Notes under the pieces: model-generated
What the model saw: only the letters and a program-made list of their open reading frames with translations
Database searches by the model: none
What the model was told of the DNA's origin: nothing
Translations under genes and position numbers: made by a program
In this document: positions 1 through 64,000 of the stretch, one piece after another
How positions within the stretch are numbered: position 1 is the stretch's first letter
Layout: every line of letters starts with the position of its first letter
Source: Oxalobacteraceae bacterium
Lineage (GTDB): Bacteria > Pseudomonadota > Gammaproteobacteria > Burkholderiales > Burkholderiaceae_D
Assembly (NCBI GenBank): GCA_023259175.1
Contig: JAHFQV010000001.1
Span: 42,411-106,410 of the forward strand
Length of the DNA stretch: 64,000 bases
Reading direction: 5' to 3'

Positions 1-1330
1 CACTTTGCACTTTGCCGCGCGCGGCTACGCTTGCGATGGTTTGGGCTGGCGCGCGCACCGTGTCCTTGCTCAATTGCGGGGTTATTAGGCTCGATAGGCC
101 GACTTTTTCTTGCGTCGCAGCGAGGGCAGCGCCGATTTCTCCGGGCGTAATTTTAAGCACGATTGCAGGCAAAATACAAATCAGCGCCAGCATTGCAAAA
201 GCGGTCGCGCTCCATTCGGAGAGCGGACGAGTGCGGTGTTTTGTCCGAGGCTGGTGCGTTTCAAATTTAAAATTGATGAGTGAGTTGATGCGATTGAGTA
301 AAGGTGATTCTGCGCGTGAAATCGCGAGCGCGAGACTGGGTATTTTTTGCGTTTGGTGCATTTTCGCGCAGGCATAAATCGCTTCGGCTAAAGCTTGCGG
401 TTGCCCTGATTCATAGGCGGCCGATTCATCACAAGCGAGTTCGGCGAGCATGCTCAATTTGCGTATTGCAATCCAATGCAGTGGTTGAAAAAATAGGACG
501 CGTGAGAGCAGTTGCATTGCGATGCGCCAAGAGGGATCGCGGCGCGTGATGTGGGCGATTTCGTGGGCAAGCATGGCACGTAATTGTTGACCATTGAGGC
601 TAGTGGTCGTCCAACGCGGAATGCAAATGGTGTAGTCGGGTGTGACAAAAGGGCTGTTCCAATTTTCGCTAATGCGCAAGTTGATTTGCGCTAATTTAGC
701 TTGTTCCGATTCGTTCAGTAAGCGCTGCAAATCCTGAGTATGTATGCGTGGGAAATCGGCTGCGAGTCGATTTAAGCGGCGGGCTGCCCGCCACGTGCCT
801 AAGGCAGCGATGCTGGCGATGACAATCCAAATCCAGCTCAAGTAAGCGGTGGCAAGGGCGGCGTTTTGAGATAACTCAATTGCGATGGCAGTGCTAGCCT
901 GGGCGCGCGGTTTTTCGATGGCTTGCGGATTTACATCGCTTAATTGCGCTGGTAATGGGGAATTGAGCGGTAAAAGCAAAGCTAGCTCAGGATTGGGTGA
1001 TTCTTCTTCTGCGGTCTGCTTGTTCATGCTTGGCACCTGAGTGCTCGTCATTTGGGTGTCTGCTTTGGTATCTGCTTTGGCACGAATCGTGGTCTGAATC
1101 GCAGTTTGCATTGGCGTGTGGGCCGCCTCATTCAAAGGCAAAAAAAGTAATTGTAGGCTGCTAGTGACGAGGCCGCCAAACAAGGCGATGCGCCAAATAA
1201 ATTCCGCGCGACTATGCGATTTTAAAAGCACGATTCTGTCGAGGATAGTGGCCACTCCGAGCAGAAAACTGCTATGCAAAAAATAGGTGATCGCCCAAGT
1301 AATGATGAGGGTGGAGAGGACGTTAAGCAC
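1..1330 (-). CDS. M56 family (BlaR1/MecR1-like) membrane metallopeptidase, C-terminus cut by window edge
   Basis: This open frame is missing from the ORF track because it has no stop inside the window. I translated it by hand from a GTG at 1330 to base 1 (about 443 codons) without a stop. It has hydrophobic segments at the N-terminus, a long polar stretch, another membrane segment, then the zinc peptidase motif HEIAH followed by TRRDPSW, and a downstream ELACDESA motif typical of M56 peptidases. A further hydrophobic segment follows the peptidase domain. BlaR1/MecR1 proteins sense a signal and cleave the partner BlaI repressor at the membrane. The start overlaps the end of blaI by 8 bases, so the two are translationally coupled. 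Any C-terminal sensor domain lies outside the window, so the ligand cannot be judged. Confidence 0.88.
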   Translation of the reverse strand, partial: MLNVLSTLIITWAITYFLHSSFLLGVATILDRIVLLKSHSRAEFIWRIALFGGLVTSSLQLLFLPLNEAAHTPMQTAIQTTIRAKADTKADTQMTSTQVPSMNKQTAEEESPNPELALLLPLNSPLPAQLSDVNPQAIEKPRAQASTAIAIELSQNAALATAYLSWIWIVIASIAALGTWRAARRLNRLAADFPRIHTQDLQRLLNESEQAKLAQINLRISENWNSPFVTPDYTICIPRWTTTSLNGQQLRAMLAHEIAHITRRDPSWRIAMQLLSRVLFFQPLHWIAIRKLSMLAELACDESAAYESGQPQALAEAIYACAKMHQTQKIPSLALAISRAESPLLNRINSLINFKFETHQPRTKHRTRPLSEWSATAFAMLALICILPAIVLKITPGEIGAALAATQEKVGLSSLITPQLSKDTVRAPAQTIASVAARGKVQS

Positions 1331-1712
1331 GGTCTTTTCCTTTGCGTTCGAGTAATGTACGAATCTTTTCAAGATCGTCATTGTTGATTTCATCTTCTTT
1401 GACGAGGTGGCTCAAGAGGGCGCTGGTATTGCCCATGAAAAGTGAGGAAACGAGCTCTGACACCATCGAGCGTTGGATTTGAGATTCCGAGAATAGTGCG
1501 CGATAACTGAGTTGCCGGCCTTCCCGATTGACTTCGATTAGGCCACGTTTTTCGAGTCGCGTAAGTAGGGTCGCGACCGTGGTGTGCGCTAGGGCGCGGG
1601 TGCTGCGTATTGCATCAACCACTTCAACTGTGGTCGCATTCGGCTTTTGCCAGAGTGCGCGCATGATGGCTAATTGCAAATCGCTGAGCGTGACTTTGCT
1701 GTCCTCGTCCAA
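1323..1712 (-). CDS. blaI: BlaI/MecI/CopY family transcriptional repressor
   Basis: Winged-helix repressor of the Penicillinase_R family, which binds TACA/TGTA dyads and is inactivated by an M56 peptidase partner. The sequence reads LSDLQLAIMRALW, then a helix-turn-helix region with TTVATLLTRLEKRGLI, and a C-terminal dimerisation part. The ORF track starts at 1781, but that 152-residue version carries 23 extra residues encoded by DNA holding the presumed operator. I prefer the TTG at 1712: it is preceded by GGGAG with 7 bases of spacing and gives 129 residues, the usual family size. The gene lies directly upstream of the M56 gene and 73 bases beyond the MATE stop on the same strand. Confidence 0.88.
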   Translation of the reverse strand: MDEDSKVTLSDLQLAIMRALWQKPNATTVEVVDAIRSTRALAHTTVATLLTRLEKRGLIEVNREGRQLSYRALFSESQIQRSMVSELVSSLFMGNTSALLSHLVKEDEINNDDLEKIRTLLERKGKDRA

Positions 1713-1741
1713 AATAAAGCTCCCATTTATAATTTTTTGCT

Positions 1742-1753
1742 CTACATCTGTAG
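1742..1753. promoter_or_regulatory. Probable BlaI operator upstream of blaI
   Basis: CTACATCTGTAG is a perfect dyad apart from its two central bases and carries the TACA/TGTA half sites known for BlaI/MecI operators. It lies 30 bases upstream of the TTG start chosen for blaI. A further ACTACA half site lies on the same strand about 15 bases upstream. Autoregulation of the blaI-M56 pair is the natural inference. Confidence 0.65.
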
Positions 1754-1785
1754 TATTAAGAATGTAGTGTGCAAAAAACAAACTG

Positions 1786-3138
1786 TCAACAGGAGCCTGT
1801 TATTTTTTTGAGTTGTTTGTTCATCTCATGGCGCAGGAGAAACAGACTGATCAAAGCTTGTAGGGTCACCGTGGCCACCGATAAATACCAAACATGGATA
1901 ATTTTAAAGCCGGACTGGTGCGAAAGCCATAGTGCGGGCAGGGCAAAGGTAATGACGCGACTGCCCATGCTGATAAAGGACGGCCAGGTATTGCCTAGGG
2001 CTTGAAAAGTGCCGGAGCAAGCGAAAATAAAACCCGATGCGACGAAATTCCACGAAATGATGCGCAGGTATTCACTCGCCACGCTGCTCACTTCGGGGTC
2101 TTGGGTGAAAAAGTGGACTAGCCATCCGGGCGAAATTTGGCAGAGTAGGGTTAATACCGCCATCAGTGTACAGACCAGTATGGTCGCTGAGCGCACAGTT
2201 TCGCGCACCCGAGCACTTAGCTTTGCACCAAAGTTTTGTCCTGCGATAGGCGCAATGGCGAAAGAAATCGCCATCACTGGCAAGAAAATGGCTTGCATGA
2301 GTCGCGTCCCCAAGCCAAATCCTGCTTGCGCGCTGGCACCGAAATCGCGAATGATTCCATACAAAACGGCCATAAAAATGAAGATGAAAAAGAACTCGCC
2401 TCCGGCTGGCAAACCGACGCCAAGAATGCGTTTGCAAATGCTAGCGTCGAAGGCTAATTGCTGTCGGTCGAGCTTGACATAGGTCTCTAATTTTTTGAAG
2501 TAATAAAGCGAGGCCAGTGTGCCACCCAAACAGGCGATGGAAGTAGCTAGACCTGCTCCTGCAACGCCCATGGCATACCCCGTTCCCCAGCCCGCAATCA
2601 ACACGGGAGCAAGAATCAAATTGAGTAAAACTGTCAGTAATTGCACGAGCATCGTGGGCTTGACGATGCCTGTTCCGCGCAAGCCACTACCCGCGCCCGT
2701 CATCACAAATTGTAGCGCTAGGCCGGGCAACAAATATTGGATGAAGCTTATGCCCGCGTTGATTGTGGCAGTGTCGGCCGCAAGCAGGTGCATATAGCTT
2801 TTGGCTAATCCATATCCGCCGATCAGCGTAACGAGGGCGCAGAGGCCCGAGAGTAGCAATAGTTGGTTAAAAATATGATTGGCATCGGCTTGATCTTTGC
2901 GCCCGACGGCATGTGAAATCAGGCTCACTGCACCGACGCTCAGTGTTTGCGTCAAAGCCATCACAGCAAATTGCAAAATGCCCGCCGAACTGACACCGGC
3001 CAAGGCGGCATCACCCAAGCCTGCGACAAAATACAAGTCCACAAAAAAATACAGGGTTTGCACCAGCATGCCGATAGAAATCGGAATCGCCATTGCGATA
3101 ATGTGCTTGGTGATGGAGCCTTGGGTGAGATCGCGCAT
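1786..3138 (-). CDS. MATE family multidrug/sodium antiporter
   Basis: A 450-residue polytopic inner-membrane protein with the two-fold repeated MATE architecture and about 12 predicted membrane segments. The N-terminus MRDLTQGSITKHI leads into the first helix with PISIGMLVQTLYFFVDLYFV, and MatE-type GxGL and GAGSGLRGTG motifs follow. MATE proteins export cationic drugs or metabolites in exchange for Na+ or H+; the substrate here cannot be told from sequence. The length is normal for the family. The gene is upstream of blaI on the same strand and divergent from the amylase gene. The spacer towards the amylase contains a dyad identical in half sites to the blaI operator, so BlaI control is possible. 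Confidence 0.9.
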   Translation of the reverse strand: MRDLTQGSITKHIIAMAIPISIGMLVQTLYFFVDLYFVAGLGDAALAGVSSAGILQFAVMALTQTLSVGAVSLISHAVGRKDQADANHIFNQLLLLSGLCALVTLIGGYGLAKSYMHLLAADTATINAGISFIQYLLPGLALQFVMTGAGSGLRGTGIVKPTMLVQLLTVLLNLILAPVLIAGWGTGYAMGVAGAGLATSIACLGGTLASLYYFKKLETYVKLDRQQLAFDASICKRILGVGLPAGGEFFFIFIFMAVLYGIIRDFGASAQAGFGLGTRLMQAIFLPVMAISFAIAPIAGQNFGAKLSARVRETVRSATILVCTLMAVLTLLCQISPGWLVHFFTQDPEVSSVASEYLRIISWNFVASGFIFACSGTFQALGNTWPSFISMGSRVITFALPALWLSHQSGFKIIHVWYLSVATVTLQALISLFLLRHEMNKQLKKITGSC

Positions 3139-3318
3139 AGGTTGAAAAAAGTTGCAAGTTCACCATATTAGCCCATGCCGCTGGCTTTACGCCATTTTCC
3201 TGCGGTAGATGCAAAGTCAGCTTTTCCCATTTAAATGTATTTAAGCTACATTTGTTGCGTTTACAGCGATATAAAGCGCTTTAATTGAAAAAAATTTGTT
3301 TACAAAAAAGTAGTTATG

Positions 3319-3330
3319 CTACATTTGTAG
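3319..3330. promoter_or_regulatory. Second BlaI-like dyad CTACA-TT-TGTAG
   Basis: The half sites and spacing are identical to the dyad at 1742-1753; only the two central bases differ. It lies 181 bases from the MATE start and about 290 bases before the amylase start. A degenerate copy (CTACATTTGTTG) occurs at 3246-3257. Regulation of the MATE or amylase gene by the neighbouring BlaI is inferred from motif identity only. Confidence 0.45.
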
Positions 3331-3420
3331 GCAGTGGCGCACTGATTTTGTGGGCATATTCCGCTTAAACCCAAAAATGTCTAGCAAGTGCAACACGAGA
3401 CTGGCTCATAGATGGCTGGC

Positions 3421-3458
3421 TCAAATAGGCGCAAATAGATGCAAATAAGCGCAAATAT
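3421..3458. repeat. Four 10-bp direct repeats, core CAAATA
   Basis: The core CAAATA recurs four times with exactly 10 bases between copies, three of them preceded by G. The spacing puts every copy on the same helix face, which suits repeated binding of a regulator or an intrinsic bend. It lies 160 to 200 bases upstream of the amylase start. Confidence 0.6.
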
Positions 3459-3621
3459 ACGATTTGATCTCGATTTTTCATAGGATGGCGATTTAGCCGC
3501 AGATTGTTTGCGGAATGCAGATGAGGGCATTCGCGCTATCGAGAAGGAAAAATTTCGCTTGAATCCTCAGCGTGTGCGATGTGCTGCACACCTGTATATC
3601 CTAAATTTGACTGGAGAAGAC

Positions 3622-5508
3622 ATGAAACAAATATTGACGCGGCCTACTGGGCTGCTAAGGAAAAGGCTTTTCGCCGTGCTTGCAGTGACGGTTTATGGTT
3701 TGAGTTTGCAAGCAAGTGTCGCTGCCGCTGCGAATTTCAATCCGCGTGAAACCTCGGTGCAAATGTTTCGCTGGAAATGGAATGACATCGCCAAAGAATG
3801 CACTAATTTTCTCGGCCCCAAAGGCTATGGCGCGGTGCAGATTTCGCCGCCACAAGCCTCGGCCAGCTTGAACGCATGGTATGACATTTACCAGCCCGTG
3901 AATTTCACGCAACTCAATAGCAATATGGGGACGGAAACTGAACTTAAGAGCATGATCACCACCTGCCACACGGCCAAGGTGCGGGTGTTTGCCGATGTGG
4001 TCGTAAACCACATGGCGGCAGGCTCAGGGACGGCGACCGATGGTACAACTTGGAATTCGACGACGCTCGCCTATCCATTTTTCAGCGCCTCTGATTTTCA
4101 TCCTAACTGCACGATACAAGACAGCGACTACAGCAATAACCGCAACAATGTGATGCAGTGTCGTTTGGTGGGTTTGCCTGATTTGGCGACCGAGGGTACT
4201 TATGTGCGTGGGCAAGTGAAAAATTATTTGAATAAATTGATCGCGATGGGCATCGATGGCTTTCGATTTGATGCCGCCAAACACATGAATCCAGCCGATC
4301 TCAAAGCCTTCGTTAGTAGTGTCAGTAGCACCAGCACTTCCGGTGAGGCCTTATGGATTACGCAGGAAATTATCAGTGATGGCACGGTCAATCGAGCCGA
4401 TTACCTGCCTGCTGGTACGATCAACGAATTCAAATTTGCAGCCGCGATGCGGGAGACTTTTCGCAGTACGAATGGCAATCAGTTGGCGCAGATTCGTACT
4501 TACATGGGAAGTCCGGGTGCCTGGGGTGGTAGTTGGGGATTTCTAGATAGTTCGCAAGCTTCGGTCTTCGTGAATAACTGGGATACCGAACGCAATGGCG
4601 ATTCCATGAATGCCAGCAATTACACTGGTGTTGTCAATGACAGCCAAGGCAGTAAGCGCTATGACTTGGCGAACATTTTTATGTTGGCTTGGCCGTATGG
4701 ACATGCTCAAATACATTCGGGATTTCGCTTCACGAACAAAGATCAAAATAGTCCCGCCGCAAGTCCTTTTGACAGTAGTGGCAATCCCAAAATAAATATT
4801 GATTGGGACTTTATCCACCGCTGGTCCGATATCGCCGACATGGTCGCTTTGCGTAATACTGCAGCGGGCGAGGGAGTGAGTAATTTTGTCAGTGGCACCA
4901 GTAATCAGATTGCCTTTGGCCGTGGTAGCAAAGCCTTCGTTGCGATCAACAATGAATTCTCAGTGTGGAATGCATCTTTCCAAACTTCACTACCTGCGGG
5001 TACCTACTGCAATGTGGTGCATGGCTTGCGCAATCCTACGACGGACACTTGTTTGAGCGATAGTGTCACGGTGGCCAGTAATGGTGTATTTTCAGTGGCG
5101 ATTCCTGCCAATGGTGGGGCGACGGTTCCGGCGATTGCGCTACACACTAATCAAAAACTAGGCGGTACCGTACCACCGACTTGCACCACAGTGCCAGTGA
5201 AGTTTCGGGTTGCCAATGCCAATACCACGATGGGGCAAAATGTGTATGTGGTGGGAAATCGGGCTGAGCTCAGCAACTGGACACCGACCACGAGCATGAC
5301 GATAGAGGGTAGCGGCGCGAATGTGCCGTGGTCGATAACTGTGCAGTTGCCGCCATCGACCGCGATCCAGTACAAATTCATGAAGCATGGTGCGGTGGCG
5401 GATGTTTGGGAGTCGAATCAAGCGACCGCCAGCGGAAATCGTGAGGTAATGACGCAAGCCTGCGGCGCAGCGAATTTGGTTTTAGATGCAGGGAATTTTA
5501 AATTCTAA
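3622..5508 (+). CDS. Secreted alpha-amylase, GH13 with C-terminal CBM20 starch-binding domain
   Basis: Start ATG 3622 is preceded by GGAGAAG and begins a clear signal peptide ending near VAAAANF, giving 628 residues; the ORF-track start adds 38 residues before the signal. The GH13 regions are visible: region I DVVVNH (about 125-130), region II GFRFDAAKH with the nucleophile Asp217, region III with Glu249 in ITQEI, and region IV VNNWDTER with Asp321. Region IV has Trp320 where most GH13 amylases have His. The C-terminal hundred residues (VKFRVANANT, VYVVGNRAELSNW) form a CBM20 starch-binding domain. The enzyme should hydrolyse internal alpha-1,4 bonds of starch outside the cell. The overall plan resembles Streptomyces-type amylases. 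The next gene converges. Confidence 0.93.
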   Translation: MKQILTRPTGLLRKRLFAVLAVTVYGLSLQASVAAAANFNPRETSVQMFRWKWNDIAKECTNFLGPKGYGAVQISPPQASASLNAWYDIYQPVNFTQLNSNMGTETELKSMITTCHTAKVRVFADVVVNHMAAGSGTATDGTTWNSTTLAYPFFSASDFHPNCTIQDSDYSNNRNNVMQCRLVGLPDLATEGTYVRGQVKNYLNKLIAMGIDGFRFDAAKHMNPADLKAFVSSVSSTSTSGEALWITQEIISDGTVNRADYLPAGTINEFKFAAAMRETFRSTNGNQLAQIRTYMGSPGAWGGSWGFLDSSQASVFVNNWDTERNGDSMNASNYTGVVNDSQGSKRYDLANIFMLAWPYGHAQIHSGFRFTNKDQNSPAASPFDSSGNPKINIDWDFIHRWSDIADMVALRNTAAGEGVSNFVSGTSNQIAFGRGSKAFVAINNEFSVWNASFQTSLPAGTYCNVVHGLRNPTTDTCLSDSVTVASNGVFSVAIPANGGATVPAIALHTNQKLGGTVPPTCTTVPVKFRVANANTTMGQNVYVVGNRAELSNWTPTTSMTIEGSGANVPWSITVQLPPSTAIQYKFMKHGAVADVWESNQATASGNREVMTQACGAANLVLDAGNFKF

Positions 5509-5524
5509 GTCGAGTTTTTGGACT

Positions 5525-5556
5525 GATTGCCTTGGGTTTAAAGCCCAAGTGCAATC
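5525..5556. terminator. Hairpin between convergent amylase and permease genes
   Basis: GATTGC-CTTGGG pairs with CCCAAG-T-GCAATC around a 7-base loop: 12 pairs with one bulge. It starts 16 bases after the amylase stop and covers the permease stop codon. There is no U-run on either strand, so termination is inferred from stem strength and position. Confidence 0.5.
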
Positions 5557-6422
5557 ACGCCAGCGGCGATACACAATGCGCCTAACATGCGTGGTATTCG
5601 GCCGCCTTCATTTAAAAGTTGACCACCGATCAGGGCGGCAAATAACATCGACACTTCGCGCGCTGGCGCGACATGGCTGAGTGGCGCAAGTTGCATGGCG
5701 TACAGTACCAGGACGTAGGAAATGGGGCTGATACAGCCGACCACCATCGCGTATTTCCATTCTTTTTTCCAAGAGAGTGCGCTGGCCTGTCGATCCCGTA
5801 ATAAGCTAGGCAATACGATCACAATACGAACCAGATTGCCCATGTAGTCAAGCAGAATCGGGGACACTAGAAGAACTTTGACTCCATAGCCGTCGACCAC
5901 AGTATAGGCGGCGATAAAAACACCGGTGAGCAAGCCATAATAAATGCCTTTGCGTACGCGTCGATTTTTTTGTGCATCGTGCTGTTTAGCTTCTGCGAAT
6001 AGACTTGGGCCACCGGCGATAAAGAATACCCCGATGACGACGACCACAATACCTAACATGCCTAGCCAAGAGAGTCTTTCGTTCAAAAAAATAATCGCCA
6101 TCGCCGACGATAGTAAGGGGCCAGAACCGCGTGCCAAGGGATACACCACGGTTAAATCGGCTTTGCGATAGCCGCGTAAAAGCGTAATGAAGTAGAGTAC
6201 GTGTAAAAGGCCGCTTAGACTAACTAAAGCGTATTCGCGCCAGCCCCATTGCGGGACAACTGACCACGCACAATAGATTCCAACCGGCGACCAAACAACG
6301 GCCATGATGAGGCCATTCCAAGCTGCAAAGCGCACATCACCGCCCGCTTTTTTAGCGGCGATATTCCAGAGTGCGTGAATTAAACCGGCGAGTATGACTA
6401 GAGCAAAAGCGGTAGGGGACAC
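5538..6422 (-). CDS. EamA/DMT family permease
   Basis: A 294-residue membrane protein with about ten hydrophobic segments, arranged as two EamA repeats of roughly 140 residues. The N-terminus reads AGLIHALWNIAAKKAG and the first repeat ends in VVYPLARGSGPLL, both typical of drug/metabolite transporter (DMT) proteins of the EamA type. Members move amino acids, nucleotides or other metabolites across the inner membrane; no substrate can be assigned. The gene stands alone between the convergent amylase and the M28 peptidase gene upstream, 176 bases away on the same strand. Confidence 0.85.
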   Translation of the reverse strand: MSPTAFALVILAGLIHALWNIAAKKAGGDVRFAAWNGLIMAVVWSPVGIYCAWSVVPQWGWREYALVSLSGLLHVLYFITLLRGYRKADLTVVYPLARGSGPLLSSAMAIIFLNERLSWLGMLGIVVVVIGVFFIAGGPSLFAEAKQHDAQKNRRVRKGIYYGLLTGVFIAAYTVVDGYGVKVLLVSPILLDYMGNLVRIVIVLPSLLRDRQASALSWKKEWKYAMVVGCISPISYVLVLYAMQLAPLSHVAPAREVSMLFAALIGGQLLNEGGRIPRMLGALCIAAGVIALGL

Positions 6423-6598
6423 AGGATTTTGGCTTCGAACGTCGATCGTAAAAACGCTAAACTTCGCGGGAAAATATCACTACTTTCCCGCGAAAATTTA
6501 ATTTACCGAAACGCGGACTTTTTCGCTAATTTGAATCAGTCCGCGCTCTTCTAACGCGAGTCTACCAAAATTTGACAGATGATGTATTGCTTGCAGTC

Positions 6599-8500
6599 CT
6601 ATTTGATGGTTGCCAAGACACTGGCTCCACTCACTGCAGCATACGCATTGACTAGCAAATAGTAAGTGCCAGCTTTGGGCGCATTGATGGTGATAGTCTC
6701 GGCATTGGTTGAGCCATCTGACTTCGAATCAAAGCTCGTGGTGGTTGGAGCGCTGGCAAATTTAGCATAGAGATCGCCATCGCCCGTGCCACCGGAGAGT
6801 TTGAAAGTCAAACTGGTTTTCCCTGCGGGTACCACGATGCTATAGGTTTTCGAAGCATTGGCGGCGAGTGCACCTACACTGACCGTGACACCGCTGGTGA
6901 GCACATTACCACCGGTACTGCCAGTTTGGTAACTTGCCACTAGACTGGCACCACTGACGGCACTGTAGGCATGACTCATTAAATAGTAAGTGCCTGCTGT
7001 AGGTGCCGCGATGGTGATGGTTTCAGTGTTGCTTGAGCCATCGGATTTTTGCAGATAGGATGTGGTGGTCGGGATGCTGCCGAGTTGGGTGTAAATATCT
7101 AAGTCACCGGTACCCCCCGAGGTTTTAAAAGTTAAATTGCTGGCGTTGCTGGGTACCGCAAAGCTGTAATTGGCTTGCGTTCCATTGGCCATGGAAACCG
7201 CTACGGCCACATCTTTCGTCAATACGGTCGTACTCGGTGGTAGGCCGGGACCATCACTGCCTAATTCAACTGCAAAAGAAAGTGCGAGTTTCGCGAATTT
7301 GAGAGCGTGGTCGGCTTGATTGCCGGTGAAAGCATAGGTGTCGCCAGTGCCGTGGATTTTTGGATTGTCTTCATTCATCGCCGTTTCGAAAGGCATGGAA
7401 GTCGCATAGCCTTGTGAATTCCACGAGGCGTGATCGGAGCAAGCATAGCCGCAACTATCATAGCCAATTTGTAGCGTAGGTTGGTAGGTCGTAATAAGAT
7501 TGGCAGCGAAGGTGTTTTGCGCGCTGTTGGTGTAATCGGTAAAGAGGTAAATGTCTTTCGCCGAGCCTTTGTAATTGGTCATATCCAATTGCATCACACC
7601 GACCACATTGACGCCGTCAGTTTTAAATTTTCGCGCAATTTCTGCCGAGCCTTTGAGGCCGACTTCTTCCGCGGCATAAGCGATAAATTTAATGGTGCGT
7701 CGTGGCTGATAATTACTCTCTAACATCACCCGCATCGCTTCCGTTAAACTGGCAATACCAGAGGCATCATCATCCGCGCCGGGGGCGACTGTGGTTTCGC
7801 TTGTGCCATTGATGTTAATGGAATCTTGATGCCCACCCAAGACCACGACCTCAGACCCATTGTCACTACCGGCGATAGTCATAATTACCGATTTTTGTGG
7901 CCAACCCGTATGGGTGAATTGCTCGACTGTGACGTTGCTGTGACCCGTTGCCATGGTGGTCCATTTGTTTTTAATCCAGTTCGAACCATTCACGCCACCC
8001 GTCGTGGTGTAGTAGCGATTGACGAAGGAGGATAAATCAATAATGATCTGGCCGATATTGCTTGCTTGCATTTGCGAAAGCAAGGGCGTAACCGTGGTTT
8101 GATTATCGATGGTGTAGGACGGGGCGAGCAGGTTACTCGGTGGCGGTGCAATTCTTTGCGCCACATTACCGAGCGCCGCGCGTCCGGCTTGTTGGCTGCT
8201 GTGCGCAACGAAGCCGGCGCAGCGTTTAAGATTGCTGTGAATGGCGCCGGATAATGCCGCGATTGTTTCAGCTTCCACTTGGACTAAATGGACAGTTTCG
8301 GGCTTTAAAAGGCCGTGTTGACCCGGATTGATTTGCACACTATCTTCCGCCAAAGTACCGGGCGAAATCGTTTGCAATTCGCGGAAGGCGGAGTCGCCTA
8401 AAGTAATCCATACTTTTTTGCTCTGAGCGTGAGCGGACGAAATGGCAACACTCCCTAGCATCAGCCCGAGGATAAGGCTGTTAATCATTTTTTTTTGCAT
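6599..8500 (-). CDS. Secreted M28 family zinc aminopeptidase with two PPC domains
   Basis: I use the ATG at 8500, preceded by GGAGAG, rather than the 18-base upstream start of the track. A signal peptide ends near ISSAHAQ. The central M28 domain shows the co-catalytic zinc ligands in GGHQDS, GADDDASG, AYAAEEVGLKGS and QLDMTNYKG, with a further His in the C-terminal part of the domain (NPKIHGTGDT). Two C-terminal pre-peptidase (PPC) domains of about 90 residues follow, each with SGGTGD and PTAGTYYL-like blocks. Such enzymes are leucyl-aminopeptidase-like exopeptidases secreted to degrade peptides; PPC domains are normally removed on maturation. Two tandem PPC copies, closely matching the single one in the M4 protease at 43544, suggest domain duplication within this genome. 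Confidence 0.92.
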   Translation of the reverse strand: MQKKMINSLILGLMLGSVAISSAHAQSKKVWITLGDSAFRELQTISPGTLAEDSVQINPGQHGLLKPETVHLVQVEAETIAALSGAIHSNLKRCAGFVAHSSQQAGRAALGNVAQRIAPPPSNLLAPSYTIDNQTTVTPLLSQMQASNIGQIIIDLSSFVNRYYTTTGGVNGSNWIKNKWTTMATGHSNVTVEQFTHTGWPQKSVIMTIAGSDNGSEVVVLGGHQDSININGTSETTVAPGADDDASGIASLTEAMRVMLESNYQPRRTIKFIAYAAEEVGLKGSAEIARKFKTDGVNVVGVMQLDMTNYKGSAKDIYLFTDYTNSAQNTFAANLITTYQPTLQIGYDSCGYACSDHASWNSQGYATSMPFETAMNEDNPKIHGTGDTYAFTGNQADHALKFAKLALSFAVELGSDGPGLPPSTTVLTKDVAVAVSMANGTQANYSFAVPSNASNLTFKTSGGTGDLDIYTQLGSIPTTTSYLQKSDGSSNTETITIAAPTAGTYYLMSHAYSAVSGASLVASYQTGSTGGNVLTSGVTVSVGALAANASKTYSIVVPAGKTSLTFKLSGGTGDGDLYAKFASAPTTTSFDSKSDGSTNAETITINAPKAGTYYLLVNAYAAVSGASVLATIK

Positions 8501-8958
8501 GTCTCTCTCCATTGACATCGTGTTTAGATGGGAAGGTAACGGACGAAACGAAACCGCTGGACCTTGATTGCTCAGTGTTGAAAAGCAAATGCGGGGAGGC
8601 GGTTTTGTTCTGTCAATCAGGTGAGTGCAGCAAGAGGCATTGATACTGCAATGCCTTCTCTTTAGCAGGTATCCTCGTGGGACTTTTATGGCTCACCGGC
8701 GACGAGTAGAGCAGAGAAATAGCGCGGCGCAAAGTTGGGAGTTGTTTTTTGATGAATGGCAAATTCAAGATTTATTTCTCGGCACAAGATTAAATTTTGT
8801 TTGAAGTGGGTGTTTCATGGGTTTTTGAAAATGAGAAGTGACACTAGAAATATTTGGAATGCTTTGTACTTGAATAGTAAACTGTGATTTTACAAAAATA
8901 GATATAAAAGCCCCATGCCGTCTCGCATACTTAGCTTTTTTTTGGGAAATAGTTGAAC
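8501..8958. other. Intergenic region between divergent M28 and ATP-grasp genes
   Basis: No gene is supported in this 458-base spacer. An 8-bp perfect hairpin, AGGCATTG-N6-CAATGCCT, lies at 8635-8656. The part next to the ATP-grasp gene (8760-8950) is strongly AT-rich and probably holds its promoter. I looked for a conserved riboswitch pattern and saw none. Confidence 0.4.
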
Positions 8959-9825
8959 ATGAAAATTGCACTCGTCACCTGTCAGGCGCAGCTAGATTTG
9001 TATGGCGGGGAGAAGTTGTTGATCAGCGCATTGTCCGGCCTAGGCCATGATGTCGCGATACCTGTTTGGGACGATGCTAAGGTAGTCTGGTCGGAATTTG
9101 ACGCTGTCGTTTTGCGTTGCACTTGGGACTATCACCAAAAACTAGCGCAGTTTCATGTTTGGATGGACGCGTTGGAAAGCCGGCAGGTGTGCGTCATCAA
9201 TCCGCTATCTATTTTGCGTTGGAATATCAATAAGCGCTATTTATTTGAGATGGCCAAACATACTGCTGCGGTGATACCCACCTGCTTAATCGAGCCCAGC
9301 GACACGCGTTCTTTGGCGCAAATGATGGAGGCCTTAGCGGTTAAGGAGGCGGTGTTGAAACCCCTGCAATCAGCAGCGGCGTGGCGAACAATCCGTGTAT
9401 TGGCAGACGATATCGTAAAGGCAGAAGATCAATTTGCGCATTGGCGTGGCGAACAGGAATTTCTTTTGCAAGCCTTTATGCCCGAAGTCGTTGACGAGGG
9501 CGAGTGGTCCTTGATGTTTTTTAATGGCGTGTATAGTCATTCGGTACTCAAGCGTGCAAAGCACGGCGATTTTCGTGTGCAATCTGATCATGGCGGCACG
9601 GTGCATGCGCTTGAGTGTCCTATGCATTTACAGGTGCAAGCGCAGGCCATGCTCGCCCAGCTCGAGCACACCCCCTGCTACGCGCGGCTCGATGCGGTAG
9701 TACGAGGCGACGCGCTGTATTTAATGGAGCTCGAATTAATTGAGCCCGAATTGTTTTTGGAGCACCACCCAGAAGCGGCGCAGCGTTGCGCAAGGGCGAT
9801 CATTCAATATGCCATGTCGCATTAA
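8959..9825 (+). CDS. ATP-grasp domain protein, glutathione synthetase / DcsG-like
   Basis: ATG 8959 is used; the track begins at a TTG two codons earlier. The 288-residue protein has an N-terminal pre-ATP-grasp part with VLRCTWDYH and PLSILRWNINKRYL, then an ATP-grasp core with a Lys in EAVLKPLQSA, FLLQAFMPEV, GEWSLMFF, and the metal-binding end YARLDAV and LMELELIEPELF. This pattern matches uncharacterised ATP-grasp proteins related to O-ureido-serine cyclo-ligase (DcsG) and prokaryotic glutathione synthetase. Such enzymes join a carboxylate to an amine or thiol nucleophile with ATP; the substrate is unknown. It stands alone, so the context gives no pathway. Confidence 0.8.
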   Translation: MKIALVTCQAQLDLYGGEKLLISALSGLGHDVAIPVWDDAKVVWSEFDAVVLRCTWDYHQKLAQFHVWMDALESRQVCVINPLSILRWNINKRYLFEMAKHTAAVIPTCLIEPSDTRSLAQMMEALAVKEAVLKPLQSAAAWRTIRVLADDIVKAEDQFAHWRGEQEFLLQAFMPEVVDEGEWSLMFFNGVYSHSVLKRAKHGDFRVQSDHGGTVHALECPMHLQVQAQAMLAQLEHTPCYARLDAVVRGDALYLMELELIEPELFLEHHPEAAQRCARAIIQYAMSH

Positions 9826-9889
9826 CTGGGTATCGCGCAAAGACTTTGAATAGCGACGATTGAATTTTTGATTTTACAATCAACTTGGA

Positions 9890-11584
9890 CTATTTCCCTG
9901 CGTCTTCCGCCGCTTTTCTAATGGTCATCAAGCTTGCGCCCGGCGTGATGAGGTTGCCGTCATAGCGCAATTCGATTAAGGCGGGAAGTTGGTGTTCTCG
10001 CGTATGTTGCAATGCGCGGGCAAAGGCGGGTGCGAACGCCTCGGTAGTGAGTACCGTTTCGCCCAAGGCTCCGTAGGCGCGCGCCAAAGCAGCGAAATCG
10101 GGATTGTGCAACTCGGTGCCCGACACGCGTGCCGGGAATTCTTTTTCTTGGTGCATCCGTATCGTGCCGTACATTCCATTGTTGAAAACGATGATGATTA
10201 CGCCAGCACGGTATTGCATCGCCGTGGCGAGTTCCTGTCCGTTCATCATGTATTCACCATCGCCTGCGAAGGTGACGACGGTGCGCTCGGGGTGGATAAT
10301 TTTTGCAGCCACACCGGACGGCACGCTATAGCCCATCGCACCCGAAGTGGGCGCCAGTTGAGTGCGCCAGCCGCCGTAAGGGAAATAGCGATGCGCCCAA
10401 GTGGCGTAGTTGCCTGCGCCATTGGTAATAATGGTATCAGCAGGCGCAGCCTGCACAATATCTTGTACCACCTGCCAAAGATTGAGCGGTGAATTTTCTT
10501 GTTTGAAAATACTGGGTTCGGTCTGCCATGCCAATAATTCCGCTTTGGCTTGGCTCACGCTATCTCGCCATGCACTGCTATCCACGGCAGCCATGTTGGC
10601 GAAAACCTCGGCGATTTCTTTCATGCCGCTGTTGACCATCATCGCCGCTTGATAGACCCGCCCTAGTTCTAAAGCATCGCTATGAATGTGAATTAAAGTT
10701 TGTTTCGGGAGTGGTGCTTCGAGCACGGTATAGCCACCTGTCGTCATTTCACCCAGTCGAGGACCGATGGCCAAAATAAGATCAGCGTCTTTAATTCTTT
10801 GCGCTAGCTTTGGATTGATACCGATACCGACGTCGCCGATGTAGTTGGGATGGGTATTGGGTAATAGATCTTGAAAGCGAAAAGCGCAGCTCATCGGTAA
10901 ATGGTTTTGCTCGGCAAAGCTAGTGATTTGTTGGGTGGCTTTCAAATCCCAACCACTGCCACCTAAGATCACGATGGGACGCTGCGCCTTGGCTAAATGG
11001 GCGCGAATTTGAGCCGTTTGGGCGATTGAAGCTGAGGCTTGTACCGGCGTATAAGCGGCGGTATCGGCAACCTGAGCTAAGGCCGATAAACAGTCTTCGG
11101 GCAGTGCCAGTACCACCGGTCCCGGGCGGCCACTGGTCGCGACTTGAAAAGCGTGAGCAATGTATTCGGGAATGCGATCAGCACGGTCAATCTGAGCCAC
11201 CCATTTTGCCATAGGGCCAAACATGCGCCGATAGTCGATTTCTTGAAAAGCTTCGCGTTCGACAAAATCATTGCCCACCTGTCCGATGAAAAGTATCATG
11301 GGCGTGGAATCTTGATGCGCTGTGTGGACACCAATTGAAGCATTGGTCGCCCCAGGGCCGCGAGTGACAAAACAAATACCGGGCTTGCCGGTGAGTTTGC
11401 CATAGGCATCGGCCATAAAAGCCGCGCCGCCTTCTTGACGATTAATGATGAAGCGTATCGGACTGTCGTGTAAGGCATCAAGTACGGCGAGATAGCTTTC
11501 ACCAGGGACACCAAAAATCAGGTCAACACCATGCACTTGCAAAGCATCGACCACCAATTGTCCACCTGTACGAGAGTTATGCAT
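9890..11584 (-). CDS. Acetolactate-synthase-like thiamine diphosphate enzyme
   Basis: I start at ATG 11584, giving 564 residues beginning MHNSRTGGQLVVDAL, as family members do; the track adds 27 unlikely residues from a TTG. The pyrimidine-binding domain has FGVPGESYL and the catalytic Glu in NRQEGGAAFMADAYGK. A central FAD/DHS-like domain follows (LGGSGWD). The C-terminal domain holds the ThDP motif, GDGEYMM to VFNNGMYGT. The family includes acetolactate synthases, glyoxylate carboligases and related decarboxylases. No ilvN small subunit is adjacent, so this is probably a catabolic or orphan member rather than the biosynthetic IlvB. The gene is convergent with the ATP-grasp gene. Confidence 0.88.
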   Translation of the reverse strand: MHNSRTGGQLVVDALQVHGVDLIFGVPGESYLAVLDALHDSPIRFIINRQEGGAAFMADAYGKLTGKPGICFVTRGPGATNASIGVHTAHQDSTPMILFIGQVGNDFVEREAFQEIDYRRMFGPMAKWVAQIDRADRIPEYIAHAFQVATSGRPGPVVLALPEDCLSALAQVADTAAYTPVQASASIAQTAQIRAHLAKAQRPIVILGGSGWDLKATQQITSFAEQNHLPMSCAFRFQDLLPNTHPNYIGDVGIGINPKLAQRIKDADLILAIGPRLGEMTTGGYTVLEAPLPKQTLIHIHSDALELGRVYQAAMMVNSGMKEIAEVFANMAAVDSSAWRDSVSQAKAELLAWQTEPSIFKQENSPLNLWQVVQDIVQAAPADTIITNGAGNYATWAHRYFPYGGWRTQLAPTSGAMGYSVPSGVAAKIIHPERTVVTFAGDGEYMMNGQELATAMQYRAGVIIIVFNNGMYGTIRMHQEKEFPARVSGTELHNPDFAALARAYGALGETVLTTEAFAPAFARALQHTREHQLPALIELRYDGNLITPGASLMTIRKAAEDAGK

Positions 11585-11916
11585 ATCAATTGCGAAGAAA
11601 TGGAAAAACGATACGCTACCAGAAATCGCGCTGCGCTTATATGGCAAAGTGCAAGTGGTTTGCAAATATTTGATTTGACGGTGGATTTTGTTTTGTGTAA
11701 GCCCTCACAGAAAGCAGTTCTAAAAAAAATTTCTAAAGCCCTCACGCTTTCGGCAAAAACATACAGAAGAAAATTTTATCGGGATTTTTACTTGCCTAGA
11801 TCAAGAATTATCTCTATCGTTGTAGAAGAAAAATAGGACGGTCGTTCGATTTATTCTGGGCGCGGATTTAAAACTAGATTTGTAAGCGGTCTTTTTGAAA
11901 AAAATATGGGGGCAAT
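11585..11916. other. AT-rich intergenic region between divergent genes
   Basis: This 332-base spacer separates the ThDP enzyme and the CHI-like gene, which diverge. It is AT-rich, with several A-runs. Frames in it read through into the neighbours and show no protein-like sequence. I see no clear operator or structured RNA. Confidence 0.4.
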
Positions 11917-12510
11917 ATGAAAAAATTGGGATTGATGAGTCGAACTTCGGTATTGGCGATGGCCTTGTTATGGGCTCTGAGCCTATCAGCCGGCGCGGAA
12001 ACGATCGCCGGCGTTAAGCTTGACGATACGGTACAAGTGGGTAATCAAACCTTGAAACTCAATGGTGCAGGGGTGCGCTATAAATTGGTATTTAAAGTTT
12101 ATGTGGGTGCGCTATATCTGCCGGAACAAAAACACACCACAGCAGATGTATTGGCTGCCAATGGCGCAAAGCGCGTGACTTTGGTCATGATGCGCGATTT
12201 GAGTAATGACGATTTGGGACAGCGCTTTATGGAAGGCCTACGCAATAACTTAGAAGTGGCGGAGCGCTCAAAACTGGTGAAGCCCATGATCGCCTTTGGT
12301 CAAATGTTTTCGCTGGTACCGGTCCTGAAAAAAGGGGATGTATTGACCTTTGATTGGGTGCCTGGGACGGGCGTGGTTTGTCAATTTAACGGACAACCCA
12401 TCGGTGAAACGATTTCCGATCCAACTTTTTACAATGCGGTGTTAAAGATTTGGTTGGGGAATCATCCTGCCGATGACTCCCTCAAAAGGAAAATGCTGAA
12501 TGAGAAATAA
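11917..12510 (+). CDS. Secreted chalcone-isomerase-like (CHI) family protein
   Basis: The 197-residue product starts at an ATG preceded by GGGGG. It has a signal peptide (hydrophobic core LAMALLWALSLSAGAE) and one bacterial CHI-like domain. Visible family blocks are LNGAGVRYKLVFKVYVGALYL near residues 50-70, VTLVMMRDLSND, and GTGVVCQFNGQPIGE with NAVLKIWLG towards the end. Bacterial members are periplasmic and lack a proven chalcone isomerase activity; they are usually annotated as chalcone isomerase family proteins of unknown role. The gene is followed directly by rnpB. No partner gene is apparent. Confidence 0.85.
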   Translation: MKKLGLMSRTSVLAMALLWALSLSAGAETIAGVKLDDTVQVGNQTLKLNGAGVRYKLVFKVYVGALYLPEQKHTTADVLAANGAKRVTLVMMRDLSNDDLGQRFMEGLRNNLEVAERSKLVKPMIAFGQMFSLVPVLKKGDVLTFDWVPGTGVVCQFNGQPIGETISDPTFYNAVLKIWLGNHPADDSLKRKMLNEK

Positions 12511-12567
12511 GACTCGAACAATAAGCATGGACAAATAAGTCTGTGCTCGAGTTCGGCCGCTGCTGTT

Positions 12568-12573
12568 ACAATA
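12568..12573 (+). promoter_or_regulatory. Probable -10 box of rnpB
   Basis: TACAAT lies 7 bases before the inferred 5' end of RNase P RNA, the right distance for a sigma70 -10 element. No good -35 box is seen at 16 to 18 bases upstream. Confidence 0.5.
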
Positions 12574-12580
12574 GCGCCTG

Positions 12581-12929
12581 AAGCAAGCCAGACAATCGCT
12601 GGCCTTGACGCTTGCGTCAAGGCGGGAGGAAGGTCCGGACTCCATAGAGCAGGGTGACGGCTAACGGCCGGACGCTGAAATTTTTTGTGAAAGCAAAAAT
12701 ATAAGGCGAGGAATAGGGCCACAGAGACGAGCGTATTTAGTTACGGTGAAACGCGGTAACCTCCACCCGGAGCAATTTCAAATAGGCACGCGTTGATGTG
12801 GCTCGCGGAGCGTGCGGGTAGAAAGCTTGAGCTAAAGAGTAATTTTTGGCCTAGAGGAATGATTGTCATAGCGCGATGCTCACGCAAAGCGCCGTAACAG
12901 AATCCGGCCTACCGGCTTGCTTCAATTCT
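12581..12929 (+). ncRNA. rnpB: RNase P RNA, bacterial class A
   Basis: The catalytic RNA of ribonuclease P, which trims 5' leaders from tRNA precursors. The ends pair as P1: GAAGCAAGCC at the 5' end with GGCTTGCTTC at the 3' end. The conserved core elements are visible: GGGAGGAAGGTCCGGACTCC, CAGGGTGACGGCTAACGGCC, and near the 3' end CAGAATCCGGCCTACCGGC. A length near 349 bases fits class A RNAs. It is absent from the ORF track, since it is not coding. It lies between the CHI-like gene and the GGDEF-EAL gene, all on the plus strand. The exact ends are uncertain by a few bases. Confidence 0.95.
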
Positions 12930-13066
12930 TTATTGCTGAACGAAGGCATGGCAGATTTGCCGCATCGTTGAGTCTAAACATAGCCCAGATGCAATCCTAG
13001 TGTTACACTTTCCTCACAGGCACTCTGCCTTTTAATTTCCCCTGTTTTTGTCGAGAGAGGTCATGC

Positions 13067-16000
13067 ATGGCGAGTGGTCGTGGCAAACATGAAGTAGCCG
13101 ATGTCCCTTTATTGGCGCTTTTTGCCTGTGCCGCATTGATTGTGACGGCCATTGCCTTACAAACTTGGTGGTCAATCGAACAGGATCGTAGCCTGACACT
13201 GGCATCGAGCAATGCTCATAGTTTGCTCAGCGCGCGTATGCTGGAAGAACATGCCAGTCGGGTCTTGCGCGACACCTCTCGCACTTTGTTAGCGACCGCT
13301 GAGGAATTACAAAGCACCCCAGATAAAATAATTCGCGACGAAGCGTCGATGCGCGGAATTTTGAGTAATCAAAGACGCGATTCTGAATTCATATTTTCTA
13401 TTTCCGCCGTGGATGCACAGGGTAGTTTGTGGGCCTCTTCTTTGCGCTTTCCCTTTGAAGCGAGCGACGTTTCGCATCAAATTTATATCGACTTTCTGCG
13501 TAAGGCGACACTCAAATATCAGCGCGATGTCGTGATAGGCACGATCTTCGTGGACAAGAAAAGTGGCCAAGTATTGCTGCCGATGGCGACTAATTTTTTC
13601 GATGCGAGTGGTAATATCAACGGCCAAGTGATGGCTGACATTAAGCTGGCTTATTTCCAAGATTTTTATCAAAGAGTGGCGAAAGATGCAGGCGCCAATA
13701 TTGCGCTCGTCGATCAACATGGACAAATTTTAATTGAGGCGCTGCACAAGCCGAGCTTGGCCGATAAGCCTAGCCAATTAGATGAAGATTTGCGAAAAAG
13801 TATTTTAGAGAGCTTTAAGCGCAATGGTCGAATCGAAGAGTCGCTGAGTGATTCTAAATCCTCGTTTGGCTATTCCTATCTGAAAATGGCGGAATTTCCT
13901 TTGGTGGTCGTGTTTGGCCGTGAACTCGATTCGGTGCTGTTGGCGTGGAAAAAAAGGGTGGAACAGAAGCTTATTTTTGCGACGATTTCAATTCTCTTTA
14001 CGCTGATATTAAGCTTCTTATTATTTAAAAAAATGAGTGGCCTGCGTCGCTCGCAAGAGCAACTGCTCGATAGTGAAAAACGCTATCGCCTTTTGTTCGA
14101 AGATGCGCAAGATGGGATTGTCCTGATCAATCGCGCCTATCGATTTTTGGATGGAAATCAAATCGCACTCAATATGCTAGCAGTCGATTCCAAAGAAGAT
14201 TTAGTTTTGCTCGACATTGGCGAATTCTCCGCAGACTGGCGCTATACCCAACCCACAGTGGCCGCAAAAAAAGCGGAATCGATTAAACGGTTTGTCGATC
14301 AGGCGCTTAAAGGCGTAGTGCAAAAATTTGAATGGGTGGCGCATCGACGCGGAAATGAGTGGTATAGCGAAGTGACGCTGAGCCGCGTCACGATAGCCGA
14401 TGAAATGATAATCTTTTGCGTGATGCGTGACATCTCTCAAAGAAAACATGCGGAGCGTCTGTTACAAGGTCAAAATCAACTTCTACAATTGATCGGTAGT
14501 AGCGAAAGCTTGGAGTCGATTTTGATCGACACCTGCCATTTTGTGGAGCGCAATAGCCCCCATTGGCATTGCGGAATTCAATTACTCTCTGCGGAACAAA
14601 ATGTGTTTACCCAAACCATAGGTGAGCACTTCCCCGATATCTTGCGTCGTCAATTAACCGAATCGCCGGTTTGCTATGGTAATGGGGTATGGAGTGAGGC
14701 GGTGTTAGATGTGGTGCCGGTGTGGATCAGTGATATTGCAAAAGCCCCAGCGATGGAATTTATCGCGCAGCGCAAATTACTCGTCAATTACGCTGGGGTT
14801 GGATCCTGGCCCATCATGGGTAAGACCGGCATGATACTCGGTACCTTCACCTTATTTACCGAATCGGGTGCAGCCTTAAGCAATGACGATCTGGCCTTGA
14901 TTAGTATCGCCACCGACGTATCGAGCATCGCTATCGAAGGCAAACATGCGGAAGAAAAAGCCATTCGTTTGGCGCACTATGACGAAGTAACCAAGCTACC
15001 GAATCGTTTTTTGTTCAACCAATATTTGAGCAAGGCATTGATGTATGCCGAGTATAGCGACAGTCGCGTGGCGGTTTTGCTACTGGACTTAGATCGCTTT
15101 AAGAATATCAATGATACCTTCGACCATGAAGAGGGCGATAAAGTGTTGCGCACGGTCGCGCAAAGGCTCAAAAAATGTCTCTCTGAATCGGACACCATCG
15201 CCCGCGTCGGTGGCGATGAATTCATGCTGCTGTTAGATCGCTATAAATCCCCACGCGATTTGTCGGCCATTGCGGATCGCTTGTTGGCCACAGCCGCAAC
15301 GCCCTTTGAAATCAATGGTCAAGAATTGCAAATTAGCGCCAGTATCGGCATCGCCGTTTATCCAGACGATGGTAAAGAAGCGCAGTCTTTGATGAAAAAT
15401 TCAGAGATCGCCATGTACCGCGCCAAGCATAACGGTAAAAATAATTTCCAGTTTTACGATGCCAATATGAACGTGCATACGATAGAGCGACTCGCTTTTG
15501 AGGGGCAACTTCGACGCGCCTTGGATCAACGAAATTTCATCGTGCTGTATCAGCCTAAGTTGGATGTGCAAAGCGGAAAGATGGTGGGTGCGGAGGCGCT
15601 GGTGCGTTGGAATCACCCAGAAAATGGCTTAATCTTGCCTGCCGAATTTATCGGCTTGGCCGAGGAGGCTGGTTTAATCAGTCGCCTAGGAATGCAAGTG
15701 TTGGACATGGTTTGTCGCGATATCGCCTCGTTCCAAGCCGCTAAAAAAGGCTTTGGACGGATTGCGATCAATCTTTCCGGTGTTCAGTTTAAAGACCATA
15801 ATTTGCTGGAAGAATTGGCGAAAATCGTTAATTTCTGGGAAGTTGATGCAAACACGCTGGAATTTGAAATCACTGAAAGCATGGTGATGCACGACCATGA
15901 ACAAGCCATCGTTCACATGGATGGCTTGAAGGCGGCTGGCTTTGCCCTTTCCATTGATGATTTCGGTACCGGCTATTCTTCGCTGGCGTATCTCAAGCGC

Positions 16001-16258
16001 TTCCCAGTCAATAGCTTAAAAATCGACAGCTCCTTCATCAAAGATATTCCCGATGACCCGAATGACACCGCCATCGTTTTAGCGATTGTCGCAATGGCGA
16101 AAACCTTGGGTTTAAAGGTCGTTGCGGAAGGGGTTGAAACCCAAGTACAACTCGAAACTTTGCGTTCCTGCGGCTGTGATGAATACCAAGGTTTCTATTT
16201 CTCTTCGGCAATTAGCGCCACCGACCTATGTAAGCTTTTGGCGCAAAGCGCGAAATAA
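13067..16258 (+). CDS. Membrane Cache-PAS-GAF-GGDEF-EAL cyclic-di-GMP signalling protein
   Basis: This 1063-residue protein is preceded by GAGAGG. It has a first membrane helix (about 15-35), a periplasmic Cache-like sensor to about 300, a second helix (FATISILFTLILSFLLF), a PAS domain (about 340-460), a GAF domain (about 470-610), a GGDEF domain with RVGGDEF, and an EAL domain. The EAL domain keeps its catalytic set: EALVRW, INLSG, EITES, DDFGTGYSS, LKID and EGVET. It is therefore probably an active c-di-GMP phosphodiesterase. The GGDEF signature is also intact, but the RxxD inhibitory site is replaced by SESD, so product inhibition by that route is unlikely. The periplasmic ligand is unknown. 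Confidence 0.92.
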   Translation: MASGRGKHEVADVPLLALFACAALIVTAIALQTWWSIEQDRSLTLASSNAHSLLSARMLEEHASRVLRDTSRTLLATAEELQSTPDKIIRDEASMRGILSNQRRDSEFIFSISAVDAQGSLWASSLRFPFEASDVSHQIYIDFLRKATLKYQRDVVIGTIFVDKKSGQVLLPMATNFFDASGNINGQVMADIKLAYFQDFYQRVAKDAGANIALVDQHGQILIEALHKPSLADKPSQLDEDLRKSILESFKRNGRIEESLSDSKSSFGYSYLKMAEFPLVVVFGRELDSVLLAWKKRVEQKLIFATISILFTLILSFLLFKKMSGLRRSQEQLLDSEKRYRLLFEDAQDGIVLINRAYRFLDGNQIALNMLAVDSKEDLVLLDIGEFSADWRYTQPTVAAKKAESIKRFVDQALKGVVQKFEWVAHRRGNEWYSEVTLSRVTIADEMIIFCVMRDISQRKHAERLLQGQNQLLQLIGSSESLESILIDTCHFVERNSPHWHCGIQLLSAEQNVFTQTIGEHFPDILRRQLTESPVCYGNGVWSEAVLDVVPVWISDIAKAPAMEFIAQRKLLVNYAGVGSWPIMGKTGMILGTFTLFTESGAALSNDDLALISIATDVSSIAIEGKHAEEKAIRLAHYDEVTKLPNRFLFNQYLSKALMYAEYSDSRVAVLLLDLDRFKNINDTFDHEEGDKVLRTVAQRLKKCLSESDTIARVGGDEFMLLLDRYKSPRDLSAIADRLLATAATPFEINGQELQISASIGIAVYPDDGKEAQSLMKNSEIAMYRAKHNGKNNFQFYDANMNVHTIERLAFEGQLRRALDQRNFIVLYQPKLDVQSGKMVGAEALVRWNHPENGLILPAEFIGLAEEAGLISRLGMQVLDMVCRDIASFQAAKKGFGRIAINLSGVQFKDHNLLEELAKIVNFWEVDANTLEFEITESMVMHDHEQAIVHMDGLKAAGFALSIDDFGTGYSSLAYLKRFPVNSLKIDSSFIKDIPDDPNDTAIVLAIVAMAKTLGLKVVAEGVETQVQLETLRSCGCDEYQGFYFSSAISATDLCKLLAQSAK

Positions 16259-16672
16259 GCTCAGGCTGGACCTTCATCTGCCGTTCGGTTCTAGGGCCCT
16301 AGCGTGCGCTCTAGAGCCAATAACTCAAACCAATCCACGACGCAAGCGCGACCTTCCTCGTCTTAAGCTCAAGTGGCAAGCCAGGCTCACCCCTAGAAAA
16401 GAAACACATGCGTACAGCTGATGTGCTACTTTCACTGTCGATTGTAAGTCCCTAATTTATTGAGATATTCCCAGTAAGTTTACTTTAGGCAACTGCGCTA
16501 AGTCATTGACTTTATTCAATAATTTCCCATTTCCTCTCACAATTCGCTTGACCATGCTCAAGTCATCCTCTAAAGTGGTAAAAAATGTGAGAATGTGCTA
16601 TTTAGTGGTGAAATTTCCCTAAAATGCGCCAGCTCATAATTCTAATCTAAGGTCCCTAAAAAGGTTGGCAAA
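16259..16672. promoter_or_regulatory. Leader and promoter region of the dcw cluster
   Basis: This 414-base spacer carries no gene. A frame at 16122-16421 runs out of the preceding gene in another phase and is not protein-like. The part from 16500 on holds the inferred mraZ promoter and GTG-containing repeats that may be MraZ binding sites. Confidence 0.5.
16548..16576 (+). promoter_or_regulatory. Candidate sigma70 promoter of mraZ
   Basis: TTGACC and TAAAGT are separated by 17 bases. Transcription would begin near 16583, about 90 bases before the mraZ GTG. GTG triplets with similar flanks follow at 16575, 16587, 16595 and 16605; MraZ proteins bind tandem GTGGG-like repeats downstream of this promoter, but the spacing here is uneven. 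Confidence 0.45.
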
Positions 16673-17101
16673 GTGTTTCAAGGCGCGTCTTCACTCAATC
16701 TCGATGCAAAAGGTCGGATGACTATACCGACTAAGCACCGTGATGCCCTCATTTTGCAAAACGAAGGCCGCATCACCTTAACCCGTCATCCTCATGGCTG
16801 TCTGCTGCTTTTCCCGCGTTCTACTTGGGAGTTGCATCGCGAACAAATCGCCGCTTGGCCTATGGCTGCTCGTGCCTGGCAACGCATTTTTCTCGGCAAT
16901 GCTTCTGATGTTGAAATGGATGGTACGGGTCGAATCTTGGTTGCGCCTGAGTTGCGCAGTGCGGTGGGTTTGCAAAAAGATGTGATGCTCTTAGGGATGG
17001 GCTCGCACTTTGAAATCTGGGATGCCAATCAACTTGCCGAGAACGAAGCGCAAGCACTGGCTGGCGGCATGCCAGATGTCTTAAGTCAATTCTCTTTTTG
17101 A
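16673..17101 (+). CDS. mraZ: Transcriptional regulator MraZ
   Basis: First gene of the dcw cluster, starting at GTG 16673. The 142-residue protein has two tandem SpoVT/AbrB-like halves: [23 protein letters not shown] at the N-terminus, and a second half with [20 protein letters not shown]. MraZ forms a ring and represses its own operon by binding repeats in the promoter; that is family knowledge. It sits immediately before rsmH, as in most bacteria. Length and both DxxGR motifs are normal. Confidence 0.96.
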
Positions 17102-17111
17102 ATCCGTGACC

Positions 17112-18080
17112 ATGATAGAGCAAGCGAGCACATGGATACACCAAACGGTGTTGTTAGATGAGGCTATCGAAGCCCTGGATTTACAGGGCGCACGCGCCAA
17201 CGGTATCTATGTGGATGCGACTTTCGGGCGTGGTGGGCATAGCCGTAAGCTGTTACTGGGATTGGGAGCGCAAGCGCGATTAGTCGCTTTTGACAAAGAC
17301 CTAATGGCGATTGCCAATGCCGAACAAATCCAAGACGCACGATTTGAGATTGTGCATGAAAGCTTCGCCGATATGGCGCAGCAATTAGATCAACGCGGAC
17401 TGCATTCGCTCGACGGTGTGCTCATGGACTTAGGGATTTCCTCGCCTCAAGTTGATGATGCCGAACGTGGTTTTAGTTTTCGACAAGACGGTCCTTTGGA
17501 CATGCGTATGGATACCACACGCGGCTTGTCGGCAGCACAGTGGTTGGCGCAAGTCGAAGAGAAACAATTAAGGGAGGTTATAGAAAATTATGGGGAAGAA
17601 CGGTTTGCTTTTCAGATTGCAAAGGCGATTGTTGCTCGCCGGGCGACGCGCCCCATTGCCACTACCGGAGAGCTTGCTGAGCTCGTCGCTCACGCCGTCA
17701 AAACGCGCGAGAAGGGCAAAGACCCAGCAACTCGCACCTTTCAGGCTATACGGATTTTCATCAATCAGGAGTTGGAAGACCTCGAGACCGGTCTAGCTGC
17801 GGCCTATGCCCGGCTTGCGCCGGGTGCGCGGATGGTGGTCATCAGTTTTCATTCATTGGAAGATCGCATTGTGAAACAGTTTTTCGCATCCAAGGTGAAA
17901 GTGGCACAACCTGATCGGCGTTTGCCGATACGGACCGTGGATTTGCCACCAGCACAAATGCGTTTGATCGCACGTGTTAAACCTAGCGAGGCTGAGATCG
18001 CCGCGAATCCACGCGCACGTTCCGCCATCATGCGAGTTGCAGAGCGCTTGCCAGATGTGCAGTTTGGAGTCCAAGTATGA
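17112..18080 (+). CDS. rsmH: 16S rRNA (cytosine-1402-N4) methyltransferase RsmH
   Basis: SAM-dependent enzyme that methylates N4 of C1402 in 16S rRNA (formerly MraW). The sequence shows the N-terminal [13 protein letters not shown], the SAM site [14 protein letters not shown], the motif [12 protein letters not shown], and the C-terminal [14 protein letters not shown]. The track begins at GTG 17106; I prefer ATG 17112 because neither has a clear ribosome binding site. The choice changes two residues. The 3' end overlaps ftsL by 4 bases (ATGA), so the two genes are coupled. Confidence 0.95.
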
Positions 18081-18352
18081 GCGCGCGCTTAAACCTATTT
18101 TTGGGCTTTTTGCTGACGCTGTGCGCACTGTCGCAAATTAATGCGCAGTACCAGGCGCGTAGTGCCTTTATTGAACTCGAACGCGCGCAAGCTTTGAGTC
18201 GTCAATACGAACTCGAATGGACGCAACTTAAACTCGATCAATCTACCCTAGGCAAACATGCGCGTATTGAGCAGGTCGCCAGTCGTGATTTGAATATGGT
18301 GTTGCTAAGCTCGGAGCGCATGCAATACTTGAGCGCTGAGGAAAAGAAATGA
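18077..18352 (+). CDS. ftsL: Cell division protein FtsL
   Basis: A 91-residue bitopic membrane protein. One N-terminal helix (about residues 4-22, [19 protein letters not shown]) is followed by a short periplasmic coiled coil with heptads around [24 protein letters not shown]. FtsL joins FtsB and FtsQ to link the divisome to FtsW and FtsI. Sequence identity within the family is low; the assignment rests on size, topology and position between rsmH and ftsI. It overlaps both neighbours by 4 bases. Confidence 0.93.
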
Positions 18353-20112
18353 GTCGCCAAAGCGGAAATACACGCACCGCAGCGAGTAAGGGTATTTCCT
18401 TTTCTTCAAATCCGGTGTTGGCCGTAAAGTTGCCGACCCTGCGTTCGAATTTCATCTTATTTTGCTTCTTCGTGATTTTTTTCGGCCTAGCAGTGCGCGC
18501 TTTTTGGGTGCAAGGTTTGAGTAAGGATTACTTGCAAAAACAAGGTGCGGCGCGGTATATGCGCACTTTGGAATTGTCCGCGACACGCGGTAAAGTCACC
18601 GATCGTAATGGACACGTTTTGGCTTCATCCATACCGGTGCGTGGCATCTGGGTCAGCACGGAAAATGTATTGGAAGCACCACCTGAAAAATTTCTCGCGT
18701 TGGCCCAATTATTGGACATGTCCGAAGCGGATTTACGTAAAAAATTAGAGTCTGATCGTGAATTCATTTACCTGAAACGACAAGTTGAACAAGCCGTGGC
18801 CGATAAAATTTTGGCGCTTAATATCAATGGTGTCGAGGCGCTCAAAGAATACAAACGCTTTTATCCTGAGGGCGAAGTCGCAGCCCACGTCGTTGGTTTT
18901 ACCAATCTGGAAGACAAGGGGCAAGAAGGAATCGAACTGGCGTCGGAAAAAGACTTGGCTGGCAAAACTGGCAGTCGGCGCGTGATTAAAGATAGGTTGG
19001 GAAATATTCTCGAAGATTTAGAGTCAGTACGTGAGCCGCATGACGGTAAAGAATTGCAATTGTCCATCGACAGTAAAATTCAATACATCGCCTACACGCA
19101 TTTGAAAGAGGCGGTCGAAAAGCACAATGCCAAAGCGGGTGGTGCAGTGGTGTTGGATGTGGATACGGGCGAGGTTTTGGCCTTGGTTAATTTGCCGACA
19201 TATAACCCAAATGATCGTTCGGTCTTGAGTGGTGCGCAATTACGTAATCGGGTGATGACGGATACTTTTGAACCGGGTTCTGCGATGAAGCCTTTCACCA
19301 TCGCCTTGGCACTGGAAACGGGACGGGTCACGCCCAACACGATGGTTGAAACTTCGCCCGGTGCAATGACCATAGGCACCCAAACAATTCATGATTCACA
19401 TAAACACGGCGCACTTTCTGTAACGGAGGTGATACAAAAATCCTCGAATGTGGGAACGGCAAAAATTGCACTGCAAATGCCCGCCCAGGAAATTTGGTCT
19501 TTGTTTTCCAGTGTCGGCGTGGGGCAAGCACCTCAGTTTGGTTTTCCCGGTGCAGTGGCGGGAAAAATGCGCAATTACAAAACCTGGCGACCCATAGAAC
19601 AAGCCACGATTAGTTATGGTCATGGTTTATCGGTTTCTCTGATGCAGATGGCGCGTGCCTACTTGGTCTTCGCACGCAATGGCGACACCATTCCTTTAAG
19701 TTTTCAAAAAACCAGTGCGATGCCACAAGGCACCCGTATTTTGTCGCAAAAAACAGTGATGCAGATGCGTGATATTTTGGAATATGCGACTCAGCCAGGC
19801 GGTACCGGTACTTTGGCGCGGATACCTGGCTATCGAGTGGCGGGTAAAACCGGAACAGCCTACAAGGTCGAGGCTGGAAAATACGTCAAAAAATATATTG
19901 GTGATTTCGTCGGCTTCGCTCCCGTTTCACGGCCACGAGTGGTGGTGGCGGTCATGATCGATGAACCCGTCAGCGGTGGACATATGGGCGGTACCGTGGC
20001 CGGCCCCGTATTTGCTGCGATTACCGCAAATGTATTGCGCGCTTTGAATGTGGTACCCGATTCGTCGGTGTTGAATATTATTCCTGATGAAGGCTTGTCG
20101 GAAGGTATGTAG
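18349..20112 (+). CDS. ftsI: Peptidoglycan transpeptidase FtsI (PBP3)
   Basis: Division-specific class B penicillin-binding protein of 587 residues. A membrane anchor lies near residues 30-50 (FILFCFFVIFFGLAVRAFW), followed by a PBP dimerisation domain and the transpeptidase domain. The active-site motifs are present: SAMK (nucleophile Ser in EPGSAMKPF), SSN in KSSNVGT, and KTGT in AGKTGTAYK. It cross-links septal peptidoglycan with FtsW as glycosyltransferase partner and is the target of aztreonam-type beta-lactams. It overlaps ftsL by 4 bases and is 59 bases from murE. Confidence 0.96.
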   Translation: MSRQSGNTRTAASKGISFSSNPVLAVKLPTLRSNFILFCFFVIFFGLAVRAFWVQGLSKDYLQKQGAARYMRTLELSATRGKVTDRNGHVLASSIPVRGIWVSTENVLEAPPEKFLALAQLLDMSEADLRKKLESDREFIYLKRQVEQAVADKILALNINGVEALKEYKRFYPEGEVAAHVVGFTNLEDKGQEGIELASEKDLAGKTGSRRVIKDRLGNILEDLESVREPHDGKELQLSIDSKIQYIAYTHLKEAVEKHNAKAGGAVVLDVDTGEVLALVNLPTYNPNDRSVLSGAQLRNRVMTDTFEPGSAMKPFTIALALETGRVTPNTMVETSPGAMTIGTQTIHDSHKHGALSVTEVIQKSSNVGTAKIALQMPAQEIWSLFSSVGVGQAPQFGFPGAVAGKMRNYKTWRPIEQATISYGHGLSVSLMQMARAYLVFARNGDTIPLSFQKTSAMPQGTRILSQKTVMQMRDILEYATQPGGTGTLARIPGYRVAGKTGTAYKVEAGKYVKKYIGDFVGFAPVSRPRVVVAVMIDEPVSGGHMGGTVAGPVFAAITANVLRALNVVPDSSVLNIIPDEGLSEGM

Positions 20113-20171
20113 GGCCGTAGTGGACATGAAGGTCAAACCGAATCTAGAAGTGAATGTAGAACTGAAAAAAA

Positions 20172-21731
20172 TTGAATACTGAAATTGAGAAATTACTGCT
20201 TGAATTAAAACGCATCGCACCGCAAGGGGTGCTGCGTGCGGACTCGCGCGCGGTGCAAACAGGTGACGTGTTTTTTGCATTTCCGATTGCAGTGACGGCG
20301 AGCGCTACTCAAAAATCCAAAGGTGGCGATGGCCGCGCTTATATTCAGGCTGCAATTGCGCAAGGCGCTGCCGCCATAGTGTATGAAGCAGAAGATGCCG
20401 ATCCAAGTTTGGACGAACCGCAAAATACGGCAGTGCCCTATTTTTCCGTGGCCGGTTTGGCGCAGCAACTAGGTCACATCGCACACGCTTGGTACGGCGC
20501 GCCAAGTGATGCAATGCAAACGATTGCGGTGACAGGGACTAATGGAAAGACTTCCTGCTCGCAATGGATAGCAAAAGCGCTTTCTGCGACGGGTGAACCC
20601 TGCGCAGTAATCGGCACTTTGGGCGTGGGCCTTTATCGTGATGGACAGATTTCAGCATTAGAAGAAACCGGATTTACCACGCCGGATGCCTTGCAATTGC
20701 AGACCCGCTTAGCCGCTTTACGCGATCAAGGTGCACGCGGTTTGGCGATAGAAGCATCCTCAATCGGTCTAGTTCAAGGTCGTATGAATGGACTGCAGGT
20801 CGATGTCGCGATGCTGACCAATTTAACGCGTGATCATCTCGACTTTCATCACGACATGGAAGCCTATGCGCAAGCCAAGGCCGCGCTCTTTGCTTGGACA
20901 GGTTTGAAAGCTGCGGTCATCAATCTAGATGACGCCTTTGGCGAGGAGCTCTGCCAACAACTTGCAGTCACACGCCCTACGTTGCAGCGATGGACCTACG
21001 GAATCGATAGTTCCGCAGCGCTGAATTTGCGGGCGACGCACATTAAAACGAATGCACAAGGAACGCAATTTTTGCTCGAATATGATGGTGCAAGCCAGCT
21101 CGTCAGAACGCAAATGATAGGGCGTTTTAATGTGAGTAATGTGTTGGGCGTGCTTGGCGTATTGCTGGCAAGCGGAATGGCGATTAATCAGGCTATTGCC
21201 GCAGTCGAAAAACTCAGTTCGGTGCAGGGGCGTATGCAGCAGCTAGGCGGTCAGGGACAAGTGATGGCGGTGGTTGATTATGCCCATACGCCAGATGCCT
21301 TGGAAAAAGCTTTGCACAGTCTGCAGGAAGTGGCCAAGGAGCGTCAAGGCAAGCTCTGGTGTGTCTTTGGTTGCGGTGGTGATCGTGATCCGGGCAAGCG
21401 CCCACAAATGGGACGCATTGCGCAGTTAGCGCAACATGTGATTGTCACGAGTGACAATCCGCGCAGTGAAGAACCTGGCAAAATCATTGCCGACATTTTG
21501 GCCGGTATGCAGAGCGAGCTCGTTGAACCCACCGTGCTGGAAGACAGAGCCAATGCGATTTTATATGCGATCAAACACGCCCAAGCAAATGATGTGGTGC
21601 TGATTGCGGGTAAGGGACATGAAGAGTATCAAGAAGTGAACGGCAAAAAAAATCATTTTTCGGATGAAGAGCATGCACGCTTGGCCTTAATCAGTATCGC
21701 AACGAATAGCTCGACAAGGAGAAAGCCATGA
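20172..21731 (+). CDS. murE: UDP-MurNAc-tripeptide synthetase MurE
   Basis: Mur ligase of 519 residues that adds the third residue to UDP-MurNAc-Ala-Glu. The start must be TTG 20172, since a stop precedes it in frame and no ATG lies near. The ATP site is AVTGTNGKTS. The motif DNPRSEEP marks meso-diaminopimelate as the substrate, as expected in Gram-negative bacteria, and KGHEEYQ lies near the C-terminus. The N-terminal UDP-binding part has DSRAVQTGDVFFAF. The 3' end overlaps murF by 4 bases. Confidence 0.96.
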   Translation: MNTEIEKLLLELKRIAPQGVLRADSRAVQTGDVFFAFPIAVTASATQKSKGGDGRAYIQAAIAQGAAAIVYEAEDADPSLDEPQNTAVPYFSVAGLAQQLGHIAHAWYGAPSDAMQTIAVTGTNGKTSCSQWIAKALSATGEPCAVIGTLGVGLYRDGQISALEETGFTTPDALQLQTRLAALRDQGARGLAIEASSIGLVQGRMNGLQVDVAMLTNLTRDHLDFHHDMEAYAQAKAALFAWTGLKAAVINLDDAFGEELCQQLAVTRPTLQRWTYGIDSSAALNLRATHIKTNAQGTQFLLEYDGASQLVRTQMIGRFNVSNVLGVLGVLLASGMAINQAIAAVEKLSSVQGRMQQLGGQGQVMAVVDYAHTPDALEKALHSLQEVAKERQGKLWCVFGCGGDRDPGKRPQMGRIAQLAQHVIVTSDNPRSEEPGKIIADILAGMQSELVEPTVLEDRANAILYAIKHAQANDVVLIAGKGHEEYQEVNGKKNHFSDEEHARLALISIATNSSTRRKP

Positions 21732-23092
21732 TCCACGGTTCTCTGCATAGCTTACAAAGCGTCGTTTCTGGTTCATCGCTCAAACAATACGCGGAATTTT
21801 CCGGTGCCTGTACTGATAGTCGGCAGGTCGCGCCGGGACAATTGTTTATCGCCCTACGCGGTGAGCAGTTTGACGCGCATGATTTCTTAGATCAAGTCGA
21901 ACAAGCAAAAGCGGCTGCGGTGGTGGTTGAACGCGTCCCTGAAGGCCTGCATTTACCCGCCTTGGTCGTGCCTGATACCAAGGAGGCTTTAATACAAATT
22001 GGTCGCTATTGGCGCCGTCAATTTAAGATGCCAGTCATCGGTGTAACCGGGAGTAATGGTAAAACCACGGTTAAAGAAATGATCGCCGCAATACTTAAGG
22101 CGCATTTTGGTGAAGATCATATGATTGCGACCAAGGGGAATTTGAACAATGAATTAGGTGTTCCAATGACCTTGATGCGTTTAGATGCCAGTCATCAAGC
22201 CGCAGTGATCGAAATGGGCATGAATCACCCAGGCGAAATTGCCTTGCTCAGCTCCATGGCTTGCCCTACTGTCGCGTTGGTCAATAATGCCCAGCGCGAG
22301 CATCAAGAATTTATGCAAAGTGTGGAAGCAGTCGCCATCGAAAATGGGGCGGCGATACAAAGCTTGCCTGATGATGGGGTCGCCGTTTTTCCAGCCGACG
22401 ATGCGTATAGCGCCTTGTGGACTTCCTTGGCGCAAGCCTCAGGGCATCGTAGCATTAAAACCTTCGGTCTCAATGCCAATGCTGATGTGTATGCGAGTTA
22501 TACGGTTCAGCCTTTTGGAAGTGCGATACAACTCCATTTAGCCGACAAAATCTACCCGTTCGATCTGGCCGCAGCCGGTGAACATAATGTCTTAAACGCT
22601 TTGGCGGCAGCCGCCTGCTGCTCTGCGATCGGTGTTTGTCCCGAAACCATCGTGCGCGGACTCAGTCAGTTTCACCCTGTTGCAGGGCGTCTGCAACTCA
22701 AGCAGAGTAGCGGCGGCGCGCGCGTCATTGATGATACCTATAATGCCAATCCCGATTCGGTACGGGCGGCGATTGACGTATTGGCGAAGGCAGCGCATCA
22801 ACGGGTATTGGTGTTGGGCGATATGGGCGAAGTCGGCGCGGAGGGCGCGCAGTTTCATCGCGAGATCGGGCAATACGCCAAAACGCAAGGTGTCGATAGG
22901 CTCTATACCTTGGGCAGCTTGGCCGAGTTTTCCAGCGCGAGTTTCGGCAGCGGCGCAGCGCATTACGAAGATATCGTCGCCTTGCTGACAGCATTAAATG
23001 AGCATCGCGATGCGAGTCACACACTGCTGGTGAAAGGTTCGCGTTTCATGAAAATGGAGCGTGTCGTCGCACAGTTGGTGGCGGCAGATTAG
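21728..23092 (+). CDS. murF: UDP-MurNAc-tripeptide--D-Ala-D-Ala ligase MurF
   Basis: A 454-residue Mur ligase that adds the D-Ala-D-Ala dipeptide to complete the stem pentapeptide precursor. The N-terminal domain has TDSRQVAPGQLFIALRGE, the ATP site is GVTGSNGKTTVKEM, the central domain has KGNLNNELGVPMTLMR, and the C-terminal domain contains IDDTYNANPDS and VLGDMGEVG. Length is normal. It overlaps murE by ATGA and is followed by mraY after 53 bases. Confidence 0.96.
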   Translation: MIHGSLHSLQSVVSGSSLKQYAEFSGACTDSRQVAPGQLFIALRGEQFDAHDFLDQVEQAKAAAVVVERVPEGLHLPALVVPDTKEALIQIGRYWRRQFKMPVIGVTGSNGKTTVKEMIAAILKAHFGEDHMIATKGNLNNELGVPMTLMRLDASHQAAVIEMGMNHPGEIALLSSMACPTVALVNNAQREHQEFMQSVEAVAIENGAAIQSLPDDGVAVFPADDAYSALWTSLAQASGHRSIKTFGLNANADVYASYTVQPFGSAIQLHLADKIYPFDLAAAGEHNVLNALAAAACCSAIGVCPETIVRGLSQFHPVAGRLQLKQSSGGARVIDDTYNANPDSVRAAIDVLAKAAHQRVLVLGDMGEVGAEGAQFHREIGQYAKTQGVDRLYTLGSLAEFSSASFGSGAAHYEDIVALLTALNEHRDASHTLLVKGSRFMKMERVVAQLVAAD

Positions 23093-23145
23093 AAAAAACA
23101 CCGACGAAAACTATAAAAAAATTTTAGAAGAACTGGGAAGAAAAT

Positions 23146-24315
23146 ATGTTGCTTTGGTTAGCGGAATTATTTAAACAAGATGTTGGCGTACTCCGCGTAT
23201 TCGGATTCATTACCTTTCGTGCGGTGTTTGCCACCATGACGGCCATCTCTATCGGCTTGATCGCCGGACCGGCGGTGATACGCATGCTAGCGCGTTTAAA
23301 AGTCGGGCAAGCGGTGCGCACGGATGGTCCGCAAACTCATCTCATTAAGTCCGGCACACCAACCATGGGGGGCGCTTTGGTTTTGATTTCGATCGCGATT
23401 TCCACTTTGCTATGGGCGGACTTGAGCAATCGTTTTATCTGGGTCGTTTTGATCGTAACCCTGGGGTTTGGAGCGATTGGTTGGGTGGACGATTATCGTA
23501 AAGTGGTTTATCGCGACCCTAAGGGTATGGCATCGCGCGAAAAGTTTTTATGGCAGTCTTTGATTGGCCTCATCGCTGCGATCTATTTAGCGTTTTCCGT
23601 TTCCGCGCCGAGTAATTCAAAAGTGTTGGAATTGTTTATCGCTTGGTTGCAATCTGGTTTTAGCATGGACTTGCCACCGAAGGCCGATTTGATTATTCCC
23701 TTCTTTAAGGCCTTCAAATATCCGCTCGGCGTGTGGGGCTTTATCGCACTGACCTATTGCGTGATTGTAGGTTCAAGTAATGCGGTCAATTTAACCGATG
23801 GTTTAGATGGCTTAGCGATTATGCCGACCATCATGGTGGGCTCGGCCTTAGGTTTGTTTGCTTACGTTACTGGACATGTGGGTTATTCAAAATATTTGTT
23901 AATACCGTATATCTCAGGGGCCGGTGAATTACTGATTTTTTGTGGCGCAATGGCTGGCGCAGGTTTAGCTTTTCTTTGGTTTAACGCACATCCAGCGCAA
24001 GTGTTTATGGGGGATGTCGGTGCTTTGGCTTTGGGTGCTGCTTTAGGAACCGTGGCAGTGATCGTGCGCCAGGAAGTCGTGCTGTTTATCATGGGTGGCA
24101 TTTTTGTTGTTGAGACTTTTTCGGTGATGCTGCAAGTGCTCTATTTTAAATACACCAAGCGCAGTACAGGAGAGGGAAAGCGGCTGTTTTTAATGGCACC
24201 GCTACACCATCATTTTGAGCAAAAAGGTTGGAAAGAAACGCAGGTCGTTGTGCGTTTCTGGATTATCACCATGTTGTTGGTTTTGTTGGGTTTGTCTTCA
24301 CTCAAATTACGTTAA
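23146..24315 (+). CDS. mraY: Phospho-MurNAc-pentapeptide transferase MraY
   Basis: Polytopic membrane enzyme (389 residues, about ten helices) that moves phospho-MurNAc-pentapeptide from UDP to undecaprenyl phosphate, making lipid I. Catalytic motifs are visible: GTPTMGG near residue 70, GWVDDYRKV with the conserved Asp pair, [13 protein letters not shown], and the cytoplasmic loop HHHFEQKGW. The ribosome binding site is weak (GGGAAG). Its position between murF and murD is the usual one. Confidence 0.97.
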
Positions 24316-24342
24316 AAAAATTAGGAATTTAAGAATTGCGGT

Positions 24343-25848
24343 ATGGACTTTAAAGATAAACAGGTCTTGATTATTGGACTAGGTGAATCCGGTCTGGCGA
24401 TGGCGCGTTGGCTACATCGTCAAGGTGCACGCATGCACGTCGCCGACACCCGTGCCTTACCAGACCGTTTACCGCAACTGCATGCCCTAGATGCGAACGC
24501 GCAGTTTTCCAGCGGGTGTTTTTCTGAAGCATTGCTCGACGGTGTCGATGCGATATTTGTTTCGCCAGGCTTATCACCGCATCGTGAATTGAAAAATATT
24601 TGTGCCGCTGCCGCTGAAAAGGCGCTCCCGATTTGGGGTGAATTGGAACTTTTTGCTATGGCGCTTGCAAGCTTGCGTGAAGAAGCGCAATACTCTCCTA
24701 AGTTGATCGCGATTACCGGAACCAATGGCAAAACGACGGTAACTAGCCTGACGGCTTTGCTCTGTGCTCGTGCTGGTTTGCAGACGCGGGTGGCGGGCAA
24801 TATCAGTCCAGCGATGTTAGATGTGTTGATCGATGCTTTGGATAATCAACATTTACCCGAGGTATGGGTATTGGAATTGTCGAGCTTCCAATTGCATTTC
24901 TGTGCGAGCTTTAATCCGGATGTCGCGACCGTCTTAAACCTCACAGAAGACCATCTCGATTGGCATCGCGATATGCAAGAGTACGCTGCGGATAAAGCCA
25001 AAATTTTTGGCACTACAGGGCACCAAGTACTCAATCGCGACGATGCCCAAGTGATGGCGATGCAGCGTATCAGTTTGCAAAATACAGTCCTGAGTTTTTC
25101 CGTTGATGCGCCGCTACGTGATGGGCAGTTCGGGCTCCTGCGCGAACAGGGATTAACGTGGTTGGCGCTGGCGGTCGCTGAAGAAGATGAGGGACTCTCT
25201 AGTCGCCGTAAGAAAAAAGAGAGTGTGGAAGCGCCCGTGCAAGTGCAAAGGCTGATGCCAGTCGATGCACTTAAAATCCGCGGCCAACATAATGCCAGCA
25301 ACGCCTTAGCGGCCTTGGCATTATGTCGTGCAATCGGTTTGCCTTTAGCGCCACTACTGCATGGTTTGCGTGATTATCAGGGCGAGCCACATCGGGTTGA
25401 ATTGATCGCACAAATAGCGGGAATCTCTTTTATCGATGATAGCAAAGGCACGAATGTCGGCGCCACGGTCGCGGCCTTGAAAGGTTTGGGCGCTGAACAT
25501 CAGGGTGAGCGCAAACAAATTATTTTGATTGCGGGTGGAGACGGTAAGGGACAAGATTTTTCACCTTTGCTTGTACCCGTTACACAATATGTGAAAGCCG
25601 TCTATTTCATCGGTAAGGATGCACTGAGTTTAGCGCAAACTTTAGCCACTAGCGAAGTGGTGCAGGCGCAGTGCGAGAGTCTAGAAAGCGCAGTGCAGTT
25701 AGCAGCAGACAATGCCGAGGCAGGTGACGTGGTTTTGCTTTCACCGGCTTGCGCAAGCTTAGATATGTTCAAAAATTATGCCCATCGTGCCGAAGTGTTT
25801 TCTGAGGCCGTGCGTGAATTTGCGCTCAGTCGTGGAGAGGTCTTTTGA
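24343..25848 (+). CDS. murD: UDP-MurNAc-L-alanine--D-glutamate ligase MurD
   Basis: Mur ligase that adds D-glutamate to UDP-MurNAc-L-Ala. The N-terminus has LIIGLGESGLAMARWL; the ATP site is ITGTNGKTTVTSL; later motifs are LNLTEDHLDWH, RGQHNASNALAAL and DDSKGTNVGAT. At 501 residues it is about 50 longer than the E. coli enzyme. The excess includes a charged insertion around EEDEGLSSRRKKKES in the central domain, which I believe is common in Burkholderiales. Its TGA shares one base with the ftsW ATG. Confidence 0.96.
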   Translation: MDFKDKQVLIIGLGESGLAMARWLHRQGARMHVADTRALPDRLPQLHALDANAQFSSGCFSEALLDGVDAIFVSPGLSPHRELKNICAAAAEKALPIWGELELFAMALASLREEAQYSPKLIAITGTNGKTTVTSLTALLCARAGLQTRVAGNISPAMLDVLIDALDNQHLPEVWVLELSSFQLHFCASFNPDVATVLNLTEDHLDWHRDMQEYAADKAKIFGTTGHQVLNRDDAQVMAMQRISLQNTVLSFSVDAPLRDGQFGLLREQGLTWLALAVAEEDEGLSSRRKKKESVEAPVQVQRLMPVDALKIRGQHNASNALAALALCRAIGLPLAPLLHGLRDYQGEPHRVELIAQIAGISFIDDSKGTNVGATVAALKGLGAEHQGERKQIILIAGGDGKGQDFSPLLVPVTQYVKAVYFIGKDALSLAQTLATSEVVQAQCESLESAVQLAADNAEAGDVVLLSPACASLDMFKNYAHRAEVFSEAVREFALSRGEVF

Positions 25849-27083
25849 TGCGACAACTTCTCCTTAACTTGGGCGGGAAAATCAGTGAGCGCTTTTCCTT
25901 TGGCGGACAACAGCCAGAATTTGCTACTTCGTCGGCTGGGCGTTCTAAGATGCTGGAGTACGATCAAGCCTTGATATGGGTGAGTTTAATTTTGCTGGTG
26001 TTTGGTATGGTGATGGTGTATTCGGCTTCGATTTCTTTACCCGATTCCAGGAAATTCGCCAACTATAAACACAATTATTTTTTGTTGCGGCAGGCGGGCT
26101 TTATTTGCGTGTCCTTGGTGGTGAGCTACTTTGTTTTTAAAGTGCCGGTGTCGGTCTGGCAGAAGTGCGCGCCTTACGCATTCATTTTCACCTTGATTTT
26201 GCTAGTGCTAGTGCTGCTACCAGGTATAGGGAAAATTGTGAATGGTGCACGTCGTTGGTTGTCCTTCGGTGGCATGAATCTACAACCTTCTGAACTGATG
26301 AAGATGTTCATGGTTTTGTACGCAGCCGATTACACCGTGCGCAAGCAAGACTATATGCATAAGTTGACCAAAGGCTTTTTGCCTATGCTGCTCGCGGTTG
26401 CGGTGTTAGGTTTGCTCTTGTTGTTGGAACCCGATTTAGGTGCCTTCGGTGTGATTGTATGTATCGCGATGGGGATTTTATTTTTGGGCGGTATTAATGG
26501 CGTTTGGTTTGGCGGTATTGCGCTCAGTTTGATCGGTATTTTTACTTCGGTAATTTTGCTATCGCCTTGGCGGCGACAAAGAATCTTTGCTTATCTTGAT
26601 CCGTTTCAGGAAGATAACGCACTGGGCAAAGCTTATCAATTGACGCAGTCCTTAATCGCCTTTGGGCGCGGTGAATTTTTTGGTGTCGGCTTGGGTGCCA
26701 GTGTCGAAAAATTGCACTACCTTCCGGAAGCCCATACCGATTTTCTCCTGGCCGTGATTGGTGAGGAATTTGGATTTGTGGGTGTCGCGGCCGTCATTTT
26801 TTTATTCTACTGGCTAGTGCGACGTGCATTTGAAATCGGGCGGCAGGCGATCATGCTTGATGCAACCTTCGCTGGACTTGCCGCAAAGGGCGTTGGGATT
26901 TGGATAGGGATACAAACAGCGATTAATATGGGCGTGAATCTAGGGGCATTACCGACCAAGGGATTGACCTTGCCATTGATGAGCTATGGCGGAACCGGGA
27001 TTTTAATTAATTGTATTGGGCTGACGCTTTTGCTGCGAATAGATTTTGAAAATCGCCTCATGATGCGCGGAGGTCGGTTATGA
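25848..27083 (+). CDS. ftsW: Lipid II glycosyltransferase FtsW
   Basis: SEDS-family polymerase that builds septal glycan strands from lipid II with FtsI. I use ATG 25848, preceded by GGAGAGG; the track takes the TTG one codon earlier. The 411-residue protein has about ten helices and the family motifs VYSASI, GARRWLSFGGMNLQPSE, LLLEPDLGAFGV, LPEAHTDFLLAVIGEEFG and GLTLPLMSYGGTG. It overlaps murG by 4 bases. RodA is the alternative family member; the dcw position supports FtsW. Confidence 0.95.
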   Translation: MRQLLLNLGGKISERFSFGGQQPEFATSSAGRSKMLEYDQALIWVSLILLVFGMVMVYSASISLPDSRKFANYKHNYFLLRQAGFICVSLVVSYFVFKVPVSVWQKCAPYAFIFTLILLVLVLLPGIGKIVNGARRWLSFGGMNLQPSELMKMFMVLYAADYTVRKQDYMHKLTKGFLPMLLAVAVLGLLLLLEPDLGAFGVIVCIAMGILFLGGINGVWFGGIALSLIGIFTSVILLSPWRRQRIFAYLDPFQEDNALGKAYQLTQSLIAFGRGEFFGVGLGASVEKLHYLPEAHTDFLLAVIGEEFGFVGVAAVIFLFYWLVRRAFEIGRQAIMLDATFAGLAAKGVGIWIGIQTAINMGVNLGALPTKGLTLPLMSYGGTGILINCIGLTLLLRIDFENRLMMRGGRL

Positions 27084-28174
27084 CAAGCCGAGCTACAAAA
27101 AAGAATTTGCTGATTATGGCAGCCGGTACGGGCGGGCATATTTTTCCGGGCTTGGCGATTGCGGAATTGATGCAGGCGCGTGGCTGGCATGTGACGTGGT
27201 TGGGTACGAAAAAAGGAATGGAAGCGCAGATCGTAGCAGGGCGCGGCATTAGTATGGATTTGCTGGATTTTAGCGGACTACGCGGAAAAGGTCTGATGCA
27301 TGCCGTGAGCGGCACTTTCAAATTAGGCCTCAGTTTTATAAGCTGTTTTAAAATTATTTGGCAGCGAAAACCTGATGTGGTGTTAGGGATGGGCGGCTAC
27401 GTGACTGTGCCAGGTGGTGTGAGTAGTTTTTTACTCGGTAAACCTTTGGCTTTAATGAACGCGGATGCGCCCTTGCTACTGTCGAATCGGGTGCTTAAAA
27501 TTTTCGCGAAAAAATTGATGTTTGGCTTGCCAGCGAAATCAGAGGCTACGGGGAATAAGGTGCCAGCCAAGCTGGTGACGGGAAATCCGATACGCCGCGA
27601 AATCGCCGACTTACCCGAGCCAGCCAGTCGCTATCGAGCACGTAATGGAGTGCTGCGTATTTTGGTGGTCGGTGGAAGTTTGGGGGCGAAAGCCTTGAAT
27701 GAATGTGTCCCTGCCGCTTTGGCTCTAATTCCAACTGAGTTGCGGCCTGTGGTGACGCACCAGTCGGGGCAACAACATTTGGAAACCTTGCGCATGGCGT
27801 ATCAGGCGGCAGGCGTGGAAGCGGAAGTCTTGGCCTTCATCGACGATATGCCGCAGCGTTATGCGCAAGCTGATTTGGTGATCTGCCGCGCTGGTGCAAT
27901 TACAGTGTCGGAATTAACTGCGGCAGGGGTCGCGAGTATTCTCGTACCCTTGGTCGCTTCGAGTACATCCCATCAGCGCGCTAATGCAGAATGGCTTAGT
28001 AGCTTAGGGGGCGGAATTTATTTGGCACAGAGTGATTTAAATCAGGCCGCTCTGGCGCAGGTTTTGCAAGGTCTTGACCGCAATCGTTGTCTCGAGATGG
28101 CGCAAGCGGCCTACGCACAAGGGCGCAGAGATGCCAGCGAAACGATCGCACAAATTTTGGAAGAATTAACATGA
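27080..28174 (+). CDS. murG: UDP-GlcNAc:lipid I N-acetylglucosaminyltransferase MurG
   Basis: GT28 glycosyltransferase, peripheral to the inner membrane, which converts lipid I to lipid II. The 364-residue sequence has the glycine-rich loop [14 protein letters not shown] at the N-terminus, [11 protein letters not shown], the second Rossmann loop [13 protein letters not shown] and the UDP-GlcNAc site [15 protein letters not shown]. Length is typical. Its stop overlaps the murC start (ATGA), which also argues against the longer murC start in the track. Confidence 0.96.
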
Positions 28175-29556
28175 AACATAAGGTTAAACATCTGCACTTT
28201 GTCGGCATCGGCGGTACCGGTATGAGTGGTATTGCGGAAGTTTTGCTGAACTTGGGCTATGTGATTTCTGGTTCTGATTTGCATAGCAATGCAGCTTCAC
28301 AACGCTTGGCGAGTTTGGGTGCGAAGGTGATGTTAGGGCATGCTGCGCAGCATATTGCAGGGGCCGATGCGGTGGTCGTTTCGACTGCCGTTAAGGCGGA
28401 TAACCCAGAGGTAATGGCTGCGCGCGAAAAACATATTCCGGTGGTGCCGCGTGCTTTAATGTTGACCGAGTTAATGCGCCTTAAAAGTGGTATTGCGATT
28501 GCAGGCACACATGGAAAAACGACGACCACTAGCCTTGTCGCGAGTATTTTGGCTGAAGGCGGCTTTGATCCTACGTTTGTCATTGGCGGTTTGCTCAATA
28601 GTGCCGGTGCGAATGCGAAATTGGGCAGTGGTGAATTTATTGTAGCCGAGGCCGATGAGTCCGATGCCTCGTTTTTAAATTTGTTACCGGTGATTGAGGT
28701 GATCACGAATATCGATGCCGATCACATGGAAACCTACGAACACGATTTTTCAAAACTTAAACAAGCTTTCGTCGATTTTACTCATCGGCTGCCTTTTTAT
28801 GGGGTAGCGATGTTGTGCCTAGACGATGCCAATATTCGTGAAATCATGCCGAGAATTACCAAGACCATCGTCACTTATGGTTTTCATGAAGAGGCTGACG
28901 TGCGGGCCATCGATGCCCATGCAGCCGATGGGAAAATGCATTTTACTGTGGTTCAAAAAGAGTACGCAGAGATGAAAGTAAGTCTGAATCAGCCCGGTAT
29001 GCACAATGTACAAAATGCTTGTGCCGCGATTGCGATTGCGCGTGAGGTCGGTGTTGATGACAGTGCGACACAAAAAGCCCTGAGCGAATTTAATGGTGTG
29101 GGTCGCCGTTTTACCCGTTACGGTGAAGTTAGTTTAAGTAGTGGCGGTAGTTTTGCTTTGGTCGATGATTATGGACATCATCCCGTTGAAATGGCGGCGA
29201 CTTTGGCCGCGGCGCGTGGTGCTTATCCGGGGCGGCGCATCGTATTGGCTTTCCAGCCGCATCGTTACTCGCGCACCAGGGATTTGTTTGAAGATTTTGT
29301 AAAAGTGATGTCAAGCGCGGATGCGGTGGTGTTGGCAGAGGTGTATGCCGCAGGTGAAATGCCGATTTTGGCGGCGGATGGACGTTCTTTGATGCGCGCC
29401 TTACGTGTCTTGGGTAAGGTTGAAGCAGTGTTTGTCGAGGATATGCAAGAAATGGTCGGCGATCTGCGTCAAATTTTACGCGATGGCGATGTATTAATCG
29501 TGATGGGTGCGGGATCAATTAGTGCGATACCTGGGCGTTTGACGGCATCAAATTAG
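28171..29556 (+). CDS. murC: UDP-MurNAc--L-alanine ligase MurC
   Basis: First Mur ligase of the stem peptide pathway. I place the start at ATG 28171, which overlaps the murG stop and begins [20 protein letters not shown]; the track start at 28087 would add 28 residues inside murG. The 461-residue protein has [18 protein letters not shown], the ATP site [22 protein letters not shown], and [10 protein letters not shown] with FQPHRYSRT in the C-terminal domain. ddlB follows after 32 bases. Confidence 0.96.
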
Positions 29557-29588
29557 GCCTAACATTAAATTTCAGTGGATGAGTGAAC

Positions 29589-30533
29589 ATGGAAGAATTT
29601 GGAAAAGTAGGGGTTTTGTTTGGCGGACGTTCGGCGGAGCGTGATGTGTCCATCATGTCGGGAACGGGGGTACTGGCCGCACTTAAAAATCGCGGTGTTG
29701 ATGCGCATGGCTTTGATACTGCGGAGCGCAGTCTAGCGGAACTGGCAGCCGAAAAATTTGATCGCGTTTTTATCGCTTTGCATGGCCGCTATGGCGAAGA
29801 CGGTAGCTTGCAAGGCGCTTTGGAACAATTGGGCATCCCTTATACCGGTAGCGGTGTGATGGCTTCGTCGATAGCGATGGATAAAATCTGTACCAAGAAG
29901 ATTTGTCTTTTTCATGGCCTTACAACACCTGCATATCGCGCTGTGGATGCCGATAGCGATTTGAGTAAATTGGTGCAGGAACTCGGTTTGCCGATGATAG
30001 TCAAACCACCGCACGAAGGTTCGACGATTGGGATTACGAAAGTCAATCAAGCATCGGAGCTAGCTCATGCAGTTGCGGTTGCCGCGCAATTTGACGAAGA
30101 AATTTTAGTGGAAGAATTTATTTCGGGACGCGAATTGACCGTTGCGGTTCTTGGACGCGGGGCGACTGCTTATGCTTTGCCTTTGATCGAGATTCGCGCG
30201 CCGGAAGGTAATTACGACTATCAAAACAAGTACTTCACCGATGATACGAAGTACCTGTGTCCGGCACCGATCGATGCCGTTATGACACAGACGATACAAG
30301 ACATGTGTGTGGCGGCGTATCGCGCTGTGGGTTGTGAAGGCTGGGCGCGGATTGATGTGATTTTGCGTGAGCATGACCAGAAACCGTTTCTGATTGAAGT
30401 CAACACTTCGCCAGGTATGACGGGTCACTCCTTGGTGCCGATGGCTGCGAAAGAAGCGGGCATGAGTTATGAAGAGGTTTGTGTTGCGATTTTACGGACA
30501 GCGCGTTTGAAGATCACGCCTGACCGTAAATAG
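29589..30533 (+). CDS. ddlB: D-alanine--D-alanine ligase
   Basis: ATP-grasp ligase that makes D-Ala-D-Ala for MurF. I use ATG 29589; the track takes a GTG two codons earlier. Of 314 residues, the visible motifs are VLFGGRSAERDVSIMSG, ALHGRYGEDGSLQG, GSGVMASSIAMDK, the ATP-binding KPPHEGSTIGI, and the metal and substrate end GWARIDVILRE with IEVNTSPGMTGHSLVP. The position between murC and ftsQ identifies it as the DdlB type. Confidence 0.96.
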   Translation: MEEFGKVGVLFGGRSAERDVSIMSGTGVLAALKNRGVDAHGFDTAERSLAELAAEKFDRVFIALHGRYGEDGSLQGALEQLGIPYTGSGVMASSIAMDKICTKKICLFHGLTTPAYRAVDADSDLSKLVQELGLPMIVKPPHEGSTIGITKVNQASELAHAVAVAAQFDEEILVEEFISGRELTVAVLGRGATAYALPLIEIRAPEGNYDYQNKYFTDDTKYLCPAPIDAVMTQTIQDMCVAAYRAVGCEGWARIDVILREHDQKPFLIEVNTSPGMTGHSLVPMAAKEAGMSYEEVCVAILRTARLKITPDRK

Positions 30534-30560
30534 ATTTGAATTGATTTGAATTGAGCTTAC

Positions 30561-31322
30561 ATGTGGCAAGACGTTAAATTACTAAATGCGATCAGCAATT
30601 TGTTGTTGGGTCTTGTCGCCGTAGCAGCGTCGGTAAGTGCTGTATTGTGGTTGATTCATAGACCGTTTTTTGCACTCAATACGATACACGTTGAAGGGAT
30701 GCAAAAGCAGGAACTGCGGCATGTGAGTCAGCTCGGTATTCGAGATCAAGCATTGCCGAAAATTCGAGGGAATTTTTTTACTGCAAATTTGGACCAAGTG
30801 CGTGCTGCATTTGAATCGGTGCCTTGGGTTAGAAAAGCCAGCGTGCAGCGGGTATGGCCAGATCAGCTTTTGGTGAGCGTGGAGGAGTATCAAGCCTTCG
30901 GTACTTGGGGTGAAGATGGACGATTGTTGTCGAGCCAAGGCGATGTTTTTGTCGCTAACCTCGCCGAGGCTGAAGAAGATACTTCACTCATGAGTTTAAC
31001 GGGACCCGAGGGAAGTGAGCGAGAAGTGCTGCAGCAATATCAGTTATTTAAAACTTGGTTTGCACGGATTGGACTAGTCCCTGAGGCGGTGCATTACTCC
31101 AATCGCTACGCTTGGCGGGTGCAACTCAATAATGGTTTAGTGGTCGAATTAGGGCGAGCTGAAGAAGCCGATAGCTTGCAGAAAAGAGTGGAGCAGTTGA
31201 TCCGTGTTTATCCGCAATTATTGAACCGCTTGCAGGGTAGTATCGTGAACATTGATTTGCGCTATCCGAATGGATTGGCCTTGAAGGCGGGTAAGGGTAG
31301 TTTTGGTTTTGAGAAAAAATGA
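30561..31322 (+). CDS. ftsQ: Cell division protein FtsQ
   Basis: Bitopic divisome scaffold of 253 residues. A short cytoplasmic tail is followed by one helix (about 10-32, ISNLLLGLVAVAASVSAVLWLI), a POTRA domain (NTIHVEGMQKQELRHVSQ to VPWVRKASVQRVWPDQLLVSVEEY) and the beta domain ending near LRYPNGLALKAG. FtsQ holds the FtsLB complex and controls septal synthesis. A 142-base gap then separates it from ftsA; many relatives have these genes close together. Confidence 0.95.
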   Translation: MWQDVKLLNAISNLLLGLVAVAASVSAVLWLIHRPFFALNTIHVEGMQKQELRHVSQLGIRDQALPKIRGNFFTANLDQVRAAFESVPWVRKASVQRVWPDQLLVSVEEYQAFGTWGEDGRLLSSQGDVFVANLAEAEEDTSLMSLTGPEGSEREVLQQYQLFKTWFARIGLVPEAVHYSNRYAWRVQLNNGLVVELGRAEEADSLQKRVEQLIRVYPQLLNRLQGSIVNIDLRYPNGLALKAGKGSFGFEKK

Positions 31323-31339
31323 AACAAGTGCAGTGAGGA

Positions 31340-31377
31340 GACCGCCGCATGCGAGCAAAGACTAGCCCAGCGGTCTG
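31340..31377 (+). other. Inverted repeat in the ftsQ-ftsA gap
   Basis: AGACCGC and GCGGTCT (7-base perfect arms, 24-base loop) lie just after ftsQ. An A-rich rather than U-rich tract follows, so it is not a normal terminator on the plus strand. Its role is unclear; a processing site or ftsA leader structure is possible. Confidence 0.35.
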
Positions 31378-31464
31378 GTAAAAACAAAAAAAACTCGGAT
31401 AATTTTTATTAAATACGTCCGGCAAAATTAGACAAAATAAGACAACAACAGCAAGTGGAATGAT

Positions 31465-32697
31465 ATGACTAAAGACGCAAAAAACCTGATCGTGGGTCTG
31501 GATATTGGAACCTCCAAGATCGTTGCAGTCGTTGCCGAAATCATGCCGGATGGTCGGCATGAAGTGATAGGCTTGGGCCAGCACGAATCACGCGGTTTGA
31601 AAAAAGGCGTGGTGGTCAATATCGAAGCGACGGTGGAATCAATACAGCGTGCTTTGGAAGAAGCTGAACTGATGGCCGACTGTAAAATTCGCACCGTTTA
31701 TACCGGTATCGCTGGCAGTCATATCCGTAGTTTTAATTCCAGTGGCATGGTCGCAATTAAAGATAAAGAGGTGACGGCAGCCGACGTGGCGCGTGTCATC
31801 GAAACGGCTAAAGCGGTCAATATTCACACCGATCAGCAATTGCTGCATACCTTACCGCAAGAATTTATCGTCGATAGTCAGGATGATGTGCGTGAGCCGA
31901 TCGGCATGAGCGGTATCCGCCTCGAAGTGAAAGTGCATATTGTGACTGGCGCGGTATCAGCGGTACAAAATATTGTGAAGTGCGTGCGGCGCTGCGGTTT
32001 AGAAGTCTCTGACCTCATCTTGCAACCGATGGCCTCGGCCGATGCGGTATTGACCAACGACGAAAAAGAATTGGGTGTGGTTCTGGTCGATATCGGCGGT
32101 GGCACGACGGACGTTGCGGTATTTAGCGAAGGCTCGATTCGTCACACAGCCGTCATTCCGATTGCGGGCGATCAGATTACCAATGATATCGCGATGGCTT
32201 TGCGTACTCCGACGTCCGAAGCGGAAGATATTAAGTTGCGTTATGGCGTGGCGAAAATGGTCTTGGCTGATCCGGCAGAAACCATCGAGGTTCCTGGCTT
32301 GGGTGATCGCGGTCCACGCACCTTATCGCGGCAGTCTTTAGCGGCAGTCATTGAGCCGCGCGTTGAAGAATTATTCGCTTTGGTGCATCAAGTTGTGCGC
32401 GATTCGGGTTACGAAGACGTTCTCTCTTCGGGCATCGTGTTGACGGGTGGTTCTGCGACGATGCAGGGAATGCTGGAAGTGGCCGAAGATATTTTTTTAA
32501 AGCCCGCACGTTTGGGTATGCCCGTTTATTCGGGGCAGCTCGCCGATGTGGTGCGCAGTCCGCGTTATGCGACAGTACTGGGTTTGTTGTTGGAGGCAAA
32601 GAAGCAGACCATGCGTGGTCATTTGGTGACTCGTCAGGCAGGATCGGCGGGGGCGGTTTGGCAGCGTATGAAGGAATGGTTTTTAGGGAATTTTTAA
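31465..32697 (+). CDS. ftsA: Cell division protein FtsA
   Basis: Actin-like ATPase (410 residues) that tethers FtsZ filaments to the membrane and recruits later division proteins. The ATP-binding blocks are visible: LDIGTSKIVAVVAE at the N-terminus, VLVDIGGGTTDVAVF and LTGGSATMQGM. The 1C domain specific to FtsA lies between the first two. The C-terminus ends in an amphipathic segment (WQRMKEWFLGNF), the expected membrane-targeting helix. ftsZ follows after 191 bases. Confidence 0.97.
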   Translation: MTKDAKNLIVGLDIGTSKIVAVVAEIMPDGRHEVIGLGQHESRGLKKGVVVNIEATVESIQRALEEAELMADCKIRTVYTGIAGSHIRSFNSSGMVAIKDKEVTAADVARVIETAKAVNIHTDQQLLHTLPQEFIVDSQDDVREPIGMSGIRLEVKVHIVTGAVSAVQNIVKCVRRCGLEVSDLILQPMASADAVLTNDEKELGVVLVDIGGGTTDVAVFSEGSIRHTAVIPIAGDQITNDIAMALRTPTSEAEDIKLRYGVAKMVLADPAETIEVPGLGDRGPRTLSRQSLAAVIEPRVEELFALVHQVVRDSGYEDVLSSGIVLTGGSATMQGMLEVAEDIFLKPARLGMPVYSGQLADVVRSPRYATVLGLLLEAKKQTMRGHLVTRQAGSAGAVWQRMKEWFLGNF

Positions 32698-32816
32698 AGA
32701 GGCGTGCACATCGTCGACGCTTGAAATGAGCGTTCGATTTTGTGTGTAAAAGAAGCGCGATTATCTGCGAATTTTCACAAGAATTTGCACTAATCAATTT
32801 ATAATGAAGTGATCTA

Positions 32817-32869
32817 CAGTTTCCATTCGCTAGCCGTCACATCGGGTGAGGATTAGCGACTGAAAACTG
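32817..32869 (+). promoter_or_regulatory. Long stem-loop in the ftsZ leader
   Basis: CAGTTTCCATTCGCTA (32817-32832) pairs with TAGCGACTGAAAACTG (32854-32869): 14 of 16 positions, with a 21-base loop. It ends 6 bases before the GGGGG ribosome binding site of ftsZ. A TATAAT hexamer at 32800-32805 could be the -10 box of an ftsZ promoter, although no convincing -35 box is present. The stem would lie at the 5' end of such a transcript. Confidence 0.5.
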
Positions 32870-32888
32870 CCTACTTGGGGGATTCAAC

Positions 32889-34103
32889 ATGGAGTTCGAT
32901 ATGATCGATAACGCGACGCAAGGCACAGTGATTAAAGTGGTCGGCGTTGGCGGAGCTGGCGGAAACGCAGTTCAGCATATGATTAACAAAGGTGTTTCAG
33001 GTGTCGAATTTATCGCCGCTAACACCGATGCGCAAGCGCTGACTTTGTCGAAAGCGCATAACGTCATTCAAATTGGCGCGACCGGTTTGGGTGCGGGTAT
33101 GAAGCCCGATGTGGGCCGCGAGTTAGCGGAAGAATCGCGCACCCGAATTGAAGATGCTTTGCGTGGTTCGCATATGGTCTTTATTGCGGCGGGTATGGGC
33201 GGTGGTACCGGAACTGGTGCTGCACCTGTGGTCGCGCAAATCGCGAAAGAACTCGGCGCTTTGACCGTGGCGGTGGTGTCCAAACCTTTTTCTTACGAAG
33301 GTAAAAAATGCATGGACATCGCAGACCAAGGTCTGGAAGAATTATCCAAGCACGTCGATTCGCTCATCATCATTTTGAACGAGAAACTCGAAGAAATTTA
33401 CGAAGACGACAGCATGATCGAGTGGTTGGGTCATGCGGACAATGTCTTGAATAATGCCGTTGCGGGTATTGCGGAAATCATTAATGTGCCAGGTCATATT
33501 AACGTCGATTTTAATGACGTGAAAACGATCATGGGCGAGCAAGGAAAAGCGATGATGGGTACCGCGACCGCTTCCGGCATCGACCGCGCGCGTATCGCTG
33601 CCGAACAAGCGGTTGCTTCGCCGTTGTTGGACGGGATTGATTTGTCCGGTGCGCGCGGCGTGTTGGTCAACGTGACTGCCAGTCGTGGTTTGAAAGGTAA
33701 AGAAGTGCGTGAAGTCATGGCGGCGGTGCGTGCTTTTGCGGCGCCCGATGCGTCGATTGCGCAAGGGATAGCCTATGACGATACGATGGGTGACGATATT
33801 CGTGTGACCGTGGTTGCCACTGGATTAGGACGCAGTAAGAAAAACATACAGTTGGTGCAAACACCGTTGCTGCGTACCGGTACTTACGACGAGCCTATGA
33901 TGATGGCGACACCGACCACGACCACGACTAACACCACTGCCCAAATGAATAAGTCGATTCCAACAACATCCGCGCCAGGATTCGAAAGCCTCACCAAGCC
34001 AGCAGTGTGGCGTCATTCGGCCACAGAACAGGTGCGTGCTTTGGAAAAAAATGGCATGGAAACTTACGACATTCCGGCTTTTTTGCGTAAGCAAGCTGAT
34101 TAG
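32889..34103 (+). CDS. ftsZ: Cell division GTPase FtsZ
   Basis: Tubulin-like GTPase (404 residues) that forms the division ring. The start ATG 32889 is preceded by GGGGG. N-terminal VVGVGGAGGNAVQHM and the tubulin signature GGGTGTGAAPVVA bind GTP; NVDFNDVKTIM belongs to the catalytic T7 region. A variable linker rich in Thr (about 335-365) leads to the conserved tail DIPAFLRKQAD, which binds FtsA and ZipA. All key residues appear intact. A strong hairpin follows and probably ends the dcw transcript. Confidence 0.98.
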   Translation: MEFDMIDNATQGTVIKVVGVGGAGGNAVQHMINKGVSGVEFIAANTDAQALTLSKAHNVIQIGATGLGAGMKPDVGRELAEESRTRIEDALRGSHMVFIAAGMGGGTGTGAAPVVAQIAKELGALTVAVVSKPFSYEGKKCMDIADQGLEELSKHVDSLIIILNEKLEEIYEDDSMIEWLGHADNVLNNAVAGIAEIINVPGHINVDFNDVKTIMGEQGKAMMGTATASGIDRARIAAEQAVASPLLDGIDLSGARGVLVNVTASRGLKGKEVREVMAAVRAFAAPDASIAQGIAYDDTMGDDIRVTVVATGLGRSKKNIQLVQTPLLRTGTYDEPMMMATPTTTTTNTTAQMNKSIPTTSAPGFESLTKPAVWRHSATEQVRALEKNGMETYDIPAFLRKQAD

Positions 34104-34121
34104 AAAAAATAGCCTGTGCTG

Positions 34122-34160
34122 ATGATGTCCTTCCTTTTTTAAAGGAATGACATCATTTGG
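34122..34160 (+). terminator. Terminator after ftsZ
   Basis: ATGATGTCCTTCCTTT pairs with AAAGGAATGACATCAT at 15 of 16 positions around a TTT loop; a short TTT follows. It begins 18 bases after the ftsZ stop. The stem is strong but the U-run is short. Confidence 0.7.
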
Positions 34161-34319
34161 CTTAATCTAAGCGCGGGATGTGGCTGTTTTAGTACGGCTG
34201 CTCTACGCAGGGCTGTCTCAAGTGAAATATTTGAATTTAAAGGCGCCTTCTGCAGAAAAAATTCGCTTAAGGCATACTGGCGACCTCATTCATTTTCAAT
34301 TAATCTAAGGGAGCACATA

Positions 34320-34826
34320 ATGTCTATTCAAATCGGCGACAAATTGCCAGCGGGAAGTCTGTCTGAATTTATCGAAGTTGCGTCAGAAGGCTGTTCATTA
34401 GGCCCGAATACTTTCGAAGTTGCAGCATTGACTGCAGGTAAAACGGTAGCGATTTTTGGTTTGCCAGGCGCGTATACGCCGACTTGCTCTGCCCAACATG
34501 TGCCAGGCTATGTGCAGCATGCCGAGGCTTTAAAAGCCAAAGGCGTAGATGAAATTTGGTGTGTCTCGGTAAACGATGCATTCGTCATGGGTGCTTGGGG
34601 TCGCGATCAAAAAGCCACGGGTACCGTGCGCATGATGGCTGATGGTAATGCTGCCTTTAGTAAAGCCCTCGGACTCGATGCAGATTTTAGTAAATTTGGA
34701 ATGGGTACACGTTCCCAGCGTTACTCCATGTTAGTGGTTGACGGTGTAGTTAAGCAGCTCAATGTAGAACAAGGTGGTCAATTTGCAGTTTCTAACGCAG
34801 AGACTTTGTTGGCGCAACTGGGTTAA
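34320..34826 (+). CDS. Peroxiredoxin, Prx5 subfamily
   Basis: Thiol peroxidase of 168 residues preceded by AAGGGAG. The active-site motif is PGAYTPTCS, with the peroxidatic Cys about residue 59, in the context FGLPGAYTPTCSAQHVPGY. Later blocks WCVSVNDAFVMGAWG and GTRSQRYSMLVVDG are typical of Prx5/AhpE-like redoxins. These enzymes reduce peroxides using glutathione or thioredoxin. The gene lies between ftsZ and lpxC with its own leader. A resolving partner cannot be named from sequence. Confidence 0.93.
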   Translation: MSIQIGDKLPAGSLSEFIEVASEGCSLGPNTFEVAALTAGKTVAIFGLPGAYTPTCSAQHVPGYVQHAEALKAKGVDEIWCVSVNDAFVMGAWGRDQKATGTVRMMADGNAAFSKALGLDADFSKFGMGTRSQRYSMLVVDGVVKQLNVEQGGQFAVSNAETLLAQLG

Positions 34827-34851
34827 ATCTGAGTCGTAAAGAAGCTACAAG

Positions 34852-35787
34852 ATGCTCAAACAAAGAACGATACAACAAGAAGTTAAAACCATTGGTGTGG
34901 GCGTGCATTCAGGTACCAAGGTGGTGCTGACTTTGCGACCCGCTCCGGTGGATTGCGGTATCGTTTTTACCCGAGTTGATTTGCTTCCACCTGTGGTTTT
35001 TCCAGCGCGCGCTTTAAACATTGGCGACACAAAAATGGCATCGACACTGAGTAATGGCGATGCCAAAGTCTCGACCGTCGAACATTTAATGTCGGCCTGT
35101 GCTGGTTTGGGCATCGATAATTTGTATATCGATGTCAGTGCAGAAGAAATTCCCATTATGGACGGCTCGGCTTCATCCTTTGTCTATTTGTTGCAGCAGG
35201 CGGGCTTGAAAGAGCAGTCCGCCGCTAAAAAATTTATACGCCTGCTCAAGAGTGTCGAAGTGCGTGAAGGAAGTGGTAAGTCAGAAAAATGGGCAAGGCT
35301 TGAGCCTTATGATGGTTTTAAGCTGCATTTTTTCATTGAGTTTAATCATCCCGCCGTCGATGGCACGCATCAGACGGCAGAGGTTGATTTCGAAAAAGTC
35401 TCCTACGTGAAAGATGTCGCGCGGGCCCGCACTTTTGGTTTTATGCAGGATGTCGAAATGTTGCGAGGCATAGGATTAGCGCGCGGCGGCTCGATGGAAA
35501 ATGCCATTGTGATGGACGAATACCGTATTTTGAATGCCGATGGCCTGCGTTTTGAAGATGAATTTGTGCGCCATAAAATTCTCGATGCGATTGGCGACTT
35601 GTATCTGATCGGACATTCTTTGTTGGCGAGCTATGTCGCCCACAAATCAGGGCATGGGCTCAATAATCAATTACTACGCGCTTTGCTGGCACAACCCGAT
35701 GCTTACGAAATTATTTCCTTCGCCGATGCCGACCGCGCACCGGTGACCTACCAAGAACAAGAGCAGCGCGAGTGGGCGCTTACTTGA
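34852..35787 (+). CDS. lpxC: UDP-3-O-acyl-N-acetylglucosamine deacetylase LpxC
   Basis: Zinc deacetylase catalysing the committed step of lipid A synthesis. The 311-residue sequence opens with [21 protein letters not shown]. Zinc ligands appear in [17 protein letters not shown] (His) and [17 protein letters not shown] (His and Asp), and MDGSA near residue 105 is conserved. Length is typical. It follows the peroxiredoxin by 25 bases and converges on the DUF721 gene. Confidence 0.97.
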
Positions 35788-35814
35788 AGCTAGATCAAAG
35801 CCTAAAACCACTCA

Positions 35815-35838
35815 ACACAGAGACACAGAGACACAGAG
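35815..35838. repeat. Three 8-bp tandem repeats ACACAGAG
   Basis: Three perfect copies in a row after the lpxC stop, in the convergent spacer between lpxC and the DUF721 gene. No function is evident. Confidence 0.7.
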
Positions 35839-35921
35839 AAGTTCATGAGGAAGTCATCAGGAGTCGAAGATGAACCCAAAATAGGATCAAAAATCCACCC
35901 CCTTGATTTCCCCTTCCCTTT

Positions 35922-36443
35922 TTATTTTTGCTGATTCCTACTCAAGAGGCGATTGAGTGCCGTGAGCAAATCGACATTTTCCTTTGATTTCGGTAAGTCC
36001 TGCTCTAGATCGCGAAATGCCCTGAGCGCGTGTTGATTCAAAATAGCCTGCTTTTCTGGCTTTGTTGTTGGGATCGTTTTTTTGACTTGTACTTTAATCT
36101 TGATTGCGTTAATCTGCCATCCTCGCTGGTTCAAATGGGCTTGTAGTTTGGGAAGTTGCTGCTTTAACTTACTGGCAATGGCGGCATTGGGCGTTGATAA
36201 GATTAATTGACCCTCGACCAAATTTAAAACTTCGCAGTCACTAAACATAGCTGGAAGACCAATTCCACATTCTTTTTGAAGCGAAATATTGCGCTTGATC
36301 GTCGGTAGTAGCGGAGACAGTTTGTCATTTTGTTGTAAAAACGTGCCAACGCCGCTGGACTCAGTCAGCTTTTTGCTGCGCTTGATATTTAAACGATAAG
36401 TAGGATGAGGTGATTGCATAGACTGCACATTACCATAATTCAT
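35922..36443 (-). CDS. DUF721 / DciA-like protein
   Basis: A 173-residue soluble protein. The region around residues 45-110 (GLPAMFSDCEVLNLVEGQLILSTPNAAIASKLKQQLP) fits DUF721, the KH-like domain of DciA, which helps load the replicative helicase in bacteria lacking DnaC. The tail is basic and helical. The position between lpxC and an M23 peptidase gene, on the opposite strand, is what I expect in Burkholderiales. An alternative start eight codons later (36419) has no better ribosome binding site. The link to helicase loading is family knowledge; this copy is divergent. Confidence 0.8.
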   Translation of the reverse strand: MNYGNVQSMQSPHPTYRLNIKRSKKLTESSGVGTFLQQNDKLSPLLPTIKRNISLQKECGIGLPAMFSDCEVLNLVEGQLILSTPNAAIASKLKQQLPKLQAHLNQRGWQINAIKIKVQVKKTIPTTKPEKQAILNQHALRAFRDLEQDLPKSKENVDLLTALNRLLSRNQQK

Positions 36444-36469
36444 GCTTCTCAGTCTTGGAGGATCGAACT

Positions 36470-37441
36470 ATGCAAGTGATCATCATGCATAAGCGTTTGA
36501 CGCAAGCCAAGTCGATTACATTGACTTCGAAACACCTAATTTTATTTGTTTGTGGCTTTTTAGCGTTTAGTTTTTTGAGCGCCTATTTCTTAATCTTCAT
36601 CGCTGCTAGGATTTCTAATAGCGATTCCGCTGTCGCGAAAGCGATTTTCCCTTCCAGTTTCGCAGCTTCGCCTTTGACCCAAGGTGGAAATAACGAGCGC
36701 TATCTGAAAGAAAATCTGGCCGCAATGGCTGTCAAAGTCGGTGAAATGCAAGCCCAATTGATACGCTTGGATGCCTTGGGCGAAAGGGTGCAAGGTCTGG
36801 CCGGTGTTAAGCCCGAAGAATTTAATTTTAAAGAAGCGCCCGGTCGTGGCGGGGCGGAAGTGCTCGGTGCGCCGGGGCGGCATGAAATGAGTATGGACGA
36901 ATTTACCCGTACCTTAGAAGCAATGAATCAGGCGGTCAATGCGCGCTCCGATTACTTTAATGTGGTGGAATCGAAGCTGATGAGTTTTCGGTTGCAGGCG
37001 AAATTACTGCCGACGATAGTGCCGGTGAATGTCGGCTATAACGCCTCAACTTTTGGTCGTCGCATCGATCCATTTTCCGGTCGTACTGCCTTTCATGAAG
37101 GCCTAGATTTTTCCGCGCCAGTCGGAACCCCCATTGTCGCCGCAGCAGGCGGGGTTGTGATTGCCGCTGAATACCATCCTGAGTTTGGCAATATGCTGGA
37201 AATCGACCACGGTGGTGACATGATCAGCCGTTACGCCCATGCCTCCAAATTATTTGCCAAAGTCGGTGACATCGTGAAACGGGGCCAGCATATTGCCAAT
37301 ATCGGGTCTACTGGACGCTCCACCGGGGCGCATCTGCATTTTGAAGTGCGTATCAAAGGTATCCCACAAAATCCGCACAAATTCCTCAATGCGGGCAAGG
37401 ACAATGTTGATGTGACCCGATTGGCGGGAGTTGTAAAGTAA
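36470..37441 (+). CDS. Membrane-anchored M23 family metallopeptidase (LytM-type)
   Basis: I use ATG 36470, preceded by GGAGG with 8 bases of spacing, not the TTG of the track. The 323-residue protein has one N-terminal helix (LILFVCGFLAFSFLSAYFLIFIAA), a helical, possibly coiled-coil region (NERYLKENLAAMAVKVGEMQAQL) and a C-terminal LytM domain. Zinc ligands are seen in HEGLDFSAP and HLHFEV, so it appears catalytically competent as a peptidoglycan endopeptidase. Its start is only 26 bases from the divergent DUF721 start. A role in cell separation is plausible from family and place but not proven. Confidence 0.92.
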   Translation: MQVIIMHKRLTQAKSITLTSKHLILFVCGFLAFSFLSAYFLIFIAARISNSDSAVAKAIFPSSFAASPLTQGGNNERYLKENLAAMAVKVGEMQAQLIRLDALGERVQGLAGVKPEEFNFKEAPGRGGAEVLGAPGRHEMSMDEFTRTLEAMNQAVNARSDYFNVVESKLMSFRLQAKLLPTIVPVNVGYNASTFGRRIDPFSGRTAFHEGLDFSAPVGTPIVAAAGGVVIAAEYHPEFGNMLEIDHGGDMISRYAHASKLFAKVGDIVKRGQHIANIGSTGRSTGAHLHFEVRIKGIPQNPHKFLNAGKDNVDVTRLAGVVK

Positions 37442-37743
37442 TTGCAATTTTCCAGCGCTTAGATGCCGATGTACATCCGTGCATCAGGTAACTCCCCTCT
37501 TGTTTTTGTCGGTTTTGCCACCACCTGCTCGCTATCTTTTGCCTACGCTGATCAGAAATTCTGGAAAGCGGGCTGAGTCATGTTAAAATAAAAAGTTAAT
37601 CGCGTTCACCGCAGAAATTGCTTTGTGGTGTTTAAGAACCTCGGGACTTACACAAAATCGCTCAGGCTTACGCGCCTATGCCGGCAAGGCCGCTAGCATG
37701 GACGACGTTTTTGTGTAAATCTTTAATTATATAAATCTAAAGC
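37442..37743. promoter_or_regulatory. Spacer and leader before secA
   Basis: A 302-base gap with no gene. It contains the inverted repeat TTACACAAAA (37648-37657) / TTTTGTGTAA (37709-37718) around a GC-rich 51-base interior, which could fold further. TTATATAA at 37728-37735 may be a promoter -10 element close to the secA start. Confidence 0.45.
37648..37718. repeat. 71-bp palindromic element upstream of secA
   Basis: Perfect 10-base arms TTACACAAAA and TTTTGTGTAA enclose 51 bases including GGCTTACGCGCC and GCCGGCAAGGCCGCTAGC. It lies 25 bases before the secA ATG. It may be a structured secA leader or a small dispersed repeat. Confidence 0.45.
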
Positions 37744-40509
37744 ATGTCCTTCCTGACCAAAATTTTCGGCAGTCGTAATCAACGGCTCTTAAAACAATAT
37801 CAAAAAATCGTGCGCGAAATTAACGCTCTGGAACCGCAACTTGAGCTGCTCGATGACGATGCGCTCAAAGCGAAAACGGCGCAGTTTAAGGAGCGAATTG
37901 AGAAGGGCGAAAGTTTGGACGCGATCTTGCCTGAGGCATTTGCTGTTTGTCGCGAGGCGAGTAAGCGGGTACTTAAAATGCGCCATTTCGACGTGCAAAT
38001 GATCGGTGGTATGGCGCTCCATTTTGGCAAAATTGCGGAGATGGGTACGGGCGAAGGTAAGACCTTGATGGCAACCTTACCGATTTATTTAAATGCCTTG
38101 TCGGGTCAGGGCGTGCATGTGGTCACCGTCAATGATTATTTGGCGCAACGCGATGCCGAGTGGATGGGACAATTGTATTCTTGGTTGGGTTTGACGACAG
38201 GGATAAACCTATCGCAGTTGGAGCATGACGCGAAGCAGGGCGCCTACGCTTCCGATATTACCTACGGCACGAATAATGAATTTGGTTTCGACTATTTGCG
38301 CGACAACATGGTCTATGACGCGAAAGATCGCGTGCAACGCACGCTCAATTTCGCCGTGGTCGACGAGGTCGATTCGATTTTGATTGACGAAGCGCGCACG
38401 CCTTTGATCATTTCTGGTCAAGCGGAAAATCATACCGAACTCTATTACAAAATCAACGAAGTACCTAAGCTTCTGACCTTGCAAATCGGTGAAGAAACGC
38501 CGGATGGTAAAGGTGTCATTGAGGTGGAAGGCGATTACGTTAAAGATGAAAAAGCGCACTCAGTTTTATTGACCGAAGCAGGGCACGAAAAAGCTGAACG
38601 CATACTCACGCAAATGGGCTTGTTGCCAGAGGGCGCTTCCTTGTATGACCCAGCACACATTACGCTGATTCATCATCTCTATGCGGCTTTGCGTGCGCAG
38701 GCTTTGTATTTTAAAGACCAGCACTATGTCGTTTTAAATGACGAGATCGTGATCGTTGATGAATTCACCGGACGCATGATGACCGGTCGTCGTTGGTCTG
38801 ATGGCTTGCATCAAGCGGTTGAAGCCAAAGAAGGCGTGCGCATCCAAAATGAAAATCAGACACTAGCGTCCATTACTTTCCAAAACTATTTCCGGATGTA
38901 TCAGCGCTTGTCGGGGATGACGGGTACGGCGGATACGGAAGCCTACGAATTTCAGGAAATTTACGGTCTGGAGACCGTCGTCATTCCACCGAATCGTCTA
39001 TCACAACGCAAAGATCGGCAAGACCAAGTATATAAATCGCCGGAAGAAAAATACGGCGCAATGCTCAAAGATATTCAAGATTGTTACGAGCGTGGACAAC
39101 CAGTTTTGGTCGGTACCACCTCGATTGAAAATTCTGAATTATTGTCCGGTATTTTGACGAAAGCGAAATTGCCGCACAATGTACTCAATGCCAAACAGCA
39201 TGCGCGCGAAGCGGAAATTATCGCGCAAGCAGGTCGTCCTAAAGGTATTACGATTGCGACTAATATGGCCGGTCGTGGTACCGATATCGTATTGGGTGGC
39301 AACGTCGCCAAACAGGTACAGATTATCGAAGCTTCGACGACTTTGTCGGATGCTGAAAAGCAAAGCCAAGCGCAAATTTTGCGTGATGAATGGCAGTCTT
39401 TGCATGAGCAAGTGGTGACCGCCGGGGGCTTGCATATTGTTGGCACCGAGCGCCACGAATCGCGCCGTGTTGATAATCAATTGCGCGGTCGTTCGGGTCG
39501 TCAAGGTGATCCAGGTTCTTCCCGTTTTTACTTGTCTTTGGACGATCAATTGCTGCGCATTTTTGCGGGTGACCGTGTGCGTGCGATTATGGAACGCTTG
39601 AAAATGCCAGAGGGCGAACCGATAGAAGCGGGCATGGTCAGTCGTTCGATTGAATCGGCTCAGCGCAAGGTTGAAGCGCGTAACTTTGATATTCGTAAAC
39701 AGTTGTTGGAATACGATGACGTCGCCAACGATCAGCGCAAAGTCATCTATCAGCAGCGTAATGAGTTACTCGAAGCGCATGATATGTCTGAGTTGATCGC
39801 TTCACTGCGCGATGGCATGTTTGCGGATATCGTGCGTACTTATGTTCCGGAAGATTCGGTGGAAGAGCAGTGGGATTTGAAAGCCTTGGAATTGGCCCTG
39901 GCAAGCGAATGGGCCTTAGATTTACCGCTGCAAGGTCTGTTGGAGTCGAAAGAAAATATCACTGACCATGACGTTTTAGAGCGTGTGATCGCCGCAGCGA
40001 AGGCCAATTACGATGCCAAGATTGATTTGGTGGGTAAAGAGACTTTCGGCGGTTTCGAGCGCAGTATTATGTTGCAGAGCATCGACACCCACTGGCGCGA
40101 ACATTTAGCCGCATTGGATCACTTACGCCAAGGTATTCATTTGCGTGGGTATGCTCAGAAAAATCCTAAGCAGGAATATAAGCGCGAAGCGTTTGAATTA
40201 TTTGGTCAAATGCTCGATTTGATTAAAAATGAAGTGGTGCGTATGGTCGTTACCGTTCGTATCCAATCCCGTGAGGAAATCGAAGCCGCCGAGCAGCAAA
40301 TGGCGCAAGCGCAATTGGAAAACGTCCATTATCAACACGCTGAATTTGATGCCAATGCCTCGCCTGAAGAAATGCTGGCGCCACCACAGTCGCCTGTAGG
40401 TGAAGCACAGCAGCCGCATGTTGAACACGGATTTAAAATTGGCCGGAATGATCCATGCCCTTGCGGCAGCGGGAAAAAATATAAGCAATGCCACGGGAAA
40501 TTGGCTTGA
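37744..40509 (+). CDS. secA: Preprotein translocase ATPase SecA
   Basis: The motor of Sec protein export (921 residues). Walker A is MGTGEGKT, Walker B lies in [15 protein letters not shown], and the helicase motif regions [14 protein letters not shown] and [15 protein letters not shown] are intact. The C-terminal zinc-binding SEC-C motif [14 protein letters not shown], which contacts SecB and phospholipid, is complete. Length is normal for betaproteobacteria. A strong terminator follows within 45 bases. The order lpxC-DUF721-M23-secA is conserved in related genomes, as far as I know. Confidence 0.98.
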
Positions 40510-40544
40510 TCGTGCAAACGATTTGAGCGTAATGCGACAGCAGA

Positions 40545-40588
40545 GAAAAAACGCCTCACATCCTGTTTTGGAGTGAGGCGTTTTTTTT
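40545..40588. terminator. Bidirectional rho-independent terminator between secA and marR
   Basis: ACGCCTCAC and GTGAGGCGT form a perfect 9-pair stem with a 13-base loop. It is flanked by AAAAAA upstream and TTTTTTTT downstream, so it can serve secA on the plus strand and marR on the minus strand. Confidence 0.9.
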
Positions 40589-40622
40589 GATAGAACCGAA
40601 GCGAACCCAAGGTGAACGTTGT

Positions 40623-41054
40623 TTAAAGTCCTTCGAGTAAGGTTTGTTTGAGCTTGCTTAACTCTGCATCGAGGGTTTCAAAATCTTCTGGCGCATAGCT
40701 GGTAAAGGTGGCTCGTCCTTCGGCGACGACCTGCGGGAAAATGTCGGCGAAACAGGCCTCGCCCTCAACAGTGAGTTTGACGAAAAATTGTCGCCTGTCT
40801 TCACCCCGTTCACGGAGTACCAAATTCTTCTTTTCTAAGCGATCGAGCACGCCTGTCAGCGTACCTTTGGTGATGAGGGTTTTTTCACCCAAATCTTTAC
40901 AGTTCATACCTGGCGTATTGCCCAAGGTTGCGATGATGTCGAACTGCGCCGATGTCAGTCCAAAGGCACGAACCCGTTTCGATGAGTGCTTCTCAAAAAG
41001 CTGCATGCATTCAGCAAGAAGGCGAATACTGCGCAAATAGCGTTTTTCGATCAT
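40623..41054 (-). CDS. MarR family transcriptional regulator
   Basis: Winged-helix regulator of 143 residues. Typical blocks are LTSAQFDIIATLGNTPGMNCKDLGEKTLITKGTLTGVLDRLEKKNLV, holding the recognition helix, and the wing RERGEDRRQFFVKLT. It is the last gene of an apparent minus-strand operon with cytochrome b561 and two YceI genes, 13 bases downstream of the nearer YceI gene. MarR proteins often respond to oxidants or aromatic acids; here it may control the YceI operon. Cys residues at about 40-100 could be redox-sensitive, but that is only a guess. Confidence 0.88.
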   Translation of the reverse strand: MIEKRYLRSIRLLAECMQLFEKHSSKRVRAFGLTSAQFDIIATLGNTPGMNCKDLGEKTLITKGTLTGVLDRLEKKNLVLRERGEDRRQFFVKLTVEGEACFADIFPQVVAEGRATFTSYAPEDFETLDAELSKLKQTLLEGL

Positions 41055-41067
41055 CCTAGAACCTTTT

Positions 41068-41658
41068 TTATTCTACTTTGGCAGCTTCGACCTGAATCGA
41101 AAGCCTTACTTCCGGCGCGAAACCATATTGTACGGCATAGTCCAAGCCAAAGTCAGTGCGTTTGATTTCGGCACTGGCATCCGCGCCACATATTTCGCGT
41201 TTGCTCATTGCATCTTGTATGCATTTGAATTGATTCACCACAAGACGAACTGGCTTGGTTACGCCGAGTAAGGTGAGCTCGCCATCGACTGCGACTAATT
41301 TATCGCCCTCAAATTGCATAGAAGTGCCTTTGTAAGAGATGCTCGGAAACTGCGCGACATCAAACATGTCTTTGCTCTTGGCGTGGGCGTTCATTTTTTC
41401 CATGCCGAAGTCGATCGTGTTGGCATCAATCGTGACTTGCATCGTGCCAGTTTTTGCCGCACGGTCTAGGGTGATGCTACCCGAGGTTTTATTGAATTTT
41501 CCGCGCCAAAAAGAGAGGCCTTTATGATCGGCGGCAAAACTTGGATAGGTATGGTTAGGATCGATCTTGTAAGTTTGCGCGTTTGCAGCGCCCGACATAA
41601 ATGTGATACTAGCGACGCTGGCGACCATTGCGCAGCTCAGGGTGGACTTTAATTTCAT
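41068..41658 (-). CDS. Periplasmic YceI family protein
   Basis: A 196-residue protein with a signal peptide (LSCAMVASVASITFMSGAANAQT) and one lipocalin-like YceI domain. YKIDPNHTYPSFAADHKGLSFWRGKFNKTSG starts the domain and FGLDYAVQYGFAPEVRLSI ends it. YceI proteins bind isoprenoid lipids such as polyprenyl chains and are often paired with cytochrome b561. Its ATG shares one base with the stop of the next YceI gene upstream (TAATG), so translation is coupled. Two Cys (CIQDAMSKREIC) may form a disulfide. Confidence 0.92.
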   Translation of the reverse strand: MKLKSTLSCAMVASVASITFMSGAANAQTYKIDPNHTYPSFAADHKGLSFWRGKFNKTSGSITLDRAAKTGTMQVTIDANTIDFGMEKMNAHAKSKDMFDVAQFPSISYKGTSMQFEGDKLVAVDGELTLLGVTKPVRLVVNQFKCIQDAMSKREICGADASAEIKRTDFGLDYAVQYGFAPEVRLSIQVEAAKVE

Positions 41659-42242
41659 TATTGTGCTCCATTGATTGGGGTGGTTACGATCTTAAATTTG
41701 ACGATCACTTCATCGGCTACCATGCTGGTATCTTTCCACTCACCTTCGCCGATTTGAAAGCTGAGTCGTTTCAAAGGAATACTACCTTCAAACACGAGGC
41801 GCTGCGCCTCTTGTTTTTGCAAAACGCGGAAAGTTAAAACCTGCGTTCGTCCTTTCAGAGTGAGCTTTCCGCTGACCTCAAGCTGCGCTGCATTGATGCG
41901 TTTAATTTGGCTGGCTTTGAACTGCGCTTTGGGAAATGCCGCGCTGTTAAACCATTCTTTTTTTAAGACTTCCCCGTTCAATTCAGGTGCGGGCAGATTG
42001 AGGCTAGTCATATCAATGTCGAATTCGAGTTGACTCAATTCAGGATGCGCAGCATTAAAATTGAGTTGACTAGAAAATCGCTTAAAGTAGGCGGTAATGG
42101 GTACATCCATTTGCTTAAATGTGATTGCAACGCTGCTTTGGCTCGCATCGAGTTTTTCACTCCACGCGAAAGCGGTAGATAGCATAGAAAGTAGGCTGAC
42201 CGCCATCCCAAGTAGCCATCGTTTTTGAAGTGCACTTACCAT
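41658..42242 (-). CDS. Second YceI family protein
   Basis: A 194-residue paralogue of the downstream YceI gene, with a signal peptide ending near LSTAFAWSEK. The domain begins LDASQSSVAITFKQMDVPITAYFKRFSSQLNF and contains PELSQLEFDIDMTSLN and SEVSGKLTLKG-like blocks. The two copies are only distantly similar, so they are not a recent duplication. It sits 99 bases after the cytochrome b561 gene on the same strand. A role in quinone or isoprenoid handling near the b561 cytochrome is inferred from family and context. Confidence 0.9.
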   Translation of the reverse strand: MVSALQKRWLLGMAVSLLSMLSTAFAWSEKLDASQSSVAITFKQMDVPITAYFKRFSSQLNFNAAHPELSQLEFDIDMTSLNLPAPELNGEVLKKEWFNSAAFPKAQFKASQIKRINAAQLEVSGKLTLKGRTQVLTFRVLQKQEAQRLVFEGSIPLKRLSFQIGEGEWKDTSMVADEVIVKFKIVTTPINGAQ

Positions 42243-42341
42243 TAAAATTCCCTTTTGTTTGAATGACCGTGAGGCACATCAGCTTGAATTGTTGAGTCTG
42301 TGTTTGGATCGTTTGTGTTGATCGATTGGCCCAAAGCAAAC

Positions 42342-42872
42342 CTAATATTTCCCTGGCAGTATACGACTCAAGATCTTATCTTTGTCTAAGAATTGGTGCT
42401 TCATTGCAGCGATGAAGTGTACTGCGATTAAAAAAAGAAGGGAGTAGGTCAGCGTTTCATGTAGCCATTTTAACGGGACTTTTAAATCGGCTTGCGGACC
42501 GTAAAACACGGGAAGCTCAATCACACCGAAATAAACCACGGGAACGCCCGCTGCGAGCGAATAAAAATAGCCCGAAAGCGGGGCGCACATCATCAGGAAA
42601 TAAAGGCTGATATGCATCGCTGCCGCCATCCATTTTTCCACACGACCCATGCTGTCTGGAAAACGCGGTGCGCGATATAGGCCGCGCAAAGCTAAGCGAA
42701 CGAGCACCAGCAGGAAAATACTCACCCCTAGCCATTTGTGCCAAGAATAGAGTCTGAGCTTCTGTGGACTAAAGGCTAGGCCCGTCATATAAGCACCCAT
42801 AGCCAATGCGGCCAAGAGCAGCAGGGCGACGAGCCAATGAAAGAAAATATGACTGGAGTGGTATTTGCGCAT
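42342..42872 (-). CDS. Cytochrome b561
   Basis: Inner-membrane di-haem cytochrome of 176 residues with four helices. Haem-ligand histidines lie in YHSSHIFFHWLVALLLL (helix 1), LYSWHKWLGVSIF (helix 2), and HETLTYSLLFLIAVHFIAAMKHQ (helix 4). Bacterial b561 proteins of this type move electrons between quinol and acceptors such as superoxide or periplasmic proteins. It is the first gene of the b561-YceI-YceI-MarR set, so it probably forms the enzymatic part of that unit. Confidence 0.92.
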   Translation of the reverse strand: MRKYHSSHIFFHWLVALLLLAALAMGAYMTGLAFSPQKLRLYSWHKWLGVSIFLLVLVRLALRGLYRAPRFPDSMGRVEKWMAAAMHISLYFLMMCAPLSGYFYSLAAGVPVVYFGVIELPVFYGPQADLKVPLKWLHETLTYSLLFLIAVHFIAAMKHQFLDKDKILSRILPGKY

Positions 42873-45352
<2,480 letters not shown>

Positions 45353-45355
<3 letters not shown>

Positions 45356-45396
45356 GCTGAAACTAAGTTGAACCTAAGTTGAACATAAGTTGAGCA
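45353..45396. repeat. Four 11-bp tandem repeats at the protease stop codon
   Basis: TAAGCTGAAAC, TAAGTTGAACC, TAAGTTGAACA and TAAGTTGAGCA follow one another without gaps. The first copy contains the stop codon. Because 11 is not a multiple of 3, TAA appears in all three frames across the array. Confidence 0.8.
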
Positions 45397-45420
45397 AAAC
45401 GCGGCATGATGTAAGTCGCA

Positions 45421-45457
45421 AAAAAAGCTGCCAAATCGTGAGATTGGCAGCTTTTTT
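45421..45457. terminator. Bidirectional terminator between M4 protease gene and purB
   Basis: AAAAAAGCTGCCAA pairs with TTGGCAGCTTTTTT around a short loop. The A-run and T-run on the two sides allow termination on both strands, serving the convergent protease gene and purB. Confidence 0.9.
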
Positions 45458-45489
45458 CTTGGGTGTGGAAATAGTTTTGGAATTTCCGT

Positions 45490-46941
<1,452 letters not shown>

Positions 46942-47111
46942 TTAAGGGATGAAGTAAGCAGTGAAGCAAATTCGAAATTTCGAACTGTAAAAGGGCGATT
47001 TTACCATTTTTAAGCCTAGATTTCTGTTGCTCCATTTTTAATAAATAAGCAATTTCGGCGCATTCGGCGCGCTCAGTGCTATAATCGCAGCTCAACTTAC
47101 TACTATCTACT

Positions 47112-47720
47112 ATGAAATTAATCGGTTCCCTAGCAAGTCCATACGTGAGAAAAGTCCGCGTGGTGATGGCGGAAAAAAAGCTTGATTACGCTTTGATACT
47201 TGAAAACGTTTGGGCACCAGATACAACGATTCAGCAATCGAATCCGCTTGGTAAAGTTCCCTGTTTGTTGATGGAAGATGGCGGCGCAATGTTTGATTCG
47301 CGCGTTATCGTTGAGTACTTAGATACCCTGACACCTGTCGGAAAACTGATACCTCCAAACGGACGTGAACGCGCCGAAGTGAAAAGCTGGGAAGCGCTTG
47401 CCGACGGAATTCTAGACGCGGCCGTCTTGGTGCGTTTGGAAAAAACTACACGTCCAAGCCATCTTCAAAGCGAAGTTTGGATTAGTCGCCAATTCGACAA
47501 AGTGTTTGCCGGCCTCAAAGCGATGTCACAAGGCTTGGCAGAGTCGCCTTACTGTGTTGGTAATCACTTGACCTTGGCCGATATCAGCGTGGTGTGTTGT
47601 TTAGATTGGCTGAGCTTTCGCTTTCCAGACATAAAATGGCGCGATGACTACCTCAATCTCGTCAAATTGGCCGACAAACTCGCAGAACGCGCGTCGTTTA
47701 AAGATACCCTGCCCGAGTGA
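47112..47720 (+). CDS. Glutathione S-transferase family protein
   Basis: A 202-residue protein with an N-terminal thioredoxin fold (MKLIGSLASPYVRKVRVVMAEKKLDYAL) carrying Ser9 or Tyr11 as the possible catalytic residue, NPLGKVPCLL with the cis-Pro, and a DSRVIVEYLD glutathione site. The C-terminal helical domain has CVGNHLTLADISVVCCLDWLSF. The style is close to E. coli YibF and the beta-like GSTs. Substrate is unknown. It diverges from purB; the 77-base spacer to tonB contains a GC-rich hairpin. Confidence 0.9.
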   Translation: MKLIGSLASPYVRKVRVVMAEKKLDYALILENVWAPDTTIQQSNPLGKVPCLLMEDGGAMFDSRVIVEYLDTLTPVGKLIPPNGRERAEVKSWEALADGILDAAVLVRLEKTTRPSHLQSEVWISRQFDKVFAGLKAMSQGLAESPYCVGNHLTLADISVVCCLDWLSFRFPDIKWRDDYLNLVKLADKLAERASFKDTLPE

Positions 47721-47731
47721 ATTTTTTGCTT

Positions 47732-47756
47732 GAGGGAAGGCGCGAGCGCTTCCCTC
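47732..47756. terminator. Hairpin between convergent GST and tonB genes
   Basis: GAGGGAAG and CTTCCCTC pair perfectly over 8 bases with a 9-base GC-rich loop, 12 bases after the GST stop. No U-run follows on either strand, so the call rests on stem and position. Confidence 0.45.
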
Positions 47757-47797
47757 CCGTGTAGGTGGGTGGTCGTCTAATCGTCTAATCGTGTTAT

Positions 47798-48472
47798 TTA
47801 GGTGCGCAAGGAAAACGAGATGCTGGCAGTGGCCAGTACCGCGATTTTTCGACCATCTTCAATATGCGGTTTAAACAGTGCCCGCATCAGCGCCAAGCGT
47901 GCCGACTCATCCAATCTTGCAAAGCCAGAGGATTGCAAAATATCGACTCGCTCTGCACGCCCATTTTCGTTTACTAAGACCTGCATGACGACCCGGCCTT
48001 CCTCGCCTAGCCGTCGCGCCATCGGCGGATAGTCGGCTTGAGGTGCTTGTAGGTATTCCACATGATTCACCTGCTGCGGAAGCTTCGCTTCGTTTTTCGC
48101 CTGTCGTGTAAGCGGCTGGGCTATCGTATCCTGACTGACCACAGGGGGTGCTGGGCTAGGGTCGGCCGGACTTGCGTTTAGAGCGATCGAGTTGGCTAAA
48201 TCCTGATTCGGTATCGGCAAGGCTGTCAGCACTGGTTCGAGCATAGGCTGGGGTGCTTTGTTGCTAGGCGAAGTGGTCGGAATAGGTTTGCTAGGCTCGT
48301 GAATATTTGGACTTTGCGATGGGAGCAGCATGACCAAGCTTTCCTTGGCGACCAAGCGCTGAAAATGAACCGGATTTAGCAGCAAGGCGTAAAACATCGC
48401 CGCGTGCGCCAGTACAATCACGGTACCTGTGAAAATCGGTTTGGACCAAGGGTGAAAAGAGCTGGATTTCAT
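47798..48472 (-). CDS. tonB: TonB family energy transducer
   Basis: A 224-residue bitopic periplasmic-spanning protein. An N-terminal helix (PIFTGTVIVLAHAAMFYALLL) includes the conserved His expected to meet ExbB/ExbD. A long Pro-rich spacer (about 50-130) crosses the periplasm, and the C-terminal TonB domain has YPPMARRLGEEGRVVMQVLVNENGRAERV and SARLALMRALFKP. It transmits proton-motive force to outer-membrane receptors for iron chelates. No exbB or exbD gene is adjacent. A Fur-box-like sequence lies just upstream, so iron repression is likely. Confidence 0.9.
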   Translation of the reverse strand: MKSSSFHPWSKPIFTGTVIVLAHAAMFYALLLNPVHFQRLVAKESLVMLLPSQSPNIHEPSKPIPTTSPSNKAPQPMLEPVLTALPIPNQDLANSIALNASPADPSPAPPVVSQDTIAQPLTRQAKNEAKLPQQVNHVEYLQAPQADYPPMARRLGEEGRVVMQVLVNENGRAERVDILQSSGFARLDESARLALMRALFKPHIEDGRKIAVLATASISFSLRT

Positions 48473-48492
48473 TGTTCGCGCCGCCGTTATCT

Positions 48493-48513
48493 AAATGAGA
48501 GTAATTCGCATTT
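48493..48513. promoter_or_regulatory. Probable Fur box of tonB
   Basis: AAATGAGAGTAATTCGCATTT closely follows the AAATGAGAATNATTCTCATTT form of the Fur consensus, with 5-base perfect outer arms. It lies 20 to 41 bases upstream of the tonB start, over the expected promoter. Confidence 0.7.
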
Positions 48514-48574
48514 AAATTATGCTTGAATTTTGAGCGCAATACAATCAAAATTTCAGCCGAAATTTAGCAGAATT

Positions 48575-49426
48575 CTAAACTACACCCATTTCTTCCCCTA
48601 GGCGTAGCGAACATCCGGCGCTCCAATTTTGGTTAAACTGCATGCTAGCAGCTGGAAAGAGCATCACCACTGTCGAACCGAGTAAAAATCGACCCATTTC
48701 TTCACCCTTAGCCAAAACAATATTTTGATCTAGATAATTCCAAGTGCGCACACTGGCGCTGCGAGGCGGATTGACGATGCCGTGCCAGGCGGTGTGCATG
48801 CTGCCGACGATGGTGGCACCGACCAAAACCATCACGAATGGACCATGCTCGCCCTCAAACAGACACACCACCCGTTCATTGCGCGCAAACAAATCCGGCA
48901 CACCTCGCGCAGTGGTCGGATTAACAGAAAATAAGCTGCCAGGCACATAAGTCATCTGGCTTAAACGTCCAGCGCAAGGCATGTGTATCCGATGATAGTC
49001 TTTCGGGCTTAAATAAATATTCGCAAACTGACCACCATCAAATCGAGCCGCCAGCGCTTCGTCTCCACCCAGCAAAGCACGGGTCGAAAAAGAATGGCCT
49101 TTGGCCTGAAAAATTTGATCTTGCAAAATCGAGCCAAATTCACTCATCGCACCATCGACCGGACAAACATAAGCGGCAGCAGCGAAAGGGCGTGCTTGTG
49201 GTTTCAAAGCGCGCGTGAAAAAATCATTAAAACTGGCGTACTGGCTAATGTCAGATTGAAGCGCCTCATCCATATTGACCTGATAGCGTTTCACGAACCA
49301 AGCAATGATGCGTGTAGTAGAAGCGCCACCACGCCAATTGGCCACCACACCCGCAAATAGGGTGATCCAAAGCTTGGGCAGACAATATTGAGGGAGTACA
49401 GCAAGACGATCAGATAAACGCAGCAC
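48575..49426 (-). CDS. psd: Phosphatidylserine decarboxylase
   Basis: Inner-membrane enzyme that makes phosphatidylethanolamine. Conserved blocks are LPQYCLPKLWITLFAG at the N-terminus, NDFFTRALKPQARPF, CPVDGAMSEFG, LSPKDYHRIHMP, and the self-cleavage motif LGST (FLLGSTVVMLFP), where the Ser becomes the pyruvoyl group. The track start at 49486 adds 20 residues with no family match; I prefer GTG 49426, giving 283 residues beginning MLRLSDRLAVLPQY. The start is uncertain by a few codons. tonB follows on the same strand. Confidence 0.9.
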   Translation of the reverse strand: MLRLSDRLAVLPQYCLPKLWITLFAGVVANWRGGASTTRIIAWFVKRYQVNMDEALQSDISQYASFNDFFTRALKPQARPFAAAAYVCPVDGAMSEFGSILQDQIFQAKGHSFSTRALLGGDEALAARFDGGQFANIYLSPKDYHRIHMPCAGRLSQMTYVPGSLFSVNPTTARGVPDLFARNERVVCLFEGEHGPFVMVLVGATIVGSMHTAWHGIVNPPRSASVRTWNYLDQNIVLAKGEEMGRFLLGSTVVMLFPAASMQFNQNWSAGCSLRLGEEMGVV

Positions 49427-49868
49427 GATAAGCCTAGAGGGGAAAAGTGAATGCAGGATTATAGCTGCTAAGAAAGCTCGCGCCAAATTGAAAAAAAGCC
49501 GAGCTTAGCACCGACGTGAACGCCGGAACGGCCTGGCAAATTTGGTGCACGCCAAAGAACTCACCAGCATACCTTTTTCCTAATCCATATTTAGTTATAA
49601 TCTATTGGATTCTAATTTTTCATAGTGATAAACTTCGCTTCGTTGTTGAAGTTATGTCGGCCTAGCGGCCATTTAAACCGAGATTTTCCATTAGGATTTG
49701 AGATGATGGCGGATGCACTTTTCGAGGCAGGTTTGGCGTGAATGAGGCGCTCATGGCTAGCCATGAGCAACGAAGAACGTCAAAAATGACCGGAAATGCG
49801 CCGCCAGCACTTAAATAGCAGCTTTGCTGCGCCTAATGGAAAATCTCGGTTAAACTCAGGAGAATTCA
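49427..49868. promoter_or_regulatory. Divergent region between psd and the AhpC gene
   Basis: This 442-base region has no gene. TATAAT at 49596-49601 is a good -10 candidate for the AhpC gene. TTAG-N7-CTAT-N7-TAAT at 49591-49616 resembles part of an OxyR site but overlaps the -10 box. The rest is a long imperfect palindrome (49676-49851) that ends 17 bases before the start codon. Confidence 0.5.
49676..49851. repeat. About 176-bp long palindromic element in the AhpC gene leader
   Basis: The ends AACCGAGATTTTCCATTAGG and CCTAATGGAAAATCTCGGTT are perfect 20-base inverted repeats. Near the centre lies a perfect 20-base palindrome, GCTCATGGCTAGCCATGAGC (49749-49768). The flanks between are also partly complementary (GGCGGATGCA with TGCGCCGCC). 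The centres of outer arms and inner palindrome differ by only 5 bases, so the whole element can fold as one hairpin. No coding capacity is seen. It resembles a MITE or a dispersed palindromic repeat. Confidence 0.8.
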
Positions 49869-50417
49869 ATGAAAACAGTAGGACAAAAACTCGACGCATT
49901 TAGCGTACCCGCAGCCAAACCCGGTTTTAATCATCACGAAGAAAACGGTGTATCGGCCTTCGAAAATATCACCGAAGCCTCATTCCCAGGCAAGTGGAAA
50001 ATCATCTATTTCTACCCCAAAGATTTTACCTTTGTCTGCCCGACAGAGATCGTCGAATTTGCAAAATTAAATGACGATTTCGCAGAGCGTGACGCAGTCT
50101 TGATGGGCGGCTCCACCGACAATGAATTTTGTAAGCTAGCATGGCGTCGTGAGCACAAAGACCTCGACAAACTTAACCACTACGCCTTCGGTGATGCAAC
50201 CGGCGCCCTAGTCGATATGTTAGGTGTGCGTGACGTGAATGCAGGCGTGGCTTTACGTGCGACTTTTGTGGTTGATCCAGATAATGTGATTCAGCACGTT
50301 TCAGTTAATAATTTAAATGTAGGACGTAATCCTACAGAAATTTTGCGGATTTTGGATGGTTTGCAAACGGATGAGTTATGTCCATGTAATCGCAAAGTGG
50401 GCGGTGAAACATTGTAA
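49869..50417 (+). CDS. ahpC: AhpC/Prx1-type peroxiredoxin
   Basis: Typical 2-Cys peroxiredoxin of 182 residues, preceded by AGGAG. The peroxidatic Cys lies in FYPKDFTFVCPTEIVEF and the resolving Cys in DELCPCNRKVGGETL. GGSTDNEFCKLAWRREH and LRATFVVDPDN are typical of the AhpE-like/AhpC group that pairs with AhpD. No ahpF flavoprotein is near; the AhpD-like gene downstream is the likely reductant partner. The upstream palindrome and downstream 98-bp repeats flank this gene on both sides, so its mRNA ends are expected to be highly structured. Confidence 0.94.
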   Translation: MKTVGQKLDAFSVPAAKPGFNHHEENGVSAFENITEASFPGKWKIIYFYPKDFTFVCPTEIVEFAKLNDDFAERDAVLMGGSTDNEFCKLAWRREHKDLDKLNHYAFGDATGALVDMLGVRDVNAGVALRATFVVDPDNVIQHVSVNNLNVGRNPTEILRILDGLQTDELCPCNRKVGGETL

Positions 50418-50421
50418 ATCC

Positions 50422-50700
50422 AATTTTCGGGCGCAGCGCGTTGTTGCAAATCCTCGCAATATAGACATATTGCTGCGGTTTGCGCCTAGCGCTGCATCCC
50501 GAGAATTGAATTTACGATGAATTTTCAGGCGCAGCGCCTTGTTGCAAATCCTCGCAATATAGACCTATTGCTGCGGTTTGCGCCTAGCGCTGCACGCCGA
50601 GAATTGAATTTACGATGAATTTTCGGGCGCAGCGCGTTGTTGCAAATCCTCGCAATATAGACATATTGCTGCGGTTTGCGCCTAGCGCTGCTCGTCGAGA
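50422..50700. repeat. Three tandem 98-bp palindromic repeats
   Basis: Copies begin at 50422, 50520 and 50618 (AATTTTCGGG/AATTTTCAGG); the third ends after about 83 bases. Copies differ by only a few bases. Each contains an imperfect hairpin: GCGCAGCGC, GCAAA, CGCAATAT, loop AGAC, ATATTGC, GTTTGC, GCGCTGC. Unit length is not a multiple of 3, and no open frame spans them. Confidence 0.93.
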
Positions 50701-50707
50701 CTCGTAT

Positions 50708-50729
50708 AAAACCCGCTAGAGCGGGTTTT
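50708..50729 (+). terminator. Terminator-like hairpin before the AhpD gene
   Basis: AAAACCCGC and GCGGGTTTT form a perfect 9-pair stem with a TAGA tetraloop. The U-run is four bases, part of the stem. It would end or reduce transcripts coming from ahpC. Confidence 0.65.
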
Positions 50730-50756
50730 AAAATCTTTATTTAATAGGTGAAAACT

Positions 50757-51284
50757 ATGGAATTTCTATCTTTAATTAAATCTTATGTGCCGGACTATGC
50801 AAAAGACATTCGCTTGAACGTGGATAGTACGATAGCGCGTTCGAGTTTGGATGCGTCTGATGCGGTCGGCGTGGCGTTGGCGGCGGCGTTTGCGGCTAAG
50901 AATCAGACCTTGATCAAAGCCTTTAAAGAGGCGGGTGTTCTGTCGCCGGAAGAGGTGCAGGGGGCGATGACGGCAGCGTCTTTGATGGGGATGAATAATG
51001 TCTGGTATCCTTTTGTCGAAATGGCCGATGACGAGGATTTGAAAACCCAAGGTGCGCAATTAAGGATGAATGCCTACGCGAACAATGGTGGGCTCGATAA
51101 GCGCCGTTTCGAAATGTATGCGCTGGCCGCTTCGATTATCGGAAAGTGTCATTTTTGCGTGAAGTCGCATTTTGATTTGCTCAAGAAAGAAGGTATGTCG
51201 GCGACCCAGTTACGCGATGTCGGTCGGATTGTCGCTGTGGTGAATGCTTTGGCACAGGTATTGACGGCGGAAAATATCGTTTAA
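50757..51284 (+). CDS. ahpD: AhpD-like alkylhydroperoxidase (carboxymuconolactone decarboxylase family)
   Basis: I use ATG 50757, preceded by AGGTG; the track takes a GTG three codons earlier. The 175-residue all-helical protein matches AhpD in length. The catalytic CxxC with downstream His is GKCHFCVKSH near residue 130, and a Glu-rich proton relay segment lies before it. In mycobacteria AhpD reduces AhpC using lipoyl-linked electrons from dihydrolipoamide dehydrogenase and SucB; the same is inferred here from the adjacent ahpC. The gene follows ahpC after the repeat array. Confidence 0.92.
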   Translation: MEFLSLIKSYVPDYAKDIRLNVDSTIARSSLDASDAVGVALAAAFAAKNQTLIKAFKEAGVLSPEEVQGAMTAASLMGMNNVWYPFVEMADDEDLKTQGAQLRMNAYANNGGLDKRRFEMYALAASIIGKCHFCVKSHFDLLKKEGMSATQLRDVGRIVAVVNALAQVLTAENIV

Positions 51285-51311
51285 ACTGAGCTATTGTTAA
51301 GGGAAAACGCC

Positions 51312-51893
51312 ATGGGAAAAACACGATTAGAGGCTTTTAGCGATGGTGTGATCGCGATCATCATCACCATCATGGTATTGGAACTCAAGGTCCCGCATGG
51401 CGCAGATTTTGCAACTTTGCGCCCACTTTTTCCCGTGTTTTTGAGCTATGTGTTGAGTTTTGTTTTTGTCGGTATTTACTGGAATAATCACCACCATCTT
51501 TTGCATGCGGTAGCGAAGCTAAATGGCGCAGCGCTTTGGGCTAATCTTCATCTGCTGTTTTGGTTGTCCTTAACGCCTTTCGTGACTGCATGGATGGGCG
51601 AAAATCATTTTCAGGCCTTACCGGTGGCACTGTATGGTGTCGTGCTCTTGATGTCCGGTGTGGCTTATTCAGTTCTGGTCTGGGTGTTGATGCGGCACGA
51701 GGGGAAAAATTCCACTCTCAGTAAAGCTTTGGGTAAGGATGTGAAAGGCAAATTGTCCGTGGTGATGTATGCGCTTGCGATTCCCGTGGCCTTTTTGAAC
51801 GAATGGATATCCTTAGCTGCCTACGTCGCGGTGGCGGCGATGTGGTTTATTCCCGATAGCCGAATAGAGTCACATCTACAAACGAAAGCCTGA
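51312..51893 (+). CDS. TMEM175 family (DUF1211) membrane protein
   Basis: ATG 51312, preceded by AAGGG, gives 193 residues; the track adds six from a TTG. About six helices are seen. The signature RLEAFSDGVIAIIITIMVLEL in helix 1 is the potassium-selective filter region of TMEM175-type channels, and WNNHHHLLHAV follows. Bacterial members are potassium-permeable tetrameric channels; the physiological role is unclear. The 3' end overlaps the convergent DUF817 gene by 18 bases. Confidence 0.9.
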   Translation: MGKTRLEAFSDGVIAIIITIMVLELKVPHGADFATLRPLFPVFLSYVLSFVFVGIYWNNHHHLLHAVAKLNGAALWANLHLLFWLSLTPFVTAWMGENHFQALPVALYGVVLLMSGVAYSVLVWVLMRHEGKNSTLSKALGKDVKGKLSVVMYALAIPVAFLNEWISLAAYVAVAAMWFIPDSRIESHLQTKA

Positions 51894-52736
51894 GGAAACC
51901 TTGGCTTTGAAATGTTTTAGGCGGGCGACCAATGTAAAGCTCATGATGACCAATAGTGACCATGAGCTCCATTTCCCGACATGCACCACCGACCACGCGC
52001 CCAATTGATTTGGATATTTCCAGACACCGAAAAAAGTGCCGATATTTTCGGCCAACCAAACAAAGAAGCCGATCAAAAGAAACGACATTAGTAAGGGCAT
52101 CTTACGCACGCGGTCAAGCGGGGTAAAGTGCACCATTGATCGTGCGTAAAGACCCAAAGCACAGGCGGCTAAATACCAGCGATAATCGCCAATAAAATGG
52201 TGGCTGAAAAAATTGGCGTAGATCAGGATGGCCATCAGGCTGGCCATCCAATACGGCGGATGATGCATGATTTTTAAATCGAAAAGTCGCCATGCCTGAA
52301 TGATGTAACTTCCTATCGAGGCATACATAAAACCCGAAAAAAGCGGTACGCCTAAGAGTTTGCTATAGGCGAAATCAGGATAGGCCCAAGATTTGATGCC
52401 TTGCGAAGTTTTGAATACTTCGAGCGCAAAACCAAGCAGATGAAACACAGTAATGGCCTTGAGTTCGTCGACGGTTTCCAAGTTAGACCAGACCATCCAC
52501 ACCTGTATTGCAAGCGCGATGATCAACAAACAATCGTAACGCGGAAGGCCGAAAATACCGGCACGCGGCACCGTAAAAATCGCCGCAAAAAAAAGGCCTA
52601 CGAATAAGCAAGCGCGCGCATTTTTGAGCCCGAAAAAAAGAAATTCGAGCGTGAATCTACGCAGTCCGAAAAGCGCAAACCCTGCAAAACGCGGCTGTTC
52701 TTGGCAGAGGAAACGATCAATGTTTTGTAGTGGCAT
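51876..52736 (-). CDS. DUF817 family integral membrane protein
   Basis: A 286-residue protein with about eight helices. Family-like blocks are FTLEFLFFGLKNARACLF near residue 30, FKTSQGIKSWAYPD, GVPLFSGFMYASIGSYIIQAWRLFDL and the C-terminal GTFFGVWKYPNQLGAWSVVHVGKWSSW. The conserved acidic and aromatic residues between helices hint at an enzyme or transporter, but no function is known for the family. It lies downstream of mnmA, 79 bases away, on the same strand. Confidence 0.87.
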   Translation of the reverse strand: MPLQNIDRFLCQEQPRFAGFALFGLRRFTLEFLFFGLKNARACLFVGLFFAAIFTVPRAGIFGLPRYDCLLIIALAIQVWMVWSNLETVDELKAITVFHLLGFALEVFKTSQGIKSWAYPDFAYSKLLGVPLFSGFMYASIGSYIIQAWRLFDLKIMHHPPYWMASLMAILIYANFFSHHFIGDYRWYLAACALGLYARSMVHFTPLDRVRKMPLLMSFLLIGFFVWLAENIGTFFGVWKYPNQLGAWSVVHVGKWSSWSLLVIMSFTLVARLKHFKAKVSSGFRL

Positions 52737-52815
52737 GGACCCTCAATTTCGATTCTGCACACCAGCGTTGCGTGTCTGCGCCGCCAGCGCTATCTTTTTC
52801 GCTACCGATTCCGCG

Positions 52816-53901
52816 CTAGCAAATAATCCCACCACCCAAACAAATGTCGCCATCATAGAGAACGGCAGATTGTCCCGGCGTGACCGCCCATTGTGCTTGC
52901 TCAAATTGGAGCTGGAATTGCGTATTGTCACCGCTAAATTGGCAGGCCATATCCGCCTGACGATAGCGAGTTTTGGCGGAAAGCTTGGCAAGCAGGGGAG
53001 CCTGTTCCGCGATCCAGCTCACCTGTTCTGCAGCGAGTTGGGCGCTTAATAGCCAAGGATGATCGTGACCTTGCACTACGTAGAGCGTATTGTTGACAAT
53101 ATCTTTTTTTGCGACATACCAAGCATCGCTGTTGCCGTTTTCATTTTGATGGGTTTTGATACCGCCTATACCTATGCCTTTGCGCTGACCTAGAGTATAA
53201 AAACTGAGCCCCACGTGTTGCCCGACGACTTCGCCTTCGGGCGTTTTCATGTCACCCGGTTGGAAGGATAAGTAGCGGTTCAAAAATTCGCGGAAAGGGC
53301 GCTCACCGATAAAACAAATTCCGGTCGAGTCTTTTTTCTTGGCGTTGGGAAGTTGCAATTGCTCGGCGATTTTACGCACTTCCGTTTTTTGAATTTCGCC
53401 TAGGGGAAATAAGGTATTGGCTAACTGCGCTTGATTGAGTCTATGTAAAAAATAGCTTTGATCTTTGCTGGCATCGAGCGCTTTGAGTAATTGAAATTGC
53501 CCATCGACCTCACGCACCCGTGCGTAATGTCCGGTCGCGATGTAGTCGGCACCGAGCTTCATCGCATGATCGAGAAAGGCCTTAAATTTGATTTCTGCAT
53601 TACATAGGACATCGGGATTAGGTGTGCGGCCTGCTTGGTATTCGCGTAAAAATTCGGCGAATACGCGATCCTTATATTCACTGGCGAAATTGACGGTTTC
53701 AATGTCAACTCCCACCACATCGGCGACGCTGACGGCATCAATTAAGTCTTCGCGCGTTGAGCAGTATTCGGAGTTGTCATCATCTTCCCAGTTTTTCATA
53801 AAAAGACCGATGACTTCGTAGCCTTGTTCTTTTAAAAGCCAAGCCGATACCGAAGAGTCGACCCCTCCGGACATGCCGATGACTACGCGTTTTTTGCTCA
53901 T
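52816..53901 (-). CDS. mnmA: tRNA-specific 2-thiouridylase MnmA
   Basis: ATP-dependent enzyme that puts sulfur on U34 of tRNA for Lys, Glu and Gln. The 361-residue protein has the PP-loop [15 protein letters not shown] at the N-terminus, the catalytic Cys in [12 protein letters not shown] near residue 100, and the second active Cys in [11 protein letters not shown] near residue 200. The central domain has [13 protein letters not shown] and the C-terminal beta-barrel [13 protein letters not shown]. Length is normal. The sulfur relay partners (TusA-E) are not in this window. Confidence 0.97.
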
Positions 53902-54136
53902 GAATGATATGTGCTGCGGAAAATGAAATAGGCCGCCATTTTACTCCCGGATTGCAAAATCGGCTAAGTCGGCTAAGACCCATCAAGCCTGTCATTTGCT
54001 AATAAAGATTCTATCTAAGGGCTTTAAAGTGTTTTCGACAAAACGCACAAGCCGCTGGTGACTATGAAAAACGATAGACGTTTATTGGGCGAAATCGCCA
54101 GCAAAGCCTTATTTCATGCGGTCAATTGCTTTTAGT

Positions 54137-54220
54137 GCATTGAAAATTTGGTGCCTAGAGTTGGGTGCGTGCGCACGCACCGTGCCATTAGTGTTGCTCC
54201 TTAGAGGCTATTTTCAATGC
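54137..54220. other. Nested inverted repeats, possible structured RNA or regulatory site
   Basis: Outer arms of 11 bases, further pairing of GCCTAGAG with CTTAGAGGC, and an inner 16-base perfect palindrome together allow a long extended stem of about 84 bases. No terminator U-run follows. Direction of transcription, if any, is not evident. Confidence 0.45.
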
Positions 54221-54362
54221 CAGCGGCTGACGTTTTTCGTGTAGTATCGTTGTCGATTATTAAAACGTTCAGTGGTCGAATTAAATTGATAATGTTTTTG
54301 AAGTGCTTAGGCTTGCAGATGATCCCTTAATCTAGAATAGGGGGTAGGCGGTCCGCACGAGT

Positions 54363-54392
54363 TACCCAATATTACCCAATATTGCCCAATTT
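54363..54392. repeat. Three 10-bp direct repeats before pntAA
   Basis: TACCCAATAT, TACCCAATAT and TGCCCAATTT follow with exact 10-bp spacing on one face of the helix, between 50 and 80 bases upstream of the pntAA start. Position and phasing suit a regulator array. Confidence 0.55.
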
Positions 54393-54441
54393 TACGATTT
54401 TTTCGCGATCACTAAGACACCATCCACCAAGGAGTAAGTTT

Positions 54442-55557
54442 ATGAGAATCGGCATTCCCGCCGAAACACGGCCGGGCGAGACCCGTGTTGCTGCGACCCC
54501 AGAAACGATCAAGAAATACCTCAGCGCCAAACATGTAGTGATCGTGCAAAGTGGTGCAGGCATTGCGTCTTCAATTCCGGATGAAGCCTACTTGGCCGTG
54601 GGTGCACAGATAGGCTCGGCCATTGACGCGTTTGCCGCCGAATTGGTGTTGAAAGTACGCGCTCCGTCAGCGTCGGAACGCGGTTTGATGAAGCCCAATA
54701 CCGTTTTGGTCGGTATGCTCAATCCTTTTGATGCGGAGAATATCGCAGCGATGGCGGCGGCAGGGATTTCGGCATTTTCGCTGGAGGCTGCACCACGCAT
54801 CACGCGCGCGCAATCACTCGATGTTTTGTCTTCGCAAGCGAATATCGCTGGCTATAAAGCGGTGATGTTGGCGGCCAATACCTATCAGCGCTTCATGCCG
54901 ATGTTAATGACCGCTGCCGGTACCGTGAAAGCGGCGCGGGTGTTGATCATGGGGGTGGGCGTGGCGGGTTTGCAAGCCATTGCTACTGCAAAACGTTTGG
55001 GTGCCGTAATTGAAGCGTCCGATGTGCGACCACCGGTCAAAGAACAAGTTGAATCTTTGGGTGCAAAATTTATCGACGTGCCTTACGAAACCGATGAAGA
55101 GCGCGAAATTGCCAAAGGCGTTGGCGGTTATGCGCGCCCGATGCCCGCGGCATGGATGGCGCGTCAGGCAGCCTTGGTGCACGAACGTGCCAAACAAGCC
55201 GACATCATCATCACCACGGCATTGATACCCGGTCGCAAAGCGCCGATTTTGATTTCGGAAGAAACGGTGAAAGCCATGAAACCTGGCTCGGTGATTGTCG
55301 ATATGGCTGTCGAGCAAGGGGGCAATTGCCCTTTGTCCGAACTCAATAAAACAGTGACAAAATACGGCGTACATATTATCGGCGAACCTAATTTGGCGAC
55401 CTTAGTGGCTGCCGATGCCTCAGCTTTGTATGCCCGAAATGTGCTCGATTTTTTAAAATTAATTATCGACAAAGATGCGCAGTTGGCGATCAATATGGAA
55501 GATGAAATCGTGGTTGCCACTTTGGTGTGTGCTGGCGGCGAGGTACTCAGAAAATAG
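54442..55557 (+). CDS. pntAA: NAD(P)(+) transhydrogenase alpha subunit, NAD-binding part (PntAA)
   Basis: I use ATG 54442, preceded by AAGGAG; the track start adds 20 residues. The 371-residue soluble dI component begins MRIGIPAETRPGETRVAATPE, as in alanine-dehydrogenase-like folds, and has the NAD site MGVGVAGLQAIATAKRLGA with VIEASDVRPPVKEQVESLGAKF. With PntAB and PntB it uses proton-motive force to make NADPH from NADH. In this genome, as in Rhodospirillum, the alpha subunit is split. Unusually, panD lies between this gene and pntAB. Confidence 0.96.
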   Translation: MRIGIPAETRPGETRVAATPETIKKYLSAKHVVIVQSGAGIASSIPDEAYLAVGAQIGSAIDAFAAELVLKVRAPSASERGLMKPNTVLVGMLNPFDAENIAAMAAAGISAFSLEAAPRITRAQSLDVLSSQANIAGYKAVMLAANTYQRFMPMLMTAAGTVKAARVLIMGVGVAGLQAIATAKRLGAVIEASDVRPPVKEQVESLGAKFIDVPYETDEEREIAKGVGGYARPMPAAWMARQAALVHERAKQADIIITTALIPGRKAPILISEETVKAMKPGSVIVDMAVEQGGNCPLSELNKTVTKYGVHIIGEPNLATLVAADASALYARNVLDFLKLIIDKDAQLAINMEDEIVVATLVCAGGEVLRK

Positions 55558-55624
55558 TTTGCAGGCGGGACAGAACTCAGGTCTGCTGACAAATTAAGAT
55601 TTAACAAATCAAGATGGAAATATC

Positions 55625-55987
55625 ATGCAAAGAAATATGCTCCGCGCCAAAATACATCGCGCCACTGTGACGCAATGTGACTTACATTACGAAGGTTCCT
55701 GCGGCATCGATCAAGATCTGCTGGATGCCGCCGACATTAAAGAACACGAGCGCATTGAACTTTACAATATCAATAATGGCGAACGATTTGCCACCTACGC
55801 CATTAAAGGCCGTCGCGGCAGCGGCGAGATTTCCTTAAACGGTGCGGCGGCACGGCGTGTGCAATTGGGTGACTTGATGATCATCTGTACTTATGCACCG
55901 ATGAGCGACGAAGAAGCAGAAAATTTTCAACCCAAAGTCGTCTTCGTCGATGGCAAAAATAAGATCACGAGTTTGAAAAAATATTGA
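55625..55987 (+). CDS. panD: Aspartate 1-decarboxylase
   Basis: Pyruvoyl enzyme that makes beta-alanine for pantothenate. The 120-residue precursor starts [29 protein letters not shown]; self-cleavage between Gly24 and Ser25 (EGSCG) creates the pyruvoyl group. [19 protein letters not shown] contains the substrate-binding Arg and Tyr. No panB or panC gene is nearby. It lies 67 bases after pntAA and 120 before pntAB on the same strand, so it probably shares the transhydrogenase transcript. Confidence 0.97.
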
Positions 55988-56107
55988 GTACGGAATTGAT
56001 TGATTGCTTGATTGATCGCCTGATCGATAGATTGAATCATTAAGAAGCGCGTATTTTTCAAGTTCTCAGCCAAACAAAAGCACATTTTTTAAAGAAGAGA
56101 GAAGCTC

Positions 56108-56443
56108 ATGGAAGTTAGTCATACACTCACCAACCTGATTATTTTCGTGTTGGCCATTTATGTGGGCTACCACGTCGTTTGGACGGTGACACCCGCACTG
56201 CACACCCCTCTGATGGCGGTCACTAATGCGATTTCTGCGATCATTATTGTGGGCGCAATGTTGGCCGCAGGCTTAACTGAAGGCGTGTTGGCGCAAGTGA
56301 TGGGAACGGCTGCCGTTGCTTTGGCGGCAGTCAATGTCTTTGGTGGATTTTTGGTGACCCAAAGGATGTTGGAAATGTTCAAGAAAAAAGAGCACCCCAA
56401 AAAAATATCGACTGAGTCTAGCAATAAAGGGGCGCAATCATGA
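56108..56443 (+). CDS. pntAB: NAD(P) transhydrogenase alpha subunit, membrane part (PntAB)
   Basis: The small membrane component (111 residues) of the split alpha subunit. It has three helices ([58 protein letters not shown]) and the conserved [19 protein letters not shown] segment that lines the proton path. The C-terminus is charged. ATGA overlap with pntB couples their translation. Confidence 0.95.
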
Positions 56444-57885
56444 GTATGAATCTCGTCACGATGTTGTATTTGATCGCATCGGTTTGTTTTATTCAGGCCT
56501 TGAAAGGTTTGTCACATCCATCGACCGCAAGGCGCGGTAACGCTTTTGGTATGGCGGGGATGGCATTAGCCGCATTGACGACCGTTGCGCTCATCGTGAA
56601 ACTCAAGAACGAAGCCTTGGGCGCGCATTTGGGCTATGGTTTGGTCGCGCTCGGTGTGATCGTCGGTGGCGGCATTGGCGCGACTTTAGCTAAGCGCGTT
56701 GAAATGACCAAGATGCCAGAACTTGTCGCAGCGATGCACTCCTTAATTGGTTTGGCGGCGGTATGTATTGCGGTCGCCGTAGTTTCGGAACCGTGGATTT
56801 TTAATATTACCTTGCGCGATTCTGCGATTCCATTTGGTAATCGTATCGAATTATTTATCGGTACCTTCGTCGGCGCGATTACTTTTTCTGGCTCGGTGAT
56901 TGCCTTTGGTAAGCTCTCGGGGAAATACAAATTTCGCTTGTTCCAAGGAGCGCCAGTCAGTTTCGCTGGCCAGCATTTGCTTAATTTAATTTTGGCAGTT
57001 GCAATGGTCGGTCTAGGTTTGGTGTTTTGTTTTGATACTGGTCTGACACCTGCGTGGACAGCTTTCGTACTCATGACCGTCATCGCATTTGTGCTCGGTG
57101 TTTTGATCATTATTCCAATTGGTGGTGCCGACATGCCCGTGGTCGTATCGATGCTCAATAGCTACTCGGGTTGGGCGGCGGCTGGGATCGGTTTTTCGCT
57201 CAATAATTCGATGCTGATTATCGCTGGTTCCCTCGTTGGCTCGTCAGGCGCGATTTTGTCCTACATCATGTGCAAGGCCATGAATCGTTCTTTCTTTAAC
57301 GTTATTCTCGGCGGTTTTGGCGGCGCACCTGCCGAAGTTGCTGACGATCGCGGTGTCAAGCGCACATTCAAATCCGGCTCGGCCGATGACGTGGCTTTTT
57401 TGCTGGGCAATGCAGAAACCGTGATTATCGTTCCAGGCTATGGTTTGGCGGTCGCGCGTGCTCAGCATGCGTTGAAAGAATTGACCGAAAAATTAACCCA
57501 CAAAGGCATCACGGTGAAGTATGCCATTCATCCGGTTGCAGGTCGTATGCCAGGTCATATGAACGTTTTGCTTGCGGAAGCGGAAGTGCCTTACGAGCAG
57601 GTCTTCGAAATGGAAGACATCAACAGTGAATTTGGTCAGGCCGATGTAGTCTTAGTGCTCGGTGCCAACGATGTCGTCAACCCAGCTGCCAAAGATCCAA
57701 AATCAGCGATTGCAGGCATGCCGATTTTAGAAGCTTACAAAGCAAAAACCATCATCGTCAATAAGCGCTCAATGGCATCAGGCTATGCTGGCCTAGACAA
57801 TGAATTGTTCTACATGGACAAAACCATGATGGTCTTCGGCGACGCGAAGAAAGTAATTGAAGATATGGTGAAAGCGGTAGAATAA
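56440..57885 (+). CDS. pntB: NAD(P)(+) transhydrogenase subunit beta
   Basis: The beta subunit (481 residues): about nine membrane helices followed by the NADP-binding domain III. Membrane blocks include [13 protein letters not shown] and [24 protein letters not shown]; the NADP site is [18 protein letters not shown] with [19 protein letters not shown] and [12 protein letters not shown]. With PntAA and PntAB it forms the proton-translocating transhydrogenase that supplies NADPH. A strong terminator follows 20 bases after the stop. Confidence 0.97.
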
Positions 57886-57905
57886 ATTTCCGCAAATCCT
57901 TGAAT

Positions 57906-57933
57906 AAAAAAGGGGGCTCTTGCCCCTTTTTTT
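57906..57933. terminator. Bidirectional terminator after pntB
   Basis: GGGGC-TCTT-GCCCC is extended by an A-run upstream and TTTTTTT downstream. It serves pntB on the plus strand and the fatty acid hydroxylase gene on the minus strand, whose stop it touches. Confidence 0.9.
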
Positions 57934-58672
57934 ATGGGTCGTCACATTGAACATCTTTACCCAACAACATTTCGTAAACCCGTAGGTGGGCATCATCGCT
58001 GAATCCACAAATTTTCGGCGCGGTCACGGGGTTTTCCCAAGTGCCAAATAATAGATCCCATAAAGGCAAACCATAATTATTCTGATGTAGTCCGGTCTCA
58101 TGATGGATACGGTGCATTTCGGGACGTTGTACAAAGTAAGCTAAGATGTAAGGGGAAGTTGAGTCTGAATGGATGTAGAAGTTAAAGGCGCTGACCCAAA
58201 CCAGACCCCACGCAGCAGCATAGGCATCTAAGCCTAGGATGAGGTAGGCGCTGACGCAGGAAATTAAACTCGCCATCGCAGCATCGAAGGGGTGTGCGTA
58301 AAACGCGGTCAATGCTTCAATGCGCGGGGGGCTATGATGGAGTTGATGAAATATGCGCCATAGCCAATTTGAATAATGCATGGCGCGATGCCACCAATAC
58401 GCAATAAAACTCGCTAGAAAAAAACTGCAGACACCGCCCAAGGCGGGATGAGCTTGTACGAAAACTGGCATGCGCAATAAGCTGTGGCCGCTTATCCATT
58501 GTTGAAAAATGAAGCCTACCCCTAAGGCGAAAATTAATTGCAAGCCATTGATAGCGCTTGCTAACAATTGCCAACGTCGGTCACAGTGCGCTTTAGAAGC
58601 GGGGGCAATGACTTCTCGCGTAAAAATAATGATGAAGATGATGAGGATCGCGAAGAGAAGACCGATCGTCAT
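57932..58672 (-). CDS. Sterol desaturase / fatty acid hydroxylase family protein
   Basis: A 246-residue membrane di-iron enzyme. The histidine clusters are HRAMHYSNWLWRIFHQLHHS (HxxxH and HxxHH), HPFDAAM and EMHRIHHET. About four helices anchor it in the membrane. Family members hydroxylate or desaturate fatty acids, sterols or carotenoids; the substrate here is unknown. It is the last gene of an operon with rppH and the CNP1-like gene, 10 bases after the latter. Confidence 0.9.
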   Translation of the reverse strand: MTIGLLFAILIIFIIIFTREVIAPASKAHCDRRWQLLASAINGLQLIFALGVGFIFQQWISGHSLLRMPVFVQAHPALGGVCSFFLASFIAYWWHRAMHYSNWLWRIFHQLHHSPPRIEALTAFYAHPFDAAMASLISCVSAYLILGLDAYAAAWGLVWVSAFNFYIHSDSTSPYILAYFVQRPEMHRIHHETGLHQNNYGLPLWDLLFGTWENPVTAPKICGFSDDAHLRVYEMLLGKDVQCDDP

Positions 58673-58682
58673 GAATTCAAAC

Positions 58683-59228
58683 CTAAAAAGCGCGCAAAGG
58701 CTGATTTGAACGTATGCGTTGCAGTATCCGTTCGATGTCGCCTGAAACGCTTAGACCCTCACAAACGAACTCTTGAGCTAGGCTGGCGTGTTGTCGATTG
58801 ACGCCGCTATTGCTGATACCACTCCATTCGGCATTGCGCGACGGTGACCAGGAGCCGTCGGTGCGTCCGAAGGCGTAGATTTTCTTTTCGTAGCTGTCGC
58901 AGCGCAGCCCTTCGTAGCTGATATTTTTCGCGCCAGATTGGCTAGTTGAAATCAGCGTATAGCGAAAACTGCCATCCTTTGCGATAGTGAGCGATTGGGT
59001 GTCAATGAAGAATTTTTGCTGTGCGCTTTTGTAGAAGGCGAGGTAATTTTCCTGTGCTGGGGCGGCGGGTAGTTGCAAAGGACTTTCCAGCCAGACTTTG
59101 GCCGGGGTCTCAGGTTCTTGTGTGGGCGCTTGCATGAGCGCTTGTGCCAGCGCAGAAAATCCGGTCAGTGTGCCGATCAAACTGAGGCGGATGAAGACAT
59201 GGAATAAGTGCTGGGCGCGGGTATGCAT
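58683..59228 (-). CDS. CNP1-like family secreted protein
   Basis: A 181-residue protein with a signal peptide (IRLSLIGTLTGFSALAQAL). The rest matches the CNP1-like family, named after a cryptic neisserial protein: LAFYKSAQQKFFIDTQSLTIAKDGSFRYTL, GAKNISYEGLRCDSYEKKIYAFGRTDGSW and the second Cys in QEFVCEG. The two Cys may form a disulfide. Function is unknown. It starts 1 base after the rppH stop, so the two are likely co-translated. Confidence 0.88.
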   Translation of the reverse strand: MHTRAQHLFHVFIRLSLIGTLTGFSALAQALMQAPTQEPETPAKVWLESPLQLPAAPAQENYLAFYKSAQQKFFIDTQSLTIAKDGSFRYTLISTSQSGAKNISYEGLRCDSYEKKIYAFGRTDGSWSPSRNAEWSGISNSGVNRQHASLAQEFVCEGLSVSGDIERILQRIRSNQPLRAF

Positions 59229-59229
59229 G

Positions 59230-59811
59230 TTAGTCCTTTGGCGGTTCTTTGGTGAGGGCTGCTTCGCTATTGTTGGGCTCAGCTTTATCCAAAGGGCGTT
59301 GCGTTGGGCGAGCCGCGCTTTGCTTGCGGCTGGCTTCCGGGCGATGAATAAAACGCGATAATTCTTGTAAGGCTAATTGATATACGCCGCGCTTAAATTC
59401 GATGACGGTATCCAAGGGAACCCAATAGTCATGCCAGCGCCAAGCATCAAATTCCGGATGGCTGCTGGCGCGCAAATTAACATCGCAATCGCGACCGACC
59501 ATACGCAGTAAAAACCAGATTTGTTTTTGCCCGCGATAGTGTCCACGGATTTCGCGCTTGATGAAATGATCCGGTACTTCGTAGCGCAGCCAGTCACGGG
59601 TACGGCCGATGATTTTGACGTGTTCAGGCAATAAACCGGTTTCTTCTTCCAGTTCGCGAAACATCGCTTGCTCGGGCGATTCGCCGTATTTGATACCCCC
59701 TTGTGGGAACTGCCAAGAATGCTCGCGCACCCGCTTCCCCCACCAGACTTCATTATTGGCGTTCAGCATAATGATGCCTACGTTGGGCCGAAAGCCTTCA
59801 CGATCCAGCAT
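59230..59811 (-). CDS. rppH: RNA pyrophosphohydrolase RppH
   Basis: Nudix hydrolase that removes pyrophosphate from 5'-triphosphate mRNA and starts its decay. I use ATG 59811, preceded by GAGG, which gives the usual N-terminus [17 protein letters not shown]; the track start adds 11 residues. The Nudix box [23 protein letters not shown] is complete. The 193-residue length exceeds E. coli RppH because of a C-terminal basic tail ([19 protein letters not shown]). It heads the rppH-CNP1-hydroxylase operon and diverges from proS. Confidence 0.95.
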
Positions 59812-60210
59812 GGTCAACCTCGAAACTTTCTGTGGCGCAGGCAAACGCTTTGTTGAGTGGACGGCTTTTTAGGGCGCAAAGGCAGGATTTTTCGTTCTTG
59901 CATCTTTTCTGATTGAGCGCCCGATTTCTCAAGAGCACAAGATTCACCATCAAAGAGCAGCGAAAGATCGCCAAAACGGCAAAAAACGCAAAATAATTGC
60001 GTTTAAGTCGTCGATTCCATCATCAAAAATGCAAAGAGTGAGCGCATGAGCCAGCATATCCTTTAAAATTGAGTCGATTATAACCTAGGACTTCCGTAAA
60101 AAAGCCCTTAACTTGTAGCTTTGCTTCGACACTCCACTTTAGCAAGGCGCGACGAACCAGCCGATCTGCGGAAATTCACCATTTTTATTCGAAGAAAAGA
60201 GTCTTTTTTT
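59812..60210. promoter_or_regulatory. Divergent spacer between rppH and proS
   Basis: This 399-base spacer contains no gene. An AT-rich inverted repeat, AAACGCAA-N5-TTGCGTTT (59984-60004), lies near its middle. The ORF-track extension of proS into this region (60121-60210) is not protein-like. Promoters for both genes are expected here, but I cannot fix them. Confidence 0.45.
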
Positions 60211-61959
60211 ATGCGCGCCTCACGTTTTTTTATTTCAACTTTAAAGGAAGCTCCTGCGGATGCGGAGATTGTTAGTCACAAACTGATGATGCGTGCGGGG
60301 ATGATCAAGCGCCTAGGCTCCGGTATCTACAACTATATGCCTATGGGTTTGCGAGTAATACGCAAAGTTGAAAAAATCGTGCGTGAAGAAATGGACAGGT
60401 CGGGCGCTATTGAGATGTTGATGCCCGTGGTGCAGCCAGCAGAGCTGTGGCAGGAAACTGGTCGTTGGCAAAAATACGGTGCTGAGTTAATGCGGGTTAA
60501 AGATAGACATGGCCGCGATTTTATTATTCAACCGACCTCGGAAGAAGCCATTACCGATGTGGCGCGGCAGGAAATCAAATCCTATCGCCAATTACCGCTC
60601 AATTTTTACCATATTCAAACCAAATTTCGGGACGAACGTCGCCCCCGTTTTGGCCTGATGCGGGGTCGTGAATTCACCATGAAAGATGCGTATTCTTTTG
60701 ATCGTGACCTCGACGGGCTGAAAAAATCTTACCAAAATATGTACGATGCCTACACGCGCATTTTCAATCGCTTTGGCCTGCAATTTCGCGCTGTTGCCGC
60801 GGACAATGGTGCCATTGGTGGCACTGGTTCGCATGAATTTCATGTGATTGCCGATACCGGGGAAGATGCCTTGGTGTATTGCCCTACCTCGGATTACGCG
60901 GCCAATATGGAGGCGGCTGAGGCGGTTTCACTCTATCCACAACGCGGTGTAGCGACACAAAGTCTGATCAAAACGGCGACCCCCGGCAAAGCCAAGTGTG
61001 AGGATGTCGCGGAATTTTTAGGCCTTCCTTTGCAGCAGACTGTGAAGTCCATCGTATTGACGGTAGAAACCGAAGAGAAAGATCAGCTTAAAAAGCAAGT
61101 GTGGCTTTTGCTCTTGCGTGGCGATCATGAATTGAACGAAATTAAAGCGAGCAAGGTCACTGGTTTGGCGAATTACCGTTTTGCGACGGAAGAAGAAATC
61201 CTCGAACATTTTGGCACAGAACCTGGTTATTTAGGCCCTATCAATACCCTGTTGCCGGTCAAGGTAGTCGCTGATCGTAGCGTTGCCATGATGGCCGATT
61301 TCGTTTGTGGTGCAAATGAAGCAGGCTTTCACTTTACCGGTGTTAATTGGGTGCGCGATTTGCCCGAAGCAGATGTCGCTGACTTGCGTAATGTGGTGGC
61401 AGGTGACCCGTCGCCCGATGGTAAGGGCGTGTTGGCGATACAGCGTGGTATCGAAGTCGGGCATGTATTCCAACTTGGAACGAGCTATTCTGAGGCCATG
61501 AAAGCGACTTTCTTAGATGAAAACGGCAAACCGCAGTTTTTGCAAATGGGTTGCTACGGTATTGGTATCACCCGTATTTTAGGTGCGGCGATTGAGCAAA
61601 ATTTTGATGATAAGGGCATCGTGTGGCCGACCGCTATCGCGCCTTTCGAGGTCGTATTGTGTCCAATGGGCATGGATAAGAGTGAAGCGGTTAAACTGCA
61701 AGCGGAAAAGCTCTACGCAGATTTGCAAGATGCCGGTGTGGATGTTGTCTTAGATGATCGTGGCTTGCGTCCCGGTGCGATGTTTGCCGACTGGGAGTTG
61801 ATTGGCGTGCCGCATCGCATTGTGATTGGCGAGCGAGGTTTGAATGAAGGGCAATTGGAGTATCAGGGCCGTCGAGACAGTGCCGCAAGCCATGTGGCCA
61901 TCGATGAAATGTTGAGTTTTTTGCGCGCACGCATGCAAGCATCAGTGACCGCAAATTGA
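60211..61959 (+). CDS. proS: Prolyl-tRNA synthetase
   Basis: Class II aminoacyl-tRNA synthetase (582 residues) of the bacterial type with an editing (INS) domain. I use ATG 60211 ([32 protein letters not shown]), the usual start; the track version adds 30 residues. Class II motifs are [29 protein letters not shown] (motif 2) and the C-terminal [14 protein letters not shown] (motif 3). The editing domain spans about 230-390, with [24 protein letters not shown] at its end. Length is typical. A lytic transglycosylase gene follows. Confidence 0.97.
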
Positions 61960-61985
61960 TTGATTTCGTGAGTTGTTCGTCCAAA

Positions 61986-62621
61986 ATGAAACCAGGTTTT
62001 TCAACTGAGATCAGGCACCGTACAGCGATATTTATTGTAAGTGCTGTGTTCGGTTTGTTGGGGGCGAGCACCGTATTTGCGGGCAATCAAAAAGAGGAAG
62101 CCATCGCCGACTCCGTGCGTTCGGCTTTGGCAAAAGTCGTGGCCGATGCCAGCCCCCCAAAACCGAGCTTTGATAATATCGAAGACCGGATTAAATACCT
62201 CAATTGGTTGGGTGAAATGTCGGGTCGATTGCAGCGCCGTGTACCCGACCGACAAACGCGCCTAGAGTTTTTAGAAGCCGTCTGGTATGAATCTAAGCGT
62301 GCAGGATTAGAACCCGCGATGGTGCTCGGTTTAATGCAAGTTGAATCGGGTTTTAAAAAATATGCAGTGTCCCTAGCGGGTGCTCGCGGGCTGATGCAAG
62401 TCATGCCTTTTTGGTCGCGCGTGATTGGCGACCATGATCCGAAAAAGTTATTTCATATGCAGACTAATTTACGTTATGGTTGTTCGATATTGCGCATGTA
62501 TATCGATATGGAAAACGGAAATTTATTCATGGCCTTAGGTCGTTACAATGGCAGCCGAGGGCGACGCGAATATCCCGACGCGGTCTTGGCCAATTGGAAG
62601 AAATGGGAATTTACACGATGA
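61986..62621 (+). CDS. Lytic transglycosylase, SLT-type
   Basis: I prefer ATG 61986, which puts the signal peptide (IFIVSAVFGLLGASTVFAGNQ) at the N-terminus; the track start at TTG 61956 adds ten residues. The product has 211 residues. The SLT fold shows the catalytic Glu in MVLGLMQVESGFKKYAVS, followed by GARGLMQVMPFWSRVIG and NLRYGCSILRMYIDMENGN. It should cleave peptidoglycan with formation of 1,6-anhydro ends in the periplasm. The next gene overlaps its stop (ATGA). Confidence 0.92.
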   Translation: MKPGFSTEIRHRTAIFIVSAVFGLLGASTVFAGNQKEEAIADSVRSALAKVVADASPPKPSFDNIEDRIKYLNWLGEMSGRLQRRVPDRQTRLEFLEAVWYESKRAGLEPAMVLGLMQVESGFKKYAVSLAGARGLMQVMPFWSRVIGDHDPKKLFHMQTNLRYGCSILRMYIDMENGNLFMALGRYNGSRGRREYPDAVLANWKKWEFTR

Positions 62622-63262
62622 GGCTGGGGCGGGATTCGAGTCGGCGAATTTCTAGTATGGGTTTGGCATTCGTTTTCATTTTGCACGGCCTATTTTTGTT
62701 TTTGTGGTGTTTGCCACGAGATGAAAATAAGGTAGCCCACCGAGACACCTTCATCGTGCTTAGTTTCGCGAACGATTCAGTAAAAAAAGCGCAGCTGCCG
62801 ACGAAGGCAGATGCGGCCTCCAGCAAAATCCTTTCTTTAGTCCGTCCTAAAATGAAGCCCAGATTGGTGCCAGAGATCGTGCAACGCACGGTCGATCCGG
62901 CGCAAACGGTCAGTGAGCTAAACGATCCATTTGCCTTGCCCATACCGGCTCCAAGTGTGAGTACAGGCATCGATAGAAGCGTGGCACAGATTTCCAAAGA
63001 TTTGATGATGGAATCGAAGAATCGCCCCTTACTCGCTAATTCCCCTATGTCGCCATCGGCATTCCAACGATTCCAAAGTAGGATCGAAGCGGCGGGTGTG
63101 CCGAGAGGAGTAAGCTACAAAACATTCACGGTCGCAGATGGCACTCGCATCACGAAAGTCATCACGCCCCACGGAAGTTTTTGCGCGCTCGCTCCCAAAC
63201 CCGGTACGCCTATCATTCTAATTGGTCCTATGGTGCGCGTGATGTCTTGTGGGATTTATTGA
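62618..63262 (+). CDS. Hypothetical membrane-anchored protein coupled to the transglycosylase
   Basis: I do not recognise a family. I start at ATG 62618, overlapping the transglycosylase stop; the track start at 62480 lies inside that gene. The 214-residue product has one N-terminal helix (MGLAFVFILHGLFLFLWCL), then a charged, proline-containing periplasmic stretch, and a compact C-terminal part with GVPRGVSYKTFTVADGTRITKVITPHGSFCALAP and a final VMSCGIY. Two Cys in the C-terminal part could form a disulfide. The topology recalls TonB-like or lipid-facing periplasmic proteins. Coupling to the transglycosylase suggests a cell-envelope role, but no function can be given. Confidence 0.75.
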   Translation: MRLGRDSSRRISSMGLAFVFILHGLFLFLWCLPRDENKVAHRDTFIVLSFANDSVKKAQLPTKADAASSKILSLVRPKMKPRLVPEIVQRTVDPAQTVSELNDPFALPIPAPSVSTGIDRSVAQISKDLMMESKNRPLLANSPMSPSAFQRFQSRIEAAGVPRGVSYKTFTVADGTRITKVITPHGSFCALAPKPGTPIILIGPMVRVMSCGIY

Positions 63263-63395
63263 TTAATGTTCGACGCGTTAATTTACCGAAGTGAATATCG
63301 GTTTCAATTGTAAAGCGATTTTTTTAGCGTGAATTCTGTTAGCCCCTGTAAATTAGTGCATTTGCAGGCTCAAGAGAATTGAAACGGTCACGCCA

Positions 63396-63590
63396 TTAGA
63401 GCATGCATCGTGGACCGCTTGTCGCTTTTTCGCAGCAGCTTATATACGCAGCGTCACATTTATCAAAATCATGGGTTTTATTTACACAGTACTGAAAATT
63501 ACTCCAGCACGCATTAGTGCTCAGTGCTGTAGCAGAAAATGACACGCCTAAACCAATCGCAAACACGAGCAAAGCTAATTTATTTTTCAT
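63396..63590 (-). CDS. Small cysteine-rich secreted protein
   Basis: No family recognised. The start is supported by GGAG six bases upstream of the ATG (GGAGATTCAAATG). The 64-residue product has a signal peptide (KLALLVFAIGLGVSFSATALS) and a mature part of about 40 residues with six Cys (ACWSNFQYC, FDKCDAAYISCC, PRCML). Six Cys in so short a mature chain suggests up to three disulfides and an extracytoplasmic role. A toxin-like, metal-binding or structural peptide is possible. There is no neighbour that explains it. Confidence 0.65.
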   Translation of the reverse strand: MKNKLALLVFAIGLGVSFSATALSTNACWSNFQYCVNKTHDFDKCDAAYISCCEKATSGPRCML

Positions 63591-63709
63591 TTGAATCTCC
63601 TATTTTTAGGCAGTGGTTTGATCATATTCTCACGCCGCCTTTCGTAAGAACACGCTATCAGTCGATGCGACTAATTTTTGACGATAGATAATAATGAGCA
63701 GGCCTACGC

Positions 63710-64000
63710 TCAATTCGAAAATTGGATCCCCGCCGTTTTAAATGCGTTCTCAATCGCAGCTTGATTAAATCCGGTAATCAGGCGATTTCCGATTATGATG
63801 GCGGGTACTCCATCGCCGTTGTCAAGCTGAGCGAACTTTTCTTTTGCTTGCGCATTGTTGGTGATATCAAGATCGGCGTAGGCAATATTTTTTCGTGCAA
63901 AGTATTCACGCGCCGCTTTGCAGTACGGGCAAGTTGGGGTGCCGTATAAGACAATTTTTGTTTTTGTGTCTGGGAAATGCCCAGCGTAATTGCCTTCTGT
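63710..64000 (-). CDS. Glutaredoxin family protein, N-terminus cut by window edge
   Basis: This frame is absent from the track because its start lies beyond the window. I translated about 96 codons by hand to a stop at 63710-63712 (plus-strand TCA). The core KTKIVLYGTPTCPYCKAAREYFARKN holds the canonical CPYC redox motif, and GDGVPAIIIGNRLITGFNQ the cis-Pro and glutathione site. The preceding EGNYAGHFPD suggests a longer N-terminal region, perhaps a DUF4124-type domain as in some Burkholderiales glutaredoxins, but this cannot be checked here. Glutaredoxins reduce disulfides and mixed glutathione disulfides. Six Cys of the neighbouring small protein could be a substrate only by speculation. 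Confidence 0.88.
   Translation of the reverse strand, partial: TEGNYAGHFPDTKTKIVLYGTPTCPYCKAAREYFARKNIAYADLDITNNAQAKEKFAQLDNGDGVPAIIIGNRLITGFNQAAIENAFKTAGIQFSN

Follow-up and report, generated by a model that had tools for sequence, protein, structure and literature searches.

A foldback element upstream of an ahpC-type gene is a probable member of a genus-wide family of IS1380-type MITEs

The eukaryotic piggyBac elements target TTAA, and the Correia repeat enclosed elements (CREE) of Neisseria have TA as their target duplication. The IS1380 transposases are used as the prokaryotic outgroup of piggyBac (PMC10813416), and ISEcp1, a member of the IS1380 family, is flanked by 5-bp TATGA duplications (PMC2887853). 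In the gonococcal mtrCDE locus a Correia element lies between the promoter and the genes, and RNase III cuts within the element (PMC2649163; reviewed in PMC10969869). Among IS-derived bacterial MITEs, MITEPye1 of Paracoccus yeei combines terminal repeats like those of a full IS with direct repeats and a long predicted RNA stem-loop (PMC11578231).

The element described here lies upstream of a peroxiredoxin gene in a 64-kb window, which is the whole stretch of DNA that was analysed; the closest loci with a named source belong to Burkholderiales and other betaproteobacteria. We read it, with a probability of roughly 0.93, as an IS1380-type MITE, i.e. one copy of a dispersed non-autonomous family. 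It is a known kind of element represented by a new family member, and a limited search of the open-access literature recovered no description of an IS1380-derived MITE. The features of the locus are as follows:

49591..49605, plus strand: OxyR-like half site TTAGTTATAATCTAT, with one mismatch to ATAGNTNNNANCTAT, conserved upstream of ahpC in congeners
49605..49634, plus strand: putative ahpC promoter, placed by conservation in congeners
49673..49677, no strand: target-site duplication TTAAA, left copy
49678..49849, plus strand: probable foldback MITE, full-length, 172 bp, with IS1380-type ends, recognised by its matches in its own genome, identical 5-bp flanks and fold
49678..49695, plus strand: left terminal inverted repeat CCGAGATTTTCCATTAGG, common to autonomous IS1380-family elements
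49749..49768, no strand: central perfect 20-bp palindrome GCTCATGGCTAGCCATGAGC, the hairpin apex
49832..49849, minus strand: right terminal inverted repeat, equal to CCGAGATTTTCCATTAGG on this strand
49850..49854, no strand: target-site duplication TTAAA, right copy
49858..49862, plus strand: ahpC Shine-Dalgarno AGGAG, at a distance of 8 bp from the hairpin
49869..50417, plus strand: AhpC-type peroxiredoxin gene, 182 aa, by best NCBIfam match

Like the insertion sequences of the IS1380 family (NF033539, e.g. ISEcp1), this element has 5-bp target duplications, and the members of that family found in this study match its ends over 15-18 bp; unlike them, it measures 172 bp, is devoid of a transposase gene and has an interior that is an almost complete palindrome. 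With CREE, which are sometimes found in transcribed mRNA leaders, it shares the short foldback form and the many copies, but it differs from them in its ends, in its 5-bp TTNAA target duplication and in that a consensus scan detected no promoter inside it. MITEPye1 and other IS-derived bacterial MITEs are comparable in their IS-like terminal repeats, direct repeats and long predicted stem-loop; however, MITEPye1 is of IS1182 type with 1-3 chromosomal copies, whereas the present family is of IS1380 type with tens of copies. The piggyBac elements of eukaryotes have a similar TTAA-like target preference but duplicate the 4-bp TTAA rather than a 5-bp TTNAA, and the likeness is one of target and of the cited outgroup placement only.

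The first-pass annotation had recognised a single large hairpin with 20-bp perfect terminal arms around a 20-bp perfect central palindrome, and all three hold. The arms, AACCGAGATTTTCCATTAGG at 49676-49695 and CCTAATGGAAAATCTCGGTT at 49832-49851, constitute the only separated 20-mer and reverse complement within 300 bp of each other in the entire window, while the central palindrome by itself would stand out less, as 20 Markov windows contained 4 events of this sort. The region 49660-49870 is predicted to fold into one long hairpin of -95.8 kcal/mol (z = -9.3, with 0/200 shuffles as low), and the 172-bp element alone reaches -88.9 kcal/mol with 69 pairs; the predicted pairing spans nearly the whole element, and a small hairpin, GCAGC-TTT-GCTGC, branches off the 3' arm. 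An alignment of copies revealed that the letters of the apex palindrome vary by subfamily and that its pairing is preserved.

The same annotation had taken the element to extend over 49676-49851 with terminal repeats of 20 bp; here the arms stand but the ends do not. Alignment of the flanks of different copies showed that the transposable unit begins with CCGAG and finishes with CTCGG, the 5-bp direct duplication lying beyond. Hence, the terminal inverted repeats proper are 18 bp long and perfect, and the outermost two letters of each 20-bp arm (AA/TT) belong to the TTAAA duplication outside 49678-49849. That these flanks are duplications rather than terminal repeat follows from the fact that unusual targets such as CTCAG and ATAAT are also duplicated. 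There is no ORF of at least 80 aa within the element, in agreement with the earlier view that it has no coding capacity, and no Rfam family matches it. A micro-ORF reading (ATGATGGCGGATGCA...) was discarded on the grounds of a 1-bp indel between subfamilies, seen by eye in the alignment, which breaks the frame.

Sequence searches recovered 42 matches to the element in its own draft genome (233 contigs, 95.8% complete) at E<=0.001. Identical 5-bp flanks were found for 23 of 36 element pairs in the loci of this genome and for 19 of the 31 at congener loci (42/67 in total), as well as for 36 of 60 further copies. The target consensus is TTNAA, and non-consensus targets, namely CTCAG, CTGAG, ATAAT and CTTAT, are likewise duplicated. 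Of 60 genomes sampled, 16 carry the family (own genome counted), all of a single genus; the sample covered 24 other genera of the order, none of which yielded it, and no copy was found in the plasmid collection. In the own genome one subfamily comprises many copies at different sites with mutual identities of ~95-99%, which suggests a fairly recent spread, and a second subfamily has a different core. The copy at ahpC is at most 84% identical to the other full-length own-genome copies compared and shows 91-94% identity to congener copies. Since it is this distant from its own-genome relatives and its subfamily is found mainly in congeners, the insertion at ahpC may be old. Copies adjoin many unrelated genes; by rough ORF-based gene calls, those of the own genome lie mostly between convergent or codirectional genes, with only 3, the ahpC copy among them, between divergent ones.

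Several variants accompany these copies. Internally deleted versions of 93-100 bp occur at L036 2427-2519, L043 2445-2544 and L166 2837-2929, and retain the 5-bp duplications, which are exact at L036 and L043 and differ by one mismatch at L166. Congener G014 has another foldback family, of ~232 bp, with the same IS1380-type ends as the 172-bp family and a different interior (L178 3649-3881, L179 755-986 and 3478-3710, L182 4044-4275, L183 10834-11069); the same strand is the more stable one in all five of its folded copies, and the copy in L178 is nested within a copy of the 172-bp family.

As to the transposase, we took the end sequence of the element and its 5-bp duplications as pointing to IS1380. 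A search with the PF13701 profile uncovered a complete 1517-bp IS1380-family element in congener G024 (C229), with the terminal inverted repeat CCCAGATTTTCCATTAG[A/G] and the duplication ATAAA, whose 442-aa transposase scores 249.9 bits against NF033539, the IS1380 equivalog model, for which the cut-off is 180. Other families of the order also have elements of this kind, 1492-1529 bp long; their transposases are 65-76% identical, and their ends and 5-bp duplications are similar. The identity to the ends of the MITE extends both to the G024 element and to those at the level of the order, and in one of the latter the right end equals the left end of the MITE over 22 nt. Across these full insertion sequences the duplications are ATAAA, TTCAA, ATTAA, TTAAT, CTCAT and TTCAT, thus 5 bp like those of the MITE and at a similar target. 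Within the own draft genome there was neither a PF13701 match nor a protein match to an IS1380-family transposase, and a scan of the fetched own-genome and congener loci for pairs of ends 600-4000 bp apart yielded spurious pairs only and no autonomous partner. A MITE mobilised by IS1380 usually, though not necessarily, has such a partner in its genome. Because no such transposase was detected there, the family would currently be an orphan in this genome or would have its transposase in the unassembled part, and for the same reason the source of transposase in this genome is one that we infer. A broken IS1380-family transposase remnant was observed in another congener (L200 / G029:C12 161102-162353), in pieces 63-73% identical, one of them with an internal TAG.

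The hairpin is conserved beyond the copy at ahpC. In an alignment of 25 copies, standard pairs account for 98.1% of the cells across 62 pairs, double changes are seen at 24 of the 62, and the pairing measures all lie above 500 shuffles (0/500) and slid controls. In 97 of the 98 distinct copies it is the plus strand that gives the better fold of the two, a figure that by itself could stem from one ancestor. As all 98 copies in a single alignment were too mixed for a common structure, wobble pairs were analysed in an 81-copy subfamily, on a tree of these copies and with a structure whose definition gave G.U no preference over A.C. On internal branches, 18 changes lead from Watson-Crick pairs to G.U and 2 to A.C; on terminal branches the counts are 58 and 32. 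When the pairs of a stricter set were bootstrapped, P was about 0.004 and 0.018, respectively. The analysis is exploratory: it covers one subfamily by parsimony, the numbers are moderate, and the test was devised once the first result had been seen. The unpaired columns of this subfamily show no mutational bias toward that direction. Since selection on the DNA, as on a cruciform, would be strand-symmetric, the pattern hints at a single-strand, perhaps RNA-level, constraint on the family.

Tentatively, the family might then be maintained as an RNA structure: propagating copies would accept G.U and not A.C in the plus-strand hairpin, and the RNA of that one strand would aid propagation or host tolerance; we think this unlikely. 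A little less likely again is co-option of the family for a cis-acting RNA function, with the hairpin in 3' ends or leaders stabilising or processing host mRNAs. Such co-option would be compatible with the MITE identity and would explain why the fold of one strand is maintained, and the standard and doubly changed pairs, the superior folding of the plus strand and the excess of G.U all speak for it. However, the copies are non-independent through their ancestry, and their orientation relative to codirectional neighbour genes looks balanced at about 5:5, so that host transcripts would hold either strand.

Being short, palindromic, multicopy and mostly intergenic, the element could also recall a REP/ERIC-like repeat moved by a RAYT-type (Y1) or other non-IS1380 transposase, but its 5-bp duplications, which to our knowledge REP elements do not make, and the ends that it has in common with complete IS1380-family elements render this highly improbable.

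We now turn to the IS1380-type MITE in its setting at ahpC. A strongly conserved block upstream of the gene at 49591-49634, TTAGTTATAATCTATTGGAT...CATAGTGATAAACT, emerges from about 20 aligned congeners. It holds the OxyR-like half site (its reference ATAGNTNNNANCTAT being what we take to be the OxyR half-site consensus), which overlaps a plausible -35 (TTGGAT, 49605-49610) followed by an 18-bp spacer and a -10 (TAAACT, 49629-49634); a strict sigma-70 consensus scan did not call this promoter. The transcript would start near 49641. Since the conserved box and promoter sit upstream of the element, which ends 19 bp upstream of the ahpC ATG, the insertion probably falls inside the 5' leader and would have lengthened it from ~50 to ~230 nt. 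The ~20 aligned congeners all retain the OxyR-like box and the promoter in this region, and none has the element; the congener leader next to the insertion is too diverged for the exact pre-insertion TTAAA to be recognised.

The ahpC gene is followed by an AhpD-family gene. The AhpC-type protein reaches 117 bits against an NCBIfam AhpC cut-off of 272, and its AhpD neighbour 124 bits against a TIGR00777 cut-off of 192. As both proteins score well below the cut-offs of the models, 49869-51284 may encode a divergent AhpC/AhpD pair. Between the two genes, at 50422-50700, are 2.8 tandem copies of a palindrome-rich 98-bp unit, which has two more matching places in the genome.

The first-pass annotation had weighed a non-autonomous mobile element captured as a 5' leader against a regulatory RNA controlling peroxiredoxin synthesis, expecting many copies with target-site duplications in the one case and conservation only at ahpC in the other. 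It is the former that emerged: the matches in the own genome, many with identical 5-bp flanks, the corresponding IS1380-family elements and the element-free ahpC of congeners all point to the mobile element. The latter, a dedicated and for instance redox-responsive ahpC leader RNA merely resembling a transposon, could draw on the position of the element just upstream of the Shine-Dalgarno and on a fold with strong support and compensatory changes; but those changes are between copies at unrelated loci beside many different genes, and no congener examined has the element at ahpC, making this reading scarcely credible.

Long duplexes in mRNA leaders are typically substrates of RNase III, and folding predicts one in the putative ahpC leader. 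Predicted accessibility of the Shine-Dalgarno is 0.57 with the element and 0.56 without it, and a model in which the Shine-Dalgarno is sequestered was rejected on this account; because this site lies outside the hairpin and its accessibility is unchanged, no direct translational switch is predicted. We propose that an IS1380-family transposase acting in trans would have moved the MITE into a TTAAA in the ahpC 5' leader, downstream of the OxyR-like-regulated promoter and ahead of the Shine-Dalgarno. An ahpC mRNA started at that promoter would then carry a ~170-nt hairpin, with the ribosome-binding site as accessible as before the insertion. The long duplex would probably be bound or cut by RNase III, as with Correia elements in Neisseria mRNAs, and the outcome would be that mRNA stability is altered more than translation. 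By this analogy, we put an effect of RNase III on ahpC at about even odds, and it is possible that the element affects the ahpC mRNA incidentally.

With these observations a genus-wide MITE family can be tied to a transposase class, IS1380, and to a target rule, TTNAA with a duplication of 5 bp. Its copy at ahpC would represent a natural experiment in the effect of a very long leader hairpin on a peroxide-stress gene. The wobble pattern, with its strand bias, offers a testable hint that such foldback elements may be selected as RNA.

Follow-up and report, generated by a model that had tools for sequence, protein, structure and literature searches.

Three tandem hairpins between ahpC and ahpD of an Oxalobacteraceae bacterium: a candidate local triplication of a dispersed palindromic repeat

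ERIC and Correia-type repeats are transcribed intergenic palindromes of about 100-150 bp that can alter mRNA processing. To our knowledge, their sequences are unrelated to that of the hairpin analysed here. REPs, which are also found as BIMEs and carry GTAG or CGTC tags, are dispersed palindromes located mostly downstream of coding regions, often as dimers or clusters. Roles in mRNA stability and termination have been proposed for them, G-T pairing is often seen in the GTAG class, and REPs inserted within palindromes have been reported (PMC3733652). Template switching that both creates and maintains hairpins has been described for RNA hairpins (PMC8794818). The hairpin family presented below was detected in a window of 64,000 nucleotides, i.e. 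the whole stretch of DNA that was analysed, on contig JAHFQV010000001.1.

In this window, a tandem array is located between two genes on the forward strand that had been named ahpC and ahpD in a first-pass annotation. Both names agree with Pfam: ahpC (49869-50417) encodes a peroxiredoxin (AhpC-TSA, 7.8e-26) and ahpD (50757-51284, ATG at 50757) a member of the carboxymuconolactone decarboxylase family (CMD, 4e-15). Tandem Repeats Finder places the array at 50422-50700 with a period of 98, 2.8 copies and 93% matches. A repeat search yields units at 50422-50519, 50520-50617 and 50618-50715. Folding gives a single long hairpin interrupted by internal loops for every unit, with minimum free energies of -51.6, -37.5 and -38.4 kcal/mol for units 1, 2 and 3 (z = -6.8, -3.2 and -3.4 versus dinucleotide shuffles). 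The three palindromic 98-bp units recognised in the first-pass annotation were hence confirmed. Identity to unit 1 is 95% for unit 2 and 87% for unit 3, whose 3' end is degenerate. The true palindrome exceeds the unit: Copy 1 is a complete imperfect palindrome of 102 bp (50414-50515, forward strand; 117.5 bits with covariance model R1, alignment A1) that ends with GTAAATCC and GAATTTAC, and the ahpC stop codon (TAA, 50415-50417) lies inside its 5' arm. It is composed of the outer arm GTAAATYCAATT and the stems GGG/CCC, GCAGCGC/GCGCTGC, GCAAATCC/GGTTTGC and GCAATAT/ATATTGC with conserved internal loops between them. The 5' outer arm is absent from copies 2 and 3, which correspond to units 2 and 3 on the forward strand; copy 3 is without the 3' outer arm as well. 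This is expected from a tandem duplication of a 98-bp piece. A 74-bp core is identical in copies 1 and 3.

Contrary to the first-pass annotation, part of the gap is free of repeats. The 3' end of copy 3 runs into the leader of an intrinsic terminator or attenuator, AAAACCCGCTAGAGCGGGTTTT (50707-50730, forward strand), which has the form AAACCCGC..GCGGGTTT and is followed by the ahpD ribosome-binding site AGGTG (50746-50750). In a scan for intrinsic terminators (GC-rich hairpin with a direct T run), only this one was called and none of the repeats. It is conserved in the ahpC-ahpD gap of those relatives in which the gap is readable through to ahpD. Directly upstream of ahpC, a 182-bp MITE-like repeat unrelated to the array was found at 49673-49854 (no strand assigned) with 23-nt inverted ends TTAAACCGAGATTTTCCATTAGG. 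It has 66 matching pieces in its own genome and many in three relatives (G008, G009 and G014). This means, ahpC is enclosed by two unrelated palindromic repeats.

A genome-wide search had been proposed with the probe GCAATATAGACATATTGC. This probe is a poor choice because its loop varies between copies, but the search as such, performed with a 104-base query, was fruitful: Besides the three array copies, two further loci were found in the same genome, and the hairpin is present in 25 of 60 relatives (BLAST), nearly all from the same genus. Fifty diverse copies align without gaps over 104 columns (alignment A1). Their consensus forms a long stem that is interrupted by internal loops at constant positions, namely GTTGTT opposite CCTA, TC opposite TGC and C opposite AT. 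Two subfamilies can be distinguished in the genus. Type A, to which the window's copies belong, has the outer arms AAATYCAATT/AATTGAATTT, and type B the arms GGGAACTTCTAAAAACCC. Type B copies are 99-100% identical within G015/G013 with different flanks, and 4-bp target duplications (GTTT, CCAA, ATTA, AAAA) were read by eye, both of which indicate recent movement. By contrast, among 73 type A copies, 32 have the orthologous locus as their nearest relative, 32 a different locus in another genome and 9 a locus in the same genome, and core identity is 0.88 between orthologs versus 0.82 within one genome. Type A is therefore an old subfamily that was largely inherited in place. At one locus (L015, 1400-1503), a copy was observed whose inner internal loop is now perfectly paired (GCGAATGCTCGCAATATT..AATATTGCGAGCATTCGC), as expected for a palindrome correction event.

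Type A is biased in position and orientation. A sense open reading frame ends -3 to 17 nt from the element (once at 31 nt) in 57 of 62 copies, corresponding to 31 of 36 loci directly behind a stop codon, where copies are not phylogenetically independent. The antisense side satisfies the same open-frame test in 20 of the 62 copies, as often as chance would produce in a crude test on short flanks, and antisense alone was found at only three loci. Type B is unbiased (four sense only, five antisense only). Loci with 1.5 kb of context confirm the sense and stop-codon bias of type A. The upstream genes, as judged by reading their translations, presumably encode isocitrate dehydrogenase, several thiolases, an acyl-CoA carboxylase, a mutase large subunit and an ABC transporter binding protein; others we take to be gcvH, pyk, purH and yebC. 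Type A has become a stable 3'-end element that is located in sense orientation directly behind stop codons, often in front of a co-directional downstream gene. The sense bias could, however, reflect survival of the copies and not function. Orthologous 3' ends that lack the element (L314, L316-L318, L322, L338, L339) carry other palindromic repeats, e.g. CCTCTCCCGC..GCGGGAGAGG or TAGGGCGGGTGAAACCCGCG.., as if such gene ends were hot spots for hairpins of various origins.

The first-pass annotation had associated the repeat with dispersed palindromes of Oxalobacteraceae. Dispersion was borne out, but the family limit was too narrow a description, as the repeat is found in the genus and its hairpin core, in diverged form, across the order. 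Covariance model R1 matches 65 of the 200 genomes and 44 of the 109 genera that were sampled from the order. Outside the genus, the core GCGTTGC ... GCGCCTTGC ... CATCCCG is embedded in longer MITE-like elements, often twice in opposed orientation, and the inverted ends of these elements differ, e.g. AAGAGCCTGTTCAACGTC, TAGGGCTCGTTAATGG and TAGAACCCATTTCATA. At nine loci from other genera (L239, L244, L245, L246, L250, L251, L255, L256 and L258), two opposed family hairpins lie a few bases apart inside one MITE-like element with a TA-type target duplication. A partial match was found on four Burkholderiales plasmids. A phage origin and a known RNA family were considered and rejected: Phage records contained no match, and Rfam 15 yielded none, neither at the gathering threshold nor at E <= 1. 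An integron attC site was likewise rejected, since on reading the core does not display the attC box pattern. The core strings had no text match in the open-access literature, and no description of the hairpin family was found in the literature on Oxalobacteraceae, Undibacterium or Burkholderiales repeats. The family is widespread and, as it appears, hitherto undescribed.

In kind, the element resembles REPs and MITEs. Like the GTAG- and CGTC-tagged REP/BIME sequences (PMC3733652), the family is dispersed, palindromic and often arranged as dimers or clusters, and the predominance downstream of coding regions is shared by type A. However, REPs comprise 20-40 bp, whereas the window's element has about 100 bp, its 102-bp palindrome lacks the terminal GTAG/CGTC tag, and G-T pairs, which are often seen in GTAG REPs (PMC3733652), are not favoured. 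Spreading by a RAYT was rejected, too: Of 46 genomes searched, 37 have Y1_Tnp genes, yet these genes are not accompanied by the hairpin. Model R1, run over the Y1_Tnp loci with 1.5 kb flanks, returned a single match (L207) several hundred bases away from an IS200-type gene. Similar to MITEs, inverted ends, short target duplications and a lack of coding capacity characterise type B and the relatives across the order, as judged by eye. For type A, in contrast, no direct target duplication could be recognised; the two flanks are inversely complementary, and the element is tied to stop codons in one orientation.

The copy number at ahpC differs between species, as had been anticipated. Three copies are found here, two in G016 and at least one in G008, in both of which the contig ends, and one each in G021, G023 and G009. 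Most other relatives have no copy at ahpC, so that the array is not required for ahpCD. An artefact of short-read assembly might come to mind, as the window originates from a draft of 233 contigs and the 74-bp core of copies 1 and 3 is identical. This is highly improbable: Several positions distinguish the units from each other, the array is situated within a contig of 109 kb, and the two copies at the ahpC site of the relative mentioned above are not identical either. A neutral mobile repeat of the MITE or REP kind that landed beside ahpC and was tandemly duplicated, devoid of function, would agree with the mobile behaviour of type B and the order-wide relatives, with the absence of the element from most ahpC loci of the genus and with only two other loci in the own genome. 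Yet different species retain type A at orthologous loci, and its orientation behind stop codons is nearly always the same; we consider a functionless repeat unlikely. A structured RNA under RNA-level selection, i.e. a 3' UTR hairpin that is bound by a protein or an RNase and whose pairing is kept by compensatory mutation, would account for the sense-strand and stop-codon bias, the conserved asymmetric internal loops and the strong covariation. Across the alignment, 96.4% of the cells are paired, 25 of 35 pairs show two-sided changes, and 208 two-sided stand against 9 one-sided changes in stem cells, counts that again derive from copies which are not phylogenetically independent.

If selection acted on an RNA, G-U should be better tolerated than A-C. 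However, G-T mismatches do not exceed A-C in the family stems (10 versus 17) or in the locus-specific outer stems of type A (3 versus 16). The class A RNase P RNA gene (window 12580-12927) served as a control and displays, within the same genus, 210 G-T and 1 A-C with 55 one-sided and 65 two-sided cells, although this structure is a prediction in its own right, the sequences are related, and a large share of the G-U pairs is fixed. This contrast is a strong hint, though not a proof, against upkeep at the RNA level. Together with the rarity of one-sided changes, the lack of an Rfam match and stems that reach into the locus-specific flanks and, at several loci, into host coding sequence, it makes RNA-level selection an improbable explanation. 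Pairing restricted to Watson-Crick pairs, and arms that match the coding sequence of the respective locus, are explained neither by a simple RNA nor by a protein-site reading. Outside the conserved arms, the left and right flanks of a given locus pair with one another; the mean score is 5.97 versus 1.13 after exchange of flanks between loci (200 swaps, maximum 1.92). Among orthologous copies, 12 pairs have changed on both sides where about one (1.1) was expected. In addition, 37 one-sided changes were counted, in part owing to alignment shifts; arm correction, if real, is consequently incomplete. The pairing pattern and the stems reaching into the flanks suggest upkeep at the DNA level, e.g. 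by template switching. As such a correction should also erase the conserved internal loops, some selection on the hairpin must be assumed. The outer stems might instead be old terminator hairpins into whose loop the element was inserted by target-site choice. This would fit loci where the stem is followed by a T run, such as ATTGCCC..GGGCAATTTTT at a thiolase locus, as well as the other hairpins often seen at orthologous sites without the element, and REPs within palindromes provide a precedent (PMC3733652). On the other hand, the empty orthologous sites that were read have no matching arms, and at yebC-purD the right arm matches GAATAAGATGAG, GAGTAAGC, TAGAATGA or CTGAG depending on the species, i.e. 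four different coding 3' ends consisting of the stop codon and the last codons. Template switching at the palindrome explains this co-change of the arm with the yebC coding end better than insertion. Insertion into old terminator loops accounts for part of the flank pairing; as a replacement for template switching it is doubtful.

With moderate confidence, we regard the array as one member of a dispersed hairpin family of mobile origin that was triplicated locally, with type A as a 3'-end element, its copies serving as intercistronic stem-loops and its arms maintained at the DNA level. The asymmetric hairpin core is one that the family has in common with MITE-like elements across the order. 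The near-perfect stems and their growth into flanking and coding sequence would result from template switching at the palindrome. By analogy with REPs (PMC3733652), the transcribed hairpins would most likely block 3'-to-5' decay of the ahpC message. Along with the conserved terminator they may lower read-through into ahpD, and three copies would strengthen the stem-loop effect. Judged by position and orientation, stabilisation of ahpC mRNA and tuning of ahpD, both considered in the first-pass annotation, are plausible: The hairpins probably shield the message upstream of them and keep the level of the downstream one low. More tentatively, an undescribed, order-wide superfamily of asymmetric hairpins might have been taken up as a movable 3'-end cassette, whose arms would be rewritten time and again by template switching during replication, remaining perfect and growing into the host gene so that the palindrome comes to include the stop codon and the last codons. 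This is possible rather than likely.

For a core that is present in 44 of the 109 sampled genera, neither an Rfam family nor a matching open-access text was found. With its numerous natural replicates at gene ends that are known, the family lends itself to the question of how bacterial palindromes keep their arms identical, by template switching or by compensatory selection. In addition, it serves the question of how a mobile repeat turns into a fixed 3'-end element. As related species have 0 to 3 copies at the ahpC site, dosage between two linked stress genes could conveniently be studied there.
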